A DNA stretch of 64,000 nucleotides from Bremerella sp. P1 (GTDB taxonomy: Bacteria > Planctomycetota > Planctomycetia > Pirellulales > Pirellulaceae): NCBI RefSeq assembly GCF_028748185.1, contig NZ_CP118164.1, positions 310,001-374,000 on the forward strand, read 5' to 3'. The notes beneath the pieces are model-generated. The model was not told where the DNA came from. It saw only the letters and a list, made by a program, of their open reading frames with translations, and did not search any database. Positions 1-64,000 of the stretch are shown in pieces (position 1 is the stretch's first letter; every line of letters starts with the position of its first letter). A program made the position numbers and the translations under genes.

Positions 1-3000
1 GCCACTGACACTAGCGATCGCGGTCGCTACGTCGATGTCGGAGAAACCGGCTCCAATCGGCACAACGGTTCCGCCCGTTTTATCCGCTCCGGACACTGCG
101 CTGAAGTTTGCATCCAACAGCGGCGAAATGTCAACGTTCGAGTTGAACGTAACCGGCACACCGGTGTCATCAATGAAGTTAAACCGGGTACTGTTTGCTT
201 CACCATTGGCATCCAGGTTGACGCTAACCAGGAGGTTGGTGAAGCCGGCTGTATTTGCCTGATCGACCGCGTCGCGAATCGCTTCGGTGACCTCAAGGTC
301 GGTAAAGTTTTCTTCAACGTTGACGACAATCTGCGATGCGTTCGAGAAATTGGTGTAGTCGCCGGAGGTCGTGATATTACCAACGCCCACCCCGCCCAGA
401 CCGCTCACGGCCGAGTCGCCCGTCAAGGTAATCCGATTGGGGATCGTACCGTCGGCAGCCACATTGAAAGCCGCAGTGTTGATAGCACTGACAATCTGGG
501 CTTGAATGGCCGCGGCATCGTAGCTGGAATTGTACGAAACGCGTACCTGGTTCGTTCCCAGCGGCAGAAGCTCACTCGCATCGCCCGTCGGCACTTCGTC
601 AAAGATGAACGTTCGGATTTGACCACCCGTGCTGGTGATCTGGAAAGTCTTGCCTTCGGTGATTTGACTCACGTCAAAGCCCGACACGTCAATGACTTTA
701 CCGGTCTGGAAGACGATATCTTCCGTGTCCGATCCGACCAATTCAAAGCTCAGGCCATCGTAGACAAACTGGCCACCGAGCGGATTGAGGTCAAAGACGA
801 ACTCGTTCCCGAAATCCAACTCGTACACGACCGTACCGTTGACATCAGTCACGGCAAAGTTCATCCCGTCGGTCAATGTCGCGATCGGAGTCAGCGGAGC
901 CCCAGTCGTTGCCCCCGCGACTTGAATCGCGTTGCTGGCACCCTGAGCATCGAACGACGTATCAACCCGTCCAGTCGGCGTCGCATTCGACTGACTGGGA
1001 TTGTTCGTAAGAACATTCCCGACATTGAACGCGCCTCCAGTCAACAGGTTCTCCGGCGTACCGAGTTGAATGCCGTCATCGAATTCACTGGCATCCATCT
1101 CGAACAACATATTCGAGGTCGGGGCGGTAGGACTGCTGCTATTGCCACGATTACCGATCGCCCAAAGCTGCAAGTTAGCGGCACTCTGATTCGGTCCCGG
1201 AGGATTTTGGAAGGTCGTGCCCAGGAACTGATACCCAAAACCGACACCACTAGCGACGTTGTTCGGATCGGTCTTCTGATCGAGATACAACTTGCCATCC
1301 GCGGCCTGATAATAGGTCGCCAGACCGTCGTCATATTGATCAACAATCGACGCATCGCCCGTGTCGATGGTCAGGAAGTTACCCGATTCGGCATCGGTAA
1401 TACGGCCAGTCCTGTCGACAGAGTAAGCATGAAGCAAACCGTTGGGCGCCATGATGACGTCGCCAACACCGAAGCCGAACGTACCAATATTGGCCTCTTG
1501 AGCACCGGTAAACGGATCAACCGCGAACAGGCGTGTTGTGGTGTTGTTGACGGCCTGCGTCAGGAACAGCGTAAAGTCGCCCAGGACGTACGGGTTGGCG
1601 TTGGAGTTGTCGACGATGCTCGTCGAATCAGGCGCAGCCGGCGTAGAATAGAAGCCACTGCTGATGTGATCTTCCACGATTCGATGCACCGAGTTGATCG
1701 GTTCCAAACGAACCAGCGTATTGGTCGCGTTCGACTGGAAGAACTGATTCATCTGAATCGAAGTTCGTTCCTGCGAGCTAACGGCGACATAGTAAGTAAT
1801 CGGGTTATCAGGCGTACCCGCTGGCAGCATGATCGTGCCCAGGTACGGGTCACCATTGCTATCGGAACCTCGACTTAGGTCAGCCAGTTCATCGGCATCC
1901 GGGGTCTGTGGGTGAATCAGATCATCGTTCACCGCACCACTGTCGCTGATGAAGATCAACTGACCGGTGGAGCTATAAACCGAAACAATCGTATTCGCGT
2001 TGCCAAGAGAGTTGGCGTAATCGAGATCGATGACGAGCGATCCCCATTCACTGGTAGCACTCGTACCACCAATGCTTTGAATCGCATCGAAGTCGAATCC
2101 AACTTGATACCAGTCGACATCGGAACCGCCTGTATCTAGATTACCGGCAACGCTGATCGCAGCGCGGTCCGAGTTGAGGACATTCCCCAAACCTTGAGCG
2201 CCACCGAGCGTCCCATTGGCGCCACTGATTTCGGACGACTCACCCAGCACTGGCGAATGGCCTGGCTGACCGTAAATCGCGATACCGTTCTCGGCGTAGC
2301 GAATGTCGGCAAACTGAATCGACGAACCAGCAAGCTCATCCACTTCACGCAACCGGACGTTGAGCTGATACACACCATTGGTGTTACCGGCTTGCACGTT
2401 TCCGTTGACCGAAGTCAAGTCATCGGTATTGGCACGAACGCGAATGTGGTAGGTACGAGCCGTTCCCGTCTGACCTGGCAGCACGACTCGCATACCGGCG
2501 TCGCGCGGGTTGGTCGACCAGAAGTCTTCTTCGTAGAAGCCCGACTTCTGCAGTGGATTGGTGACCTTCAACAGCGAGTTCTGGCCATAGAAGCTATTGC
2601 CAGACTGATCGTAGGAATTGGTCGAGGCAGCCAGCACGTTACCGTTACCGTCTACCAGTTCGACAACCGCATCCAGGTAGTAGCTCGTTCGATCGAGGTC
2701 GAACCATACTTCGGTACCCGGTTCGGCAACGAAGCTGTAGACGTCGACGTCTGATTTGTTGCTGAGATAACCGTTGACCTCAAAGCCCAAACGACGATTA
2801 TCATCGCCACCATACTCATCAGGAGCCAAGCGTCCCAGCGACTGGGCGGTCTGCGGAGAGCCGTTCACGCCCTGACCGGTCAGGTTATTGGCTTCCGCTT
2901 CAACAATCACCTTTACATTGCGATCATTGGCGAACTGATCGATGGTCAGGCCTTCCCACGAACCAGGCAGCGGAATCGCAGCACCTGCGTCAACGCCGGC

Positions 3001-6000
3001 AATACCGTCGTTGTTGGTGTCGTTCTGAGCCGTTCCGTTTTGCGTGAAGCCTGCACCGACGGAATCGTCACGCACGTCGGTGAAGACCACGGGGAACCCA
3101 GGCTGGCCAACCACGTGCAGCATACCACCGATACGATCATCGATATCCAATTGGCGGCCGGTCGCCACAAAGCCGGCATTCGCACCCTGCAACTTCACCA
3201 CCAAGCTTTCGGTAGCCGAGCTTTCCAGGCGGATACCACCGTAGGTGTGGAAGTCGGTCGAGTAAATCGTGCTGAACAAAGCATGGACGATGTCGGTATC
3301 GTCCCACACGCTTTGCGTGGTCAGCGTGCCACCGCGAACGACCATGGCATTCAGATCGTTGTCGGTGAGCAGGTTGCGGCGAATGAGTGCACCCTGGTTG
3401 TCACCCAGACCACGTTGTCGGTCGAGGTTACCGGTCGAACGGCCCCAGTCGACGATCAGGTCGTAGCTCAACGAGCTGGTATCAACGTTCAAGACGTTGG
3501 CATCGTTGAAGCGGAAGTTATTGGCGACAATGATCGGCTGCGAATCACGGACAAAGATAACCGCGTCGCCGTTGCTCATGTGGCCATTACGAGTTGAACC
3601 GCCGACACCCGCGCCCTGACCATCTTCGTTGTACTCAAAGATCGAGTTCGTGACACGGACCTTGGCCTGGTGAATTTCAACTACGTTGAAGTGGGCCTGG
3701 CCGCCGTCGATATTCGATTCGCCACCGCCGTAGGCCAGCACGGCATTGTCGATACTACCACTCGATACGTGGGCGAAGTAGATACCGCTCCAATCGCCAG
3801 CCGCTGGCACCGTTAGGTCGCCATCATTATTGGTATCGAACGTACCACCAAAGCCATAGCGATCGTCACGCAGCGACGTGAAGACGACTGGTCGTCCAGC
3901 CGTACCTTCGGCAATGAAGCTGGCTCCCATCTCGACTTCGATTCGACCAGCGTTGAGCTTAACGACAACGTTGGGATCGACGACCAGGCTCGAATCGTAG
4001 CGGGCATCGTAGATGACATCGACGACAATGCCGCCGTTACCACCCGCGTAGGATGCCGTGTAGTTACCGCTGATGCGAATGTTGCCATTGGTCGCGACGG
4101 GATCGATATCCAGGAAGAATGGACCACCGAATGCAGGCGCGACAAACGCCTGCTCTAGACGGAAACGCGTAATCAGAAAAGCGATCTGCTCTGCCAAGGC
4201 GGCTTCCGTGAAGATCCCGGTAGAAACTCCACCTGTCGGAACAATCTCAACACCTAAGTCGGTGTACATCTTCATATCATCGAGATCGATCAGATATACG
4301 GTATCTCCGGTTGCCACCGTAGGATTCGTCGAATTGACAAACTCGATAACCAGAGTACGTGTGTCTCCCTCATCCGATACCGCGTCGAAGCTCAACGTCG
4401 AACCTGCGGTGACTCCCGAAAGGTGCGGAACCTTAACTTCGACTTCAGCGGTTGTTGAGGCACCGCCTGGTGTCGAGTTGATGTGCAAGGCTTCCTGGAT
4501 CACGTAGACGATATCGGTATCATCGAAGCGAGCCGCAACCGTCAACTCTTCCAGTGGAGCACCAGGTGCCGAGACAATCCGCACCAACATACCGTTGACC
4601 GAATTCTGAACGACACGGTTACCGAAGATATCAGGACCGACACGGGTGACATCTGGAGTAAACGACGCCGGAGCACCATTGAAGACGGTGTAATTTGATT
4701 CCTCGAAGCTGTTCGGATCAGCCGACAACGCAGCACCCGAGCTCAGACGGATAATGTTGTAGTTGATCGTCGGCCGAGCTTCTTCCATGTAGATCGGAGC
4801 CAGCGAAACGTCGGCACCATCGACTTCGGCGATACCGCCCGCATAGCGGAATTCGGCACCGATCACCGAGTTCAGGAAGATACCAGCATCCTCAAACGTA
4901 CCTCGCGACTGCTCGCGATCGACTTCTTGATTGAAGAGAATACCGCCCCAATTGCCCGGACCAGCGTCAGCCGAGGTGTAGCTTGCATGACCGACCAACT
5001 CTGCGGTCGGATCGTTGAGCAAGGTCGTTTCACGGTACGAAGTCAAAGTCACGCGACGATTCGTGCGTGCGTCATCCTGAGTAACCGTACCTCCGGTTTG
5101 AGTATTGGGATCGTAGCGTTCTGGAATACCCAGGATTTGCAGTGCAGCAAAGCTGCGATCATCGACGACCGAAGTACTACCAACTTGAATACTGGAGTTG
5201 GCAAACTTAAGAATTGCTCCTTCGTCGATCATCATGGTCACCCCTTTGGGCAACACGATATCGACACCATCTTTAAGCGGAGCGTTGTTCAGCGGATTAC
5301 GACCGATCAGGTAGGCAATATTGTCTGCCAGCGTATCCTGATCGTCGCCAACGGCTCCGAGGCCGATCACGCGAATCACGTCGCCACGGTCGGCGTTTTC
5401 AGCAGCCGTAATGGCGGCACCAATGGTGGAAAACGGCTGGGTGATCGAACCGGTCTGGGTCGTTCCGGTGTAGGTTGCGTCGACAAATAACGTACGTGGT
5501 GCGGTGTTCGAGAGGCCCGTGTAGGTCGAAGGCTCGGCACGGAACCAGAAGTTGAACGCACCACCGGCGGTACCGTCGAGATCGCCATCAATCGCAGCAC
5601 CTGCGGCGGCACCGCTGGTCACGACGATCGACTGTGCCAGAATGATACCTGGATCCAGGGTGATCGGATTGTTGGTGGCCAGGTTTCGCAGTTCGATACG
5701 ATTACCGGTCGACGAAGCCACCACGTTGAAGCTGGCATTGTTGATCGCACTGACCAACGCCGAAACCACTTCGCTTTGCAGCATTCCAGTCGTCAGTGCA
5801 ACCCGCTCATTGTTCGAGTTGTTGAGATTGCTATCGAAGTCAATTTCGAAGGTACGGGTGATTTGGCCGTCACGCAGGATGATCGTTTGACCATCACTGA
5901 AGCCTGCTCCGCCCGTACGAACAACCATCGTGTTGAGCTGCGAAACCGTTGCCCCGGTGTCACGAATCGAGTCGTTCAAAGTTGGAGCGAACCGAATTTG

Positions 6001-8397
6001 CAGTTGGTATTCGCCTTGCGAGGTACCACCGAACCCGGAGTCTTCGATGTTTGGATCGTAAACATCGTTGCCACTAGCCGAGACACCGATGAAGTACGTT
6101 CCTGGTTGTAGCGTGATTTCCAGGAAGGAGTCTTCGCTGTAGTAGTCGTTGTTACGTGCCAGCGCGGTGTAGGAACCGTCACCGTTGAGTCGATACAGCG
6201 TCAGCGTCGCATCGAGTCGGCTTGAATCGGCCAGGCGTTCGGCAACGATTTCCGCCGACAACTTGCCTGATTCGGTCAAGTCGAAGCGGTACATATCGAT
6301 ATCGATCACGTCCGGACGATAGAGATGCTGCAGGTGGGTGATGTCGAAATCACCCGGCAAGAGTGATTCCGCGGCGATCCCGAAATTCAGATTGCCATCG
6401 TCACCCATGATTGTGCCCGGTGGCAGATCGTAGGTGTGATCCAAGCCCAGCAAGTGACCGATTTCATGGAAGGCCGTCTGTTGCCACAAGGCACCGACTT
6501 CATCGTCTCCCGGTTGATCATGGTCGGCAGTCTCCATGATGGCGAGGCCAGACCCAGCCAACCCGATTGGGCCATTCGGACCGGTATCAATGCCAGGGCT
6601 CAAGCCACGGAGGTCACCGGTAACAACACCCAATGCGGCAACAATATCGCTGGGCACTTCGACGAACTCGATACCAGCATAGAAACCGTAGATCTCGAAG
6701 ACCTCGCGGGCTCGCTTCTTCTGCTCTTCGGTAATCTGGTTCTGAAACGGCTCGCCGGTTGGGCTGGCCGGATCCGTACCGTATTCGTCTGGGAAGTTGT
6801 AGGTGAGAACCGTGACACCCAAACCGTTGGCATCACCACCTCCAAGATGGAGTTCGCCGCCCAGTTCGATATCGCGATGCCCCGGTTCGTCATTACCACC
6901 GGGCAGATTGATATTGTACGGATTAACGTTGCTAATTTCACCACGGATCACCAGCGCTTGGGTACGATCGACGATCAGGCCAGTCGACTTGCTTCCCAGC
7001 ACCATGCTCACACGGTTGCCGTCGGTACCACGAAGCTGAGAACGATCTGGACTAAAGCCAACAACCGTATCGGCGCTAACCAGGAATGTTCCGGAAGCCT
7101 CGGCATTGATCGCGGCACGAATGGCGATGGCCAAGTCGTTCGTGGAAGACCCCAGACCGCTGATATCGATCGGAATGTTCCCAGGTGTGAAGTCCAAGAT
7201 GTCATCGGTCAACTCGAACGTCCGTAGATTGCCACGTCCATCATCAATGGTGAAGGTAGTATGATTGACGTCGGCCTCTAGGTCACCGTCGACGTCAATG
7301 GTGGCACCACGCGTGACTCGAAATTCGTGGTTGCCAGAAAACAAGTTCGTAGGATTGGCGGTGGTACCGTAATCCTCGAAACCAGATTCGTTCTGCAATG
7401 TACCGATGAAGCTCGACAGGTTGGTCGCTGTGTCGAAGCTCGAGTTCTGCTCAGGTGCTTCGGTGACCAGGTCAAGGATCTGCGATCCCTTGCTGGCGAT
7501 ACCGCGCACGCCGACTTGCAGACGGAAGACCGTTGCGTAGCCGGCGTTGGAATCGGCCGTGCTGATGAGTTCTTCAATGGGATCAGCAAACTGCAGCATT
7601 GCCAGGTCGAGGTCGGCGTCGTAGATGACACTCGTCGGATAGAATGCCTGCGAATCGTTCCCCAGTCCCAAATCGTTATTAGTAGCCGTGCTGCTGCTGT
7701 CGGCCCGCTGGAACGTCAGTTGGTAATAGTCGGGATTGGTCGCCAGAGTCGGGTCGAGATCGTCGTCGTTGAAGTAGACGTAGATCATGTCCCGTGCGAT
7801 TTCGAGTTCGCCGGTGGTCTGGTTTCGAGTGACGGGCTGCGGCACAACCGACATCACTTGAGGAGCCAGGTTCAGCTCGAAGTTGCGCGTAAAGGCCTCT
7901 GCGGACTGACCTTCCAAGTCCTGCAGCGCGCTGGTGATTTGAATGCGGTAGAGGTCGTCCGGAAGAGCCTCGCCAAATCGGACAACCACCTGGTTTGGCT
8001 GATCGCCAATACCGATGAAACCCTCGAAATTCGAGTTGGGACCGGTGATCTGAACGTCGTCAGCCGTGCCCAGTTGACCGTCCAAACCAGCGCGGAAAAT
8101 CTCGATGCCGTCCGCGAGAGTCGTCGGATCGATCAGGTCGCCAGCGTCGGTGACTTCCGCAAAGTTGAACGTCAGCGATCGCGGCGAAATACCCCGAACA
8201 TCGTTCTCTTGCAGTAGTTCACCACTGTTGGGTTGAATACCCACAAGTTGCGGAACCACGTCCGAAGCCAACAATTCGCGCTTCTCCAGCGGCTCATGCT
8301 TCATAGAGCGCTGTTTGGTCTGACGAAGAAGACGGTTCTTCTTGTTGAGATCACGACGTTGGGCACGGGTAAGCTTACTCGCATGACGAATGGTCAT
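1..8397 (-). CDS. Giant planctomycete surface protein with matrixin-like metalloprotease domain (3' end outside window)
   Basis: One uninterrupted minus-strand reading frame runs from an ATG at 8397 to the window edge, about 2,799 codons with no stop seen in the stretches I read; the C-terminus lies outside. An AAAGG ribosome site precedes the ATG. The N-terminus is basic, then has KHEPLEKRELLASD (residues 33-46), the planctomycete extracellular motif. Residues 644-654 read HEIGHLLGLDH, the HExxHxxGxxH zinc site of metzincins, followed by a Met-turn TIMGDD; the preceding FPDEYG and ITEEQKKRAREVF segments fit a matrixin/serralysin-like fold. A pre-peptidase-C-like beta domain follows (about 696-783), then long repetitive beta-helix or Ig-like sequence with two more PPC-like stretches (near 1876 and 2090-2150). 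It is probably an exported, surface-attached adhesin or protease. Substrate unknown. The family assignment is from motifs only. Confidence 0.9.
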   Translation of the reverse strand, partial: MTIRHASKLTRAQRRDLNKKNRLLRQTKQRSMKHEPLEKRELLASDVVPQLVGIQPNSGELLQENDVRGISPRSLTFNFAEVTDAGDLIDPTTLADGIEIFRAGLDGQLGTADDVQITGPNSNFEGFIGIGDQPNQVVVRFGEALPDDLYRIQITSALQDLEGQSAEAFTRNFELNLAPQVMSVVPQPVTRNQTTGELEIARDMIYVYFNDDDLDPTLATNPDYYQLTFQRADSSSTATNNDLGLGNDSQAFYPTSVIYDADLDLAMLQFADPIEELISTADSNAGYATVFRLQVGVRGIASKGSQILDLVTEAPEQNSSFDTATNLSSFIGTLQNESGFEDYGTTANPTNLFSGNHEFRVTRGATIDVDGDLEADVNHTTFTIDDGRGNLRTFELTDDILDFTPGNIPIDISGLGSSTNDLAIAIRAAINAEASGTFLVSADTVVGFSPDRSQLRGTDGNRVSMVLGSKSTGLIVDRTQALVIRGEISNVNPYNINLPGGNDEPGHRDIELGGELHLGGGDANGLGVTVLTYNFPDEYGTDPASPTGEPFQNQITEEQKKRAREVFEIYGFYAGIEFVEVPSDIVAALGVVTGDLRGLSPGIDTGPNGPIGLAGSGLAIMETADHDQPGDDEVGALWQQTAFHEIGHLLGLDHTYDLPPGTIMGDDGNLNFGIAAESLLPGDFDITHLQHLYRPDVIDIDMYRFDLTESGKLSAEIVAERLADSSRLDATLTLYRLNGDGSYTALARNNDYYSEDSFLEITLQPGTYFIGVSASGNDVYDPNIEDSGFGGTSQGEYQLQIRFAPTLNDSIRDTGATVSQLNTMVVRTGGAGFSDGQTIILRDGQITRTFEIDFDSNLNNSNNERVALTTGMLQSEVVSALVSAINNASFNVVASSTGNRIELRNLATNNPITLDPGIILAQSIVVTSGAAAGAAIDGDLDGTAGGAFNFWFRAEPSTYTGLSNTAPRTLFVDATYTGTTQTGSITQPFSTIGAAITAAENADRGDVIRVIGLGAVGDDQDTLADNIAYLIGRNPLNNAPLKDGVDIVLPKGVTMMIDEGAILKFANSSIQVGSTSVVDDRSFAALQILGIPERYDPNTQTGGTVTQDDARTNRRVTLTSYRETTLLNDPTAELVGHASYTSADAGPGNWGGILFNQEVDREQSRGTFEDAGIFLNSVIGAEFRYAGGIAEVDGADVSLAPIYMEEARPTINYNIIRLSSGAALSADPNSFEESNYTVFNGAPASFTPDVTRVGPDIFGNRVVQNSVNGMLVRIVSAPGAPLEELTVAARFDDTDIVYVIQEALHINSTPGGASTTAEVEVKVPHLSGVTAGSTLSFDAVSDEGDTRTLVIEFVNSTNPTVATGDTVYLIDLDDMKMYTDLGVEIVPTGGVSTGIFTEAALAEQIAFLITRFRLEQAFVAPAFGGPFFLDIDPVATNGNIRISGNYTASYAGGNGGIVVDVIYDARYDSSLVVDPNVVVKLNAGRIEVEMGASFIAEGTAGRPVVFTSLRDDRYGFGGTFDTNNDGDLTVPAAGDWSGIYFAHVSSGSIDNAVLAYGGGESNIDGGQAHFNVVEIHQAKVRVTNSIFEYNEDGQGAGVGGSTRNGHMSNGDAVIFVRDSQPIIVANNFRFNDANVLNVDTSSLSYDLIVDWGRSTGNLDRQRGLGDNQGALIRRNLLTDNDLNAMVVRGGTLTTQSVWDDTDIVHALFSTIYSTDFHTYGGIRLESSATESLVVKLQGANAGFVATGRQLDIDDRIGGMLHVVGQPGFPVVFTDVRDDSVGAGFTQNGTAQNDTNNDGIAGVDAGAAIPLPGSWEGLTIDQFANDRNVKVIVEAEANNLTGQGVNGSPQTAQSLGRLAPDEYGGDDNRRLGFEVNGYLSNKSDVDVYSFVAEPGTEVWFDLDRTSYYLDAVVELVDGNGNVLAASTNSYDQSGNSFYGQNSLLKVTNPLQKSGFYEEDFWSTNPRDAGMRVVLPGQTGTARTYHIRVRANTDDLTSVNGNVQAGNTNGVYQLNVRLREVDELAGSSIQFADIRYAENGIAIYGQPGHSPVLGESSEISGANGTLGGAQGLGNVLNSDRAAISVAGNLDTGGSDVDWYQVGFDFDAIQSIGGTSATSEWGSLVIDLDYANSLGNANTIVSVYSSTGQLIFISDSGAVNDDLIHPQTPDADELADLSRGSDSNGDPYLGTIMLPAGTPDNPITYYVAVSSQERTSIQMNQFFQSNATNTLVRLEPINSVHRIVEDHISSGFYSTPAAPDSTSIVDNSNANPYVLGDFTLFLTQAVNNTTTRLFAVDPFTGAQEANIGTFGFGVGDVIMAPNGLLHAYSVDRTGRITDAESGNFLTIDTGDASIVDQYDDGLATYYQAADGKLYLDQKTDPNNVASGVGFGYQFLGTTFQNPPGPNQSAANLQLWAIGNRGNSSSPTAPTSNMLFEMDASEFDDGIQLGTPENLLTGGAFNVGNVLTNNPSQSNATPTGRVDTSFDAQGASNAIQVAGATTGAPLTPIATLTDGMNFAVTDVNGTVVYELDFGNEFVFDLNPLGGQFVYDGLSFELVGSDTEDIVFQTGKVIDVSGFDVSQITEGKTFQITSTGGQIRTFIFDEVPTGDASELLPLGTNQVRVSYNSSYDAAAIQAQIVSAINTAAFNVAADGTIPNRITLTGDSAVSGLGGVGVGNITTSGDYTNFSNASQIVVNVEENFTDLEVTEAIRDAVDQANTAGFTNLLVSVNLDANGEANSTRFNFIDDTGVPVTFNSNVDISPLLDANFSAVSGADKTGGTVVPIGAGFSDIDVATAIASVSG

Positions 8398-8557
8398 TTG
8401 GCAAACCTTTTATCTTCGTTAAAGCTGGAGGCTCGAGTAGTTAGGTTGGACAGCAACATCCTGTCGCGGATCGGGAGACAAGTCCTGAGGCTCACAATTT
8501 CAGGGAAGGCAAATGCCAACAGGCGAAAAAGGGAGACATTTGGTAAACCCAAGTCGG

Positions 8558-8585
8558 ATTATAATTACCCAAATTAACACAGCAA
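8558..8585 (-). promoter_or_regulatory. Sigma-70-like promoter of the giant surface-protein gene
   Basis: On the minus strand, TTGCTG (8585-8580) is separated by 16 bases from a perfect TATAAT (8563-8558). Transcription would start near 8551, giving a leader of about 155 bases before the ATG at 8397. Seen by eye; not tested. Confidence 0.55.
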
Positions 8586-8918
8586 ATTCTAACGGGGGGG
8601 CAACCTTCCATTTCGCCCATTTAACTCAAATTACTTGCTCAATCGGCCCTGGCTATTGAGAGAAATGCCCAACCAGCCAGAAACCACCGCTAAACCATTG
8701 CTGTTGTTGTACTTAGGAATCAACTTCCGCCGCATTCTTTGCCGCGGTAGCGGCGAGAAAACAGGGCTTGTCGACGTTTTGACGCCCTGACCTGCGTGCT
8801 AGTTCCCGCATTTCCCCTAGAATCTTGCCAATCGAACTAAATCTTAGAGGGGGAACATGCCGACAGGGCGTTCCGGCCGATTGGTCAATCCACAGCACGT
8901 ATTTTTGCGCAAACCCAT
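8586..8918. other. Intergenic stretch upstream of the giant gene
   Basis: This stretch between the giant gene's promoter and the terminator of the next gene holds no supported gene. A 61-codon minus-strand frame with a GTG start (8713-8898) has no recognisable family or ribosome site, and I do not call it. Confidence 0.5.
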
Positions 8919-8948
8919 AAAAAAAGCCCCCCTAATAAGGGAGGCTTT
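8919..8948 (-). terminator. Rho-independent terminator after the reprolysin-like surface protein
   Basis: AAAGCCTCCC and GGGGGGCTTT pair (one mismatch) around a TTATTA loop on the minus strand, followed by a T run. It lies 25 bases past the stop codon at 8974. Confidence 0.8.
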
Positions 8949-8973
8949 CTCGAATTGAAAATTGGGCCGAGAA

Positions 8974-11900
8974 TTAATAGCTCAGCAGTTCCTTATCCCA
9001 CTCTGGGTCAGCGAAGACGTCATCTTCTGCTTCACCTTCGGAGGATGCGAGCTCAAGGTCGTCGCTGTCGCTCCAGAGCAGGTCACTCTGGTCGCTTTCC
9101 AGCGAGCTGAAGGCCAGTTCGGTCGTTATTTCATCTGGAACGACCTGAGTCTCAACCGTTTCCGAATCGCCCGTCTCCGAGGCAATCACCAGATCTGAAG
9201 CAACGACCTGGAACTTGCCATAAGTTTGCGAGACAGGTGCCGTCGGACTGACAATCGCTTGCTCTTCTTCCACGATCGGAGCCGCAACTTCGATCACAGG
9301 CATAGCGGCAAGCGTCTCGACCGATTCACTAACGACCGGTTCTTGCTCCAGCGATTCGCCGTGCGAATTGTAGGTCGCCAGGATATCCGACATCTTCAGC
9401 AAGTCGAGTGCTGAGAAGCGTCCGTCGGCATTGATATCGATGAACATGTTGAAGTTCGTCGAACCACTTCCGAAGTTTGGTAGAGAACGCGAACCAGCGG
9501 TACGCAGTTCCTTCAGAATCGTAACGTAGTCCAAGCTGGTAATGCTGCCGTCATTGTTGACGTCCGCGGCCTGGGTCTTGTTGTTGAAGGCCAACAGGCT
9601 GGCCGAAGCGGGTGCAGCCAGTGGATCAACCGGAGCAACCAAGGTCACCGTGGCGGTTTCCATGACACCAGCGGAATCTTGAACTGTGTACTCGAAGGTA
9701 ATGTCTTCGGTCAGATCCATGACGCCGGCCGCATCAAAGATGATTCGCGTCCCGTCGGCCGAGACATAAATGTCCAGCGGTGGAACTTCAACCGGGCTGA
9801 TGTTGGCCACACTGCCTGGGACGATCGTCAGCGAGCGATTGAAGAAGCTGCTGTCGTTGGCCAAGACATTGAAGACCTGTCCGTCGGTGTCTTCTTCGTA
9901 AGTGAAGACATCGTCCAGAGCGACCAGGCCGTTGTCAGGATCCTGGCTGATGAAAACTTTGTAGTCTTCGATTTCACCGAAGGAATCGTCTGCCGTTGCG
10001 CCGATGTTCAGCGTTGGACCAACGCGGAACCGCATGTTGGCTGCCAGGCGAGCGGCATCCGGCAGAACCGAGTCGTCAAAGACCGTGGATGGGATGCTGA
10101 ACGTGTAGTCAGCCTGTCCCGGAGTCAGCTTGACGTTGGTAAAGATGCGTTCATTGTCCGTGAACACATTGTCTTTGTTGAAGTCGAGCCACGCGTTCAT
10201 GACGACATTGTTGTGAACGACACTCGAAGTGATGGAAACCGTGTTGGTTCCCTTCTGAATGCCGTTTCCGAAGAACACACCGTCGTCAGCGATGGGGCTG
10301 GCACCCAGGTAAGCACCCTGAGCGACCGGCGTGGTTCCGCCAAGTCCACTGTCACCAGTATCGGAACCGGCAATCACGCCGAACTCAAGCGGAGCACTCA
10401 GCGTAGCCGAACCGTCATCTTCGATGGTCACGAAAATCGGGGTCGTCGTCGTTACGACAGCACCTGGGCTTGGAACCGGCAGAATTTCAAACGTTCCGGA
10501 ATAGGCCGAACGCAGGACAAACTGACCAGCGGCATTGGCGGTCGCGGTTGGTTCGCAAAGACCAATCAGGCCGTCACCGTTGTAGTCGATGAAGAACTTC
10601 GCACCACCGACACCCATTTCGATCGGATCGTGGAAGCCGTCCATGTTCAAGTCTTCAAAGGCCAGACCGACCAGGCCTTGAGTGGTTCCACCAGGGACAT
10701 CAGCGGCCGGCATCAGTTCGTCATTGTAGAACGCGATGTTTGCGCCAGCGACGGAAATTGGCTCACCGACGTAACGCTGTTCCAGCGTGGAAAGATCACT
10801 ATCGACGACGCTGTAGTAGTATGTCGCGTCACCGACATCGACCATCGTATCGGTGATTCCCAGCAACTGCCCTTCGACGGTCACTTCAAAGCCGTCAAGA
10901 GGATCGAGTCCAGTCTGGGCGATCGCGGTCAAAGCGCCCGTTGGCAGGAAGTCGTGGTAGGCGGTATCACCACCGGAGGCACCCACCCACAGGTCAAGCC
11001 CACGATCATTAACGGCATCGGCGATGTTATTTTCAACCGTCGCCCACAAGGCCATTTCCGTGTCCGTGAGGCCATCGGTCACGGCATCTTCACCAGAAAG
11101 AATAATGATCAGGTCGTGCGAGATCAATTCATTGAAGACGGTCGGATCAATGAAGTTGATGTTATAGAAGTCGGTACGTTCGTAACCGGTTGCTTCCTGG
11201 GTACCGTTGGTGAACGACCAGGCAACATTGCCGTTACCCACAACCGCAATCGAGTATTCCGACTTCGGAATCTCGGTTGCCGTTCCGCTTCCACGCAGGA
11301 AGTCGAGGATGGCCTCGTCGTAGCCCAGCTGTCCTGGGTTGGCACCGTCGAGGATGGCATTGTTCGATGCGAAGAAGTTACCGCCAATAGCACCGGCGAA
11401 GGAAGTGGTTCCTTCCGGCAATGCGACACCGCAAACATCGACGCCGCTCACACCGATACCAGCACCCAACGCGACGGTCACATTGGCGTCGGTAATGTCG
11501 TAGAAGACATTGCCGATGGCTTCAATGCGGAAACGAACCAGGCTGGAAGCGACATTCGGAATGGCCAACTCTTCACTGCCATCGTTGGCCGTGCTGTCGA
11601 CGACCGTTTCGGTGAAGGTCAAACCGCCGTCGACGGACATCGTAATACGGACGTTCTGGGTATCGATCGGAGCAGCATCCGTACCGGCGACATCCCAGGT
11701 GAAGGTAAACAAGTCTCCGCCAACAAGGTTTTCACCCCCAGCTGGCATGGTGAACTGGAACGGGGCACCGGTATCGACGACCGTCACGAGCATATCGTCG
11801 TTATTGATTGCCGTGTAAGTCCCGTTGTTATCGCGAACGGTAACACGGAAGTTCAGATCACGATCCGTCGTGGGATAAGTTTCACCAACCGAGAGCGTGT

Positions 11901-13479
11901 TGTTCAGCACGTCATCGTAGGCGGGGAAGTATCGCGATGGATCGGAGGTTGGTTCGACGAACTTGAAAATCGCGTTCGCTCCGGTATCACCCGATGCGAG
12001 AGGAGCTCCGGTACCGGCGTCCATCTGCTCCCAAGAGTAGGTCAACGCGTTGCCTTCGGGATCGGAACCGGTTGCCGTCAGCACAAACGGAGTGTTGGCT
12101 GGAATGACGTAGTCGGCACCAGCGTCCACGGTCGGGATCGCATTACCCGTGGTGATTCGCGTACCGACGGTTGGAATCGTGTCGTCGACGTAGCTGATGA
12201 TTTGCTCGAAGCTAAACGCACTGAAGTACGGCACCGAGTTGGCGGCCACATCGTCGACACCGCAGATACCGGCGTAACCCATGATCGTCGAACCGCTACC
12301 TGGCTCGACCGCGGCTCCCGTACCTTCTGAGTTCGGACCGCCACAGTATGACCAGGTATGGTTGGCACTGAACTGGTGTCCGATTTCGTGCGAAACGTAG
12401 TCGACATAGAAGACATCGGCATCAAGCACATCGAGAACGGTCGCCCCCATGGCTTTCTGGCCATTCAAACCGACAGGCCCCGGGCCATAACCACCCAGGC
12501 CGGCAGGGCTGTATCCAAACACATGACCGATGTCATAGTTGGCCGCACCAATGGCGTTATCGACGGCGGTTTGGTTTTCCGTCGCCATCGTGATCACATC
12601 GTTGAACGTGTTCGCGGTGGTGAACGGGTCGGTTCCAGCGTTGGTATAGATGATCTGATCGTTGTTGGCGACCAATTCAAATCGGATACCCACTTCCGAC
12701 TCGTAGATACCGGTGATTCGGTTGATCGCCGTGGTCACAGCAGCCAGACCGTCAGCAACCGTTCCACCAAACTGTGCCGTGTATTCACCCGTCGCGGAAA
12801 TGGCCGTGGCGTAAACGCGTAGTTCATCACCGCTGCTGCGAGAGAACGAATCAGCAGTGGTACCGCGGCTCGTCAAATCGAGGCTACTGCTACCTTCATC
12901 TTCATGAATGTGAGCATCGATAATATCGTTAACCGATGTCTCAATACCTGGACTGACCGCATCGCTGCGGAAGTACGAAGTGTAGAAGTCATCTTCCAGG
13001 TGATAATAAGGATCGATCAGGTACGATCCGTCCTGATTGAGCACCTGGGCATGGAAACCGTGCGGAGTGATATCCATGCGGAGATTGCCATAGTCGTTAT
13101 CCAGCGAGTAACCGACAAACGTCATGATGTCGGTGTACTTGGCGGCTAGATCGGGATGCATGACGCTGGTCGAGTAGACCGCAAAGCTCTCGAACGTACC
13201 ATCTGGGGTCGGTAGCTCGACGACGACACCGTCTTCGCCCGAGAATTCGCCAGGGGCCGTTTCGAGCAGGCTACGCATCGCGTCGACATCGAGGGACAAC
13301 CCTTTATACGTCGTCGCAGTCACCTTGGCATAAGCCCCCGATTCGCTCGCTGGGATCATTTCCAGCGATTCCCACAAATCGGCGGAGAGCATCGACCGAA
13401 TTTCTAACTGTTCTAACTCACTTCGATGCACGTCATTGTGGCGACGCTTAGAGGATTTACGGTTGCCGCGGCGCTTCAT
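8974..13479 (-). CDS. Large surface protein with reprolysin-like metalloprotease, GEVED and dockerin domains
   Basis: This gene encodes 1,501 residues. I chose the ATG at 13479 because AAGGGGAG lies just upstream; an in-frame start 24 codons earlier lacks one. The N-terminus has the planctomycete extracellular motif ELEQLEIRSMLSAD. Residues 364-374 read HEIGHQFSANH, then a Met-turn IMGYAG, as in bacterial reprolysin-like (M12B-type) zinc proteases; the usual Gly at motif position 8 is Ser. After this come a PKD/Ig-like region, an SdrD-B-like segment (FEDLNMDGFHDPIEMGVGGA), a GEVED domain ending GEIEDYKV, a cadherin-like VLANDS segment and a dockerin-type pair of calcium loops (DVNNDGSITSLD, DINADGRFSALD; about 9400-9570). 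The tail is very acidic. It is probably cell-surface or secreted. It is transcribed toward the giant metzincin gene, but a terminator and a separate promoter lie between them. Confidence 0.9.
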   Translation of the reverse strand: MKRRGNRKSSKRRHNDVHRSELEQLEIRSMLSADLWESLEMIPASESGAYAKVTATTYKGLSLDVDAMRSLLETAPGEFSGEDGVVVELPTPDGTFESFAVYSTSVMHPDLAAKYTDIMTFVGYSLDNDYGNLRMDITPHGFHAQVLNQDGSYLIDPYYHLEDDFYTSYFRSDAVSPGIETSVNDIIDAHIHEDEGSSSLDLTSRGTTADSFSRSSGDELRVYATAISATGEYTAQFGGTVADGLAAVTTAINRITGIYESEVGIRFELVANNDQIIYTNAGTDPFTTANTFNDVITMATENQTAVDNAIGAANYDIGHVFGYSPAGLGGYGPGPVGLNGQKAMGATVLDVLDADVFYVDYVSHEIGHQFSANHTWSYCGGPNSEGTGAAVEPGSGSTIMGYAGICGVDDVAANSVPYFSAFSFEQIISYVDDTIPTVGTRITTGNAIPTVDAGADYVIPANTPFVLTATGSDPEGNALTYSWEQMDAGTGAPLASGDTGANAIFKFVEPTSDPSRYFPAYDDVLNNTLSVGETYPTTDRDLNFRVTVRDNNGTYTAINNDDMLVTVVDTGAPFQFTMPAGGENLVGGDLFTFTWDVAGTDAAPIDTQNVRITMSVDGGLTFTETVVDSTANDGSEELAIPNVASSLVRFRIEAIGNVFYDITDANVTVALGAGIGVSGVDVCGVALPEGTTSFAGAIGGNFFASNNAILDGANPGQLGYDEAILDFLRGSGTATEIPKSEYSIAVVGNGNVAWSFTNGTQEATGYERTDFYNINFIDPTVFNELISHDLIIILSGEDAVTDGLTDTEMALWATVENNIADAVNDRGLDLWVGASGGDTAYHDFLPTGALTAIAQTGLDPLDGFEVTVEGQLLGITDTMVDVGDATYYYSVVDSDLSTLEQRYVGEPISVAGANIAFYNDELMPAADVPGGTTQGLVGLAFEDLNMDGFHDPIEMGVGGAKFFIDYNGDGLIGLCEPTATANAAGQFVLRSAYSGTFEILPVPSPGAVVTTTTPIFVTIEDDGSATLSAPLEFGVIAGSDTGDSGLGGTTPVAQGAYLGASPIADDGVFFGNGIQKGTNTVSITSSVVHNNVVMNAWLDFNKDNVFTDNERIFTNVKLTPGQADYTFSIPSTVFDDSVLPDAARLAANMRFRVGPTLNIGATADDSFGEIEDYKVFISQDPDNGLVALDDVFTYEEDTDGQVFNVLANDSSFFNRSLTIVPGSVANISPVEVPPLDIYVSADGTRIIFDAAGVMDLTEDITFEYTVQDSAGVMETATVTLVAPVDPLAAPASASLLAFNNKTQAADVNNDGSITSLDYVTILKELRTAGSRSLPNFGSGSTNFNMFIDINADGRFSALDLLKMSDILATYNSHGESLEQEPVVSESVETLAAMPVIEVAAPIVEEEQAIVSPTAPVSQTYGKFQVVASDLVIASETGDSETVETQVVPDEITTELAFSSLESDQSDLLWSDSDDLELASSEGEAEDDVFADPEWDKELLSY

Positions 13480-13741
13480 GGAATCACTCCCCTTACGCAG
13501 GATGAATCTCAGGTTGTTTTTGATGAAATGGGCGGACAAGGCAAAATGCAAATTGAACGAGCAGTAATGATGAGCATCTGCGCCAGATCAAAAAGAGATC
13601 GCAACTAGGCTCAGCAGCGAGCCGCGCGGAAACTCCATAGGATGGCCTTGCCCCGCCATTTAGGTAGTTTGACGGAATATACTTAGACTGACGATAGTTA
13701 CGAATGTTCCGATTTTCTACCCATTTCCCCAGAAATTGAGA

Positions 13742-13788
13742 AAAACGATTCCCCCCGACAGGCTGGTATCTGCCGGAGAAATCGTTTT
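13742..13788 (-). terminator. Second hairpin downstream of the BBP7 gene
   Basis: AAAACGATT and AATCGTTTT form the base of a stem, with CCGGCAG and CTGTCGG pairing inside it, ending in TTTTT on the minus strand. It lies just beyond the strong terminator at 13805-13839, so it may be a back-up terminator. It could also shape the leader region of the gene starting at 13479. Confidence 0.5.
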
Positions 13789-13804
13789 AAGTGTCCATAG
13801 AGCG

Positions 13805-13839
13805 CAAAAAAATAGGGTCGACGTGTTCGTCGACCCTAT
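13805..13839 (-). terminator. Rho-independent terminator of the BBP7 gene
   Basis: A perfect 11-bp stem, ATAGGGTCGAC with GTCGACCCTAT, has a six-base loop and is followed on the minus strand by seven T. It begins 35 bases after the stop codon at 13874. Confidence 0.9.
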
Positions 13840-13873
13840 CAGCAATTCTTCTAAGTCTCGAGTCAGGCCACCC

Positions 13874-15421
13874 TTACCAGGTGTACTCGAAACCGACCGT
13901 TGGACCGTGATAAAGAGCGTTCCCGTTGTCGTTGATGAACGCCTGACGGCCGGCCAGAGCGGTGTTCAGCGGTGCGACGCCCCCAGTCTCGAAGTTGAAC
14001 GAGTCACTTCCCAGGGCGATACCGTCGATGTAGACGATCTGGTAACCAGCTCGCAAGGTGCCTCGCGGAACGATCTTGAAGGTACTCAGGAAGCCTGCTT
14101 CCAGCACCATCGAGCCTCGTCGCGAAGCAGTCGTTTCCTGCAGAACCGTCGCGGCATTGTTCAGGGCAATCGTCGAGTCCTGGGTAGCACGGTTACCGTA
14201 CACACCCACTTCACCGAACACCGACAAGGTCCAGCGGGTGGTCAGCCGCAGGGCCGAATCCAAACCGACTTGGGCACCGAACAGGTCATTGTCAGCGTCG
14301 ATCGAGTAGGCCAGGTCGCCCGAAGCACCCATCGTGTTGTAGACAGCGTCGTCATCCACGCGGACATATCGCATACCAACCCACCACGAGCTTTGCCACC
14401 AGCAGTTGGCCGAGGTGAAGAAGCGTCGCATGTTCAACTCGAACGAATCGAAGCGATTCGAGGTCGAGAAGATCTGTAGGCTGCCTTGATCGGTTTCAGC
14501 GTAACCACCGGCTGGATCAACACCGAAGTCGGAGAATGGCGAGAACAAGTCACCCACACCCTGGACCGTTTGCGACGAAGCCCAGTTACCCATACCCAGG
14601 TAGCTGAATTCGAGGTAAGTGCCGGGAGTGAACGTGCGATTGAGCGACATCCGAACGCCACCTTGATTGGTGAAGTCGTAGTTGTCGGTTCCAAACACAG
14701 GGTTGTTGGCAGCACCTTGCGAAGTCAGGACAGTCGAACTGTTTCCTGGCTCGAACATGAAGAACGTCGCATCGACGACCACGTCGCACCAGCGAGGAGC
14801 ACAAGGTCCGCCGTAAGGAGTCATGTCCCAGGCATTGCCAATCCCGCGGCTGAAGCCACAGTAGACGTGACCGCCGGTCAAGCCGCAGCAGTTTCCGCAA
14901 CCTGCACCGCCGCAAGCATTGCAGCAGTCGTTACCAGCATGTTTGCCCAAGTGACCACCGTGGCCGCCACCCATGCACTGCTGACAACCAGCACCGCCAC
15001 AGGCTTGGCAGCCGTAGCCGCCCCAGTGGCTTGCAGGCATCACGTTGGGGTCCATCATGGGACCGCCTGGTGCAGCCATGCCGTATCCAGGACCCATGGG
15101 CATCCCGTAGCCGGCCTGCATCACAGCACCCGGAGCATAAGCACCGGCCATGCCTGGCATCATCATCTGGCCGTAAGGATCCATAGCGACGTAAGGATTC
15201 ATCCCTGGCGGCATCTGCGGTTGCATCTGCGGCCCAGGCTGTCCCTCGTCCTGTGGCTTCTCATGCCAATCGCCGTTGGCAAAACTTACCACGGCAGATG
15301 AGTCTTGGCCGATCGTCTTCTGACCGGTTTGGTTGGCATAAGTTGTCTTTTCAGCGTTCGCCTGTGCGGCAAATAACACTGTGGACAACGTTAAGGCGGT
15401 CCACAAGGTAGTGGCTCTCAT
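13874..15421 (-). CDS. BBP7-family outer membrane beta-barrel protein
   Basis: This gene encodes 515 residues from the ATG at 15421, which has AGAGGA seven bases upstream and opens a clean signal peptide (MRATTLWTALTLSTVLFAAQ, cleavage near 23). The mature N-terminus is Met/Pro/Gly/Gln-rich (60-130), then has two Cys clusters, CQACGGAGCQQC (138-149) and CCNACGGAGCGNCC (166-179), that resemble DnaJ zinc-finger CxxCxGxG repeats. From PRWCDVVVDATFFMFE (about 209) onward the alternating aromatic/polar pattern and final Tyr-Thr-Trp fit a barrel of the planctomycete BBP7 family. It would sit in the outer membrane. The Cys-rich insert is unusual; it could bind metal or form disulfides. Barrel family assignment is from recall of the pattern, without a search. 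Confidence 0.8.
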   Translation of the reverse strand: MRATTLWTALTLSTVLFAAQANAEKTTYANQTGQKTIGQDSSAVVSFANGDWHEKPQDEGQPGPQMQPQMPPGMNPYVAMDPYGQMMMPGMAGAYAPGAVMQAGYGMPMGPGYGMAAPGGPMMDPNVMPASHWGGYGCQACGGAGCQQCMGGGHGGHLGKHAGNDCCNACGGAGCGNCCGLTGGHVYCGFSRGIGNAWDMTPYGGPCAPRWCDVVVDATFFMFEPGNSSTVLTSQGAANNPVFGTDNYDFTNQGGVRMSLNRTFTPGTYLEFSYLGMGNWASSQTVQGVGDLFSPFSDFGVDPAGGYAETDQGSLQIFSTSNRFDSFELNMRRFFTSANCWWQSSWWVGMRYVRVDDDAVYNTMGASGDLAYSIDADNDLFGAQVGLDSALRLTTRWTLSVFGEVGVYGNRATQDSTIALNNAATVLQETTASRRGSMVLEAGFLSTFKIVPRGTLRAGYQIVYIDGIALGSDSFNFETGGVAPLNTALAGRQAFINDNGNALYHGPTVGFEYTW

Positions 15422-15685
15422 GGGTTCCTCTTTCGCAATCGAAAGGCAACTGGATGGCCCAGTGGTCGACAACGGTTGGTGAATTGGCAATCTGTTGGTC
15501 GCCCAAGGGCAGACCTCGAGTGCATCTCAGGTTGAATCTTCGATACCTTCAACACAACCAATCGGCACGGAAACGCAGGAAGAACCAACACTTTCGGTAC
15601 GAGCCGCAGATATTTTGCAAATTAACACGATGCGGCCCCAGCTAGCGTGTCTGATTGGGCTTGCGTAGAGAGCATTGGCCCTAAA

Positions 15686-16081
15686 TCACGCGGTTTCTGC
15701 CCGCTGGGCCTTCCGGCTGTTTTGCCAGGCAAGAACGTTGACGGCGATCGACATGACCAGGGCCACGACCCCCACAGCCGCCGTCGCATAAGTCACCACC
15801 GTAGGATCCGAGTCCCAGCTAGTGCAGCCGTCGAGACAGTACTTAATAAAGGAACCGGGCAGGGGACTCTCGCCCAGTGCTCGCTTGACCTGCCAATGCC
15901 AGTCCGTAAACGGACAGTACCCCCATCCATAAAAGGGACTAAGGACGGTCCACGACGCTAGCGTCAACAAGATCAGGATTAAATGTGCCAGGCGCGTTCT
16001 CTCAAACGCCCAACCCAGGGCATTAAATGCGGTCAGAGCGAGGTGAAAGATCAGCAGGAAGTAGTCCAGAAAGATCAGCAT
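15686..16081 (-). CDS. DUF2784-family integral membrane protein
   Basis: This gene encodes 131 residues from the ATG at 16081 (AGGGA nine bases upstream); a TTG two codons earlier is too close to that site. The protein opens with a hydrophobic helix (MLIFLDYFLLIFHLALTAF), has a second helix near 30-50, the conserved GYCPFTDWHWQVKRALG segment that marks DUF2784, and a final helix before a basic tail. It is probably a three- or four-helix inner-membrane protein of unknown function. It stands alone, about 260 bases upstream of the BBP7 gene on the same strand. Confidence 0.8.
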   Translation of the reverse strand: MLIFLDYFLLIFHLALTAFNALGWAFERTRLAHLILILLTLASWTVLSPFYGWGYCPFTDWHWQVKRALGESPLPGSFIKYCLDGCTSWDSDPTVVTYATAAVGVVALVMSIAVNVLAWQNSRKAQRAETA

Positions 16082-16449
16082 TGCCAAGTTTCCCTAGGCA
16101 CAAGAGTTTCCACGCAAATCGCAATGGAGGCACTGAGTAGACGACGCTGGCCCCTCCATCGATTTGGGCGAATGCCCTTGAAGCCATTTATTTGACCTCC
16201 AAAGCAGGGCAATTTTCCGATGCGAGCACTTCCCCCCAACCGCTTTAGGCTTCCCCTTTTTTTTATTTGACACTCCTGTTGCGGAAAACCACAAAACAGC
16301 GTCACCACTACCTCTACCGAGTGGCTCAATGGACTCGTTTATACCACATCCGGCAGGGGGTCAAACCAGCAATAACGTACTAACCCCCTTTAATCACGCG
16401 TTCAAAAGCAGCTAGGGACCGCAAAACGACCACCGGACATGTAATTAAT
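16082..16449. other. Intergenic stretch between divergent genes
   Basis: No coding frame with a family resemblance or ribosome site is visible here. It contains an AT-rich run near 16256-16268 and one isolated TTGACA at 16267 with no matching -10 box at the usual distance. Confidence 0.5.
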
Positions 16450-16478
16450 TTGAACTTGTTGTGAAATATTGCTATAAT
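16450..16478 (+). promoter_or_regulatory. Sigma-70 promoter of the first DUF1559 gene
   Basis: TTGAAC (16450-16455) and a perfect TATAAT (16473-16478) are 17 bases apart, with TG one base upstream of the -10 box (extended -10). Transcription would begin near 16485, about 39 bases before the start codon. Confidence 0.8.
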
Positions 16479-16523
16479 ACGGTTCTCATCTCGTCCTTGT
16501 CTTCTCAAATTACGGAGTAATCT

Positions 16524-17495
16524 ATGCGCGCGAAAAATGGATTCACGCTTGTCGAACTGCTAGTTGTTATCGCAATCATTGGTGTGTTAATCGCCTTACT
16601 GCTGCCGGCTGTTCAACAAGCCCGTGAAGCCGCTCGTCGAATGAGCTGCAACAATAACCTCAAAAACCTGGCCCTCGGCCTGCATAATCACCACGATGTC
16701 TTCGGTGAGCTGCCCGCTGGCGGCGACCACTCAGGCACCGGTGATCGACAAATGTGGGGCTGGGGTGCTCATATCCTGCCATTTGTCGAACAAACGTCTC
16801 TCTACGACCAACTGCGTGTCTCTCAGCAGGACCTGAAAGTAACGCTCGATAACACCACGCTTCGCCCGCTAACCCAGACCAAGCTCGACATCTTCATTTG
16901 TCCTTCCGATCCAGGCGGACATTTGATGGATGGCGGTAAGATGAATGGTGGTAAAGGTCGCCGTTTCAACGGCCAATCGAGCTTCTCGGCAAACTTCCGC
17001 GTTGCCAAATCGAATTACATCGGTGTTTGCGGCATGTTTGATGTCGACCACCGCCGCAACAACGGTGCTTTGTTCCGTGGCAGCGAAATGCGATTCGCTG
17101 ACATCACCGACGGTACCTCCAATACCTTCCTCCTGGGCGAACGCAATCTGCGATGTGCCCAAGGTGCTTGGGTAGGAAACCGCAACGTCACCGGTGGTGG
17201 TGACCAAGGGGCTGACTATACAATGGGTCGCGTGACCAAGCCGGTTAACCACACCAATAACTCGGCTCATCAATGCACCGAAGGGTTCGCCAGCCAGCAT
17301 CCCGGTGGCTCGCTGTTTGCCTTTGTCGATGGTTCGGTTCACTTCATTGCAGACACCATCGATTACAACAATGCTGGCGTCGATGGTAATGCTCAGAATG
17401 GCAACGACGCCCCGCCAAGCTTCAACTCGAACAACCTGGGTACGTATCAACGGCTCGGTGCTCGAGACGACGGAGCTCCGGTCAGCGATTTCTAA
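16524..17495 (+). CDS. DUF1559 prepilin-like protein (module 1)
   Basis: This gene encodes 323 residues; GGAG lies eight bases upstream of the ATG. Residues 6-30 (GFTLVELLVVIAIIGVLIAL) are a type IV prepilin-like methylation signal and helix, followed by AVQQAREAARRMSCNNNLKN, the start of the DUF1559 domain. The C-terminal part has the family's HPGGSLFAFVDGSVHFI block. Such proteins are expected to be processed by a prepilin peptidase and held at the membrane or assembled outside. They are extremely multiplied in planctomycetes; their role is unknown. It has its own promoter upstream and a strong terminator downstream, with a small lipoprotein gene following. Confidence 0.92.
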   Translation: MRAKNGFTLVELLVVIAIIGVLIALLLPAVQQAREAARRMSCNNNLKNLALGLHNHHDVFGELPAGGDHSGTGDRQMWGWGAHILPFVEQTSLYDQLRVSQQDLKVTLDNTTLRPLTQTKLDIFICPSDPGGHLMDGGKMNGGKGRRFNGQSSFSANFRVAKSNYIGVCGMFDVDHRRNNGALFRGSEMRFADITDGTSNTFLLGERNLRCAQGAWVGNRNVTGGGDQGADYTMGRVTKPVNHTNNSAHQCTEGFASQHPGGSLFAFVDGSVHFIADTIDYNNAGVDGNAQNGNDAPPSFNSNNLGTYQRLGARDDGAPVSDF

Positions 17496-17510
17496 TCTTC
17501 AGATCGTATA

Positions 17511-17559
17511 GCGTGGAGATCACGGGCAACGCTAGCTTGGTCTCCACGCATTTTTTTTT
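17511..17559 (+). terminator. Rho-independent terminator of the first DUF1559 gene
   Basis: GCGTGGAGA and TCTCCACGC pair across a 21-base loop, followed by nine T. It separates the DUF1559 gene from the lipoprotein gene 66 bases further on. Confidence 0.85.
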
Positions 17560-17624
17560 GCCAATAACGGGCCACGGTTGGCAAGCAAGCATATGTAGAT
17601 TCTCTGGAACTAGTTGGCACAATT

Positions 17625-18023
17625 ATGAAGCGACTTCTCTACTGTTTCGCGCTGATCCTCTCAACGTCACTTCTGGGCTGTAACGGAAACCAAGAGGGAG
17701 TGACAGGCACGGTCACCTTAGACGGACAACCTCTACCGAAAGCTGAAGTGGTTTTCACACCAACAGAAGGGGGCCGACCAGCGACGGCAATGACCGATGC
17801 CAGCGGTAAGTACGACTTGGTCTACACCATCGATCAGACCGGTGCGCCTCCGGGAGAATACGTCGTTCGCATTCGTGCGGCACGCACGGAAACGGGCGAA
17901 GATGGACGCGACGTCATGACGCCAGAGTCCGTGCCTGCCAAGTACAACGAGCAAAGCCAACTAATCGTTGAGGTGCAGGAAGGCGCGAGCAATCAATTTG
18001 ACTTCGATCTCGAGTCGGAATAA
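17625..18023 (+). CDS. Small lipoprotein with transthyretin/carboxypeptidase-regulatory-like fold (module 1)
   Basis: This gene encodes 132 residues. The signal peptide ends in a lipobox, SLLGC (lipidated Cys at 19). The rest is one beta-sandwich domain of the carboxypeptidase-regulatory type: GTVTLDGQPLPKAEVVFTP, TDASGKYDL and PPGEYVVRI. A PAKYN motif and an FDFDLE end are shared with the other module lipoproteins in this window. Such lipoproteins commonly accompany DUF1559 genes in planctomycetes. Function is unknown; a periplasmic binding or scaffolding role is inference. No clear ribosome site is visible. Confidence 0.85.
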   Translation: MKRLLYCFALILSTSLLGCNGNQEGVTGTVTLDGQPLPKAEVVFTPTEGGRPATAMTDASGKYDLVYTIDQTGAPPGEYVVRIRAARTETGEDGRDVMTPESVPAKYNEQSQLIVEVQEGASNQFDFDLESE

Positions 18024-18040
18024 CTCGCTCAAGAAACAAT

Positions 18041-18074
18041 GGAAGGGCAAGCCTGGCATACAGGCTGCCCTTCC
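18041..18074. terminator. Bidirectional hairpin between convergent genes
   Basis: GGAAGGGCA and TGCCCTTCC form the base, with GCCTG and CAGGC pairing inside. It sits between the stop codons of the lipoprotein gene (+) and the Pro/Met-rich gene (-). No T run follows on either strand, so termination is inferred from position. Confidence 0.55.
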
Positions 18075-18109
18075 GGTCCAATCGCTCCCAGTAGGGAAGG
18101 TAGCGGTCT

Positions 18110-20951
<2,842 letters not shown>

Positions 20952-21004
20952 TCAAACTCCAGTCGGCTTATGGATACGAGCAAGTCAGGGTAGAGAAACC
21001 CTGT

Positions 21005-21034
21005 ATTATGCACCAAAGCATGCACTCTAGGCAA
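21005..21034 (-). promoter_or_regulatory. Probable promoter of guaB
   Basis: On the minus strand TTGCCT (21034-21029) and CATAAT (21010-21005) are 18 bases apart. Predicted start near 20998, about 47 bases before the ATG. Confidence 0.5.
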
Positions 21035-21206
21035 CGCGTGGAACTTTAGAGAAAATCCACAACTGAGGGGACTTTATGGGCATGATTATTCCCCTGGCAA
21101 TTTCCGGCGACAAACCAAGCCCAAGCACCGGGCAGGCCAACTCTGCCCAGCCCGGCGGTATCTCTTCAAGGCGTGACGTGCAGAACGTTCCGCTTCCGCC
21201 TGGTGA

Positions 21207-22109
21207 CTACGAAAACTCGACCGATCGCCGGCTGAAGAGGTTGTACTCGAATTCTTCCAGCACGAACTTTGGTTTCGCGTTCGCAACGCTCGCTACGCCA
21301 GCGGTCACCAGCAGCGGCAGGAAGTGATCAGGCGTCGGATGATTACGCCGCACCTCGGGGCCTTTCGCGGCGTAGTCCATCAAGGTGTCGTAATCGCGGC
21401 CTTCAATGGCTGCCTTGGTCCAATCGTCGAAGTCTTTGGCGAACGTAGGCGTTTGTCCAGGTAGACCGCGCCGCAGTTCCAGCATCGGATGGGTGATGTT
21501 GCCGCTACCGACGATCAGCACTCCTTCGTCTCGCAGCGGTGCCAGCGCCCTGCCAAAGTCGAACAGGCCCTGGGGTCCCTCACGACTCGGCATCGAGATC
21601 TGCAGCACCGGCACATCCGCCTGAGGATACAAGTGAACCAGTGGCGTCCACGCCCCATGGTCTAACCCACGATCCGAGCGAGCCACCGACGACTTCGGCA
21701 AGATCGATTCGACTCGAGTTGCCAGCTGCTTCGCGCCCGGGGCATCGTATCGCACTTCGTACAAAGGCCGGGGAAAACCGCTGAAATCGTAAACCAAGCC
21801 GGAAGGATCGGTTGAGCTAAGCATCACCGGTCGCGTTTTCTCCCAGTGAGCCGAGACCACCAAGATCGCCTTGGGGCGAGCAAGTTCCTGTCCCCACCGC
21901 GTGAAGGGAGCACCACGCACCGGGTCGACGGCCAGTTCAGGAGAACCATGCGCGATGAAGATCACCGGCATCCGGCCCCCGCTGGCATCATCGGCCTGTA
22001 CGGCTGACTGACTCGACATCGCCATCGCGACTCCTCCCGCTATCACTTCTGAAGTAAAGACGCGCCGACTGATCTGCGACGGCCTCTTATTACCAGGCTC
22101 TTTCATCAT
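21207..22109 (-). CDS. DODA-type extradiol dioxygenase with Tat signal peptide
   Basis: This gene encodes about 300 residues; three Met codons at 22115, 22109 and 22106 are possible, and I prefer 22109 because AGGG lies six bases upstream. The N-terminus has a twin-arginine signal, SRRVFT, followed by a weakly hydrophobic segment and an Ala-rich cleavage region. The rest matches class III extradiol (4,5-DOPA dioxygenase/YgiD) enzymes: IAHGSP, SAHWEKTRP, GLDHGAWTPL, GSGNITHP and the hallmark NHPTPDHFLPL, whose His residues bind the metal. Characterised relatives are mostly cytoplasmic, so export of the folded metalloenzyme is notable. It could act on catechol-type aromatics in the periplasm; substrate is unknown. 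Confidence 0.85.
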   Translation of the reverse strand: MMKEPGNKRPSQISRRVFTSEVIAGGVAMAMSSQSAVQADDASGGRMPVIFIAHGSPELAVDPVRGAPFTRWGQELARPKAILVVSAHWEKTRPVMLSSTDPSGLVYDFSGFPRPLYEVRYDAPGAKQLATRVESILPKSSVARSDRGLDHGAWTPLVHLYPQADVPVLQISMPSREGPQGLFDFGRALAPLRDEGVLIVGSGNITHPMLELRRGLPGQTPTFAKDFDDWTKAAIEGRDYDTLMDYAAKGPEVRRNHPTPDHFLPLLVTAGVASVANAKPKFVLEEFEYNLFSRRSVEFS

Positions 22110-22435
22110 CTCCATCCCTGTGATCTTGCCCGTTTGGAAATTCCCTTGGCCAGCATCCAGCCGCAGGGCAAAGCTTGCGACTCGGCAGGTAACGGCTCAG
22201 CCCACCCATTTAATTTATATATCAACTATCTATCGGTAGACAACCCCTCTTTTCTGCAATGAAACACGTTCGGAGAGAATCAACAGGTCCCAACGGCAAG
22301 CGATCTAGGGGCAGCGAAGAACTTGCGCTGAACGAGAACATTGGCCATGTAAGGAAAACGCCGCGAGAAATCGCCATCGACGTCATCCCCCATCCTATGT
22401 AAGGTGCCCCACACAACGTTTGGCAAAACCCCCTC
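22110..22435. other. Divergent intergenic stretch
   Basis: No gene is supported here. There is an AT-rich patch at 22209-22235 that could hold promoter elements for either side, but I could not assign hexamers with normal spacing. Confidence 0.4.
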
Positions 22436-22450
22436 AAGCCTCGGAGGCTT
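22436..22450 (+). promoter_or_regulatory. Hairpin enclosing the ribosome binding site
   Basis: AAGCCT and AGGCTT pair around a three-base CGG loop, and the stem contains the GGAGG ribosome site of the ATG at 22454. It could limit translation initiation; this is inference from sequence only. Confidence 0.4.
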
Positions 22451-22453
22451 AGC

Positions 22454-22975
22454 ATGAAGACCATCCTTAGCCGTATGTTTGCGACCCTGGTCCTTCTTTC
22501 CACGACCAGTTTGGCTACGGCGGACGAACAACGGCCGACTCCCCAGGCCGAAATGGTGGCGCTCAAGATTCGTGTATTGGAGGCCATGCCTGAAAATGCG
22601 TCCAAAACCCTGGCCGAACCCACCATCATGACCCTGACTTGTCGCGAGATCCGATTTGTGAGCGGCGGTGAAATGAAATCGAAGTTCGACGACACCAAGC
22701 ACGAGCTAGGCACGCAGATCACCGCGACCATCGAGCCGGACAAAAGCGACACCTACACAGTCAAGCTCAGTGTTACGCTCGGCAATCTGAAACTGCCAGA
22801 CGGGGAGCCAGAAACTGAGTTGTTCACCCAGCAAAAGCTAACCGCCAGAACGATCGTCTTGGCAGGAAAAACGAAGAAGATCCCCGTCTCCCCCAGCCGC
22901 TGGTGTGAGATCACGATTGAGAAGCCGACGGCCAACCTAGCTTCTACCCCCGATTCGGAAACCAAGAATCGCTGA
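22454..22975 (+). CDS. Small secreted secretin-like protein, copy 1
   Basis: This gene encodes 173 residues with a signal peptide (cleavage after LATA, near 23). The mature part reads LKIRVLEAMPENASKTLAEPT, then IMTLTCREIRFVSGGE, which resembles the beta-hairpin core of secretins (V-x-V-x-x-x-E-V, LAEPT, SGGE) but lacks the rest of that domain. It ends with an FTQQKLTARTIVLAGKTKKI block and RWCEITIE. It is followed after 13 bases by a paralogue with the same order of motifs, so they likely form an operon. Function unknown; a free secretin-type subdomain or an adaptor of a secretion system is inference. Confidence 0.75.
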   Translation: MKTILSRMFATLVLLSTTSLATADEQRPTPQAEMVALKIRVLEAMPENASKTLAEPTIMTLTCREIRFVSGGEMKSKFDDTKHELGTQITATIEPDKSDTYTVKLSVTLGNLKLPDGEPETELFTQQKLTARTIVLAGKTKKIPVSPSRWCEITIEKPTANLASTPDSETKNR

Positions 22976-22988
22976 TTCAGGAGCCTTC

Positions 22989-23564
22989 ATGATATTCACC
23001 CGGTCACTCATTCTAGTGATTGTTTTCGTGGTATTCATTAGCGGGACGATCGTCCACGCACAGGACAAGTCCACGGACATCGAAATGGTCACCCTGAAGA
23101 TCCGGGTCCTGGAACAGATCCCTGGACAGGAAGCTCCACGGATCCGCAGTCAGCCGATGATGATGTCGCTGATCGATCGCCCCCTCTGGCTGGACGTCGG
23201 GAGCACCGTCGAGTCGAAGTTCGACCAGTCGCAGCATGAAGTCGGCCTGAAGTTCGTTGCCCACATCAAGAAACTGGATAGCAAGAAATACGAACTACAG
23301 CTCGAGTGGTTCCGCGGCGGGCAAACTCAACCGAAGGAAGATCCTGATACCGAGTTTTTCGTTCAGGAGAAGCTTTCTGCACGCACGATCTTGCAATCAG
23401 GCAAGCCCAAGAATCTCCACGTTTCCGCGAATCGATGGTATGAGTTAACCATCTTTGGTCCCGGGGACACCCCGAAACTATCATCTCACCAGACGCCACG
23501 ACCGGTTGCTATTCCCCGAACCGTGTCGGGAAGTGAACTCACTTCTTCACAGTTCAACAAGTGA
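22989..23564 (+). CDS. Small secreted secretin-like protein, copy 2
   Basis: This gene encodes 191 residues, with AGGAG upstream of the ATG and a hydrophobic signal peptide (LILVIVFVVFISGTIVHAQ). The mature part parallels copy 1: LKIRVLEQIPGQEAPRIRSQ, a hairpin segment, VESKFDQSQHEVG, FVQEKLSARTILQSGKPKNL and RWYELTI. The secretin-like LAEPT is changed to IRSQP here and the C-terminal tail is longer and Ser/Thr-rich. It appears to be a tandem duplicate that has diverged. Confidence 0.75.
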   Translation: MIFTRSLILVIVFVVFISGTIVHAQDKSTDIEMVTLKIRVLEQIPGQEAPRIRSQPMMMSLIDRPLWLDVGSTVESKFDQSQHEVGLKFVAHIKKLDSKKYELQLEWFRGGQTQPKEDPDTEFFVQEKLSARTILQSGKPKNLHVSANRWYELTIFGPGDTPKLSSHQTPRPVAIPRTVSGSELTSSQFNK

Positions 23565-23770
23565 ACGGCAAAGTAGCTCTGTCATTTTACCGAAATTCGA
23601 TATGCCGCTGGCCTTCGGCCGTTTAACATCATCTACCCCCAAACGCATCGCCCCATTCTTGGCGAAGTCCAAACGGCTGATCCCCAAATGCTGCCCGCCG
23701 GGTGTATCGAAGTTTGAAACGTCTGCCGCGGAGGATTCGCCTGATAGGTGGTTGCCACTCGCGCAACATC

Positions 23771-24535
23771 TCAACTAATCGCGCTCGGTTTCCCTATTAC
23801 CAAGTACTGCGGGTACGTTTTTTCATCGGCAAAAAACTCATAGGTTCCGTAAGAACTGGAGTCCGGCAGCTTCTCATAACTTTTCAACCACTGCGTAAAT
23901 CGATTCTCCGTCTTTTCCGTGATGAGAAAAAAGGATCGAAAGCTGCTCAATTCTCGACTCCCAATAAAACCGTCGAGATACTCATCCAGGTTGTCTACGC
24001 CATTAAGTCGATATAACCACTCAGCCCCAGTTCTAAACTGTTCAAGGAATTCTTCGTTGGTGATACGCAAGAGCTCTGCGGCGTCTGAGGGTAAGTCTCG
24101 TGACCACTTTTGCGTATCACAGCGTAGCCTTAGAAAGAAACTTGCGAACATGCGTTTAGAGGTTTCAATGTATCCGGCATGATTCTTGAGAACATGGTCG
24201 AATCGCTCCATACAATGTGCTTTGATATCTGAGCCGACCGTTTCAATATCCTTAATGAACTTATCAAAACCAGTTCGTTGTACTGAGTCCCCTTTGTTTT
24301 CGAAGCAGAGGAAGGTTCCATCCTTCAAAACACATCCGATATCAAAGGGCCCCCAGTATTCCGTGCTGTGAAAGAGGAACTTCGACGGCTTTCCAAAGAG
24401 ATGCTTGGTTATGAACGAAAGATTACGCAGAACGACCGTGTCAATTAACTGCTCTGGACACTTCATTCGTTCCGCAGTACTCGGAAGCTCGGAGATTCTT
24501 GATAACTTCAATGCTTGATCTATTGAGCAAATCAT
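23771..24535 (-). CDS. Hypothetical protein with possible PD-(D/E)XK nuclease core
   Basis: This gene encodes 254 residues from the ATG at 24535 (AGGA eight bases upstream). I do not recognise the family. Residues in PFDIGCVLKDGTFLCFENKG give the D-x(n)-E-x-K spacing of PD-(D/E)XK nucleases, with hydrophobic strands around it and a helix-rich C-terminal half. Base composition is clearly lower in GC than its neighbours (about one third GC in 24241-24300). It stands alone, convergent with the secretin-like pair. This suggests a transferred gene, perhaps a defence or restriction component; no partner gene is next to it. Confidence 0.65.
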   Translation of the reverse strand: MICSIDQALKLSRISELPSTAERMKCPEQLIDTVVLRNLSFITKHLFGKPSKFLFHSTEYWGPFDIGCVLKDGTFLCFENKGDSVQRTGFDKFIKDIETVGSDIKAHCMERFDHVLKNHAGYIETSKRMFASFFLRLRCDTQKWSRDLPSDAAELLRITNEEFLEQFRTGAEWLYRLNGVDNLDEYLDGFIGSRELSSFRSFFLITEKTENRFTQWLKSYEKLPDSSSYGTYEFFADEKTYPQYLVIGKPSAIS

Positions 24536-24697
24536 CTCATTTTTCCTGGCTCGGAATCTTTGAGTTTGAATAACCTGAAGGAGTGCAACGGCACGATCCA
24601 ACCGCCAACACAACATTTGGAAGTCGCCACGCCCCCTTCTATACTAAAGCCTCCTACCCATCCTCGCTTCATTCTCCTTTCGAATTAAAGCACCACC

Positions 24698-26116
24698 ATG
24701 CGAACGCTTCTCTTGAGCTTCGTGCTCGCTTTGCTGGCCTCTTCCTATTTGGCTGCGGAAACCACTCGCCCCAACATCCTGATTTTGATCGGCGATGACA
24801 TCGACCGCGACTCGCTCGGCCCGTGGGGTGGTCAGGCTCACACGCCGAACCTTGATCAGTTGGCCCAAGACGGCATGCGGCTGGATGGTGTGTATGCGAA
24901 CGTCGCCATGTGTGCTCCTTTTCGGCAAGAGCTTTATAGCGGCCGCACTGCTTGGCGAACGCGGGCCATGCCTAATCACAGCAAGTCGGTCGCCGGCACC
25001 AAGAGCTTGCCGCATTACCTTCAGCCGCTGGGCTACCGGGTAGGGCTGCTGGGCAAGACGCATATCGGACCGAAGGATGCCTATCCGTTCGATTACCTCG
25101 GCGACGTCAGCAAACAGAAAGATGGCAACCCCGAACTGGTCAAGCGCGCGACGGCCTATATCAAGGAGGCCAAGGCCGCTGGCGATCCGTTTTGCCTGGT
25201 GGTCGCTTCGCATGATGGGCACGGCCCGTACACCACCGGCGATCCTTCGCAGTACGACAAAGATGCCTTCGAGTTGGAAGCCGACAAGATCGACACGCCT
25301 GCCTATCGTAGCGAACTTCAACTGCACCTGGCCGAGGTGACCAACTTGGATGCCTTACTGGGCGAACTTCGCGGTGTGCTGGCCGAGGAAAAGCTGGCCG
25401 ACAACACGCTCGTGATTTTCTGCTCGGAACAAGGCAACGCGTTCCCGTTTGCCAAGTGGACGTGCTTTAACGACGGCCTGACCAGCGGCCTGGTGGTCGC
25501 GATGCCTGGGAAGATTCCCGCCGGGACAAGCAATTCACAGCTCACCTGGATCGCCGACATCACCCCGACGCTCGTCGATGTCGTCGGCGGTAAGGCGGCT
25601 GCCGATGCGTTCGACGGCAAGAGCCAATGGAAGAACTGGACTGGCGGCAACGAACAAGTCCACAAGTACGCGTACGGTGCGTTCACCAACTGCAACATCA
25701 TCGACAATCGTGATCGCATCTATCCGATCCGCACGATCCGCGACGACCGCTTCACGCTCATCTGGTCGCCTCGGCACGACGAAGAGATCACCTCGAACGT
25801 CACCCTGACCGAAGCACTCGCGTGGCTCGAGTCCGAACCAAAAGACGGCAAGGCCAGCACCGCCGCGACCTGGGTCCGTAAGGCGAAGCGAACCAAGACC
25901 GAGAAGGACGACGCGATTGTCCATCGCCTGCATCACCGGCCGGAGTGGGCTCTCTACGATCGCACGGTCGATCCGGAAGAACTGACCAACCTGATCGACG
26001 ATCCAAAACATGCCAAGGATGCCCAGCGGCTCAAGCAAGAGCTGCAAGCCTGGCTAACCAAGTGGGACGACGCCGATCCCGTCGCCACCGAGCGCGGCTT
26101 TGTGAAATCGAAGTAG
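24698..26116 (+). CDS. Sulfatase (type I, formylglycine-dependent)
   Basis: This gene encodes 472 residues with a signal peptide (MRTLLLSFVLALLASSYLAA). RPNILILIGDDIDRD carries the first metal-binding Asp pair, and CAPFRQELYSGR holds the C-x-P-x-R motif, with Cys72 expected to become formylglycine. LLGKTHIGP and the His in SHDGHGPY fit the family. It would remove sulfate esters from exported or imported glycans in the periplasm. The next gene, 62 bases downstream on the same strand, is a sialate O-acetylesterase family member, so the pair likely processes a sulfated, acetylated polysaccharide. Confidence 0.93.
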   Translation: MRTLLLSFVLALLASSYLAAETTRPNILILIGDDIDRDSLGPWGGQAHTPNLDQLAQDGMRLDGVYANVAMCAPFRQELYSGRTAWRTRAMPNHSKSVAGTKSLPHYLQPLGYRVGLLGKTHIGPKDAYPFDYLGDVSKQKDGNPELVKRATAYIKEAKAAGDPFCLVVASHDGHGPYTTGDPSQYDKDAFELEADKIDTPAYRSELQLHLAEVTNLDALLGELRGVLAEEKLADNTLVIFCSEQGNAFPFAKWTCFNDGLTSGLVVAMPGKIPAGTSNSQLTWIADITPTLVDVVGGKAAADAFDGKSQWKNWTGGNEQVHKYAYGAFTNCNIIDNRDRIYPIRTIRDDRFTLIWSPRHDEEITSNVTLTEALAWLESEPKDGKASTAATWVRKAKRTKTEKDDAIVHRLHHRPEWALYDRTVDPEELTNLIDDPKHAKDAQRLKQELQAWLTKWDDADPVATERGFVKSK

Positions 26117-26178
26117 TTTGCTTCACTCACCCCGCCTGAATCTTTCCTGCCAGATGCCCAACCTGCCTGAGGGTCTCG

Positions 26179-27693
26179 ATGAATACGCTCCGTCTGATCG
26201 CTGCCTGCGTGCTCTTGCTGTTTGTCGCCGCGCCGTCGCAAGCCGAGCTTCACTTTGCCAGCATCTTCGGGAGCAACATGGTCCTGCAGCGCGGCGTGCC
26301 GGTAACTGTCTGGGGCAGGGCAGGCAGTGGCGAGAAGCTGACCGTTCGCTTTGCCAGTGAAAAGATTGAAACGACAGCCGACGCAAACGGGGACTGGTCG
26401 GTGACGCTGCCGCCTCTGCCAGCAAGCAGCGAAGGGCAGGCGCTGAATGTCGCCAGCCAGACTGAGGCGCTGGAGATCCGCAATGTGCTTGTCGGTGAAC
26501 TGTGGCACGCGTGCGGCCAGTCGAACATGGCCATGACGGTCGAGTGGATGGCCCATGAACTACCGGAGGTCAAAGCCGATATCGCCAACGCCAACCTGCC
26601 GTTGATTCGCTTCTGCCGCATTCACGCCGGTCCACAGCCGGAGCCGCTCAAGGAGTTGGAACTGTCACCCGGCTGGGCCGTTTGCTCACCGAAAAACGTG
26701 ACTAAATTCTCAGGCGTTAGTTTCTATTTCGCTCGGAAGCTTCAAGAGAAACTAGGCGTCCCGATCGGCATCATCAATACGTCACGCGGCGGAACACCGA
26801 TCGAACCGTTCATCCCGCGGGCCGCATTCACCTCGCATCCCACGCTTGAAAAAGAAGGCGAACTCGGGGACCGCGAGGACCTGGAAGCCCTCCGCCGCTT
26901 GCCTGGCGGAGTGTATGCTCGCGATGCGAATTGGCTTCCAGGCCGGCTGTTCAACTCTCGCCTGGCCCCCATCATGCGACTGCCGGTGCGGGGAGCGATC
27001 TGGTACCAAGGCGAGTCCAATAGCGGCACCCAGGAAGATCCTCACGAGTACGCCCACAAGATGCGAGCCCTCATCCGCGGTTGGCGGGACGCAACGAACA
27101 ACGAGGCCCTGCCGTTCTATTTCGTGCAGCTGCCCGGCAGTGGTGCCGGCCCAGGCTGGTCGTACTTGCGTGAGCAGCAGCGACTCGCGACCGACGTGCC
27201 GCATACCGGCATGGCCGTGACGCTCGACTTGGTCGGGGGCAACATTCATCCACCGAACAAAATCGACGTCGGTGATCGACTGGCCCGCTGGGCCTTGGCC
27301 AAAGATTACGGCCAGCAAGTTACCTACAGCGGCCCGTTGTTCGACCGGCAAGAGATCGACGGCGACCATATCACCGTCCACTTTCAGCACGCCGAAAGCG
27401 GCCTAATGGTCGCCTCGAAGCAGGGTCTCGAAGCTCCCCAGGAAACGCCGGACGGAAAGCTAACCTACTTTGAAGTCGCGGATACCGATGGCCAGTGGCA
27501 CGCGGCCGAGGCCACTATCGACGGCCAAACGGTTGTCGTGACCAGCCCGAAAGTAACCGCCCCAATCGCCGTGCGGTATGCCTACATAGTCTCGCCACAG
27601 CACGTCCCGCTGTACAACCGAGAAGGCTTGCCGGCATCGCCGTTCTGCAGCAAGCCAGAACTGCTGAAGTACGATCCGCAGTTGCCGAAGTAG
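26179..27693 (+). CDS. Sialate O-acetylesterase family carbohydrate esterase
   Basis: This gene encodes 504 residues with a signal peptide (cleavage near 22). GAGGG precedes the ATG. The SGNH-like esterase domain begins at LHFASIFGSNMVLQRGVPVT; the nucleophile Ser115 is in ACGQSNM, and the catalytic Asp/His region is near GNIHPPNKIDVGDRLARWAL. AIWYQGESN is the second conserved block. It would remove acetyl esters from sugars in the periplasm. It is probably co-transcribed with the upstream sulfatase and ends three bases before the convergent lipoprotein gene. Confidence 0.92.
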   Translation: MNTLRLIAACVLLLFVAAPSQAELHFASIFGSNMVLQRGVPVTVWGRAGSGEKLTVRFASEKIETTADANGDWSVTLPPLPASSEGQALNVASQTEALEIRNVLVGELWHACGQSNMAMTVEWMAHELPEVKADIANANLPLIRFCRIHAGPQPEPLKELELSPGWAVCSPKNVTKFSGVSFYFARKLQEKLGVPIGIINTSRGGTPIEPFIPRAAFTSHPTLEKEGELGDREDLEALRRLPGGVYARDANWLPGRLFNSRLAPIMRLPVRGAIWYQGESNSGTQEDPHEYAHKMRALIRGWRDATNNEALPFYFVQLPGSGAGPGWSYLREQQRLATDVPHTGMAVTLDLVGGNIHPPNKIDVGDRLARWALAKDYGQQVTYSGPLFDRQEIDGDHITVHFQHAESGLMVASKQGLEAPQETPDGKLTYFEVADTDGQWHAAEATIDGQTVVVTSPKVTAPIAVRYAYIVSPQHVPLYNREGLPASPFCSKPELLKYDPQLPK

Positions 27694-27696
27694 CTA

Positions 27697-28122
27697 CTAC
27701 TTCGTCTTCAACTCAAAGTCGTGCGTCTGCGATCCGGCTTGGACGTCGTAGGTCAACTCCGTCTTCGAGTTGTACTTTGGCGGGACTTGTTCCTTTTGGA
27801 ACCAGATTTTGCCGGTTTCTTCGTCGCGTTTCTCGCCGCCGTTGGTGATCGTGACGGTGTTCATGCCGACCGTCGCGCCGGCCTGGCTGCCGGTGTACAT
27901 CATTCGGTACTTGCCATCTTCGCCTGTCTTGCCGTAGGCAGGCCGGCCACCTTGGGGCTGGAACGTAATAACGGCGTGCTTGAGCGGTTCGCCATCAAGG
28001 GTGATCTTACCGCTCACTTCGCCCAGGTTGTCGTACTCGCCACCGCCACAACCAACCGTGGTCATCAGCGCGGCACCCAACAGCATCACCATCAGACGAT
28101 GCTTGATCAACAAGGAAAACAT
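27697..28122 (-). CDS. Small lipoprotein of DUF1559 module 2
   Basis: This gene encodes 141 residues. The signal peptide ends in a lipobox, TTVGC. A single beta-sandwich follows: VSGKITLDGEPLKHAVITFQ, EDGKYRM, a VPPKYN motif and a THDFELK end, as in the other module lipoproteins. It lies 64 bases downstream of a DUF1559 gene on the same strand, probably in one operon. Confidence 0.85.
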   Translation of the reverse strand: MFSLLIKHRLMVMLLGAALMTTVGCGGGEYDNLGEVSGKITLDGEPLKHAVITFQPQGGRPAYGKTGEDGKYRMMYTGSQAGATVGMNTVTITNGGEKRDEETGKIWFQKEQVPPKYNSKTELTYDVQAGSQTHDFELKTK

Positions 28123-28186
28123 GAAGACTCGTTCCTGTAAGAATCAAATGGAATAAGGAAGGTGCGGCCTTTCGACTCCAGGCAAC

Positions 28187-29158
28187 TTAAAACTCGCCGA
28201 CCGGCTGACCGTCGCTGCGGGCACCGAGTTTCTCGTACACCGAATCGATATTATTATCTTGCAGCGGGTCGTGGTCGATCGTTTCGGGAATGAAACTCAC
28301 CGAGGCGTCCATCAGCATCGCCATCACGCCGCCAGGATGATTGCTGGACAGATTGCCGTTCAATCGCCAGTTGTCGGGGTGATTCGAGTTGGGCGACAGG
28401 GCCGTCGAGGCCATCGCGTCGTAGCGATGATCGCAAGGATGCGTCGTGGCGGCCGAACAAGCCCATACGCCAGCTCGATAGTGCTGGCTTCCCAGCCGAT
28501 TGCAGCGTTCGCCGACGCCCAGGATGTTGCTGGTACCATCGGTCAGGTCCGAAAACTTCAGTCCGCGGTTAACGAGAAACGAACCTGTTTGCGTATCGTT
28601 GTTCGCGAACGTCGAGCTATCGCCATCTCGCTTGAAGTGGGCCATGGCTACGTAGTTCATCGTGGCAATGTCATTCGCCCCACGCGACATCGACCAGCCG
28701 AGATTGCCGTTCAAATCGTCCGTCGTATCCGAAGGACAACGGTAACCGGCAATGGGTGTTTGCATGAGCGCCAACCGCGTGGCGTCCTGATACGCTTCGT
28801 CCGCGTACACACCCTGCGTAATGCCCAACCGGTCGTGCATGGCTTGCTGTTCGATAAATGGCAGAATCAATGCCGACCAGTTCCAGGCACTTGGCGAAGT
28901 CAGTACGTCCCACGTGGCCGAACGGCTGTAGTTCACAATGATCCCTGGCGGAAAACTACCGTAGGTATCGTGGTAGTTGTGCACGGCGAGACCGATCTGC
29001 TTCAAGTTATTGCTGCACTGCATCCGCCGAGCTGCCTCGCGGGCCTGCTGCACGGCCGGCAACAACAGGGCAATCAGCACGCCAATAATGGCAATCACAA
29101 CAAGGAGTTCAACCAGAGTGAACGCGCGGCGTGATGTCGCCGTAGGAAAGGCTCGCAT
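28187..29158 (-). CDS. DUF1559 prepilin-like protein (module 2)
   Basis: This gene encodes 323 residues from the ATG at 29158 (GGAG eight bases upstream); an in-frame start 12 codons earlier would put extra residues before the short basic leader. It has RRAFTLVELLVVIAIIGV, AVQQAREAARRMQCSNNLKQ and, near the end, SNHPGGVMAMLMDASVSFI in place of the usual DGSV. It is expected to be a prepilin-peptidase substrate at the cell envelope. The following lipoprotein gene completes the module. Confidence 0.92.
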   Translation of the reverse strand: MRAFPTATSRRAFTLVELLVVIAIIGVLIALLLPAVQQAREAARRMQCSNNLKQIGLAVHNYHDTYGSFPPGIIVNYSRSATWDVLTSPSAWNWSALILPFIEQQAMHDRLGITQGVYADEAYQDATRLALMQTPIAGYRCPSDTTDDLNGNLGWSMSRGANDIATMNYVAMAHFKRDGDSSTFANNDTQTGSFLVNRGLKFSDLTDGTSNILGVGERCNRLGSQHYRAGVWACSAATTHPCDHRYDAMASTALSPNSNHPDNWRLNGNLSSNHPGGVMAMLMDASVSFIPETIDHDPLQDNNIDSVYEKLGARSDGQPVGEF

Positions 29159-29429
29159 AACGGGGCTCCAGGAGGGGATGAAAGTGGGGGGCAAAGAAGA
29201 GTAAGAAATAACTGGAAGTTATCTACTAAAGTAAACGACACCCATCAATAACTCAACATGTATTTGCGCAAGCTTGGCAGACGTATGGCTTTAAGCACCC
29301 GAAGATCCGCACTGATTCAAGTTGATCCACTTCATGATGACCGTTACCATCTAAGCTTCCGGGGCCAGCCCGATATCCCGGTGAACGAGGCATTTCGCCT
29401 CCACTCTTCTTACGAAATGACGATCGAAA

Positions 29430-32048
29430 ATGAAGTGGCGTTTTGCTCACCCTGGTCATGCCCCCAAATCACAACGTCCCTCGCGTGCCTGGCGTCGCTT
29501 GGAAACGCTTGAAGCCCGCAATCTTCTGGCCGCTGATCCGGTTTTGTTTTCGCTGACGACCCAGGTGCAAACAGGCGACTCTGTCGAGTTGGTAGCCCGG
29601 GTACTACCCGATTCCGCAACTCCGTTGGCCGATCATTTCGGAGATATTCTCGTCGATCAGGAAATGGTCCAACTGACCAGTCCCCTGGGCGGCATCTTCG
29701 TCGACGGAAAGCACTATATCTATGGTAGCCACAACACCCAGTGGGAACTCTGGGAAGAAGACCCGTTGGTGATCCCCCAAGAACTCGTGGCCGCGTATCA
29801 GGCCGATGAAACCATCACCTTGCTGGACTCGCTGCTGGTGGCCGATGGCGTCACGGATCGTCGGTGGGGAAGTATCTATTCGGCAGCCGTGCTGCCCGAT
29901 GGCTCGCTGGTCTTTGTCGGAGAGAGCGAAGCCAATTGGAATCCGGAAGATACGTCTCAATACTTCTATGAGCCAACGTATTGGTACGATCCTGCTTCAC
30001 CACAAACCGTGCAGTTCGATAGCTCGACCAGTGGCCTGGGCCGCATCAACGACATCTCGGAAACCGGAACGATTGTCGGCAACGAATTCGATGGCCTGAA
30101 TTCGCCTTACTTTGGTTCCGTGGATGACCCACAGTGGGAACGGGTACCGGCCACCAACGGCGTTCAGCGGAATCTCGGGCTCGGCATTCTCAATGTTTCC
30201 CGAGACGGCAAGTTCGCGATTGATGCCGACAATGCGACCACCGATTCCCAAGCCATTCTCATGTATGACGAGGTCCTTGGCTTCGACTACTTCAACCATT
30301 CCCACTTCGATCCGATCGATGTTTCCGCCGGCCTCTCTTGGATTCTCAGCGCCGAGACCGACGACGCTGGCAATACTTATTTCGCCGGCCAAGGCTACGC
30401 CGACGATGGAGCAATCCATGTCGCGTTCTGGGATCAGGACGGCAACCTGGTCGGAGACTACGTGGTCGGCAATCTTTTCGACGCCGCCTCGCAGTTCGCA
30501 GGCTTTAGTGACTTTGCCGTAGTCGATGGGCAGGTCATTGCCGCCGTTAATGTGTCCGGCGATTCGATGCTTGTCCGTATGTCCGATGGCGATACGGTGG
30601 CGGTGTCGGACCTGGTCGGAACGCCGGTTTACTTCGATGGCCTGCTGGGCGGGCTTTATGCCGACGAAGGCAAACTCGGCATGCTTCTGCTAACCGTCGA
30701 AGACGCCAACGACACCGACATACATGGCCTGCAAGGAGAGTTCGAGTTATTCACCACCGTGATTGCGACCACCGGCTTCAACGCGAACGAGTACGAGTTC
30801 CACTTCGACTACGACGGCGACGGGAACACCGATGAAATCGTGACCGAAATTGGTTCGGCCGTGGAAAACGTTACTTACGACCTGCCTGGCATCTATATGC
30901 CGACGGTCACCATCTACGACAGCGAGAACAACCTGGTAGGGACCGAGACGCTAGAGGTGGCCGTCTCGCCGAAGTGGGCGGTCGATATCCAATTGGTTCA
31001 CGACGACCAGACACAAGATCCTGGTACCGTTAGCAGCACCACGGCCGATGCCCCTGAGTTCACGGAATGGGACAACGTGAACGCCGAAATCTGGCTGACT
31101 CTGAACGCGGACGTACCGACCGAGAATTTCGACCTGACCTTCGCCATGCAGGCCTCGGCCGACTGGCTGACTGATCCCGTCTGGCTGTCGAACTTGGGCG
31201 AGAACCCGATGATCGTTGAAGTGGACGGGGACATGCCCTATCTGTTGATCACCGTCGAGAACATTGACCTGAGTACCTATGTCGAGGGCAATCGTATTCT
31301 GATCGGGACGATCATCTTCCCGGTTACTAGCAGCGATGCGGTTGGTATGCCGATCGGTGATGGTGGGGCGTATTTTGAACCTTTCAACCAAGATGGCTTC
31401 CAGTTGTATCAAGCCAAGATCGGCGACGGCAATCAACTGCTGGATCGACAACGCCAGATCTCCAGCAGTTTCCTGCCGATGATTTACGACTCCGACGACG
31501 ATGGCAAGGTTGGCCTGACCGACTTCGCCAACTTCATTTCCCAATTCGGCCAGATCGTTGGCATCGACGATCCCGAAGCCTACCTGTACGACTACAACCA
31601 GGATGGCAAAGTAAACCTGGCCGACTTCGCGTTGTTCATCAGCGAGTTCGGCCAGAAGAAAGACCTCGGCACCCAGCCCGTCGAGCCTGCCCGGACCTTT
31701 AGTACACCGACACTACCTCCGGTAGAAGCGGAGCCGCTCGTGGTCACTGCGCCTGCGATCCGCTTGGAAGGAGAACCGGAAAGCTCTCCAGTCGTGCCGT
31801 TGGAACTCGGCTTCGATTCGTCGCTGGCGACCTCACAGGAAAGCGATTCCCAGCCTGCCGAGCAAAGTCCGTTGGCTGAACCATCCGAGTCCGCAGAGCC
31901 CGTTCTCTCCAGCTTCGACGCCCAAGCGATCGATGCCATGCTGCTAGAAGACGAGGAAAGCGAGATGCTCCTGGGAGACTGGACCGTGGAAGAAGACGGC
32001 CTGGAAGAGACAGACGTTCTGTTGTCGGCCGCAGAAGATCTACTGTAG
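29430..32048 (+). CDS. Surface protein with PKD domain and dockerin repeats
   Basis: This gene encodes 872 residues. The planctomycete extracellular motif LETLEARNLLAAD lies at residues 24-36. A long beta-rich region follows (possible propeller-like repeats, such as FAIDADNATTDSQAIL). A PKD-like domain (EYEFHFDYDGDGNTDEIV) is at about 454-511. A pair of dockerin calcium loops (DSDDDGKVGLTDF, DYNQDGKVNLADF) is at about 687-740. The tail is Pro/Ser/Glu-rich and ends in an acidic stretch with DWTVEEDG and a final DLL, much like the tail of the metzincin protein at 8974. No cohesin is visible in this window. The ribosome site is weak. Confidence 0.9.
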   Translation: MKWRFAHPGHAPKSQRPSRAWRRLETLEARNLLAADPVLFSLTTQVQTGDSVELVARVLPDSATPLADHFGDILVDQEMVQLTSPLGGIFVDGKHYIYGSHNTQWELWEEDPLVIPQELVAAYQADETITLLDSLLVADGVTDRRWGSIYSAAVLPDGSLVFVGESEANWNPEDTSQYFYEPTYWYDPASPQTVQFDSSTSGLGRINDISETGTIVGNEFDGLNSPYFGSVDDPQWERVPATNGVQRNLGLGILNVSRDGKFAIDADNATTDSQAILMYDEVLGFDYFNHSHFDPIDVSAGLSWILSAETDDAGNTYFAGQGYADDGAIHVAFWDQDGNLVGDYVVGNLFDAASQFAGFSDFAVVDGQVIAAVNVSGDSMLVRMSDGDTVAVSDLVGTPVYFDGLLGGLYADEGKLGMLLLTVEDANDTDIHGLQGEFELFTTVIATTGFNANEYEFHFDYDGDGNTDEIVTEIGSAVENVTYDLPGIYMPTVTIYDSENNLVGTETLEVAVSPKWAVDIQLVHDDQTQDPGTVSSTTADAPEFTEWDNVNAEIWLTLNADVPTENFDLTFAMQASADWLTDPVWLSNLGENPMIVEVDGDMPYLLITVENIDLSTYVEGNRILIGTIIFPVTSSDAVGMPIGDGGAYFEPFNQDGFQLYQAKIGDGNQLLDRQRQISSSFLPMIYDSDDDGKVGLTDFANFISQFGQIVGIDDPEAYLYDYNQDGKVNLADFALFISEFGQKKDLGTQPVEPARTFSTPTLPPVEAEPLVVTAPAIRLEGEPESSPVVPLELGFDSSLATSQESDSQPAEQSPLAEPSESAEPVLSSFDAQAIDAMLLEDEESEMLLGDWTVEEDGLEETDVLLSAAEDLL

Positions 32049-32054
32049 CTTTGG

Positions 32055-32897
32055 TTATTTGCTACCGTCGTCGAACAGGCGTCGCTGTTGACGCTTGTTT
32101 CGGAAGAGGCCTGTCTTGGCTGCCGTCGGATTGGTGGTCTCGGCGGCGACTTCGTAGTTCAAAAGCTGAACGGTCGTCTTTGATTTGATTTTGCCATTGG
32201 CATCGTAGGCGGTCATCCAGGTACCCACCACAAACCCAGGCACCTCGGTGCATTGGGCCTCGACCGTTTCGGTCGTCTCTTCAGCAGAGGTCGTCTTCTG
32301 CACGATGAACGCGACCGTCTTAATCTCGGTCAGCACCGGGTACGGCTTGTTCAATGCGACCACTTCCGAAACCATTTCCTTCTGCGGTGCCTCGGCTCCT
32401 TCGGGAGTAAAAGCGTGTTCGCGGCGAAGAATGAATGGTGGCGTGTTCGCGTTGTAGTAGACCTTGCCGGTGATCTTGGTCGGGTCGCCCAGAACCTCCA
32501 TCTGACGCACTTCGCAGGTATAAGGCTTGCCGAGAATCGAGATCTTCTTTTCACCCGCCGGGGTGATGCGAACGCGTTGGCCTCCGGTTTGCCCGTTCAG
32601 TCCACTGCGGAACTCACGGATCGGCTTCTCGAAGACCTGGCCGCTCACTTCTGACTTGGCTTCGCGTTCCAGGACGATGTAGTCCTTGCCAACTTCCTTC
32701 AAACGGACGGTCAGCGTGGTCGTCATCGACGAAACCAGTTCGCCGTCTTTGAACGTTTCGGTAACCTGTCGGACTTGCTTCCACGAGCCTTCGGGAAAGC
32801 TGGCCCACTCGTGATGTTCGTGCGGGACGAGCAGTTCCTGCGCTTGCCCCAAGAGGGGCAAAATCAGCACGAACATTATGGCGACTGCTCGAAGCAT
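32055..32897 (-). CDS. Secreted protein of unknown function
   Basis: This gene encodes 280 residues from the ATG at 32897; a TTG directly before it is an alternative. A signal peptide (LRAVAIMFVLILPLLGQAQ) is followed by a beta-rich domain with repeated TTLTVRLKEVGKDYIVLE and TCEVRQMEVLGDPTKITGKV stretches, and a basic end, FRNKRQQRRLFDDGSK. The pattern (conversion of a table of quantities, GKVYYNANTPPFILRREH) recalls planctomycete secreted proteins of unknown role. It converges on the dockerin gene with a six-base gap. Confidence 0.7.
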   Translation of the reverse strand: MLRAVAIMFVLILPLLGQAQELLVPHEHHEWASFPEGSWKQVRQVTETFKDGELVSSMTTTLTVRLKEVGKDYIVLEREAKSEVSGQVFEKPIREFRSGLNGQTGGQRVRITPAGEKKISILGKPYTCEVRQMEVLGDPTKITGKVYYNANTPPFILRREHAFTPEGAEAPQKEMVSEVVALNKPYPVLTEIKTVAFIVQKTTSAEETTETVEAQCTEVPGFVVGTWMTAYDANGKIKSKTTVQLLNYEVAAETTNPTAAKTGLFRNKRQQRRLFDDGSK

Positions 32898-33049
32898 CAA
32901 AGATCTCGCAACAGTGGTAGTAAGTGGGACCTATATACGCAAAGCAGCGTACGCAGGAAACGGACGCTGCTTAAAGCTTATCTTGCCTAAGCTACCTTAT
33001 CCTGGGTTTGCTTGCATCCAAGAGGGCTGATTTAGCCCTTCAACTCGCA

Positions 33050-34441
33050 CTATTTTTCGGTATTTCCCATACCATCCCCCTCATACGTATTATTTTCTGG
33101 CACTAACTTGCTCACCAGCTGCGCGTCATTACGGGGGAATAATGTCCGCAAATCGAGGACGATCTCCTCGCCATTCTGGCTCCAACACGCTACCGAGGGG
33201 AATCCGGCCAGGTGAGCCTGCAGCGTTTCGGCCCCCTCAGGCGACGGCTTGAGCGTCACGTGCCGCGTCGGCAATTTGATGCCGCCCGGCAGGACGAACG
33301 CTTCGGCCGAGCTCGCCTCGGCTTCCGCAATCCAAGGAGAAACCGAGAGCTGTTCGACCAGCCGCGTTGCCCGCAGATCTAAGTTCTCTTCCGATGTCGA
33401 CAGAAGCGACATCACCGGGATGCGGTCGTCGACACGTTCGCCCGACTGATGAATCCGCAAGGCGACTTCCAACTCGGCCAGGCTCGCCGGTGGCGTCTGC
33501 AAGTACCGGGCAATCGGAACTTCCGACAACTTAGAAACACAATCGGCTTTGCCCAGCACAATCGCGCAGCCAGGGCCTCCCAGCAGGAAGCCACCACCCA
33601 CAAGCACCGCGTCGGCTCCAGCACTCAAGGCCTGCTTCGCGCTGCAGAGGCCCAGCTCTTCATGGATCGCCTCAGGCAGCAGACCCGCCACCCCCAGTGC
33701 CACCCACAGCGACGCGCCGGAAGCTTTCAGCGTTTTGATCGCTTCGAGCGTCGGCGGAAAGACATCCGAGCCACTGGCCACAAAGTTTGTCTTGTCCAAC
33801 CACAACAGGTGCTCGGCGTCTGCTTCGATCTCGCCCGCCAGCGCGGCCAGGTCGATCTGGTTACTCGAACCGACTTCCTGCACGCCGGCTTCCACCAGCA
33901 GCTTGGGCATGGCAATTTGGTCGAAGGTCGACGACATCTGCGAACGCGACACAAACGTCTTCTGCCCGCTGAGTGCCTGGGAGATTAGGTAGAAAGCTGC
34001 CTGACGGTCGCTGACGATCAACGCGGCCTCGGCACCGGTCATCTCGCACAGCAACTGTTCGATTGCCTGACGATAGTTTTCCTGGGCGGTTGCCTGGCGG
34101 TAATCATGACGGCGAGCATGGGCCTGGACGAGAATCTCTTCGGCGATCGGCCCTGCGGGAAAATCGGCCCCCAGTACCTGTCCGGTCGCATTGATCACCT
34201 CAGGCCGGCTCAGCCCGCGTTGGCCAAGAATCCAATCCGAGATCTCACTGGCCAGGCTCTGCAGCGACGCATACGGCAGCGTCGGAGCGGCCTCCATGGC
34301 CATCTTCTGGTACGGCTGCAGATACGCTTTCACGCCTTCGGCGACCGTACTGCTGGAAACCTTATGGGCCAGGTCCTTCAGCGGACGCAGTTCCATGAGC
34401 TGAGAAATGGAAGGAATACGATTAACAGGTGAATCCGACAT
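33050..34441 (-). CDS. SelA-like PLP-fold protein lacking the Schiff-base lysine
   Basis: This gene encodes 463 residues from the ATG at 34441 (GGAG nine bases upstream); longer frames run into the divergent gene. The sequence follows selenocysteine synthase (SelA): IPSISQLMELRPL at the N-terminus, VINATGQVLGADFPAG, EMTGAEAALIVSDRQAAF, EVGSSNQIDLAAL and AGADAVLVGGGFLLGGPG. In SelA the last block is SGDKLLGGPQAG, where Lys holds pyridoxal phosphate; here that position is Phe285 (codon 33587-33589). The Asn-rich NNNAAAV block of SelA is also lost. It is probably not a selenium transferase. It could be a structural or regulatory paralogue. No tRNA-Sec or selD lies in the window. Confidence 0.85.
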   Translation of the reverse strand: MSDSPVNRIPSISQLMELRPLKDLAHKVSSSTVAEGVKAYLQPYQKMAMEAAPTLPYASLQSLASEISDWILGQRGLSRPEVINATGQVLGADFPAGPIAEEILVQAHARRHDYRQATAQENYRQAIEQLLCEMTGAEAALIVSDRQAAFYLISQALSGQKTFVSRSQMSSTFDQIAMPKLLVEAGVQEVGSSNQIDLAALAGEIEADAEHLLWLDKTNFVASGSDVFPPTLEAIKTLKASGASLWVALGVAGLLPEAIHEELGLCSAKQALSAGADAVLVGGGFLLGGPGCAIVLGKADCVSKLSEVPIARYLQTPPASLAELEVALRIHQSGERVDDRIPVMSLLSTSEENLDLRATRLVEQLSVSPWIAEAEASSAEAFVLPGGIKLPTRHVTLKPSPEGAETLQAHLAGFPSVACWSQNGEEIVLDLRTLFPRNDAQLVSKLVPENNTYEGDGMGNTEK

Positions 34442-34589
34442 GGGGCACTCTCCACTAGTAACGAAGCATGTCCCTATTATGCCTGCTAAGTACCCTGATC
34501 TAAAACGGTAGGGGAGGTAGAATTTTTCTTGGCAGCACCTGACCGATGGAAGGACGAGCACACATGCGTACCGACGAGACAATCCGCCC

Positions 34590-35285
34590 ATGATTACGCC
34601 TGACGAATCACTCAGTACCAGCATTCTGGTCATGATGTATTTTGGCGAAGTGGTGTTCGCCGTCAGTGGTGCGCTCACCGCAGCTCGCTATCGCATGGAC
34701 ATCGTCGGTTACACGATGGTCGGTACCGTGACTGGGATCGGCGGAGGGACCGTCCGCGATCTGCTACTGGGGCGAACCGTTTGGTGGACCGAAGACCCGA
34801 CCGAGCTACTCCTCTGCGTGACAGCCTCGCTGGTCACTTACTTCTTCATCCGGCATGACATCTCGCACCGCCGCGGCATGATCTGGGCCGATGCGTTGGG
34901 GCTGTCGGTATTCGGCGTGGTCGGCTGCCACATTGCCCTCGCGTTTGGAGCTCCCTTCGTCATCGCCGTCTTCATGGGCATGATCACCGCCACCGGTGGA
35001 GGCGTCATCCGCGACGTGTTAACCAATAACGTCCCGATCATTATTTCGTCAGGCCAACCCTACGCGACGGTCGCTTTGTTAGGCTCGCTTTGCTATGCAA
35101 CACTGCGTTACTTGGAAGTCCCCGAGATCCCCTCCGAGACCGTGGCCTGCGGGGCAGCGTTTGCTTTGAGAGCTTGTGCGATTGTCTTCGACATCCGCAC
35201 GGGACCGCCTGGTGAGTTCGTTCGGTTTGGAAACAAGGCTCAGGCATCCAATCCGGGTGAAACCAGCGAAAAGACAAGCGACTGA
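34590..35285 (+). CDS. TRIC/UPF0126-family membrane channel protein
   Basis: This gene encodes 231 residues with about seven hydrophobic helices. Two inverted repeats carry Gly-rich signatures, GIGGGTVRDLLLG and ATGGGVIRDVL, typical of trimeric intracellular cation channel homologues (YadS/UPF0126). It would act as a cation channel of the inner membrane. The C-terminal tail after the last helix is polar. It is divergent from the SelA-like gene with 148 bases between them; the ribosome site is weak. Confidence 0.9.
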   Translation: MITPDESLSTSILVMMYFGEVVFAVSGALTAARYRMDIVGYTMVGTVTGIGGGTVRDLLLGRTVWWTEDPTELLLCVTASLVTYFFIRHDISHRRGMIWADALGLSVFGVVGCHIALAFGAPFVIAVFMGMITATGGGVIRDVLTNNVPIIISSGQPYATVALLGSLCYATLRYLEVPEIPSETVACGAAFALRACAIVFDIRTGPPGEFVRFGNKAQASNPGETSEKTSD

Positions 35286-35690
35286 AGCCGTCAGCGCACG
35301 CCGTGATTGACTATCCGCCAGAGATTTTTTGGTGCATTTGCGACACGGCAAAAACCAAAACGCAATTCGCCGCAAAAAAATGCCAAAAAAGTCTAGAAGA
35401 CGTTTTCTTACAAAAGCGGGCGTTCTCTGTTTGTGCCTACCGAGAGTCAGCTCACTCTCTTCATAGACGCGTCGCGTCCTATCGCGTGCCGAAGAATTGC
35501 ATCAAGCGGAAAAGCTCTGAAGTTAGAAAGAGCTGCGAAACGCCGCTGAGAGCCCCATGGCCGAAAGTTACAAAGCACAAAAATTCTGTCTGCGCAGTTT
35601 CTCACAATCCCGACAAAAACAGCTAGACACAATTCGCACTCGCAGTAGCATTCAAGCCGTGGTAACGCAGAAGTGGTTCTTGCGTAAATC
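35286..35690. other. Intergenic leader region upstream of a DUF1559 gene
   Basis: No gene supported. The open frame that runs through 35557-35742 into the next gene lacks a ribosome site and precedes the expected short prepilin leader, so I treat it as untranslated. The region is rich in A runs (for example around 35380-35395) and unusually long for a leader. Confidence 0.5.
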
Positions 35691-35712
35691 ATATAAGTCA
35701 TACCACTTATAT
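35691..35712. promoter_or_regulatory. Perfect AT-rich palindrome upstream of a DUF1559 gene
   Basis: ATATAAGT and ACTTATAT form a perfect 8-base inverted repeat with a six-base spacer, ending 30 bases before the start codon. Its geometry fits a dimeric repressor operator, or a short AT hairpin. The regulator is unknown. Confidence 0.4.
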
Positions 35713-35742
35713 CGTTTCTCTTCTCAAGCGGTAAATCGACTC

Positions 35743-36780
35743 ATGCACTACTCGATCAAAGACACTGACATCGTTTCGAAACAGAAGAAGGCTGGTTTCA
35801 CGCTCGTGGAACTTTTGGTGGTGATTGCCATCATCGGCGTCTTGGTTGCTCTCTTGTTGCCGGCCGTTCAGCAGGCACGCGAGGCAGCACGACGCATGCA
35901 ATGCACCAACAACTTGAAGCAACTGGCTCTGGCGACTCACAACCATCACGACACCTTCAACAGCATGCCGGTTTCGAGCCAGAACACCGACTTCGCTCCT
36001 GGCGGACGTTATCGCTGGGGCTGGGGATCGCTGATTCTGCCATTCATCGAGCAGACGGCTCTCTACGAACTGTGCCAACAGCAGAAGTCGGCTGCCTGGG
36101 GTATGAGCGATGCGAACCGGGTCGCCGCTTACACGACCCCGCTCGAAGCTTTCATGTGCCCATCGTGCCCGGTCGATCCGAATGCACCCAACGGCCTGTA
36201 TGTCACGGCGTCGTGGGACACCATGCAATTCAGCAAGTCGAACTACCTGGCCAACGGCGGCCTCTGCAGTACCTGGGGTTCGTCCGCCAACGGCAAACGC
36301 GCCTATATGGGACCGTGGGTCAAATGCTCGAAGCAAGGGCTCAATTTCGCCTCGATCACCGATGGCCTGTCCAACACAATCCTGCTGGGTGAAGGGGGAG
36401 GCAAAGCGGCCGATCCTGCTGACGATGACCGCATGCCTGGCTTGTGGGGTGGAACCACCAACGATCGCAACGCCCAGCCGGAACTGGTTCGACATACCTT
36501 CAAGAAGCTGAACTCCGGCGAAACGACCGCGTTTGGCAGCTATCACCCAGGCGGTGCCAACTTCGCCCTCTGCGACGGTTCGGTTCGATTCCTGCCGGAA
36601 ACGATCAACTCGAATAACGTCGGACAGAACTGGGGATACAGCCATGACGACAGCGCTCGCGTCGCCCAAGTCGAACAGGCAGTCCGAGACGGCGTGAACG
36701 CATCGAGTTTTTCCAATCGCTTGGGCATCTATCAAATGCTCAGCATCCGCGACGATGCTGGCGTGCTGGGCGATTTCTAA
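35743..36780 (+). CDS. DUF1559 prepilin-like protein (module 3)
   Basis: This gene encodes 345 residues from the ATG at 35743, chosen because it gives a short leader (20 residues) before GFTLVELLVVIAIIGVLVAL. The DUF1559 region starts AVQQAREAARRMQCTNNLKQ and has the final HPGGANFALCDGSVRFL block. It belongs to the cell-envelope family described for module 1. A perfect hairpin lies after the stop, then the lipoprotein gene of the module. Confidence 0.9.
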   Translation: MHYSIKDTDIVSKQKKAGFTLVELLVVIAIIGVLVALLLPAVQQAREAARRMQCTNNLKQLALATHNHHDTFNSMPVSSQNTDFAPGGRYRWGWGSLILPFIEQTALYELCQQQKSAAWGMSDANRVAAYTTPLEAFMCPSCPVDPNAPNGLYVTASWDTMQFSKSNYLANGGLCSTWGSSANGKRAYMGPWVKCSKQGLNFASITDGLSNTILLGEGGGKAADPADDDRMPGLWGGTTNDRNAQPELVRHTFKKLNSGETTAFGSYHPGGANFALCDGSVRFLPETINSNNVGQNWGYSHDDSARVAQVEQAVRDGVNASSFSNRLGIYQMLSIRDDAGVLGDF

Positions 36781-36824
36781 TCGCGACTTGCCCCGCGGCC
36801 GTCTGCCGTTCTATCAAACCCAAA

Positions 36825-36852
36825 CCAGGGACTGCGTCTTAAGCGTCCCTGG
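36825..36852 (+). terminator. Hairpin between DUF1559 gene and lipoprotein gene
   Basis: CCAGGGAC and GTCCCTGG pair perfectly around a 12-base loop, 45 bases after the DUF1559 stop codon. There is no T run, so it could instead protect the upstream mRNA end. Confidence 0.45.
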
Positions 36853-36902
36853 TGACTCGAACATTCACTCATCCATTCGCGAAAATCAGTGAGGCTACTG
36901 AT

Positions 36903-37322
36903 ATGGTCATCCGCGTAACATCGGTTCTTACGACCTCCCTTTTTATCCTTCTGACTATCTCCGGCTGCGGTGGCGGCATGCCCAGTGTCACCGGCATGGT
37001 CACCATCGACGGTCAGCCAGCTCCTCCAGGGCTGCAAATCGATTTTCAACCTGACGTCCCCAACTCTTCCTCTTCGACGGGATACACGGATGAAGCGGGG
37101 CACTACGAGATGAAGTTCACGCCCTCCAAACCAGGCGTCATGCTGGGCGTGAGCAAAGTCCAGGTTTACGTTCCCCGCAAAATGAACTCCGATGGCATCC
37201 CAGCGATTCCTCCGCAACTCAAAGGGGTTAAAATCCCCAAAGAGTACAACGAGGACTCGACATTGACCTTCGCTGTCGAAAACGGCTCGAACACGTTCGA
37301 TATTAATATCGACTCGAAGTAG
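36903..37322 (+). CDS. Small lipoprotein of DUF1559 module 3
   Basis: This gene encodes 139 residues from the ATG at 36903 (GAGG upstream). The signal peptide ends in a lipobox, TISGC, then a Gly-rich linker and a beta-sandwich: VTGMVTIDGQPAPPGLQIDF, DEAGHYEMKF, IPKEYN and TFDINIDSK. It follows the module's DUF1559 gene by about 120 bases. Confidence 0.85.
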   Translation: MVIRVTSVLTTSLFILLTISGCGGGMPSVTGMVTIDGQPAPPGLQIDFQPDVPNSSSSTGYTDEAGHYEMKFTPSKPGVMLGVSKVQVYVPRKMNSDGIPAIPPQLKGVKIPKEYNEDSTLTFAVENGSNTFDINIDSK

Positions 37323-37371
37323 AACTTGGGTCGGCGAGCCTCGGTCTGCCTAACGAGGCTACTAGTGATCC

Positions 37372-37689
37372 ATGGCGAAAGATTCCGACAAAAAGCGGGT
37401 ACTGGAAAAGCGTCGTGTCGAACTGCTGCATTCGATCGAGCACGACGCGGACCAAGAGATGATCCAAAAACGCGTCATCAAACTACTCGAGGCGATCTAC
37501 GCCGTCGCGAAGAAGGAACAGTCTCGCATTCATCCATTCACTTCCGAAGCCAAGAACGAACAGCTGCAAGCGATCAAACGCGGCTGGGAGTCCTTAGCCA
37601 TGGAGAAAGTCGTGGCCATCGTCGCGGGGTGGCCTGAGAATCCAACCTATCGAGAAGTTCAGGCGATCGTCGACAGTCCATTGCCATAG
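37372..37689 (+). CDS. Small hydrophilic helical protein, unknown function
   Basis: This gene encodes 105 residues, with a GAGG about 12 bases before the ATG. The sequence is charged and helical throughout (KKRVLEKRRVELLHSIEHDA, KRVIKLLEAIYAVAKKEQS), with no signal peptide and no Cys. I do not recognise it. It is likely cytoplasmic and could be a conserved planctomycete protein. It lies 49 bases after the module 3 lipoprotein. Confidence 0.6.
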   Translation: MAKDSDKKRVLEKRRVELLHSIEHDADQEMIQKRVIKLLEAIYAVAKKEQSRIHPFTSEAKNEQLQAIKRGWESLAMEKVVAIVAGWPENPTYREVQAIVDSPLP

Positions 37690-37772
37690 CGTCCTCAACG
37701 ACGCTACCACTCCGCCAAGTCTCTTAGGGTGTTCTTCGCCGGCCATCTCACGTTCTGTGAACGATGACTCGC

Positions 37773-38123
37773 TTAACGATCGGTGTATTCGCTCTCCTGC
37801 TCGGTGATCGTCAAGTTCGTCACCCAAGTGATCTGGCAGGCATGACAAATCAACAAAACGTTTTCATCGTCCTCCGCTTGCTCCATCGATGTGGCACCAC
37901 AATTGGGACAAGCAAACGAGGCAAGCTTTCTACGCTTGTAAACGTAGCCTAGGGCCAAGGCAAACACGATTACGACGGCGCCCGTGATGATGCCTGCGTA
38001 CGGAATGTGTAGATACACTTCCAGAAAGACACCCAGCGAAACCAGCAGAAGAAACGGAGCAACAATCCAGGCAGAAGCCGGCTGCACTACTTCTTCCGGG
38101 CATACATACGGACGACGTTCCAT
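37773..38123 (-). CDS. Small membrane protein with zinc-ribbon-like domain
   Basis: This gene encodes 116 residues from the ATG at 38123, although a frame with an earlier start extends to 38306. Two hydrophobic helices (WIVAPFLLLVSLGVFLEVYL and IITGAVVIVFALALGYVY) precede KRRKLASFACPNCGATS and LLICHACQITW, a CxxC-x(n)-CxxC zinc ribbon likely in the cytoplasm. Function unknown. It is convergent with the small helical protein. Confidence 0.6.
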   Translation of the reverse strand: MERRPYVCPEEVVQPASAWIVAPFLLLVSLGVFLEVYLHIPYAGIITGAVVIVFALALGYVYKRRKLASFACPNCGATSMEQAEDDENVLLICHACQITWVTNLTITEQESEYTDR

Positions 38124-38469
38124 AAAAGCCTGAACCTCAGAGAAGAACGCATGGCACGCGCAGCGCAGTGATTCACCAAGCTTCCTACAGTACGCCACTG
38201 CGGCCCTCGGCAGTGTGAATCTTGAATACGGATGAACCAATGTAGCAGCTGCACGTCTAATAACGTATTCCCCCGCGACATACAGGCTCCACCAAGATCC
38301 CTTCATTATCCCATGGAAAGGCCTCGAAGCAGGTGGCCGTTGCTACCGATGTTGTCGATGCTTGACCCAAGTTGGTTGCATGTCCGCGGCGGTAAAAGGA
38401 AGATAATGAGTAGGGCGATTTACCTCATTGAAACACCGCTGATTTCGCCCCAATCCCAAAAGAGAGGCC
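38124..38469. other. Intergenic stretch with one dispersed palindrome
   Basis: Apart from the palindromic repeat at 38195-38217 I see no supported gene here. The possible upstream extension of the zinc-ribbon gene overlaps part of it. Confidence 0.4.
38195..38217 (-). repeat. Dispersed palindrome, family A, copy 1
   Basis: On the minus strand this reads CACACTGCCGAGGGC then CGCAGTGG. It matches the consensus CACTGCCGAGGGCGGCAGTG found at 49071 and five other places or variants in the window. Confidence 0.6.
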
Positions 38470-39507
38470 ATGACAATTCACTTTGAAGTGCTTGGCGAAC
38501 CAGGCCGCGATAACGCGCTGTATGTCACCATCGACACGGGACAATCGGTTCATCGCCTCTTATTCGATTGCGGCGATGGCGTGCTGGACTTGGTCTCGCT
38601 TTCGGATATTCAGCATGTCGAAGCCCTCTTCTTTTCTCACTTTCACTTCGATCACATCGCCGGCTTCGATTTCTTCTTTCGGCTGAACTGGTATCGTCAC
38701 GAAAATCCAGTAAACATTCTCGGCCCCGCCGAAACGCAAAGGGTCATTCCTCATCGGCTTCAAGGAGTCACCTGGAATCTGGTGGAAGGACTTTCTGGCG
38801 AGATCCACGTGGCTAGTCTCGATGGCGACGAGGTCCACACCGCAACCTACCACGTCCAGGATGGTTTTCAGCAACCACGTAAGCGAAGAAGCGAACCCTT
38901 CACCGGAGTAATCTATCGTTCCGATGCCTTCGAGGTGGTTGCCGTCCCGCTGCCTCATGGAACGACAAGCCTTGGATACATTGTCCGCGAGTTCGACAAA
39001 AAAAATGTCGACATGCACGCCCTGGAAGCCAAGGGCATGAAGCCGGGCCCGTGGCTCCAGGCCGTCAAGGATGCCCATCGCCCTGATGCTGAAACCATCG
39101 AGACCCAAGACGGAATGAAGACCCTTGGAGAATTGCGTGAAGCGATTCTGGTCACCCAAGCCGGCGACAGCATCGCTTACCTGACCGATTTCTATTTAGA
39201 CAATCCATCAACAAAAGAGCGATTAATCACCCAGCTCAAGAATTGTCGAGTGCTTGTTTGCGAAAACAACTACGCCGATGCCGATCGGGATCTGGCCGTC
39301 AAGAACTTCCACATGACCTCGTCCGATGTGGGGCAACTCGCCGCTGAAATCCAACCAGAACAACTCATTCTCTTTCACCTTTCCGATCGCTACACCCAGC
39401 CGCAGTGGCAAGGCCAATTACACGAAGTCCGGCAACACTTCCCCAAGGCCCAATTCCCCAAGCGATGGGCAGAGCGTTTTGCGTTGTCGTCAGAAGATGA
39501 GCGATGA
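38470..39507 (+). CDS. MBL-fold metallo-hydrolase (RNase Z-like)
   Basis: This gene encodes 345 residues; AGAGAGG precedes the ATG. The metal site is HFHFDH (57-62), with further ligands in PLPHGT, LTDFYLD and ILFHLSDRY. FDCGDG and the order of motifs place it with the RNase Z/ElaC-like branch of the metallo-beta-lactamase fold. The canonical tRNA-processing insertion is not evident, so a nuclease or other phosphodiesterase role is possible. It is monocistronic. Confidence 0.85.
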   Translation: MTIHFEVLGEPGRDNALYVTIDTGQSVHRLLFDCGDGVLDLVSLSDIQHVEALFFSHFHFDHIAGFDFFFRLNWYRHENPVNILGPAETQRVIPHRLQGVTWNLVEGLSGEIHVASLDGDEVHTATYHVQDGFQQPRKRRSEPFTGVIYRSDAFEVVAVPLPHGTTSLGYIVREFDKKNVDMHALEAKGMKPGPWLQAVKDAHRPDAETIETQDGMKTLGELREAILVTQAGDSIAYLTDFYLDNPSTKERLITQLKNCRVLVCENNYADADRDLAVKNFHMTSSDVGQLAAEIQPEQLILFHLSDRYTQPQWQGQLHEVRQHFPKAQFPKRWAERFALSSEDER

Positions 39508-39722
39508 CGATCGAAAGCACTTCTAGCTTGTGAATTTCTAAGCACAACCAACAAAATTTCGCGCGCACTATCTTCAGGTACCCTCAGGCTGGTATACCTA
39601 AACCTTGCACGGGAACTCTTCCCGAACAGTCATCGCCTTCTCGCGGTGTTTTATCCTCTCAAGTCTCAGTGGCCTGCCCGCGCAAACGTGAGCAGTCGCC
39701 CTTAACCGTAACGAGTATCCCT

Positions 39723-40394
39723 ATGTCTTCACCAAGCCCACAACCTGAACAGCACGGAGCGTTCTTAAGCGAACACGCTCCACAGGTTGTCGTGCGCGCG
39801 GGGAAGACCTTTGTGTGCTCGAGTTGTGGAGTGCTGATCGAGATCCCAGAGGATGTCGTGGGGCAGTTGGTCGTGGCAGTCGGTCCTTCGTCCCAGGAAC
39901 CGCCTGTCGCGGAAGAGCCTGTTGATGCAGCGCCTTCCCAAGACGAAGCTGCGTTAGCGGCTTCATCACCGACCCAACCGGTTTTGGCCAACGGCGCAGC
40001 GCGAGTTGCTACTGCGCCAAAGCATCGGCCGCCGCGTCCAAAACGCCCGCAAGCACCGAAGCCGAACGGTTTCGCTGGCGAGACGATCGACGGGCTACGC
40101 GTTCCTTCGAGCCATGAACTGGATCGCGCCCTGGCGTGGGTTTCGTTTCACCTGAAAGTGCTCGACCGGCAAGGCAGCGAAATCAAGCGGCTGCAGAAGC
40201 TCTTGAAGAAGCAAGCAACCGGTCCGGTGCCAAAACCAAGTCCGCTTGGGCGTGTGGCAGAGGTCTCTCGGGAAGCCCCAATTGATCACGGCAGCAGTGT
40301 CAGCCCAAGCCACGCCCATGCAGACTTGGTCGCGGCACCCGCTATGGATCACCAGAGCGAACGTGGCCCGCCGAAGCGACGCGGACCGCCATAA
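39723..40394 (+). CDS. Pro/Ala-rich protein with N-terminal CxxC
   Basis: This gene encodes 223 residues from the ATG at 39723; a GTG at 39669 would add 18. A VRAGKTFVCSSCGVLIEIP segment resembles half of a zinc ribbon. A Pro/Ala/Ser-rich spacer follows, then a helical stretch (SSHELDRALAWVSFHLKVLD) with a basic coiled-coil end (IKRLQKLLKKQ). I do not recognise the family. The linker is strongly disordered in composition. Confidence 0.6.
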   Translation: MSSPSPQPEQHGAFLSEHAPQVVVRAGKTFVCSSCGVLIEIPEDVVGQLVVAVGPSSQEPPVAEEPVDAAPSQDEAALAASSPTQPVLANGAARVATAPKHRPPRPKRPQAPKPNGFAGETIDGLRVPSSHELDRALAWVSFHLKVLDRQGSEIKRLQKLLKKQATGPVPKPSPLGRVAEVSREAPIDHGSSVSPSHAHADLVAAPAMDHQSERGPPKRRGPP

Positions 40395-40400
40395 AATCCT

Positions 40401-40440
40401 GTCCCCTCTTCCTCGCAGGGAGAGGGCTAGGGTGAGGGTT
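40401..40440 (+). repeat. REP-like element, left half of an inverted pair
   Basis: This copy contains GGGAGAGGGCTAGGGTGAGGG-type sequence directly after a stop codon. The same motif occurs inverted at 40531-40568. Such elements are common between genes in many bacteria. Confidence 0.6.
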
Positions 40441-40530
40441 TGCTAAGCGAGCGTTGCCTCGCATCGAACGCAAGAAGTTCCGTACCGATCGGGACACCGT
40501 TCACGCATGCGCTGCCAACGCGGCGAGATG

Positions 40531-40568
40531 CCCCTCACCCTAACCCTCTCCCCCTAGGGGCGAGGGGA
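40531..40568 (-). repeat. REP-like element, right half of an inverted pair
   Basis: CCCCTCACCCTAACCCTCTC is the reverse complement type of the copy at 40401-40440. The pair encloses about 90 bases without a gene and could fold into one large hairpin. Confidence 0.6.
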
Positions 40569-40584
40569 CCAGAGATGCGCGCAC

Positions 40585-40618
40585 GAAAAAACCGCCCTGT
40601 GGGGAGCCAGGGCGGTTT
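40585..40618 (-). terminator. Rho-independent terminator of the gene at 40647
   Basis: AAACCGCCCT and AGGGCGGTTT pair perfectly around ten bases; TTTTTT follows on the minus strand. It starts 29 bases after the stop codon. Confidence 0.85.
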
Positions 40619-40646
40619 CTAGGAATTGGCTTGTCCGACACTTCGC

Positions 40647-41024
40647 TTAGAACTTGGCACGTTCCATGTCTAAGAAGTCGCTGACCGTTTGTGGCGGGCC
40701 TGGTTCGGGCTCGGAATACATCCAATCGAACCAACCTGGCTCTTCTTGTTTCTGTTTATTGCGATAACCGCCGTTATAGCTGTATCGCTGCTTCTTCTTA
40801 TGGTCGTCGGCGTCGTTGAACGGATTCATGTAGTCCGCCGTCTTGTAGAAGAAGTTCTTCGTGTTGTTGTTGATTTTAGAAAGCGTGCTGGGGCCGCTCG
40901 ACTTCTTTTTCGACGAACTCATCCAGCTCATCGGGTTGTACCACTCGGCGGAAGCAATCGTCGGTACGGAAACCACACATACGCAAACGAGTGTCCAGAT
41001 GACCAATTGTTTGTTACGAATCAT
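40647..41024 (-). CDS. Small secreted basic protein, unknown function
   Basis: This gene encodes 125 residues; GGAG lies just before the ATG. A signal peptide (LVIWTLVCVCVVSVPTIASA) is followed by aromatic and Lys/Ser/Asn-rich sequence (WYNPMSWMSSSKKKSSG, KNFFYKTADYMNPFN) and a Pro/Glu turn before a C-terminal TVSDFLDMERAKF. I do not recognise the family; the conserved-looking end suggests a planctomycete-specific exported protein. Confidence 0.7.
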   Translation of the reverse strand: MIRNKQLVIWTLVCVCVVSVPTIASAEWYNPMSWMSSSKKKSSGPSTLSKINNNTKNFFYKTADYMNPFNDADDHKKKQRYSYNGGYRNKQKQEEPGWFDWMYSEPEPGPPQTVSDFLDMERAKF

Positions 41025-41197
41025 TTCTCCGACTCCCTCTGTAGAAATATGGCAGGGGCGGATAGTTGCAACTTGGCCAGAGCGTGTCTAGATCAATTTG
41101 AATATTTTCTGACGGGGTGCCAGCATGCAAGCCGATTGTTCCCCCAACCGATATTACGTAGAGTGTCTGCACCTTTAGCAGCTATGAGGAAGCATTG

Positions 41198-42013
41198 ATG
41201 TCAACGAATTCACCCCGCGTGGGTTTTCTCGGTGCCGGCCAGATGGCCTTGGCCATGGCGCATGGCTTTGTCGCTCGCGGCGGTATCCCCGGGGCGAACA
41301 TCCTGGCCGCCGATCCGTTTGAGCAAGCCCGAACTCGTTTCGAGAAAGAGATTTCCGGAGCCAAGACGACCGACAACAACCAAGAGGTCATCGACCAGAG
41401 CGATGTCGTCATTCTTGCGGTCAAACCGCAGATGATGGCCGATGCGGCCAAGTCGCTGAGCAAGGTCCCCAGCAAGTGCCTGCTGATCTCGATTGCGGCG
41501 GGAGTCACCCTAAAGCGGCTAAATTCGCTATTTTCCACCGAGCGAGTCATTCGCGTCATGCCCAACACGCCGTGCCTGGTGGGGCTGTCGGCTTGCGCTT
41601 TCTCCGCAAATGAAGGCTTCGCCCCTGAAGACTTCGAGCTGACTCAAACCTTGCTCGAGTCGACCGGGATCGCCTTTCAGGTCCCGGAAAAGCAGTTGGA
41701 CGCGGTCACGGGCCTGTCAGGCAGCGGCCCGGCGTTTGTCTACATGATGATCGAAGCGATGAGCGATGCTGGCGTCCGGCAAGGCTTGCCGCGGGCCATC
41801 GCGTTGCAGTTGGCAGCACAAACCGTAAAGGGTGCCGCTGAAATGGTTTTGGCGACTGGGCAGCATCCGGCGGCACTGAAAGACAACGTAACCAGCCCCG
41901 GCGGGACGACGATTGCCGGCGTGCATGAGCTCGACAAAAAGGGCTTCCGCGGAGCAATTATCGACGCGATTTCGGCCGCCGCCGAGCGTTCTCGAGAATT
42001 AGGGCAGGATTGA
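41198..42013 (+). CDS. proC: Pyrroline-5-carboxylate reductase
   Basis: This gene encodes 271 residues from the ATG at 41198 (AGGA eight bases upstream; the TTG before it is not needed). It reduces pyrroline-5-carboxylate to proline with NAD(P)H, the last step of proline synthesis. RVGFLGAGQMALAM is the dinucleotide-binding loop, VILAVKPQMM and MPNTPCLVG follow, and VTGLSGSGPAFVYMMIEAM plus the VTSPGGTTIAGV block are the family signature. Length is normal. It is followed 72 bases on by a small gene. Confidence 0.96.
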   Translation: MSTNSPRVGFLGAGQMALAMAHGFVARGGIPGANILAADPFEQARTRFEKEISGAKTTDNNQEVIDQSDVVILAVKPQMMADAAKSLSKVPSKCLLISIAAGVTLKRLNSLFSTERVIRVMPNTPCLVGLSACAFSANEGFAPEDFELTQTLLESTGIAFQVPEKQLDAVTGLSGSGPAFVYMMIEAMSDAGVRQGLPRAIALQLAAQTVKGAAEMVLATGQHPAALKDNVTSPGGTTIAGVHELDKKGFRGAIIDAISAAAERSRELGQD

Positions 42014-42085
42014 CAACGCAAACCGCCGATGCCAGTAATATAATGAAATGGTTAAAGAGACTGCCTGCATGATAAGGAGTCGCCC

Positions 42086-42337
42086 ATGAGTTCGCTCTTT
42101 TGCATCATCGACGACAAGCATGTACCGATCTATCGCATCTTATGGATCTCGGACGTACCACACTTCTGTGGTGAAGACGATTGCCAGTGCGAAGGCCGCT
42201 ACGAAGTTCGCCTGGAACAAGGCGAGTCACTGTGGACCAATCGCGAGGAACGCGACGAAGTCCTGAAGGTTCTCGAAAAGTGGCACACCGGGGACGACCT
42301 GGACGCCGGGGGATCTGATTCCGAGAACTGGTCGTAA
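42086..42337 (+). CDS. Small Cys/acidic protein, unknown function
   Basis: This gene encodes 83 residues with a strong AAGGAG seven bases before the ATG. It starts SSLFCIIDDKHVPIYRILWI, then has HFCGEDDCQCEG, a Cys cluster that might bind metal, and an acidic end. It is soluble and unrecognised. A clean terminator follows, so it may share an operon with proC. Confidence 0.7.
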   Translation: MSSLFCIIDDKHVPIYRILWISDVPHFCGEDDCQCEGRYEVRLEQGESLWTNREERDEVLKVLEKWHTGDDLDAGGSDSENWS

Positions 42338-42369
42338 AACGGAAAAACTAAGCTCATACACCATATAAA

Positions 42370-42406
42370 AAGGACCTGGCCGATATCGACCAGGTCCTTG
42401 TTTTTT
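42370..42406 (+). terminator. Rho-independent terminator of the proC unit
   Basis: AAGGACCTGG and CCAGGTCCTT pair perfectly across ten bases, followed by GTTTTTT. It lies 33 bases after the small gene's stop codon. Confidence 0.88.
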
Positions 42407-42452
42407 GGAGATCTGAGTTTTCCCGGATCATTCCACCAGGCAGCAAACCGGA

Positions 42453-42647
42453 CTACTTTTTGGCAGTCTTCTTCTTAGCGGCCTTTTTCTTGGGAGCAGC
42501 GGTGCTCGCTTTCTTTCCGCTCGATTTGGCGGAAGCTTTGCTCGTCGACTTTTTGGTGGTGGACTTCTTTTTGGCAGGGGCCTTGCCGAAAGCCGACTCC
42601 CAACCGGTAGCGTACTTTTCGGTGGAACCCACGCGAATGATAGACAC
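42453..42647 (-). CDS. Small Lys/Ala-rich basic protein (histone-H1-tail-like)
   Basis: This gene encodes 64 residues from a GTG start with a perfect AGGAGG eight bases upstream. The first 21 residues (SIIRVGSTEKYATGWESAFG) are ordered-looking; the rest is a Lys, Ala, Thr and Ser run with KKAAKKKTAKK, as in histone H1-type C-terminal tails. It probably binds DNA or RNA by charge. It is transcribed away from the convergent proC unit. Confidence 0.75.
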   Translation of the reverse strand: MSIIRVGSTEKYATGWESAFGKAPAKKKSTTKKSTSKASAKSSGKKASTAAPKKKAAKKKTAKK

Positions 42648-42750
42648 GGTAAAAACCTCCTAGAAACTGATATGCCCTGAGCGGATGTCAGGTTCGTGAA
42701 TCATTGTGTTAGTTAAAAACGTTTTTCGCCGGCAGGTCAAGGACCAATCG

Positions 42751-44424
42751 TTAGCGCTGCAACTTCTTGTACTTGAATCGATGGGGCTCGTCAGCGCTGA
42801 CTCCCAATCGTTCTTTCCGCTGACGTTCGTAGGTATCGAAGTTTCCTTCGCACCAGTGGACGTAGCCATCGCCTTCGAAGGCCAGGATATGCGTTGCAAT
42901 TCGATCCAAGAACCAGCGATCGTGGCTCGTGACGACCACGCAGCCCGCATAGTTCAAAATGGCTTCTTCCAAAGCACGCAGCGTGTCGACGTCCAAGTCG
43001 TTCGTCGGTTCGTCCAACAGCAGGACGTTCGAGCCGCGTCGCAGAAGCGTCGCCAGGTGCACGCGGTTGCGTTCACCACCAGAAAGCACGCCGACCTTCT
43101 TTTCCTGGTCCGGGCCTTTGAAATTGAAGCGGGAGACGTATGCCCGGGCGTTGATCTTACGTTTACCAAGCTCGATCGTATCGTGACCGCCGCTGATCTC
43201 CTGGAAGACGGTCTTCTCCGCGTCGAGCGCGTCACGCGACTGATCGACGTAGCCGAGCTCAACCGTATCACCGATGACGATTTCGCCCGAGTCAGGCGTA
43301 TCTTGGCCGGTCAGCATACGGAACAGCGTGGTCTTACCGGCACCGTTGGGACCGATGATGCCGACGATCCCGCCCGGCGGCAGGCGGAAGTTGAGGTCTT
43401 CGACCAGCAGCCGATCGCCGAAGCCTTTGTTGACGTTCTTCACGTCGATGACCTGATCGCCCAGACGCTTGCCCGAGGGGATCTGGATTTCAAATTCGTC
43501 CGGCTGATCTTCGTACTGCTCGGCGACCAACTTCTCGTAGGCGTTGATACGGGCCTTACCCTTGGACTGCTTTGCCTTGGCGGAAGAGCGGATCCACTCC
43601 AGTTCCTTCTCCAAGGTCTTCTGGCGGGCTTCGCTTTGCTTCTCTTCGACGGCCAGACGCTTTTGCTTCTGTTCCAGCCACGAAGAGTAATTGCCTTCGA
43701 ATGGAATGCCCTTGCCGCGGTCGAGTTCCAGAATCCAGCCGGCTACGTTGTCCAGGAAGTAACGATCGTGGGTCACGGCGACGATCGTGCCGGGGTACGC
43801 GGCCAGGTGATGCTCGAGCCACAGAATCGATTCGGCGTCCAAGTGGTTCGTTGGTTCGTCCAGCAGCAGCAGGTCAGGCTTGCGAAGCAGTAACTGGCAC
43901 AAAGCCACACGGCGGCGTTCACCACCAGACAGGTTCGTGACGCCAGACTCGGGATCCGGCAGGTTCATCGCGTTCATCGCGATTTCGATTTCGCGATCGA
44001 GCTCCCAGCTGTTGGTCGCTTCGATCTTATCCTGCAAAACGCCCATCTCTTCGTAGAGGGCGTTCATCTCGTCTTCCGGCAAATCTTCGCCTAATTTGCC
44101 GGTAATTTCGTTGAATCGCGTGAGCAAGCCACGTCGTTCGGCGACGGCTTCCTCGACGTTCTCCAGGACATTCTTACTCTCGTCGAGCTGCGGTTCTTGC
44201 GGAAGATAGCCTACCGTAAACCCATCGCTAAGACGGGCTTCTCCGTCAAATTCTTTGTCGATGCCGGCCATGATCTTCAACAGAGTTGATTTTCCGGCAC
44301 CATTTCGGCCAAGAACTCCAATTTTTGCGCCTGGATAGAATGCTAGCCAGACTTCCTTTAATATCTCGCGCGGACCAATCTTCTTGGTCAACTGCTCCAT
44401 CTGGAAGATGTATTTCTTGCTCAT
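42751..44424 (-). CDS. ettA: ABC-F protein, energy-dependent translational throttle EttA
   Basis: This gene encodes 557 residues from the ATG at 44424; a TTG four codons earlier is less likely. Two ATPase domains each show Walker A ([18 protein letters not shown]), signature ([22 protein letters not shown]) and Walker B ([22 protein letters not shown]). The start [14 protein letters not shown], the length and the arm and linker segments match EttA, which binds the ribosomal E site and gates the first peptide bond by ATP/ADP ratio. No membrane segment. It is monocistronic. Confidence 0.95.
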
Positions 44425-44571
44425 TGAAATCGTCAAATCCCGTTTTAGGGGAAAAGTTCTAGTCGTTGCGCTTTACCGTACTATTAAGTTCCTGCGAGGC
44501 CTTATGTAAAACAAGCCACCGCAAACCATTTTCCTTCGGAAAATTATCTGCCGTCAGCTGGTTTTTACTGC

Positions 44572-44599
44572 TTGCAAGCTAACGATTCTCTGGTACTAT
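44572..44599 (+). promoter_or_regulatory. Sigma-70 promoter of the intergenic small RNA
   Basis: TTGCAA (44572-44577) and TACTAT (44594-44599) are 16 bases apart, with TG one base before the -10 box. Transcription would start near 44606, at the foot of the first hairpin. No plus-strand gene follows. Confidence 0.6.
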
Positions 44600-44603
44600 C
44601 CGA

Positions 44604-44767
44604 AGTGTTGGAAGCACACTCCAACGCTCACTAATCTCATATCTTGTCGGTACGAGCTAAGTTCAGTTTCGAGGAATTCCATCCCCTATCCTCGCCCCGC
44701 CAAAAACTGAATTTGTTTCGCACCAACCCGATCAACAGCGTGGCTAGTCCCCCTAGCCACGCTTTTT
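44604..44767 (+). ncRNA. Candidate structured small RNA between guaA and ettA
   Basis: About 160 bases, no coding frame with a ribosome site, framed by an extended -10 promoter and an intrinsic terminator on the plus strand, while both flanking genes are on the minus strand. Three hairpins are visible. The first has nine pairs (44604-44612 with 44620-44628, one G-U). The second has eight pairs TTCAGTTT/AAACTGAA (44662-44669 with 44704-44711), extended outward by three more, then an inner six pairs CGAGGA/TCCTCG (44670-44675 with 44689-44694) with a C-rich nine-base bulge and a 13-base loop ATTCCATCCCCTA. The third is the terminator. It lacks features I associate with 4.5S RNA, 6S RNA or tmRNA. 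The C-rich loops could pair with ribosome binding sites of target mRNAs; that is inference. Confidence 0.6.
44738..44767 (+). terminator. Rho-independent terminator of the small RNA candidate
   Basis: A perfect ten-pair stem, GCGTGGCTAG with CTAGCCACGC, has a five-base loop and five T on the plus strand only. On the minus strand no T run follows, so it is not the guaA terminator. Confidence 0.8.
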
Positions 44768-44807
44768 CGTTTCTTGTCTTTCGTGTCTCAGCTCCGACCA
44801 GGAATGC

Positions 44808-46391
44808 TTATTCCCACTCGATCGTTGCTGGGGGCTTCGTGCTGATGTCGTAGCACACGCGATTCACCCCTTTGACCTCGTTGATGATTCGCGTCGAGAT
44901 CCTTGCTAGCACCTCATAGGGGAGGTCGCTCCAGGTCGCGGTCATGAAGTCGTCCGTATCCACGCAGCGGACGCATACGGCGTTGTCGTAGGTCCGGGCA
45001 TCGCCCATCACGCCCACGCTTTGCACCGGCAGCAGCACCGCAAAGCACTGCGAGGTCGACCGGTACAGGTTCGCCGACTTGATCTCGTTCACTACAATCG
45101 CGTCTGCTTCACGCAGAACGGCCAATTTTTCCTCGTTCACCTCGCCCAGGCAACGCACGGCCAGGCCAGGACCCGGGAAAGGATGCCGCCAGACGATGTC
45201 TTCCGGCAGGCCCAGTTCGATACCCAGCTTGCGAACTTCGTCCTTGAACAAGTCACGCAGTGGCTCGACTAGATCGAAGCCCAGTTCCTTGGGCAGCCCG
45301 CCCACGTTGTGGTGCAGCTTGATCACCGCGGCCGGGCCGTCCTGAGCCGCGCCACTCTCGATCACGTCGGGATAAAGCGTCCCTTGAGCGAGGAACTTGG
45401 CGTCCTTGATCTTGGTCGCTTCTTCCTTGAAACACTCGATGAATTCGTAGCCGATAATCTTCCGTTTTTCCTGCGGATCGGTCACGCCGGCCAGCTTCGT
45501 CAGGAAGCGTTCCTTCGCATTCACGACGTGCAGGTCGGTCTTGAAATGCGAGGAAAACTCGGAAATAACGGCACCTTCTTCGTCTTTCCGCAAAAGGCCG
45601 TTGTCTACCAAAATACAGGACAGTTGATCGCCGATTGCTCGGTAGAGCAGGGCGGCTACCACCGACGAGTCGACCCCGCCAGACAAGCCGCAAATGACGC
45701 GAGCATCGCCCACTTCTTCGCGAATCCGGGCAATCGTTTCGCGGGCGAAGTCACCCAGCTTCCAGGTCCCTTCGCAGCCACAGATGGTGATGACGAAGTT
45801 TCGCAGGATCTGGCTGCCCAGCGGCGTGTGGGTGACTTCCGGGTGGAACTGGATGCCGTATTGGGCGTGCTCGACGTGACGCATCGCGGCCACGGGGCAC
45901 GTGCGGGTCGAAGCCAACGGGCGGAACAGGCCGCTGATCTGCTCGACCTGGTCACCGTGGCTCATCCACACGTCGGTTTCGTCGGGCAGGCCGGCCAGCA
46001 GGTCTTTGGCGTCGTTGATTTTGATGTGGGCGTGGCCATATTCGCGGGCCGAGGCGTTTCGCACCTTGCCGCCAAACCGATCGCACATCAGCTGCATGCC
46101 GTAGCAGATGCCCAGGATCGGAATGTCGAGGTCAAAGATGCCTGGGTCGCACTTCGGAGCGTCTGGCTCGTACACGCTGGAAGGCCCGCCTGAGAGGATG
46201 ATTCCCTTGGGAGCCAACTCTTTGATCCGCTCGGCGGTAATATCGTGCCGCACGATTTCGCAGTAGACGTGCTGTTCCCGCACGCGGCGAGCAATCAACT
46301 GGGCATACTGCGACCCGAAGTCGAGAACGAGCACGCGTTCCGAGTAGATGTCGTTGGCCGGCGAGGAACTGACGGAGGCGGTATCAGGCAT
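44808..46391 (-). CDS. guaA: GMP synthase (glutamine-hydrolysing)
   Basis: This gene encodes 527 residues and aminates XMP to GMP. The glutaminase domain has GICYGMQ (catalytic Cys96) and HPEV (His184, Glu186). The synthetase domain starts with the PP-loop [10 protein letters not shown] (236-245). The C-terminal dimerisation region ends KPPATIEWE, as in all bacterial enzymes. A short N-terminal extension of about 16 residues precedes [14 protein letters not shown]. The gene is monocistronic and not linked to guaB. A hairpin lies in its short leader. Confidence 0.97.
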
Positions 46392-46437
46392 GGTTTCCGT
46401 CCGTGAACGTCAGGCAAATGGGCCTGACCGGGAAATG

Positions 46438-46465
46438 AAAAATCCCGCCGAACTATGGGGCGGGA
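46438..46465 (-). terminator. Terminator-like hairpin in the leader of guaA
   Basis: On the minus strand TCCCGCC pairs with GGCGGGA around nine bases and is followed by TTTTT, 47 bases before the guaA start codon. It could be an attenuator for guaA, a 5' stabilising hairpin, or the end of an antisense transcript from the neighbouring region. Confidence 0.5.
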
Positions 46466-46479
46466 CATGGAAACGGGCG

Positions 46480-46485
46480 ATTATA
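46480..46485 (-). promoter_or_regulatory. Possible -10 box of guaA
   Basis: A perfect TATAAT lies on the minus strand just upstream of the leader hairpin. No good -35 hexamer is visible at 16-18 bases, so this is tentative. A start near 46473 would place the hairpin at the extreme 5' end of the mRNA. Confidence 0.35.
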
Positions 46486-46805
46486 TCGCGACTTTCGCAA
46501 CCGTCCAACCGTCTCGTAGTCCGTTTGGGGTGAAGTCGCGGGAAACCTTTTGCATTAGTTGGAAGTTTGCAGTGTTCGGTTTTCAGCAGGAAGCGGCAAA
46601 GGTAACCTGCTGGCCATATTCCGCCCGTTCGGGTGGGGTTAGTGGTATGCTGTTTAATCAGGCATCGATCGCCGATCGGATCATTAGGTATACCAGCCTG
46701 CTGGTGCCTGAAGATAGTACGCGCGGAATCTGCTTACTCAGCGAATCGAATCTGCGGTTATGCCCGAGCAGACGTCGGCATGGCAGCTCGATAGAAAGTC
46801 CAAGT
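46486..46805. other. Divergent intergenic stretch
   Basis: The open frame that continues upstream of the HEAT-repeat gene through this stretch has no family signal in its N-terminal part, so I leave it uncalled. No other feature seen. Confidence 0.4.
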
Positions 46806-47387
46806 ATGACCCAAGAAGAGCAAGCAACGATTGATCGTTTCAACGCCGACAACTGGGCAATGCTTTATCGCTGCCGTTGGTCGCCGGAGGATGCCGATCA
46901 GGTCGTCCCGCAATTGCTGGAACTGCTGAAAAGCAAGGATCCCGAGATCCAGCAAGAGTCGCTCCGAGCACTCTTTCGCATTGGGACACCCGCCGCCCCA
47001 GCCGCCAACCAAGTCGCAGAATTGACCTGTAGCAACGTGCCGATGACCAAGCGTCTGGCCGTACTTGCGATCGGCCAGATCGCCTATGAATTGCCGGAGG
47101 TTTGCGTCGGTCCTGTCGCGGCAACCCTGAGCGATCCCGAGTGCTGCCGAGATGCCCTGCGCATCCTGAAATACATTGGCGAAGCTGCGGCCGGCGCACT
47201 GGATAAAGTGAAACCACTGCTCTCAAACCCCGATGCCAAGGTTCGAAGGGACGCCGTCAAAGCCCTCGCCAAAATGAATGCCGCCGACCCACAAGTTATC
47301 GACCTGATCCGCGAGGCCACCAACGACGGTAGCAAGATCGTACGCGAAGCTTCCAGCAAGTGCTTGAAGAGCATTGGGAAAAGGTGA
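46806..47387 (+). CDS. HEAT-repeat protein
   Basis: This gene encodes 193 residues from the ATG at 46806. It contains about four HEAT-type helical pairs: VVPQLLELLKSKDPEIQQES, APAANQVAELTCSNVPMTKR, ALDKVKPLLSNPDAKVRRDA and VIDLIREATNDGSKIVREAS. The repeats form a right-handed solenoid that usually binds another protein. No signal peptide. It is the first of four small plus-strand genes (46.8-49.0 kb); the ribosome site is weak and an upstream in-frame start is possible. Confidence 0.8.
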   Translation: MTQEEQATIDRFNADNWAMLYRCRWSPEDADQVVPQLLELLKSKDPEIQQESLRALFRIGTPAAPAANQVAELTCSNVPMTKRLAVLAIGQIAYELPEVCVGPVAATLSDPECCRDALRILKYIGEAAAGALDKVKPLLSNPDAKVRRDAVKALAKMNAADPQVIDLIREATNDGSKIVREASSKCLKSIGKR

Positions 47388-47388
47388 G

Positions 47389-47429
47389 CAGTAACGAAGT
47401 AACGTAGGCAGAGTCGTGACCTAGCCTAC
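47389..47429 (+). repeat. Intergenic repeat family B, copy 1
   Basis: The core AACGTAGGCAGAGTCGTGAC followed by CTAGCCTA recurs as GTAGGCTGGGTCGTGACC with CAGGCTA at 48021. Each copy is an imperfect palindrome directly after a stop codon. Confidence 0.6.
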
Positions 47430-47457
47430 TTCACTAGGCAAACGGGTACTGTTTTCT

Positions 47458-47484
47458 CACTGGCGAAACGCCAGTGGCACACGG
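47458..47484 (+). repeat. Dispersed palindrome, family A, copy 2
   Basis: CACTGGCG and CGCCAGTG pair around three bases, followed by the conserved GCACACGG flank shared with the copy at 49071. Confidence 0.65.
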
Positions 47485-47525
47485 AAGTTTATTTATGGAC
47501 CAATGTAACTCAGCCGAGGCAAGTG

Positions 47526-48014
47526 ATGAATCGACAAGACTTGATTGCGATGATTAATCAAATCCTTGACCCAGACGAAAATACGTCTTCCGAGGACATT
47601 GATCGCCTACTCGAGGAATTCATCAGCTCAATTAAGCACCCAGGCGGTTCCGATCTCATCTACTATCCAGAGAACTGGGGGCTTAACTCTTGCGCATCAG
47701 CGGAAGATATTGCGAACGAAGCAATGTCCTGGGCGCCGAGGGTCGTATCGATGAAGGTTTCTTATGCACGTCCCCATCCCAATCGAGACGACCTGATCTG
47801 TTACGGCGTCGAAATTGAAGGACACATCCAAACGCAGGTCGTGAGTTCACTTACACTGAAACCAAGGGAAAACTGTGCCGTCGCACTTTCCGGTGTTCGC
47901 TTACCCGATGGGTCTACCGTCCAGCATGTCTTCGTTGATCAAGCCTTCAGTGCTGGTGTGATATTAGGTCGGACGGGGCAACCGGTCGGCATGGAACTTG
48001 CGCCGCCCCAATAA
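47526..48014 (+). CDS. Colicin E-type immunity-like protein with C-terminal extension
   Basis: This gene encodes 162 residues from the ATG at 47526 (GAGG seven bases upstream; a GTG directly before it is an alternative). Residues around 19-52 contain TSSEDIDRLLEEF and KHPGGSDLIYYPENWG, which match the helix II-III segment of DNase-colicin immunity proteins (Im2/Im7/Im9: HPSGSDLIYYP). Those proteins are about 86 residues; here a further 100-residue domain of unknown fold follows (VKPDD-like VSMKVSYARPHPNRDDLICY). No toxin gene is adjacent. The gene may protect against incoming nuclease toxins or be part of an immunity store. The following genes are small and of similar size. Confidence 0.75.
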   Translation: MNRQDLIAMINQILDPDENTSSEDIDRLLEEFISSIKHPGGSDLIYYPENWGLNSCASAEDIANEAMSWAPRVVSMKVSYARPHPNRDDLICYGVEIEGHIQTQVVSSLTLKPRENCAVALSGVRLPDGSTVQHVFVDQAFSAGVILGRTGQPVGMELAPPQ

Positions 48015-48020
48015 TTAACC

Positions 48021-48052
48021 AGTAACGTAGGCTGGGTCGTGACCCAGGCTAT
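48021..48052 (+). repeat. Intergenic repeat family B, copy 2
   Basis: AGTAACGTAGGCTGGGTCGT followed by GACCCAGGCTA lies between the immunity-like gene and the next gene and matches the copy at 47389-47429. Confidence 0.6.
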
Positions 48053-48075
48053 GAAACTGGACGGGATATTTACAA

Positions 48076-48492
48076 ATGCCGGAGTCAGATGGATTCTCCC
48101 CGAGTGATGCATGGATCAAGACGTGCGACTTAGAGCATGCCGTTCAACCTGTGGAGGCGAGTGTTTCCGACGCATACTGGTGTGACACGGCAACGCAGAT
48201 TCTCGGTTCTTGTTCTCGTTATCGCGGTGAGCGGGTGAATTACTCGTCCCATTGCGTTGATCGCAAATTACTCGTCCACAACCTCACAGCAAGACTAGAG
48301 ATTCTTGAAATGAGGGGAGTTGTGTCTGTGGGGCTTACCGAGTCGTTAACTTGTCTTCGCGATGCCACGGTTGAAAGCGTGAACGTAACCTACGTCATGC
48401 TCGATCGCACTACTGACGGTTCAGTGGTTGGTTATGCGACGGGTGATAATCCGCGACTTCTCGCACTATTCCTAGTTCAGCGGTCAAACTAG
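48076..48492 (+). CDS. Small protein of unknown function in immunity cluster
   Basis: This gene encodes 138 residues. I do not recognise it. It has no signal peptide, several Cys (KTCDLEHAVQ, SDAYWCDTATQI, GSCSRYRG, SSHCVDRK) and an alternating beta pattern (RLEILEMRGVVSVGLTES). It sits five bases before the next gene and after the immunity-like gene, so a role as another immunity or antitoxin-type protein is possible by context only. Confidence 0.6.
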   Translation: MPESDGFSPSDAWIKTCDLEHAVQPVEASVSDAYWCDTATQILGSCSRYRGERVNYSSHCVDRKLLVHNLTARLEILEMRGVVSVGLTESLTCLRDATVESVNVTYVMLDRTTDGSVVGYATGDNPRLLALFLVQRSN

Positions 48493-48497
48493 CGACA

Positions 48498-49031
48498 ATG
48501 ATTTTGAACGTTGAGACCTTCACCAACTATCTGGTTACCGATGGAACCATTCCCGGCGGGGAAGTTGAAGAAGCACTTCGTTCCGATGATTTGGTGGTGC
48601 TGGGGGTACTTTGGCAGATGGTTTCCTCACACTGGGATCGCATCGCCCCCGCAGTCGATCTTGTTGACTGCAACCGGTCGATCGCACGCTACCTACTAAA
48701 GTGCATTGAGCAAAATCCAACGCCGGACGATTTTGTGTGCTCCAATTACGAAGCGGCGCGTGAGCTGTTGCCCTTGGTTCACTCCATGGAACGGGGCGAA
48801 CGTGAACGACCAGGCTTAGTCCAAGAAACGCTTGAAAATCTGCGCGAGGTCTACCTACGCGGCGACGACAACACACGGCTCTGTATTGAAACGGGATTTC
48901 TGGAGCATCTGCTCGAGAAGCGTGAGTCCATCCAATGGTTGAAACGCTGGCAAGCGGACCCTCGAACCGCAAACGCCATTACCGATTCAATCAACGGTTG
49001 GTACGGGCCTGATGAGGAGTCGCCCGACTGA
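48498..49031 (+). CDS. Small helical protein, immunity-like
   Basis: This gene encodes 177 residues, starting five bases after the previous stop, so translation is probably coupled. It is helical with TRLCIETGFLEHLLEKRESI and a Trp-rich end (QWLKRWQADPRTANAI), a layout that I associate with immunity proteins of polymorphic toxin systems. That is a weak resemblance. No signal peptide. Confidence 0.6.
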   Translation: MILNVETFTNYLVTDGTIPGGEVEEALRSDDLVVLGVLWQMVSSHWDRIAPAVDLVDCNRSIARYLLKCIEQNPTPDDFVCSNYEAARELLPLVHSMERGERERPGLVQETLENLREVYLRGDDNTRLCIETGFLEHLLEKRESIQWLKRWQADPRTANAITDSINGWYGPDEESPD

Positions 49032-49070
49032 GTCCGCTCAATCGTGGATCGGGAGCAACTGACCACCTCA

Positions 49071-49098
49071 CACTGCCGAGGGCGGCAGTGGCACACGG
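49071..49098 (+). repeat. Dispersed palindrome, family A, copy 3
   Basis: CACTGCCGAGGGCGGCAGTG followed by GCACACGG; this is the clearest copy and defines the consensus. It follows the last gene of the immunity-like cluster. Confidence 0.7.
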
Positions 49099-49143
49099 CG
49101 GATAGTTTTGGCTTCATGCGGATACCCTACGCAGGTGTCAATC

Positions 49144-50628
49144 TCATCCAGCTGGCGTGTCGAGAAACGAGATCAGCCGCACGTCGTGTTGATCGACGAA
49201 CTTTTCCTCGATAGTGAAAAGGGCCGCCAGTAGTGACTTGGGGGTGTTTGCTTTTTCGTGGACAATCGACCACAGGTCGGAAGTCACGGTGATCTGGCCG
49301 TCGATACCGTCGATGCTCAGGCTACAGAAGGTCACGCCGGGATCGTAGTCGACGATCAGGCGGTCGTCCTCAAGGTCTTCTAACCGGTCGATCAATTGCG
49401 GCAAATCGATCGGCTCGGCGGGCTCGAAGGTCACGGTGTCGAACACGTCGGCGAAGATGGCGGCGAACCGGTCGCTGAATAGCTTTTCAGGCTCTTTGAT
49501 CGCGTCGACCATCCGCAACCAAATGACCTTCGACGGATCCTCAGCGGCGAGATGAACGGTTATGGAGTAGTTGAAGTACGGCGTAATGATCGTGGCCGTT
49601 CCGTCCCCCTGGTTAGAGACGTTCATGTCGGCCCGCTTAAACTTGAACTGCTGGCGGAGGGACTGGAATACGTGGTTGATATCGGCGTCGATCTCTTCCT
49701 GCGCGATCTTGGCGATGAACTTCTCGGCCAGGCTGTCGGCACGGGCAGGCTTGGAGTGTTTGCCACGCTGAAAACCAGCAAGATCTTGCACGCGCATGGT
49801 ACGCCGCGCCAGGAGCGTGACGTTTTTGACCTGGCCATTGGATTGACTGGCGGCTTCGCTTCGTTGGTCGAAGAGTTCCGTCATATCGACCAGGGGAAGC
49901 TCTCCGTTTCCGGCAAACCAGGGCGTTTGGTCTTTCTTCGTCGTGAAGAGGGTACTCAGCGTTTGCGGTACGCAGCGTTTCAAGTACTTCTGCAGCGACG
50001 CTGATGTCAGCTGCGTGTTATTGACCAGCGCCGCGGGAGCCTTGCCGCCAAGTGCTTCCACCAGGTGATGTGCCCAGATGCCGTGGCGTAGCGCCGGGCT
50101 GGTGTGAGATGTCTGACCGGACTTGCATGCGGCAAAACAAACACAGTGCGAGCTCGAATTAAAAAACGCCTTGAGCTTCGCATCTTTGAATGCCGCATAG
50201 TTGTATCGCAGATCTTGCGTGTCCAGCATGCCGCTTTCACTCGAGTCGAGCAGCAGAACGATCTTTCGACAGTCCGATTCCTCGAATTGCTCGAACATCC
50301 AACTGAGCTTGATACTGGTATTGGCAAGATCATCCGGATCGGTGTCGTAACACGTGAGGTAGTTCGCACCTTTTTTCGAGAATCCGTACCCGGAGAAATA
50401 GACATAAAGCTGATCGTCTTCCAGCAAGCTCTTGACAGTGCGTTGCAGACGCGACTGGATCGACTGGTGCGTGGCCTGATCGTTGATCAGGGTGACACGG
50501 TCTGCCGCGTCAAACCCATGCTTTTCCAAAACGGCTGAAAACGCGCCGGCATCCGACTCCGCAAAACGAACACGTTGCATCCGCGAGTCCGCGTACTCTT
50601 CAACCGCGATGATAAGGGCAAACTTCAC
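49144..50628 (-). CDS. Caspase-fold protein with both catalytic residues replaced
   Basis: This gene encodes 494 residues from a GTG start at 50628. The N-terminal 230 residues follow the peptidase C14 fold: KFALIIAVEEY, then VYFSGYG, where the catalytic His of FSGHG is Tyr81, and VLLLDSSESG, where the catalytic Cys of DxCHSG is Ser130. LNWM-like LSWMFEQFEESDCRKI and TPWFAGNGELPLV are other family blocks. It is therefore probably not a protease; it may bind partners. The C-terminal half (about 260 residues) is unrecognised. It is alone on the minus strand, beyond the immunity-like cluster. Confidence 0.85.
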   Translation of the reverse strand: MKFALIIAVEEYADSRMQRVRFAESDAGAFSAVLEKHGFDAADRVTLINDQATHQSIQSRLQRTVKSLLEDDQLYVYFSGYGFSKKGANYLTCYDTDPDDLANTSIKLSWMFEQFEESDCRKIVLLLDSSESGMLDTQDLRYNYAAFKDAKLKAFFNSSSHCVCFAACKSGQTSHTSPALRHGIWAHHLVEALGGKAPAALVNNTQLTSASLQKYLKRCVPQTLSTLFTTKKDQTPWFAGNGELPLVDMTELFDQRSEAASQSNGQVKNVTLLARRTMRVQDLAGFQRGKHSKPARADSLAEKFIAKIAQEEIDADINHVFQSLRQQFKFKRADMNVSNQGDGTATIITPYFNYSITVHLAAEDPSKVIWLRMVDAIKEPEKLFSDRFAAIFADVFDTVTFEPAEPIDLPQLIDRLEDLEDDRLIVDYDPGVTFCSLSIDGIDGQITVTSDLWSIVHEKANTPKSLLAALFTIEEKFVDQHDVRLISFLDTPAG

Positions 50629-50752
50629 GATGGCACAAATTGGCAGAAATGCGACGGAAAAAGCTCCGCATTGTAACCCCGAGAAGCAGGGCGTCCAAGT
50701 GATCGTGTCCCATCAGGTGGGGACGGCAACCTAACTTTCGACACCTCTTTCA

Positions 50753-52060
50753 TCAATCAATTCGCTGCCCGGTCTTGGCGTCGTACTTCGCGAGGGTCTC
50801 GAGGAGGTCGTCGCGGTGGGCTACGAACTTGAGTACGAGTTTGCCAGGGAATGACTGAATCGATTCGAGCTTGATGATCTCCGGTACGAGCGACTCGTAG
50901 TCTGCCTGGCGATCGGTTACGTCCAGCTCAATTCGGGCCGTACCGTCGGCGATGCTGATGTAGGGATGGCACACGATGCCGTGCTCTTTTCGGATCAGGG
51001 CTCCGATGTCGTATGCCTTGTCCAGTTTGCGGCCATCTTCTGCCGTGACCACACGGTTCTCATCCTCGGCTGGCATGTTGGCCTTGCTGGGATATTCGTC
51101 CGTAATATTCCGGACCTCGTCTAGGTTCGGCTTGGGGAGATCCGGGCCAATGACCGTGTAACCCTCGGGAACTTCCTGCGAAAAGAGCTGAGGATCGAGC
51201 GGCTGATTGTATTTCAGGTTCTTGTAGGTACTGGTTACCTGGTTATGTTCGTCGAGACGTACGTTGTAGACGATTTCGATCGGATGGCCTGTCTCGATGT
51301 CGGCCCAGATGTCGATCGTCTGGAAGATGACCTGCTTGCCGTCCAGCGACCACAGTTCGCCGTCGGGGCCGACCGGGTTGAGAACGCGGAATCCGACCAC
51401 GCGCTGCTTGGCGATCTCTTTCTCACCCAGTTTTTCGTACGTGATATCGTTGAAGTTGTTGTTCTGTTCGGCTCGTCGCAGATGGTCCTGCATTCGAAGG
51501 ATGAACTGCGCCGGGTTTTCGTACTTCCCGTAGTTCGAATAATCCTCCATGAGCATCGCGGTCTTTGTCTCCGGGATGACCATCAGCATCTTGTCGGCTT
51601 GGAAGTCAAGGATCGAGTAGACGTCGTTGGGCATTTCCATCCGCACCAGGCCAGGCAGCTTGGTGATGCACTTGCCGCTGCCGCTTTCACGCGGCTTGCC
51701 ATCGCCGTGATCAAAGAGCGTACTGATCTCGAAGCTGAGAGTCTCGATCTTGAGGATCTCTCGGGCAACTTGCTCGAATGCCACGGCCTTCGAGGGGTTA
51801 ATCGCGCTGAAGACGATCAAGCCAACCATGACGAACAGAGCAATCGAAGCGGTAATCTTCATACCAGTAAATCTCCTGGAGTGGGTGGGGGACAACTTGT
51901 CTTGGCTGGTAAGTTCAACTTCTCCGCTGATGCGGCTTAACAGTTGCGATACGACCTCGGGCGAAGGACCGGCGGGCACTTCTTCGCGAAGCAACGCTTG
52001 CACGGCCAAGTCGACCGGGTCGTGGGCTGGCTCGTGATTTTGGTTCGGGGTTTCGTTCAT
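50753..52060 (-). CDS. Membrane anti-sigma-like protein with periplasmic LolA-like domain
   Basis: This gene encodes 435 residues, overlapping the sigma factor gene by ATGA, so the two are co-translated. The N-terminal 65 residues are cytoplasmic, a single membrane helix follows (ITASIALFVMVGLIVFSAI), and the rest is periplasmic with a lipid-binding LolA/RseB-like beta pattern (ILKIETLSFEISTLFDHGDG, VRMEMPNDVYSILDFQADKM). It is likely to hold the ECF factor at the membrane and sense an envelope signal. The N-terminal region does not show a clear ZAS motif. Confidence 0.8.
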   Translation of the reverse strand: MNETPNQNHEPAHDPVDLAVQALLREEVPAGPSPEVVSQLLSRISGEVELTSQDKLSPTHSRRFTGMKITASIALFVMVGLIVFSAINPSKAVAFEQVAREILKIETLSFEISTLFDHGDGKPRESGSGKCITKLPGLVRMEMPNDVYSILDFQADKMLMVIPETKTAMLMEDYSNYGKYENPAQFILRMQDHLRRAEQNNNFNDITYEKLGEKEIAKQRVVGFRVLNPVGPDGELWSLDGKQVIFQTIDIWADIETGHPIEIVYNVRLDEHNQVTSTYKNLKYNQPLDPQLFSQEVPEGYTVIGPDLPKPNLDEVRNITDEYPSKANMPAEDENRVVTAEDGRKLDKAYDIGALIRKEHGIVCHPYISIADGTARIELDVTDRQADYESLVPEIIKLESIQSFPGKLVLKFVAHRDDLLETLAKYDAKTGQRID

Positions 52061-52587
52061 GGATTGGTCCTCAACTTTGAATTGCTGTCGTCTTCAGTGA
52101 GGCGCTGACGCAGCCGTTCACGGATCCGATGCAGGAGAACACGTACGTTGCCCGATTTGAGGCCTAAGTGCTCGGCGATCTCGTTGTCCGACCACTCTTG
52201 GAAGTAACGCAAAGAAAAGATCAACGCATGCTGCTCAGGCAAATCGGCGAGTTGCTCTCGCAAGTGTTCGACCAAATCGCGATCGGCAGCCTGGGTGGAT
52301 GGGTCATGGCCTGCCTGATCGCGGATGGCTTGTTCCGCCCAGGCATCCTGCCGGCGTTGGCGGCTTTCACGCTGGCGTAGTAGATCGATCGCACGTCGAG
52401 TTGCGATTTGCACCAGGAACCTCGGCCAGTTCTCAACGACTTGTCGTTGGCTTTGGCGAACGGCATCGGCAAAGGTTTCCTGGAAGCAGTCATTGGCGTC
52501 TTCGGCGTTGCCGACCAAGCGATAGGCCGTCTTCCAGACCAGGGGGCCTTGAAGCCGTATGATGCCTGGCCAGTCGATCGAGTCCAT
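52057..52587 (-). CDS. ECF-family RNA polymerase sigma factor
   Basis: This gene encodes 176 residues with AGGAG seven bases before the ATG. Region 2 is AYRLVGNAEDANDCFQETF, typical of planctomycete ECF factors; region 4 is LPEQHALIFSLRYFQEWSDN then EIAEHLGLKSGNVRVLLHRI. It would direct RNA polymerase to a stress or envelope regulon. It is the first gene of an operon with the membrane anti-sigma-like protein and is separated from the divergent gene by 377 bases. Confidence 0.93.
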   Translation of the reverse strand: MDSIDWPGIIRLQGPLVWKTAYRLVGNAEDANDCFQETFADAVRQSQRQVVENWPRFLVQIATRRAIDLLRQRESRQRRQDAWAEQAIRDQAGHDPSTQAADRDLVEHLREQLADLPEQHALIFSLRYFQEWSDNEIAEHLGLKSGNVRVLLHRIRERLRQRLTEDDSNSKLRTNP

Positions 52588-52964
52588 AGATGTCTCCTGA
52601 TTCTTAATCGTCGGTTACAAGCTATGTCGCAGGCCGCAGCGGATGTGTTACAGCCTTTTTTGGGAAATTCCCGCCCCCGAGTCGCTTCGCGGCCTGCCTG
52701 ACCCGGTCACATTGCTATATCCCAGTCCGCTATTGCGAGACCGCCTAAACAGATCGACATTATCTGGGTGCTCTGACGACCAACCTAATGTCTGGGGGCC
52801 ACTGGCCCTCTGGCCAGTGCATGGCGTGTCGCTTTGGTAAGAAACTGGTGCTTTCCGCGGAAAACAACATAGGCAACGACCCTCGCAGTGGTATAAATTC
52901 GGAAATCTGACAGTCGATTGAGTGCGCGAATCGAGTTTAGATACTTAATCTAGAGGTCTATTCG
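52588..52964. other. Divergent intergenic stretch with one repeat
   Basis: No gene seen. On the minus strand there are two TGTAAC hexamers near 52612 and 52638 that might be ECF -35 elements, but spacing to a -10 is not clear. One family A palindrome variant lies at 52799-52824. Confidence 0.4.
52799..52824 (-). repeat. Dispersed palindrome, family A, divergent copy
   Basis: CCACTGGCC and GGCCAGTG pair around CTCT. It keeps the CACTG ends and AGGG centre of the family but not the CACAC flank, so membership is tentative. Confidence 0.4.
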
Positions 52965-53396
52965 ATGCGCTACGCTAGCTATCTACTTTCTGTCGTCCTT
53001 CTTTTTTCGCTCGCGCTGCCCGTGGCGGCTCATGATTCAGCGAGCCGCGGATCGCGTTTCTGGCTATCTCCCTTCCTCCCTTCGTCGGTAAACCTTTTCC
53101 GGTCATGCCTTGAGGACGAGGAAGTAGAGGAAGAGGTCGTTGAAGAAGACCTGGAAGAAGAAGAGACCTCGGTTGCGAGTGACATTGAAGAGTGGGTGAC
53201 ACGATTCGCCGAAAATGTGCTCGATCTGGATGAAACCGAAACCGAGCAGTTCGTTGCCGACTTCAATGAGATCGTCGAAGATCTGGGAGTTGATCCCGAC
53301 GAAGTTCACCCCTGCCTGGGCTTCAAAATCGTGCTCTTCCTGGCCCTGCGTGAACTGTTGGACCAAGCGGACAGCGAGGTCGAAGCAGCGACCTAG
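52965..53396 (+). CDS. Secreted acidic protein
   Basis: This gene encodes 143 residues; TAGAGG precedes the ATG. A signal peptide (YLLSVVLLFSLALPVAAHD) is followed by a strongly acidic run (EDEEVEEEVVEEDLEEEETS) and a helical acidic domain with one Cys pair (SCLEDE, HPCLGF). Function unknown. An acidic exported protein of this kind could bind cations. Confidence 0.75.
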   Translation: MRYASYLLSVVLLFSLALPVAAHDSASRGSRFWLSPFLPSSVNLFRSCLEDEEVEEEVVEEDLEEEETSVASDIEEWVTRFAENVLDLDETETEQFVADFNEIVEDLGVDPDEVHPCLGFKIVLFLALRELLDQADSEVEAAT

Positions 53397-53477
53397 TTCT
53401 GGTCGATTGACATCGTGGCACGCTTGCAGCCGACGCGTGATGCACAACCACTTCTTTGAATCAAGCGAGGCCTCCTG

Positions 53478-53855
53478 ATGCCGCTGGGTACTGGAGAACT
53501 GAAACGACAAATGGCAGGCAGTGGGGCGTTCGCGGTTGTTTCCCTGCATGTCGAACGAACCGAAAAGCCCGTTGCTTTGACCGTTTCGCCTGAGGCCAAG
53601 TTGACCGAAGGCGAATTCTACTTACCGGCCGTGCAGGTTGGCATCGAGCATGTATGGGCCTGCTCGCTCACGGGAACAGACGAACTGCCACATTTCAAGG
53701 TAGACGTACGGCAGATCAAGACTACGGCGGTCGACACCTCGGTGATGATGGTTGTTTACGCTACGATCCTCGCCGTATGTGACGCCTTAGACCTCGATCC
53801 AAAACAGTTCGCCGAGCTCGACTTCGAAAACCGCCGCCTGTCACTGGTTCTCTAA
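53478..53855 (+). CDS. Free-standing EF-G domain IV-like protein
   Basis: This gene encodes 125 residues with GAGG nine bases before the ATG. The order GSGAFAVVSLHVERTEKP, FYLPAVQVGIEHVWACSLTG, FKVDVRQIKTTAVDTSVMMV follows elongation factor G domain IV (FAxVxLxVEP, IPxEYIPAVxxGI, DSSxxAF), but there is no GTPase or other EF-G domain here. Domain IV normally enters the ribosomal A site. This could be a ribosome-binding or a recruited fold with another role. The family call is from the alignment of motifs by eye. Confidence 0.65.
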   Translation: MPLGTGELKRQMAGSGAFAVVSLHVERTEKPVALTVSPEAKLTEGEFYLPAVQVGIEHVWACSLTGTDELPHFKVDVRQIKTTAVDTSVMMVVYATILAVCDALDLDPKQFAELDFENRRLSLVL

Positions 53856-53892
53856 AACGCGGATAGGCCAGCGGCTCACCGGATAGGCGTCA

Positions 53893-54129
53893 TCAGCTGC
53901 GAGTCTTTGGAAACAGCCGCGCCCCGATCGCCGCACCACACAGTGCCAAGACAAACGGGCCGGGCATCACCAACAGAAAAACCCACTCACTCGGACCGAA
54001 CATCGATCTCACCCAAAGGCCGGTCGCTATACTTCCGCCGAACCCCAGGATCGCACCCAACAGCGTGGCCCACCACTTCCCAGGTTCGATTGCCCGCGTG
54101 AACCATCGAATCGCCCATTGCTCTAGCAT
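53893..54129 (-). CDS. Small integral membrane protein
   Basis: This gene encodes 78 residues with AAGGG six bases before the ATG. Two hydrophobic helices (WWATLLGAILGFGGSIATGL and VFLLVMPGPFVLALCGAAIG) form a Gly-rich hairpin. Unrecognised. It converges on the domain IV-like gene. Confidence 0.65.
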   Translation of the reverse strand: MLEQWAIRWFTRAIEPGKWWATLLGAILGFGGSIATGLWVRSMFGPSEWVFLLVMPGPFVLALCGAAIGARLFPKTRS

Positions 54130-54195
54130 GACTGCCCTTTAGCTGCGAGGCACCGTCCGCAAGCGGAATTCGGGTACCATCGCTCCGGAAAACTC

Positions 54196-54753
54196 CTACG
54201 ACGACACCAACGTATGGTTCCATTCGGTCGACAGCAAGCCGTAAACAACATGGCTCAAGTAGCGCCCGTTGATCGACTCTACTTCGCGGACGGTGCCTTC
54301 GGCGGTGAAGCCTAGCCGCTCGGGAATGGCTCGGCTCTTGGCGTTTTCGGTCGCGCAGCGGATTTCGACGCGGTGCAGTCCAAGCTGCGTGAACGCGTGG
54401 GAAATATAGGCCGCACAGGCTTTGGTCATGATGCCTTGTCCTTGGGCCTGTTGGGAAAGCCAATAGCCCAGGGAAGTCGACTTGTTTCGCCAGTCGATCT
54501 TGTGCATACCGATGACACCGACAATGTTCTGCCCGGCGCGAATGGCTGTCTGAAATCCGTTGTCTTCGCCGAGCTGCTGCAGCGTGGTGGCGATGAAGGC
54601 CTCGACATCGGCGACCGATTTCGTCGACGGGACCCACGGCATCCAAGGGCTGAGGTGCTCGCGGTTGGCATCGACTGCGGCAAACAACTCTTGAGCGTGC
54701 CGTGGTGCGAGAAGTTCGAGACGAAGATTGGGTTCGAGGTGATAGGCGAACAT
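54196..54753 (-). CDS. GNAT-family N-acetyltransferase (RimJ/RimL-like)
   Basis: This gene encodes 185 residues from the ATG at 54753; a longer frame has extra residues without family signal. LRLELLAPRHAQELFAAVDA opens the fold, GVIGMHKIDW and LGYWLSQQAQGQGIMTKACA contain the acetyl-CoA loop, and CATENAKSRAIPERLGF is the RimJ/RimL signature. It would acetylate a protein N-terminus or a small amine. Monocistronic. Confidence 0.9.
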   Translation of the reverse strand: MFAYHLEPNLRLELLAPRHAQELFAAVDANREHLSPWMPWVPSTKSVADVEAFIATTLQQLGEDNGFQTAIRAGQNIVGVIGMHKIDWRNKSTSLGYWLSQQAQGQGIMTKACAAYISHAFTQLGLHRVEIRCATENAKSRAIPERLGFTAEGTVREVESINGRYLSHVVYGLLSTEWNHTLVSS

Positions 54754-54956
54754 GGATGCATGCTTTACTGAAATCAGGGTGTGCCTGGTAATGGCCACAC
54801 CGGACAAGGGACATGGTCGCAAACGTTTCTTACGGATGTCTTACCATTGGCAACATATCAGTCTATCAGCTGTTATCATGTGGCCAGCAATAACCGTCTA
54901 CTTATAGGTGATAGGCAGACACTTCCTTTCGTTAAGGTGTTCGCTAAGAGAAATAC

Positions 54957-55481
54957 ATGAACCAACTCTGCCGATTGAACACGATTCCCCTTGCGATCTC
55001 CCTGTTGCTGCTGGCCGTCAATGGCTGTGGGTCACCATCAGGACCGCCGAAACCAAGTCCGGCCGGCTATAAGACCGTTACGTTCCCCAATGGGCCTGTG
55101 CAATTTTCGGTACCTGAATCGTATTCCGAAAGTTCCGAGCCGGATGACACCGTGGTCATCACGCCTGGGGAGGATGCGAACATCACGTTGCGTTTCAACT
55201 TGCACGTTCTCCCAGGCGATCTCGCCGAGGAATTCCTGAAGTCGCAAGCCGAAGAGAAGGGGTTGAAGTTGACGCCCATCGGCGACAAGACGACGTTCTC
55301 CGAAGGCGGAACGCATAGCGAAGGCGGTCGCGACTACGAGATGAAATTCTGGCAAATTGCCTTCGGAGATTCCCTAGTAATCATGTCCGCCGAAATGGAC
55401 AAAAAGCACAAGGGAGATCAAGTCGTTAAAGATTGCTTAAGCGAGGCATCGAAGATCATCGAATCGATGCAGAAATATTAA
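54957..55481 (+). CDS. Lipoprotein of unknown function
   Basis: This gene encodes 174 residues with AAGAG before the ATG. The signal peptide ends AVNGC, a lipobox. The mature domain (VTFPNGPVQFSVPESYSESS, VVITPGEDANITLRFNLHVL) and a C-terminal helix (VVKDCLSEASKIIESMQKY) suggest a small periplasmic sensor-type fold. The next gene starts 12 bases after the stop, so the two form an operon. Confidence 0.8.
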   Translation: MNQLCRLNTIPLAISLLLLAVNGCGSPSGPPKPSPAGYKTVTFPNGPVQFSVPESYSESSEPDDTVVITPGEDANITLRFNLHVLPGDLAEEFLKSQAEEKGLKLTPIGDKTTFSEGGTHSEGGRDYEMKFWQIAFGDSLVIMSAEMDKKHKGDQVVKDCLSEASKIIESMQKY

Positions 55482-55492
55482 CGGCACATCCC

Positions 55493-56584
55493 ATGGATAA
55501 TCCATCGTTCACTCTCAACAATCGGCGATCGCATTGGCTCAGTCAGTGCGTTTGCCTTTTGGTCTGCACGGCAGGGCTCGTTTCCTGCCGCCCCGACCCC
55601 GCGGTGGAATTGAACAAACCCAAAGAGTGGCTGCTGACGAAACAGGTCGACGCGCAAACGGTTATCTCACGAGGTGATAGTCCGCCACGCCCTACCGTTG
55701 GGATGGTCTTTGATCGTCCGGATCGTCAACGAGAAATACCGATCGATCAGGCTGCCGAACTGATCGCCGCCAACCAGGACCAGCTTCCCGAACTCGAGTG
55801 GCTCTGGTTTGACGGGACTGAGCTATCCGACCAGGGGCTACTGGCGCTTTCGGACGTTGGTCACCTGAAGATTATCAGCGTGGTGGGGACCAACGTCAGT
55901 GATTCCGCGGTCCAACAGTTCCAACAAACCCTGCCTGAGTGCCGAGTCGATCATGTCCTGAACCGCGCCCCAGTCGGCATTCGCTTGGGAGAGTCGAAGG
56001 TTTCGTGGCAAGACGTTCGACCACTTTGGCAGGAGGCTGGCAAAGTGCCCGATCATCCGCGTCCCAAGAGCTTGGACGTGAAACAGGTTTACGCGACGAA
56101 CACTGACGAGCGGTTGCATTTCTTCTTCCGCGTGCGTGATACGCCGCCAGAGATCGTGCAAGGGAGCGGCTTCAAGTCGTTCGCTTTGTTCATCGATACC
56201 GATAACGACCCCGCCACCGGTTCGGTCGACAAAGATGGGCTGCGGGAAGGTTACGACCTGAGGCTCGACGTGATGACGCGTACCAGGTTTGCCACCGAAG
56301 ATCGCCCTCAATCCCGCGGCCTGGTCCTCCGGCTTGGCCGCATCCCTGACGGCGAGTCACACACGCATCTCCGGGGTTCGCTGGGCGAATGGTACACCGG
56401 TGATGACAACGCGATGATCGGCTACGACGACGATGGGATCGAAGTCGCGTTGCCGCTGGACATGCTGGGTATCGAGCGTGGGCAAACGCTTCGACTCACG
56501 ATTGAAGATGGTCACACGCGTTCTTCACCGCGAAGCACAAGTTACGAGGACTCGTTCAGCCGGGCATCGTACGAGTTAGACTAA
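55493..56584 (+). CDS. Secreted protein with small LRR-like and C-terminal beta domain
   Basis: This gene encodes 363 residues from the ATG at 55493; an earlier start would overlap the upstream gene. A hydrophobic N-terminus (LSQCVCLLVCTAGLVSC) has a lipobox-like AGLVSC. LPELEWLWFDGTELSDQGLL and KIISVVGTNVSDSAVQQF are leucine-rich-repeat-like. The C-terminal half (LHFFFRVRDTPPEIVQGSGF, LFIDTDNDPATGSVDKDG) resembles a carbohydrate-binding or DOMON-type beta domain. The gene overlaps the convergent one by four bases. Confidence 0.75.
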   Translation: MDNPSFTLNNRRSHWLSQCVCLLVCTAGLVSCRPDPAVELNKPKEWLLTKQVDAQTVISRGDSPPRPTVGMVFDRPDRQREIPIDQAAELIAANQDQLPELEWLWFDGTELSDQGLLALSDVGHLKIISVVGTNVSDSAVQQFQQTLPECRVDHVLNRAPVGIRLGESKVSWQDVRPLWQEAGKVPDHPRPKSLDVKQVYATNTDERLHFFFRVRDTPPEIVQGSGFKSFALFIDTDNDPATGSVDKDGLREGYDLRLDVMTRTRFATEDRPQSRGLVLRLGRIPDGESHTHLRGSLGEWYTGDDNAMIGYDDDGIEVALPLDMLGIERGQTLRLTIEDGHTRSSPRSTSYEDSFSRASYELD

Positions 56585-57030
56585 GGAATCTGCTGCCCCT
56601 CCGCATCCAACCCCAATACGCGGCACGCCACCCCGATCGTCGCCCACACGATGACCAAGACGTGCGATGCCCACAGGCAAGCGACGCCTGCGAAACGTGG
56701 TTCCAGGTGAATATTCGGGAACATCGTGATGGCGACAAGCATGCCCGTAGCGATCCCAGCGGCCACCAGCGCGCCGCCCCACTGGCGCAAAGCCAGGCAG
56801 AAAAAGGATACCCAAAACAGCCCTTCTGCGATCAACATCGCCAGTCCGAAGAACCAAAGAAATGGATGGATCAGGGTGACTAAAATCACCCAGCCTGCGT
56901 TACCATCGGAGTCGATCGGTAAAAACAGGAACGCGTACCAAAGCCCCAGCGGCGCGATCACGCGGACCGCAGCGACCGCGAAACTAAGATAAGGCCACGG
57001 ACCTGAACTGGGTTGATTATTGGGGGGCAA
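56581..57030 (-). CDS. Integral membrane protein, unknown function
   Basis: This gene encodes about 149 residues from a TTG start at 57030, with no good ribosome site, so the start is uncertain. Four hydrophobic helices are visible (AVAAVRVIAPLGLWYAFLFL, VILVTLIHPFLWFFGLAMLI, GLFWVSFFCLALRQWGGALV, ACLWASHVLVIVWATIGVAC). It follows the gene at 57072 by 41 bases on the same strand. Confidence 0.65.
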   Translation of the reverse strand: MPPNNQPSSGPWPYLSFAVAAVRVIAPLGLWYAFLFLPIDSDGNAGWVILVTLIHPFLWFFGLAMLIAEGLFWVSFFCLALRQWGGALVAAGIATGMLVAITMFPNIHLEPRFAGVACLWASHVLVIVWATIGVACRVLGLDAEGQQIP

Positions 57031-57071
57031 GACCTTGGTTCCGATGGGCTCAAACTCTGAGGATTCGCTGA

Positions 57072-58049
57072 CTACCAGCCGTGCGGAATCGGCCAGCCGA
57101 TCTTTTGGGAATCAACCTCGACCATGCGTGTCTGCGCGTTGCCGCCCAACTCTTGGAACATGCCTGGGTCGTGAACCAGCGGCAGGCGGTTGCCATTGGC
57201 GGCGTCGGCAAACTCCAGCAGGCAGTGCCCAATATCGCCTCCTTCAATTTGCCACCGGATCGCATGGCTACCGCCGGCCAGTTCCAGGACGTGCTCGCTG
57301 ACCTTCTTGCGATCGTCCCCCAAGGTTTCGATCACCTTGCCATCGAGCGACAGCGTTGCGTAGCCCCGGTTACTCGATCCGCCTGCGTGTCGCACGCGTA
57401 CGGTAAGTTCCTTCGGCAGACGCAGTTCGCCACGGAAGTCGATCTGGATGCCATCTGACGGCAGGTCCGCATGGTCGAGCAGCGATGGTGCCAGGACCTT
57501 TCCGTTGTTGTAGTGGAACGCCACGCCGGTGGCCTTATTCTCGATCGTAGCCATGCCAATCAGACCTGGCGATGCCTGTGAGTTATCGCCGGGCAAATCG
57601 CTTGAAGACTGGGGTGGGGCATCACGAAGATCGAACGTCACGGTCACGTCATAGGTGGAACGACCATTGGGACTGTCGACCAGGTGGATCACGATATGGT
57701 CGTCGAACGTTTCCAACGCGGCCGTATCGCGACCTTGATGCACCGTCATGCGGGCCGAGGCAAAGTCGACTGGCTCGTTCAGCAGCGACCGATGCACTTT
57801 CTCGGCCAGGGTAGGGGAGCCTTGCGGATTCCACCCGGCATCGTTGATGGTCACGCGGGTCGGCCACGCCCAGTGACGGTGGACCCATAACGTCTCCTGC
57901 TCGCTGATGATCAAACGGTCACTTCCGTCGACATCGGCCACAATACGCAGCGAAATCGTTCCATCGGCAGGTTCCGCCCCCTCCATCGATGCGATGCCCA
58001 GGCCCAGGGTGAGAACAGCCAAGAAGGCGGCTTGAATCGGTTTCATCAT
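57072..58049 (-). CDS. Secreted protein of unknown function
   Basis: This gene encodes 325 residues from the ATG at 58049 (GGGAG five bases upstream). A signal peptide (KPIQAAFLAVLTLGLGIASM) precedes a beta-rich protein. The region VAFHYNNGKVLAPSLLDHAD, then LRLPKELTVRVRHAGGSSNR resembles a galactose-binding/PA14-like beta sandwich. Function unknown. It is first in a two-gene unit with the membrane protein. Confidence 0.75.
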   Translation of the reverse strand: MMKPIQAAFLAVLTLGLGIASMEGAEPADGTISLRIVADVDGSDRLIISEQETLWVHRHWAWPTRVTINDAGWNPQGSPTLAEKVHRSLLNEPVDFASARMTVHQGRDTAALETFDDHIVIHLVDSPNGRSTYDVTVTFDLRDAPPQSSSDLPGDNSQASPGLIGMATIENKATGVAFHYNNGKVLAPSLLDHADLPSDGIQIDFRGELRLPKELTVRVRHAGGSSNRGYATLSLDGKVIETLGDDRKKVSEHVLELAGGSHAIRWQIEGGDIGHCLLEFADAANGNRLPLVHDPGMFQELGGNAQTRMVEVDSQKIGWPIPHGW

Positions 58050-58304
58050 GGTTCTCCCGTGCGATGCATCCAACTGGCGACTCGTGTTGCAGACTCGTTA
58101 GTGAGACGAACCAGTCAGGGAGACGGTTTTGCGGTCGCCGTCGACGTGGCATGGCCTCAACCTTCAGGGGGTAGGCAAAGAATCTCCCGATACGCAATGC
58201 CCCCGGCGAACAAGCCCTGAAATGGCCTGAAGGGGGCCGAATTTCGCCAAATTGCCCAATCTGCGGGTGACAATATTTCGTAAGCCAATGAGGCACAAGT
58301 TCAT
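58050..58304. other. Divergent intergenic stretch
   Basis: No gene supported in this stretch. It lies between the secreted-protein gene and the promoter of the fourth module. Confidence 0.4.
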
Positions 58305-58332
58305 TTGAATTTTCTCTTTTTCCTGATATTAT
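58305..58332 (+). promoter_or_regulatory. Promoter of DUF1559 module 4
   Basis: TTGAAT (58305-58310) and TATTAT (58327-58332) are 16 bases apart, with TG one base before the -10 box. The start would be near 58339, leaving a leader of about 92 bases. Confidence 0.7.
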
Positions 58333-58430
58333 CCAGTGACACTACCCCTCTTCTTGATGGTCAGCTTTGCGCATTTTCCTTTTCAAATCGCCAAATTGAG
58401 CCAACCAACGTCTTGTCACATGAGGTTGCC

Positions 58431-58913
58431 ATGACTCTGAATTGCAGACTTTTCTCTTGGCATGGAGCCAAGAATCACCTGGTTTTACCCATGGTGTTGT
58501 CAGTCAGTCTTCTTTGCTTGACGCTCACTGGCTGCGGCAGTGGTCGGACAACGGCCGGTTCCACGGCTTCCGGCGTCGTGACCATCGAAGGCGTCCCGCT
58601 GGACAGCGGGACGATTGCCTTTTCGCCAGTCGGCCGAGGCTCGTCTGCATTCGGACGCATCAATTCCGACGGAACCTACAGCGTCGAGACCGACGCCCAA
58701 ACCATTGGGCTGGCTCCCGGCGACTACCAGGTTGCCATCTATTACGAACCGACAGAAACGGAAGATGCCCAAGGCAATGTGATCGTCGGAGCTAATCCTC
58801 TCGCCAAGAAGTACGGCGACTTTGATCGTTCCGGTTTAACCGTCACCGCCACCGAGGGAGATAACACGTGGGACTTTGATCTCGAACCCAAGAAGGCTCG
58901 TCGCAATAAGTAA
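58431..58913 (+). CDS. Small lipoprotein of DUF1559 module 4 (gene order reversed)
   Basis: This gene encodes 160 residues from the ATG at 58431 (GAGG six bases upstream); a longer frame begins without a ribosome site. The signal peptide ends LTLTGC. The beta-sandwich shows VVTIEGVPLDSGTIAFSPVG, SDGTYSV and a KKYGDFD motif and ends TWDFDLEPKK. Unlike modules 1-3 the lipoprotein gene comes first, 89 bases before the DUF1559 gene and under one promoter. Confidence 0.87.
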   Translation: MTLNCRLFSWHGAKNHLVLPMVLSVSLLCLTLTGCGSGRTTAGSTASGVVTIEGVPLDSGTIAFSPVGRGSSAFGRINSDGTYSVETDAQTIGLAPGDYQVAIYYEPTETEDAQGNVIVGANPLAKKYGDFDRSGLTVTATEGDNTWDFDLEPKKARRNK

Positions 58914-59002
58914 GTCCTTTTCATTTGGTGGCCTGCTGCCAATTTCTCAGCGGGCAGACTGTTCTCTTCTCTTTTCTTATCGTGAATTCACAAGGAGTTG
59001 TC

Positions 59003-59965
59003 ATGTCTCATACTTCGTCTCGAAGGCATGCGTTCACGCTCGTGGAACTACTGGTCGTGATTGCCATTATCGGCGTGCTGATCGCGCTGCTATTGCCGGC
59101 GGTCCAGCAAGCCCGTGAAGCAGCACGGCGGATGCAATGCACCAACAACCTCAAGCAGTTGGGGCTGGCGATGCATAACTACCATGACGTGATCGGCAGC
59201 ATGCCGTCTGCGTATGTGTTTACCGGCGACACGTCGCACGATCGAATCGCGCTGTGGGCTTGGGGAGCCATGATTGCCCCTTACATCGAACAGAATTCGG
59301 CCTACGATCGCTTACAAGTCAGCAGCAATACGGCCGTGGACGCAGTCAACAAGAACGCCAAGCGGAAGGTGATTCAAACCCCGCTTTCCGCGGTACGCTG
59401 CCCATCGGACGCTGGCCCTGAGAAGCACAACGGCTCGATTGCCGCTCGCAAGTATCGCGACACGATCGCCGATGTGAATCGCCACGGAATCGTTTCCAAC
59501 TACGTGGTGAACAATAGCAGCGGACAGATTCGCAACTTTCGCGGCACCCCCAACAGCGATGCCGATGGCGTCTTCTATCGTAATAGCGATACCTCGTTCC
59601 GCGATTTCGTCGATGGCACTACGAACACGATCATCATCGGCGAACGCAGTTACCTCCATCCACTTGCCGGGAACAATGAACCGCAAGGGGCGATGTTCTG
59701 GGGAACGAGTGGGTATTTCGATGCCGATGGCAAGGGGCTCGGCTCTGTGTCCGCAGGCGGCCATCGTAAGATCAATTGTCCCGAGAATAACCAATGCCGC
59801 CGCTCCTACACCAGCATGCACCCCGGCGGCGCGCAGTTTTGCTTGGGGGATGGCTCGGTCCGCTTTATCCCGGAAACGATCGAGCACAACACCAACGCCA
59901 ACGTGAACTCGACGTTTGAGTTCCTGCTTTCCATCCGCGATGGCAACGTCATAGGCGAATTCTAA
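59003..59965 (+). CDS. DUF1559 prepilin-like protein (module 4)
   Basis: This gene encodes 320 residues from the ATG at 59003 (AAGGAG upstream). It has RHAFTLVELLVVIAIIGV, AVQQAREAARRMQCTNNLKQ and SMHPGGAQFCLGDGSVRFI. It is the second gene of an operon with the module lipoprotein. A perfect 11-pair hairpin follows the stop codon. Confidence 0.92.
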   Translation: MSHTSSRRHAFTLVELLVVIAIIGVLIALLLPAVQQAREAARRMQCTNNLKQLGLAMHNYHDVIGSMPSAYVFTGDTSHDRIALWAWGAMIAPYIEQNSAYDRLQVSSNTAVDAVNKNAKRKVIQTPLSAVRCPSDAGPEKHNGSIAARKYRDTIADVNRHGIVSNYVVNNSSGQIRNFRGTPNSDADGVFYRNSDTSFRDFVDGTTNTIIIGERSYLHPLAGNNEPQGAMFWGTSGYFDADGKGLGSVSAGGHRKINCPENNQCRRSYTSMHPGGAQFCLGDGSVRFIPETIEHNTNANVNSTFEFLLSIRDGNVIGEF

Positions 59966-59987
59966 ATCGCCTGTAGATATCGGCTGG

Positions 59988-60017
59988 CATGGCCCCGGAC
60001 AAGAAGCCGGGGCCATG
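59988..60017 (+). terminator. Hairpin after DUF1559 module 4
   Basis: CATGGCCCCGG and CCGGGGCCATG pair perfectly around eight bases, 22 bases after the stop codon. There is no T run, so it is either a weak terminator or a 3' stabilising hairpin. Confidence 0.55.
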
Positions 60018-60120
60018 GACCTGGGAAACCTCCGTTTGCAATTCTCACCGCCTTGCGAGTGAATCGTGGTATCCTAGCCCAAGCTAGTCATCACGTCGTA
60101 TCGCTCTCGGGAGAACCCGC

Positions 60121-62106
60121 ATGCTCGGCCGCATTCTCATCGGCACAATGCTCTTGGTGCTTGCCGGCTCGGGGCATTCGCTCGCGCAGGAAAACGATCA
60201 CTGGCGAGTCACCGTTCAGGATGTTGCCCTGCTGCCGCTGGCCGTTTCTGCAGACGGTACATTAGCTGCTGGCCGGGGAAAGTGGGCCAAGCACCTCTTT
60301 CATGTGGTTAATCAAGAGTCGTCGCAGGTCTTGCTGACCGTCCACATGCCGCGGGACATCCAAGCCGTCGCGATTGCTGGCAGCGGTGATTGGTTCGTGG
60401 TTTCCACCACCGAGCACATCTATCGCATTGACTTGAACGATGGCTCGCCTCGACGGCTACTGGAAGGGGTGACGGGGGCTTTGGCCATCGATCCAGCCGA
60501 CGAGAAACTCGCCGTGCTGGGCAATCTTAAGGTACCACTTCCGGCGACTCGTTCATTCGGCGGTGACGTGGCAAAGTTGGGCGTCTTTGACCTGAAGCTT
60601 GGTCAGTGGATCGCCCAGATCGACACGCCGGTAAGGACAAACTTCGTGGTGGCATTTGACGGCGATGAGGTCATCGCGGCAGGCACCGGTGGCAATATCC
60701 GCAGCCGAAAAGCACAAGGGTATGACTGTCATGCGCAGCTAAACCTCAGCACCGGAAAGATCCGGCAGGGATTCGGGCCCGATCGATATGACGATCGCAT
60801 GAACCCTCCACAGGCAGATCCTGAATATAAATTTCCCCCATCCATCGAGCGATGGAAGACGGAAATTGCGGCTGCGATGCCTCGTACTCAAGAAGGCCGT
60901 TCGCAGTATTCGGCTCATCGAGTCGGTTTCCCCGGAGGCGTGTGGGCCTTGGTAGCCGACGACCAACGCATCGCTTCAGTGATGGATCATGGCGACGCAC
61001 AGCGAAGCTTGTTGACCATTCCCTCCACCGGAAATCTCAGCGTACGTGATGGCAAGGTTCCTTCGAGCGTGGACGTCTGTCGTGGTCGACTTCTGCACGA
61101 ATCGGCTGGTCACGTCACCGACTTGGAGACAGGCCAGGAAGTCCTGACGCTGCCCCAGTTCAAGTACAACCCGAAAGAAAAGAATCAGTGGACGCTCTTC
61201 GTCGGGCCTGGCTGGCTGGTTCGAGATCGCGATCAGTTGAGCTACTACGCGCCAGAGAAGAGCGCCCCCGTCTGGCAGCGAGAAGCCCCCGAAGGTTTTG
61301 ATCGCCCCACGGTAACCTTCTCGCCAGATGCAAGTCGCTTCACGGCGGCCGTACGTGATACAGAAGAACTGGTCACCATCTTTTCGGCAAGCGATGGAAA
61401 AGTGATTCAGCGAATCATGCGTACCTCGGAAAAAGACGCACACGAGTACATTTCGTCCGTTGCTTTCAATCGCGATGGAAGCGAGCTTCTGGTTCAGCAT
61501 TACCTCAATCGCCGAGGCTCGACACAAAGATCCCTACGGCTCTACGATCTTTCCAGCGGCCAAATCAAATACGAACGTGTGCTTGGCGAAAAGGAGTATC
61601 TCGACGGCCCCGTCAATGCTGGCAGCGGCTGGATGCTTGGCTCGTATGGTTACTCGCTGTACGTCGACCAGAACTACGCCGAGACGAAACTCCCTTTCGA
61701 TCAGATTGATTCAGCCGAACCCATTCCCGATACGCCAGTCACGACCTTCCTGGTGGCAAACGACTATCAGCAAGGGGGCGTGGTAACGCTAAATGGGCAA
61801 GTCCCCCAAACATGGCAAGGCCGCGAGGCGAGCGTCGCTTTCGGCGGAAGAGTGATTGCGAGGTCGACCGGCACGAGCGAAATCGAACTGCTCGATGCAC
61901 AGACCTTCGCCCCTTTTGCCTGGGTCCACGTGATTCGTTTGGAAAAAGGCTTCGGCTGGATCGCCTATACGCCAGACGGCTACTGGGACGCTTCCCCTGG
62001 CGTCGAGAAGTTTGTGCTGGTGACGAAAAATGGAAGCGTCGCCCAACCAGCGGAAGTGCAGTCGCGACGCGTTCTGTCGCTCTTGCAGACGCGGATGCCG
62101 AAGTGA
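60121..62106 (+). CDS. Secreted beta-propeller-like protein
   Basis: This gene encodes 661 residues with GGGAG nine bases before the ATG and a signal peptide (LIGTMLLVLAGSGHSLAQ). Repeats such as LLPLAVSADGTLAAGRGKWA, VTFSPDASRFTAAVRDTEEL and VAFNRDGSELLVQHYLNRRG fit WD40/propeller blades. The end (GFGWIAYTPDGYWDASPGVE) is a segment common in propeller proteins linked to caspase-fold proteins, though none is fused here. It probably works in the periplasm as a binding scaffold. It is followed after seven bases by a convergent gene. Confidence 0.8.
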   Translation: MLGRILIGTMLLVLAGSGHSLAQENDHWRVTVQDVALLPLAVSADGTLAAGRGKWAKHLFHVVNQESSQVLLTVHMPRDIQAVAIAGSGDWFVVSTTEHIYRIDLNDGSPRRLLEGVTGALAIDPADEKLAVLGNLKVPLPATRSFGGDVAKLGVFDLKLGQWIAQIDTPVRTNFVVAFDGDEVIAAGTGGNIRSRKAQGYDCHAQLNLSTGKIRQGFGPDRYDDRMNPPQADPEYKFPPSIERWKTEIAAAMPRTQEGRSQYSAHRVGFPGGVWALVADDQRIASVMDHGDAQRSLLTIPSTGNLSVRDGKVPSSVDVCRGRLLHESAGHVTDLETGQEVLTLPQFKYNPKEKNQWTLFVGPGWLVRDRDQLSYYAPEKSAPVWQREAPEGFDRPTVTFSPDASRFTAAVRDTEELVTIFSASDGKVIQRIMRTSEKDAHEYISSVAFNRDGSELLVQHYLNRRGSTQRSLRLYDLSSGQIKYERVLGEKEYLDGPVNAGSGWMLGSYGYSLYVDQNYAETKLPFDQIDSAEPIPDTPVTTFLVANDYQQGGVVTLNGQVPQTWQGREASVAFGGRVIARSTGTSEIELLDAQTFAPFAWVHVIRLEKGFGWIAYTPDGYWDASPGVEKFVLVTKNGSVAQPAEVQSRRVLSLLQTRMPK

Positions 62107-62113
62107 TTGGCCG

Positions 62114-62809
62114 CTACTGCTCGGCCTTGACCGCCGCCAGAATCTGCTTGGCCACGGCCTGGGCCAGGCGGTCGCGACCGGCGTCGTTGTAGTGGACGTC
62201 GTCTTCCCCTTTCTGGTACTTGGCTCGGTCGTCGCCGATGACCTCGTACAGGTTATTGATCGTCACGCCGTGCTTGTTCATCACGGCGATGGCCGCATCG
62301 TTGAACTCCTTGGCCCGGTCTTCACTCACGACGAACTTCACCTTCTTCTCAGGCCCAATACAGGGAGGCGTTGTGACGCCGAAGATGAGCGCCGCGTCGG
62401 TCTTGGCCTTCAGCTTGGTGACGATCGTGTCCAGGCTCTTCGCGTACGACTCTGGCGTGGCTTTCACCGGCTGACTCCAACCGTACCAATCCCACAGACC
62501 GAAGTTGAAGTGCACGATATCCCACTTCGAATCACCGATCCACTCGTCGATATGCTCGGCCCCGAACGCGGACCAGCGGCAGTTGGTATTGGGCCGATGA
62601 ACGTTGGCTTTGCCGTCCAATAGCTTCCGTACTCGCGGCGTGTAACCGATGGAGATCGAGTCCCCCACAATCAACACGCGGGGTAGCCCTTCCTGATCAG
62701 ACGGATTGGCAAACGCATCGTAAAACGGATCAGGCTTGGCTTTCTCTTGAGCCAGAACCGGGGAGACACAGAGACTGCACAGCAGTAGAGCTAGAAGCCA
62801 GGTTCGCAT
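62114..62809 (-). CDS. SGNH/GDSL hydrolase
   Basis: This gene encodes 231 residues with a signal peptide (TWLLALLLCSLCVSPVLAQ). The nucleophile is in VGDSISIGYTP, block III resembles HFNFGLWDW, and the catalytic Asp-x-x-His is in GEDDVHYNDAG. It is an exported esterase, probably on acetylated glycans as for the 26179 gene. Monocistronic, convergent with the propeller gene. Confidence 0.9.
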   Translation of the reverse strand: MRTWLLALLLCSLCVSPVLAQEKAKPDPFYDAFANPSDQEGLPRVLIVGDSISIGYTPRVRKLLDGKANVHRPNTNCRWSAFGAEHIDEWIGDSKWDIVHFNFGLWDWYGWSQPVKATPESYAKSLDTIVTKLKAKTDAALIFGVTTPPCIGPEKKVKFVVSEDRAKEFNDAAIAVMNKHGVTINNLYEVIGDDRAKYQKGEDDVHYNDAGRDRLAQAVAKQILAAVKAEQ

Positions 62810-62940
62810 GAGGTTAGTTTCCGATCGGTGGGACTTGCTTCGAGGAAGAGAATCTCGCTAGGCCAAGTCTAACCGCCTGGATCGGAGGATCAAGCGATGG
62901 TCCAAGCGTTAAAGGATTCCATCTGGTTCAATCTCCCTCG

Positions 62941-62968
62941 GTGTGCCCCTGCCGCCCCCGGCAGTGTG
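62941..62968 (-). repeat. Dispersed palindrome, family A, copy 4
   Basis: On the minus strand CACACTGCCGGGGGCGGCAG is followed by GGGCACAC. It lies just after the stop codon of the gene at 63017, in inverse orientation to the copy at 63432. Confidence 0.6.
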
Positions 62969-63016
62969 AAGCGGAGAGTTGTATTGAACAGATTCACTAG
63001 CTACCTTTCCAAAACC

Positions 63017-63331
63017 TCACTGGTCGCGTTTATTCGGATCTTCGAAGAGCTGGAACTTCACGCCGTCTCTCTCCCCTTCGACAATCGGACGAATATCGAA
63101 TTGATCGCGATATTCCGAGATCAAGGAGGCAATACTACGGTTGTTGAAGCGATCATAGAGCCCTTGCTTGCCATGCATGCCGACGATATCGAGCATCAGC
63201 ACACTGATCGGCACTCTCAAGTCACTAGGCATCTTTGGCATGAGATTGTTGACGGCACGGATGATCTTTTCTGGATCATCGCATTCAACAATGAGTAATT
63301 CTAGCGGGTCGGCAGGTTGGTCGCTGGTCAT
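63017..63331 (-). CDS. Small protein of unknown function
   Basis: This gene encodes 104 residues from the ATG at 63331; a GTG three codons earlier is an alternative. It is an alpha/beta sequence (PLELLIVECDDPEKIIRAVN, VPISVLMLDIVGMHGKQGLY) without signal peptide. Unrecognised. It is enclosed by two inverse copies of palindrome family A (62941 and 63432). Confidence 0.6.
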   Translation of the reverse strand: MTSDQPADPLELLIVECDDPEKIIRAVNNLMPKMPSDLRVPISVLMLDIVGMHGKQGLYDRFNNRSIASLISEYRDQFDIRPIVEGERDGVKFQLFEDPNKRDQ

Positions 63332-63431
63332 TCGTTTCACGTCGATCGATGATTATGGCTTGGAGAAGAGCCCACATAATCTCACGGTCGGCAGCACGAT
63401 TCAAGCGATAGTAAGAACTTCCCCGAATTCG

Positions 63432-63457
63432 CACTGCCGAGGGCGGCACTGGCACAC
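63432..63457 (+). repeat. Dispersed palindrome, family A, copy 5
   Basis: CACTGCCGAGGGCGGCACTG followed by GCACAC is close to the consensus with one change in the right arm. Confidence 0.65.
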
Positions 63458-63512
63458 ACATGTGAGTTAAGCAGAGCATGCCAGAGAAACGGCTCAGATT
63501 CGAAAGCGGAAA

Positions 63513-63571
63513 GCGGGCCGAGCAATGGCTTCCTTCGTTCTGCCAAACGAGGGAAATTTGCTCGAGCCCGC
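63513..63571 (-). terminator. Long hairpin downstream of the module 5 lipoprotein gene
   Basis: GCGGGC-CGAGCAA and TTGCTCG-AGCCCGC pair with a one-base bulge, and CCTTCGTT pairs with AACGAGGG inside. It starts 39 bases after the stop codon at 63610 and lacks a T run, so it may end or stabilise that mRNA. Confidence 0.5.
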
Positions 63572-63609
63572 CACCTGTCGTACGCGAGTCGTAGGGGTCG
63601 TACGACGAA

Positions 63610-64000
63610 TTACTTCTTCGGCGGTTCGACGGTGAAGTCGATCTTATTGCTTCCAGGGGTGACCTCGGCGGTGAGCTCCGAGGTACGAATGTCAGCGTAC
63701 TTGTCGTGTACCAGCGACTTTGAGGTGGCCACCGAGCGGCCATTGCGACCGTCGCCGCCGGCGGTGCTGATCTTCGAGACGATCGCGACCTGGTAATGAC
63801 CGACCGGGGCACCGTCGCCAGGCTCGACCGAGGAAAGCTCGTACGAGCCATCCGGGGCGATGCGGGACGAAGCACTGATCGGCGGACTGACCGACGTGAA
63901 GGTGATCCGACCGCCGGAAACAACCTGGCCATCGGTGGTCGTGATGACGCCGGTTACGGTCGAGTTATCCGACGAGCCGCAGCCGACCAGCGGCACGATC
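63610..64000 (-). CDS. Small lipoprotein of a fifth DUF1559 module (5' end outside window)
   Basis: The frame is open to the window edge; the visible part begins inside the signal peptide, IVPLVGCGSS, which contains the lipobox LVGC. It continues as a module-type beta-sandwich: VTGVITTTDGQVVSGGRITF, APDGSYEL, PVGHYQVAI, a HDKYAD motif and an IDFTVEPPKK end. The expected DUF1559 partner would lie upstream beyond 64000 or on the other side of the start; I cannot see it. Confidence 0.85.
   Translation of the reverse strand, partial: IVPLVGCGSSDNSTVTGVITTTDGQVVSGGRITFTSVSPPISASSRIAPDGSYELSSVEPGDGAPVGHYQVAIVSKISTAGGDGRNGRSVATSKSLVHDKYADIRTSELTAEVTPGSNKIDFTVEPPKK

Follow-up and report, generated by a model that had tools for sequence, protein, structure and literature searches.

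A covarying C-rich RNA encoded near ettA and guaA in Bremerella sp. P1 and related genera is a candidate trans-acting small RNA

The interval between ettA and guaA in Bremerella sp. P1 very probably encodes a real regulatory RNA, which combines covarying stems with a nearly invariant C-rich core and recurs in roughly one-third of the genera sampled from its family, presumably the Pirellulaceae. The reading preferred here, which is given a probability of about one half, is that of an independent small-RNA gene whose product would act in trans, pairing through its C-rich stretches without Hfq. The window (the whole stretch of DNA analysed, 64,000 nucleotides, 56% G+C) contains the following features. 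The neighbouring genes are those that we take to be ettA and guaA, names that follow the original prediction.

42751..44421/44436, minus strand: ettA (ABC-F translational throttle), transcribed away from the RNA gene
44572..44599, plus strand: promoter-like site, with −35 element TTGCAA (44572-44577), a 16-base spacer ending TGG and −10 element TACTAT (44594-44599)
44604..44768, plus strand: predicted small RNA transcription unit, 165 nt, with a fold z score of −8.65 and conservation in genus and family
44604..44628, plus strand: 5′ hairpin, AGTGTTGGA/TCCAACGCT, nine pairs (predicted fold and family alignment)
44641..44732, plus strand: second hairpin, outer and middle stems (predicted fold, genus alignment and family alignment)
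44670..44702, plus strand: core, comprising CGAGGA, a C-rich loop, TCCTCG and then unpaired CCCCGCCA; family consensus CGAGC-loop-GCUCG-CCCCGCC
44737..44768, plus strand: intrinsic terminator of 11 pairs with a C-rich loop and T run (terminator scan and family alignment)
44808..46391, minus strand: guaA (GMP synthase), convergent with the RNA gene

As originally predicted, the RNA gene lies on the plus strand, opposite to both neighbours; it overlaps neither coding sequence and stops 39 bp short of the guaA stop codon. The promoter named in the original prediction (TTGCAA, 16 bases, TACTAT) is present, matching the consensus at 8 of 12 positions, and a simple scan with a threshold of 9 of 12 reports no promoter. 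Support for so weak a consensus match comes from its conservation within the genus, where the site is retained in all eight aligned members and the −10 element reads TAC[GTC]AT in congeners. Comparable elements were recognized by eye in genera g19 and g21 (TTGTAA-16-TATCAT and TTGGCA-16-TATCAT). Similar inspection of distant genera could fix no −35/−10 pair, the promoter being recognizable in g1, g19 and g21 only, and revealed instead a recurrent upstream GAAAAT...CGAT pattern in the more distant genera.

The nine-pair first hairpin was confirmed at 44604-44628. The second stem, described beforehand as having eight plus six pairs, is indeed in two parts with a C-rich bulge and loop, but its pairs had been undercounted: the minimum-energy fold contains a continuous 12-pair stem and a 6-pair inner stem (CGAGGA/TCCTCG), together with a 13-nt loop, a 9-nt C-rich bulge and 12 more outer pairs in short runs. 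The terminator is likewise present with its T run, although the stem-loop (44737-44763, loop of 5) has 11 pairs, one more than claimed. The sole listed frame of at least 60 amino acids that overlaps the unit (69 amino acids, plus strand, TTG start, 44644-44853) is disrupted in relatives by indels of 1-2 bases. Such indels in the genus alignment speak against a protein-coding role, in line with the earlier claim that no coding frame is present. Judged by sequence alone, the unit has its own promoter, an intrinsic terminator and no reading frame, as is looked for in a trans-acting small RNA.

The predicted fold energy of the unit was −57.9 kcal/mol compared with −28.9 ± 3.4 kcal/mol for 200 dinucleotide shuffles. 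This comparison, which had been proposed together with the original prediction, favoured a structured RNA even when the terminator was removed (z = −5.93). Five of five relatives folded singly formed the central hairpin with the core at z scores between −2.77 and −5.37, with L207 truncated by 15 nt at the 3′ end and L212 by 21 nt at the 5′ end; 2 of 200 shuffles reached the value of L207, and 1 of 200 that of L061. In L202 folded alone, the 5′ hairpin did not form as modelled.

To establish the distribution of the RNA, covariance models were used. The source genome has a single copy, and the RNA was found in 8 of 9 genus genomes, the one without it being 68% complete. When a model built from the eight genus sequences alone (R1) was applied, unanchored, to 241 whole genomes of the family, orthologues emerged in two further genera, in both of which the RNA is flanked by the guaA 3′ end and the ettA 5′ end. 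Close relatives of ettA occur in 211 of the 241 genomes (E ≤ 1e-180), and up to 1.2 kb of upstream DNA from 80 of these was searched with R1. R2 was then built from the better R1 matches and R3 from the R2 matches. Applied to the 241 genomes regardless of place, R2 gave matches of at least 42 bits in 35 genomes, representing 21 genera. With the addition of g6 (61.7 bits with R3, at ettA), g36 (35.2 bits, at ettA) and g9 (51.5 bits with R3, ∼6.7 kb from ettA), and with weak or coreless matches left out, the RNA was counted in 24 of 68 sampled genera. A looser R2 tally at E ≤ 0.05 comprises 51 of 241 genomes and 34 of 68 genera. Among the loci found is that of Blastopirellula marina DSM 3645 (L122), in which the RNA lies immediately upstream of ettA and scores 94.7 bits with R3. 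The stems are thus conserved in relatives and recur near ettA and guaA, where the original prediction had proposed to look for them.

Several assignments required individual judgement. L061 was doubted for its strand and stood outside the R2 training set, but was later kept, its own fold and core being sound. L087 (G049, 23.9 bits) contains the core motif and is a probable family member, but was left out of the count, as were L128 (14.6 bits), L138 (11.0 bits) and L140 (13.7 bits with R2, 18.9 with R3). A match in G268 (L041, 39 bits with R1) lacks the middle of the model, adjoins neither gene and was dropped.

Searches of the order (396 genomes) and class (297 genomes) returned no match above 40 bits outside the family, the best scores being 30.2 and 38.5 bits, respectively, although strict filters with few candidates scored per genome mean that lack of a match is no proof of absence. 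Five of these outside matches were inspected (L229 and L231-L234), and each lacked the core or was not in a non-coding setting; some of the remaining ones span 140-170 nt. Most of L224-L233 consist of a terminator and a small hairpin with the core absent, and L234 is core-like but inside long open frames; none was counted. In the class search, several genomes of family f22 gave one to five weak matches, mostly of 73-145 nt and scoring up to 38.5 bits, which might represent a common type of terminator, a hairpin with terminator or a different small RNA.

Covariation was assessed at two depths. In the genus alignment of eight sequences, 4 of 40 pairs have changed on both sides, and in the family alignment of 35 members 37 of 40 have done so. 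In the latter, 91.0% of cells are paired, as against 62.0% in shuffled alignments. Its covariation score of 0.719 compares with 0.209 for shuffled alignments and no more than 0.098 after displacement by 1 to 3 columns; these figures are favoured by the fitting of the alignment to the model structure. Every modelled pair showed two-sided changes in the 5′ hairpin (helix 1; 6 of 6 pairs, 90.2% of cells paired), in the second hairpin (helices 2-4; 17 of 17, with 75.5% of cells paired in the outermost modelled helix) and in the terminator (helix 6; 11 of 11, 96.9% of cells paired). The letters of the 5′ hairpin differ between genera, and its six modelled pairs are mostly retained. A sequence-only MAFFT alignment of 22 members recovered the core hairpin and terminator but not the 5′ hairpin or outer stems, which are supported by the model-fitted alignment, the genus alignment and the single folds.

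The pattern at the core is the reverse of that in the stems around it. When one sequence from each of 22 genera was compared, CGAGC-loop-GCUCG-CCCCGCC was nearly invariant. CGAG, CUCG, the next CCC and the GC that follows are identical in 19 to 22 of the 22 genera, with both stem arms keeping their CGAG and CUCG letters in 20 to 22. In the terminator loop, three C's agree in 19 to 21 genera, and the most conserved positions overall are the core and the C's of the loops. Taken together, letter conservation and covariation indicate that stem positions outside the core mostly vary and covary, whereas the C-rich core and the loop C's are fixed.

The position of the RNA relative to ettA and guaA is similarly recurrent. 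Of the 35 genomes with a match of 42 bits or more in the unanchored R2 search, 34 have the RNA no farther than ∼1 kb from guaA and/or ettA; the other, G099, has neither gene inside 1.5 kb. The tendency also holds for matches outside the R2 training alignment (G098, G137, G129, G131, G024, G099, G042, G130, G059, G141, G048, G135 and G134), of which 12 of 13 are at guaA and/or ettA. The RNA is present in 19 of the 80 ettA-upstream regions. Where the guaA 3′ end was visible (48 regions), none of the 27 with a gap below 303 bp carries the RNA compared with 15 of the 21 with a larger gap; it is present in 4 of the 32 regions in which the guaA 3′ end was not visible. In G141 (L061:184-331), the RNA cassette points the other way with respect to guaA and ettA and retains an intact core and terminator, and in G016 (L290:1624-1767) and G099 (L218:1501-1638), family members lie away from both genes, either several kb off or elsewhere. 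The inversion and these other placements imply an autonomous RNA gene and no cis element; by strand and by location in these three genomes, the RNA is not tied to the transcript of one neighbour.

Two further loci differ in composition. In g6 (L223 and L292), the neighbour of the RNA matches the N-terminal part of guaA only (residues 2-156 or 2-132, 62-63% identity) and is perhaps a separate amidotransferase. In G100 (L225:1501-1596), a shorter unit beside guaA has a 5′ hairpin and a terminator with a UUCCCC loop but no core, and is possibly a reduced form of the RNA.

Inspection of Rfam revealed nothing at gathering score in the window, nothing beyond chance in the region at E ≤ 10 and nothing in 16 relatives at E ≤ 0.5; weak matches to mir-548 (E = 1.6) and, on the other strand, to leuA-Halobacteria (E = 0.34) were attributed to chance. 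The 6S model RF00013, which detects 6 of 14 controls, has no match at this place and none in the whole genome at E ≤ 1. The model for SRP (4.5S) RNA, RF00169, matches above its cut-off at G000:C1:6743522 and not at the RNA locus, and ARAGORN found neither tmRNA nor tRNA in the window, tmRNA being absent by Rfam also. The description of a structured small RNA unlike 4.5S RNA, 6S RNA and tmRNA is therefore supported, given covarying stems in about two dozen genera, no match to an Rfam family and an SRP RNA encoded elsewhere. At that SRP locus, two SRP-like matches stand in tandem on one strand, 42 nt apart (G000:C1:6743522-6743617, 46 bits, above the cut-off, and 6743660-6743745, 33.2 bits, below it). 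The Hfq model PF17209, which gives matches in 5 of 14 control genomes, found nothing in this genome.

The preferred reading can be expressed as the following minimal scheme. Transcription would begin at a sigma-70-like promoter and stop at the gene's own terminator, giving an RNA of ∼165 nt. Rigid stems would keep C-rich stretches single-stranded, namely the core hairpin loop and bulge, the 3′ linker and the terminator loop, and the RNA would then most likely act in trans, independently of Hfq, on G-rich segments of certain mRNAs. The near-invariant GCUCG-CCCCGCC would be the main seed, partly sheltered in the hairpin until a target opens it. Transcription, action in trans and base pairing are all steps that we infer.

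Potential pairing partners were sought among 637 crude genes from 864 kb (∼12% of the genome). AAGGA, AGGAG and GGAG are strongly enriched at −18 to −3, which is the start-site signal of this genome. GGGG, by contrast, is not clearly enriched, occurring 22 times at −18 to −3, 17 times at −60 to −45 and 23 times at +60 to +75; small rises were seen for GGGGA (9, 3 and 6) and GGCGGG (5, 1 and 1) in the same intervals. Mean duplex energies of the five unpaired segments were no better in start regions than in gene interiors. Strong duplexes (−14 kcal/mol or better), counted in start regions versus the upstream and two interior windows, were slightly more frequent at starts for the first linker (10 versus 5, 1 and 6) and apical loop (17 versus 8, 12 and 9), but fewer or equal for the bulge (29 versus 44, 62 and 51) and 3′ linker (16 versus 16, 24 and 30); the terminator loop gave 9 versus 6, 8 and 9. 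The best single duplexes reached −23 to −19 kcal/mol, and some of the frames concerned look doubtful. Outside the RNA genes, the nine genus genomes contain six exact complements of the 12-nt core, at places with no cross-similarity to one another, and six matches to the reversed control. Given a window of 56% G+C, a CCCC seed is not very selective. The earlier suggestion that the C-rich loops pair with purine-rich ribosome sites is thus unsupported as a general rule. Pairing with individual mRNA targets remains compatible with these data.

The main rival, which must be regarded as tentative, is a protein-binding RNA in which the CGAGC hairpin and CCCCGCC bulge form a recognition site and the RNA titrates or scaffolds the protein, as CsrB/C or 6S RNA do in other bacteria. 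It takes this rank because the letters of the core stem are as fixed as those of the bulge, so that a protein site rather than a pairing seed is possible; the core arms are fixed in 20 to 22 of 22 genera while most other stem positions vary, and general enrichment of complements at start sites is absent. Against this, the arms could also be fixed because they have to pair around a fixed seed, and the C's of the apical and terminator loops, which lie outside the core, are kept as well, which fits pairing better. In a broader proposal, the RNA would be a lineage-wide, Hfq-independent global regulator of Pirellulaceae, its core a platform for an RNA-binding protein or the translation machinery, and its retention by ettA and guaA a reflection of shared growth-rate control, EttA throttling translation at low energy and GuaA supplying GTP. 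This is considered doubtful.

The remaining alternatives carry less weight. The proximity of 34 of 35 strong matches to ettA and/or guaA would suit a cis-acting element of either gene (a leader, riboswitch, antisense or 3′ regulator), but this is distinctly unlikely for a unit that lies opposite to both genes without overlap, ends before the guaA stop codon, is inverted in G141 and stands apart from both genes in G099 and G016; GU also exceeds AC among the pair cells (92 versus 39), although the alignment had been fitted to this strand. A diverged housekeeping RNA (6S, SRP or tmRNA) would fill the 6S-like role for which RF00013 finds no candidate elsewhere in the genome. It is nonetheless very improbable in view of the Rfam, SRP and tmRNA/tRNA results and of the separate hairpins of the fold, the hallmark of 6S RNA being a single long closed hairpin with a central bubble. 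That the locus holds only a terminator plus chance hairpins is scarcely credible: the models do match a terminator and hairpin without core at other places, but the z score of −5.93 without the terminator, the core in 22 genera and the covariation of the middle stem contradict it.

The PVC group has few annotated small RNAs: for Planctomycetes, Verrucomicrobia and Chlamydiae together, a 2022 review lists 8 distinct ones (PMC9029176). A covarying RNA in 24 of 68 sampled genera, in a genome in which no Hfq was found, offers a handle on possible mRNA regulation in these bacteria. The family appears to be new, although of a familiar kind, the bacterial intergenic small RNA; searches of open-licence papers turned up no such RNA. 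The Rhodopirellula-1 motif of Weinberg et al. (2010) is likewise a candidate RNA with Planctomycetes, as well as Proteobacteria, among its taxa, and is listed in PMC2864571 as an ambiguous RNA, probably cis-regulatory, without an Rfam accession. By that description it would differ from the RNA studied here. Neither R2 nor R3 matched the ettA loci of Rhodopirellula solitaria (L139) and Aporhodopirellula aestuarii (L135).

Were the Pirellulaceae RNA to titrate a protein, CsrB/CsrC and 6S RNA would be its models; unlike CsrB/CsrC, its predicted fold has no run of GGA loops and, unlike 6S RNA, no single long hairpin with a central bubble, and it matches neither in Rfam. For a pairing RNA, the closest parallels have C-rich loops. 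According to a 2019 NAR paper, 6C RNA reportedly binds several mRNAs through its C-rich loops with no need of chaperones. PMC9569102 describes 6C RNA of Actinobacteria as a stable structure with C-rich loops that is widespread in its lineage. The Pirellulaceae RNA shares C-rich loops on stable stems but belongs to another phylum, has no Rfam match in the window, region or 16 relatives, and has as its fixed element the CGAGC hairpin plus CCCCGCC bulge. IsrR is grouped with FsrA and the RsaE/RoxS class as similar RNAs. In PMC9410917, IsrR of staphylococci is described with stem-loops, Rho-independent termination and three C-rich regions that are conserved and single-stranded, read as a sign of trans-action, in AT-rich genomes where G runs occur mainly in Shine-Dalgarno sequences. 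The Pirellulaceae RNA likewise has stem-loops, a terminator and C-rich single-stranded regions, but its window is 56% G+C with no enrichment of G runs at start sites, and there is no Rfam match. By analogy, then, the Pirellulaceae RNA resembles 6C RNA and IsrR in its probable mode rather than in membership.
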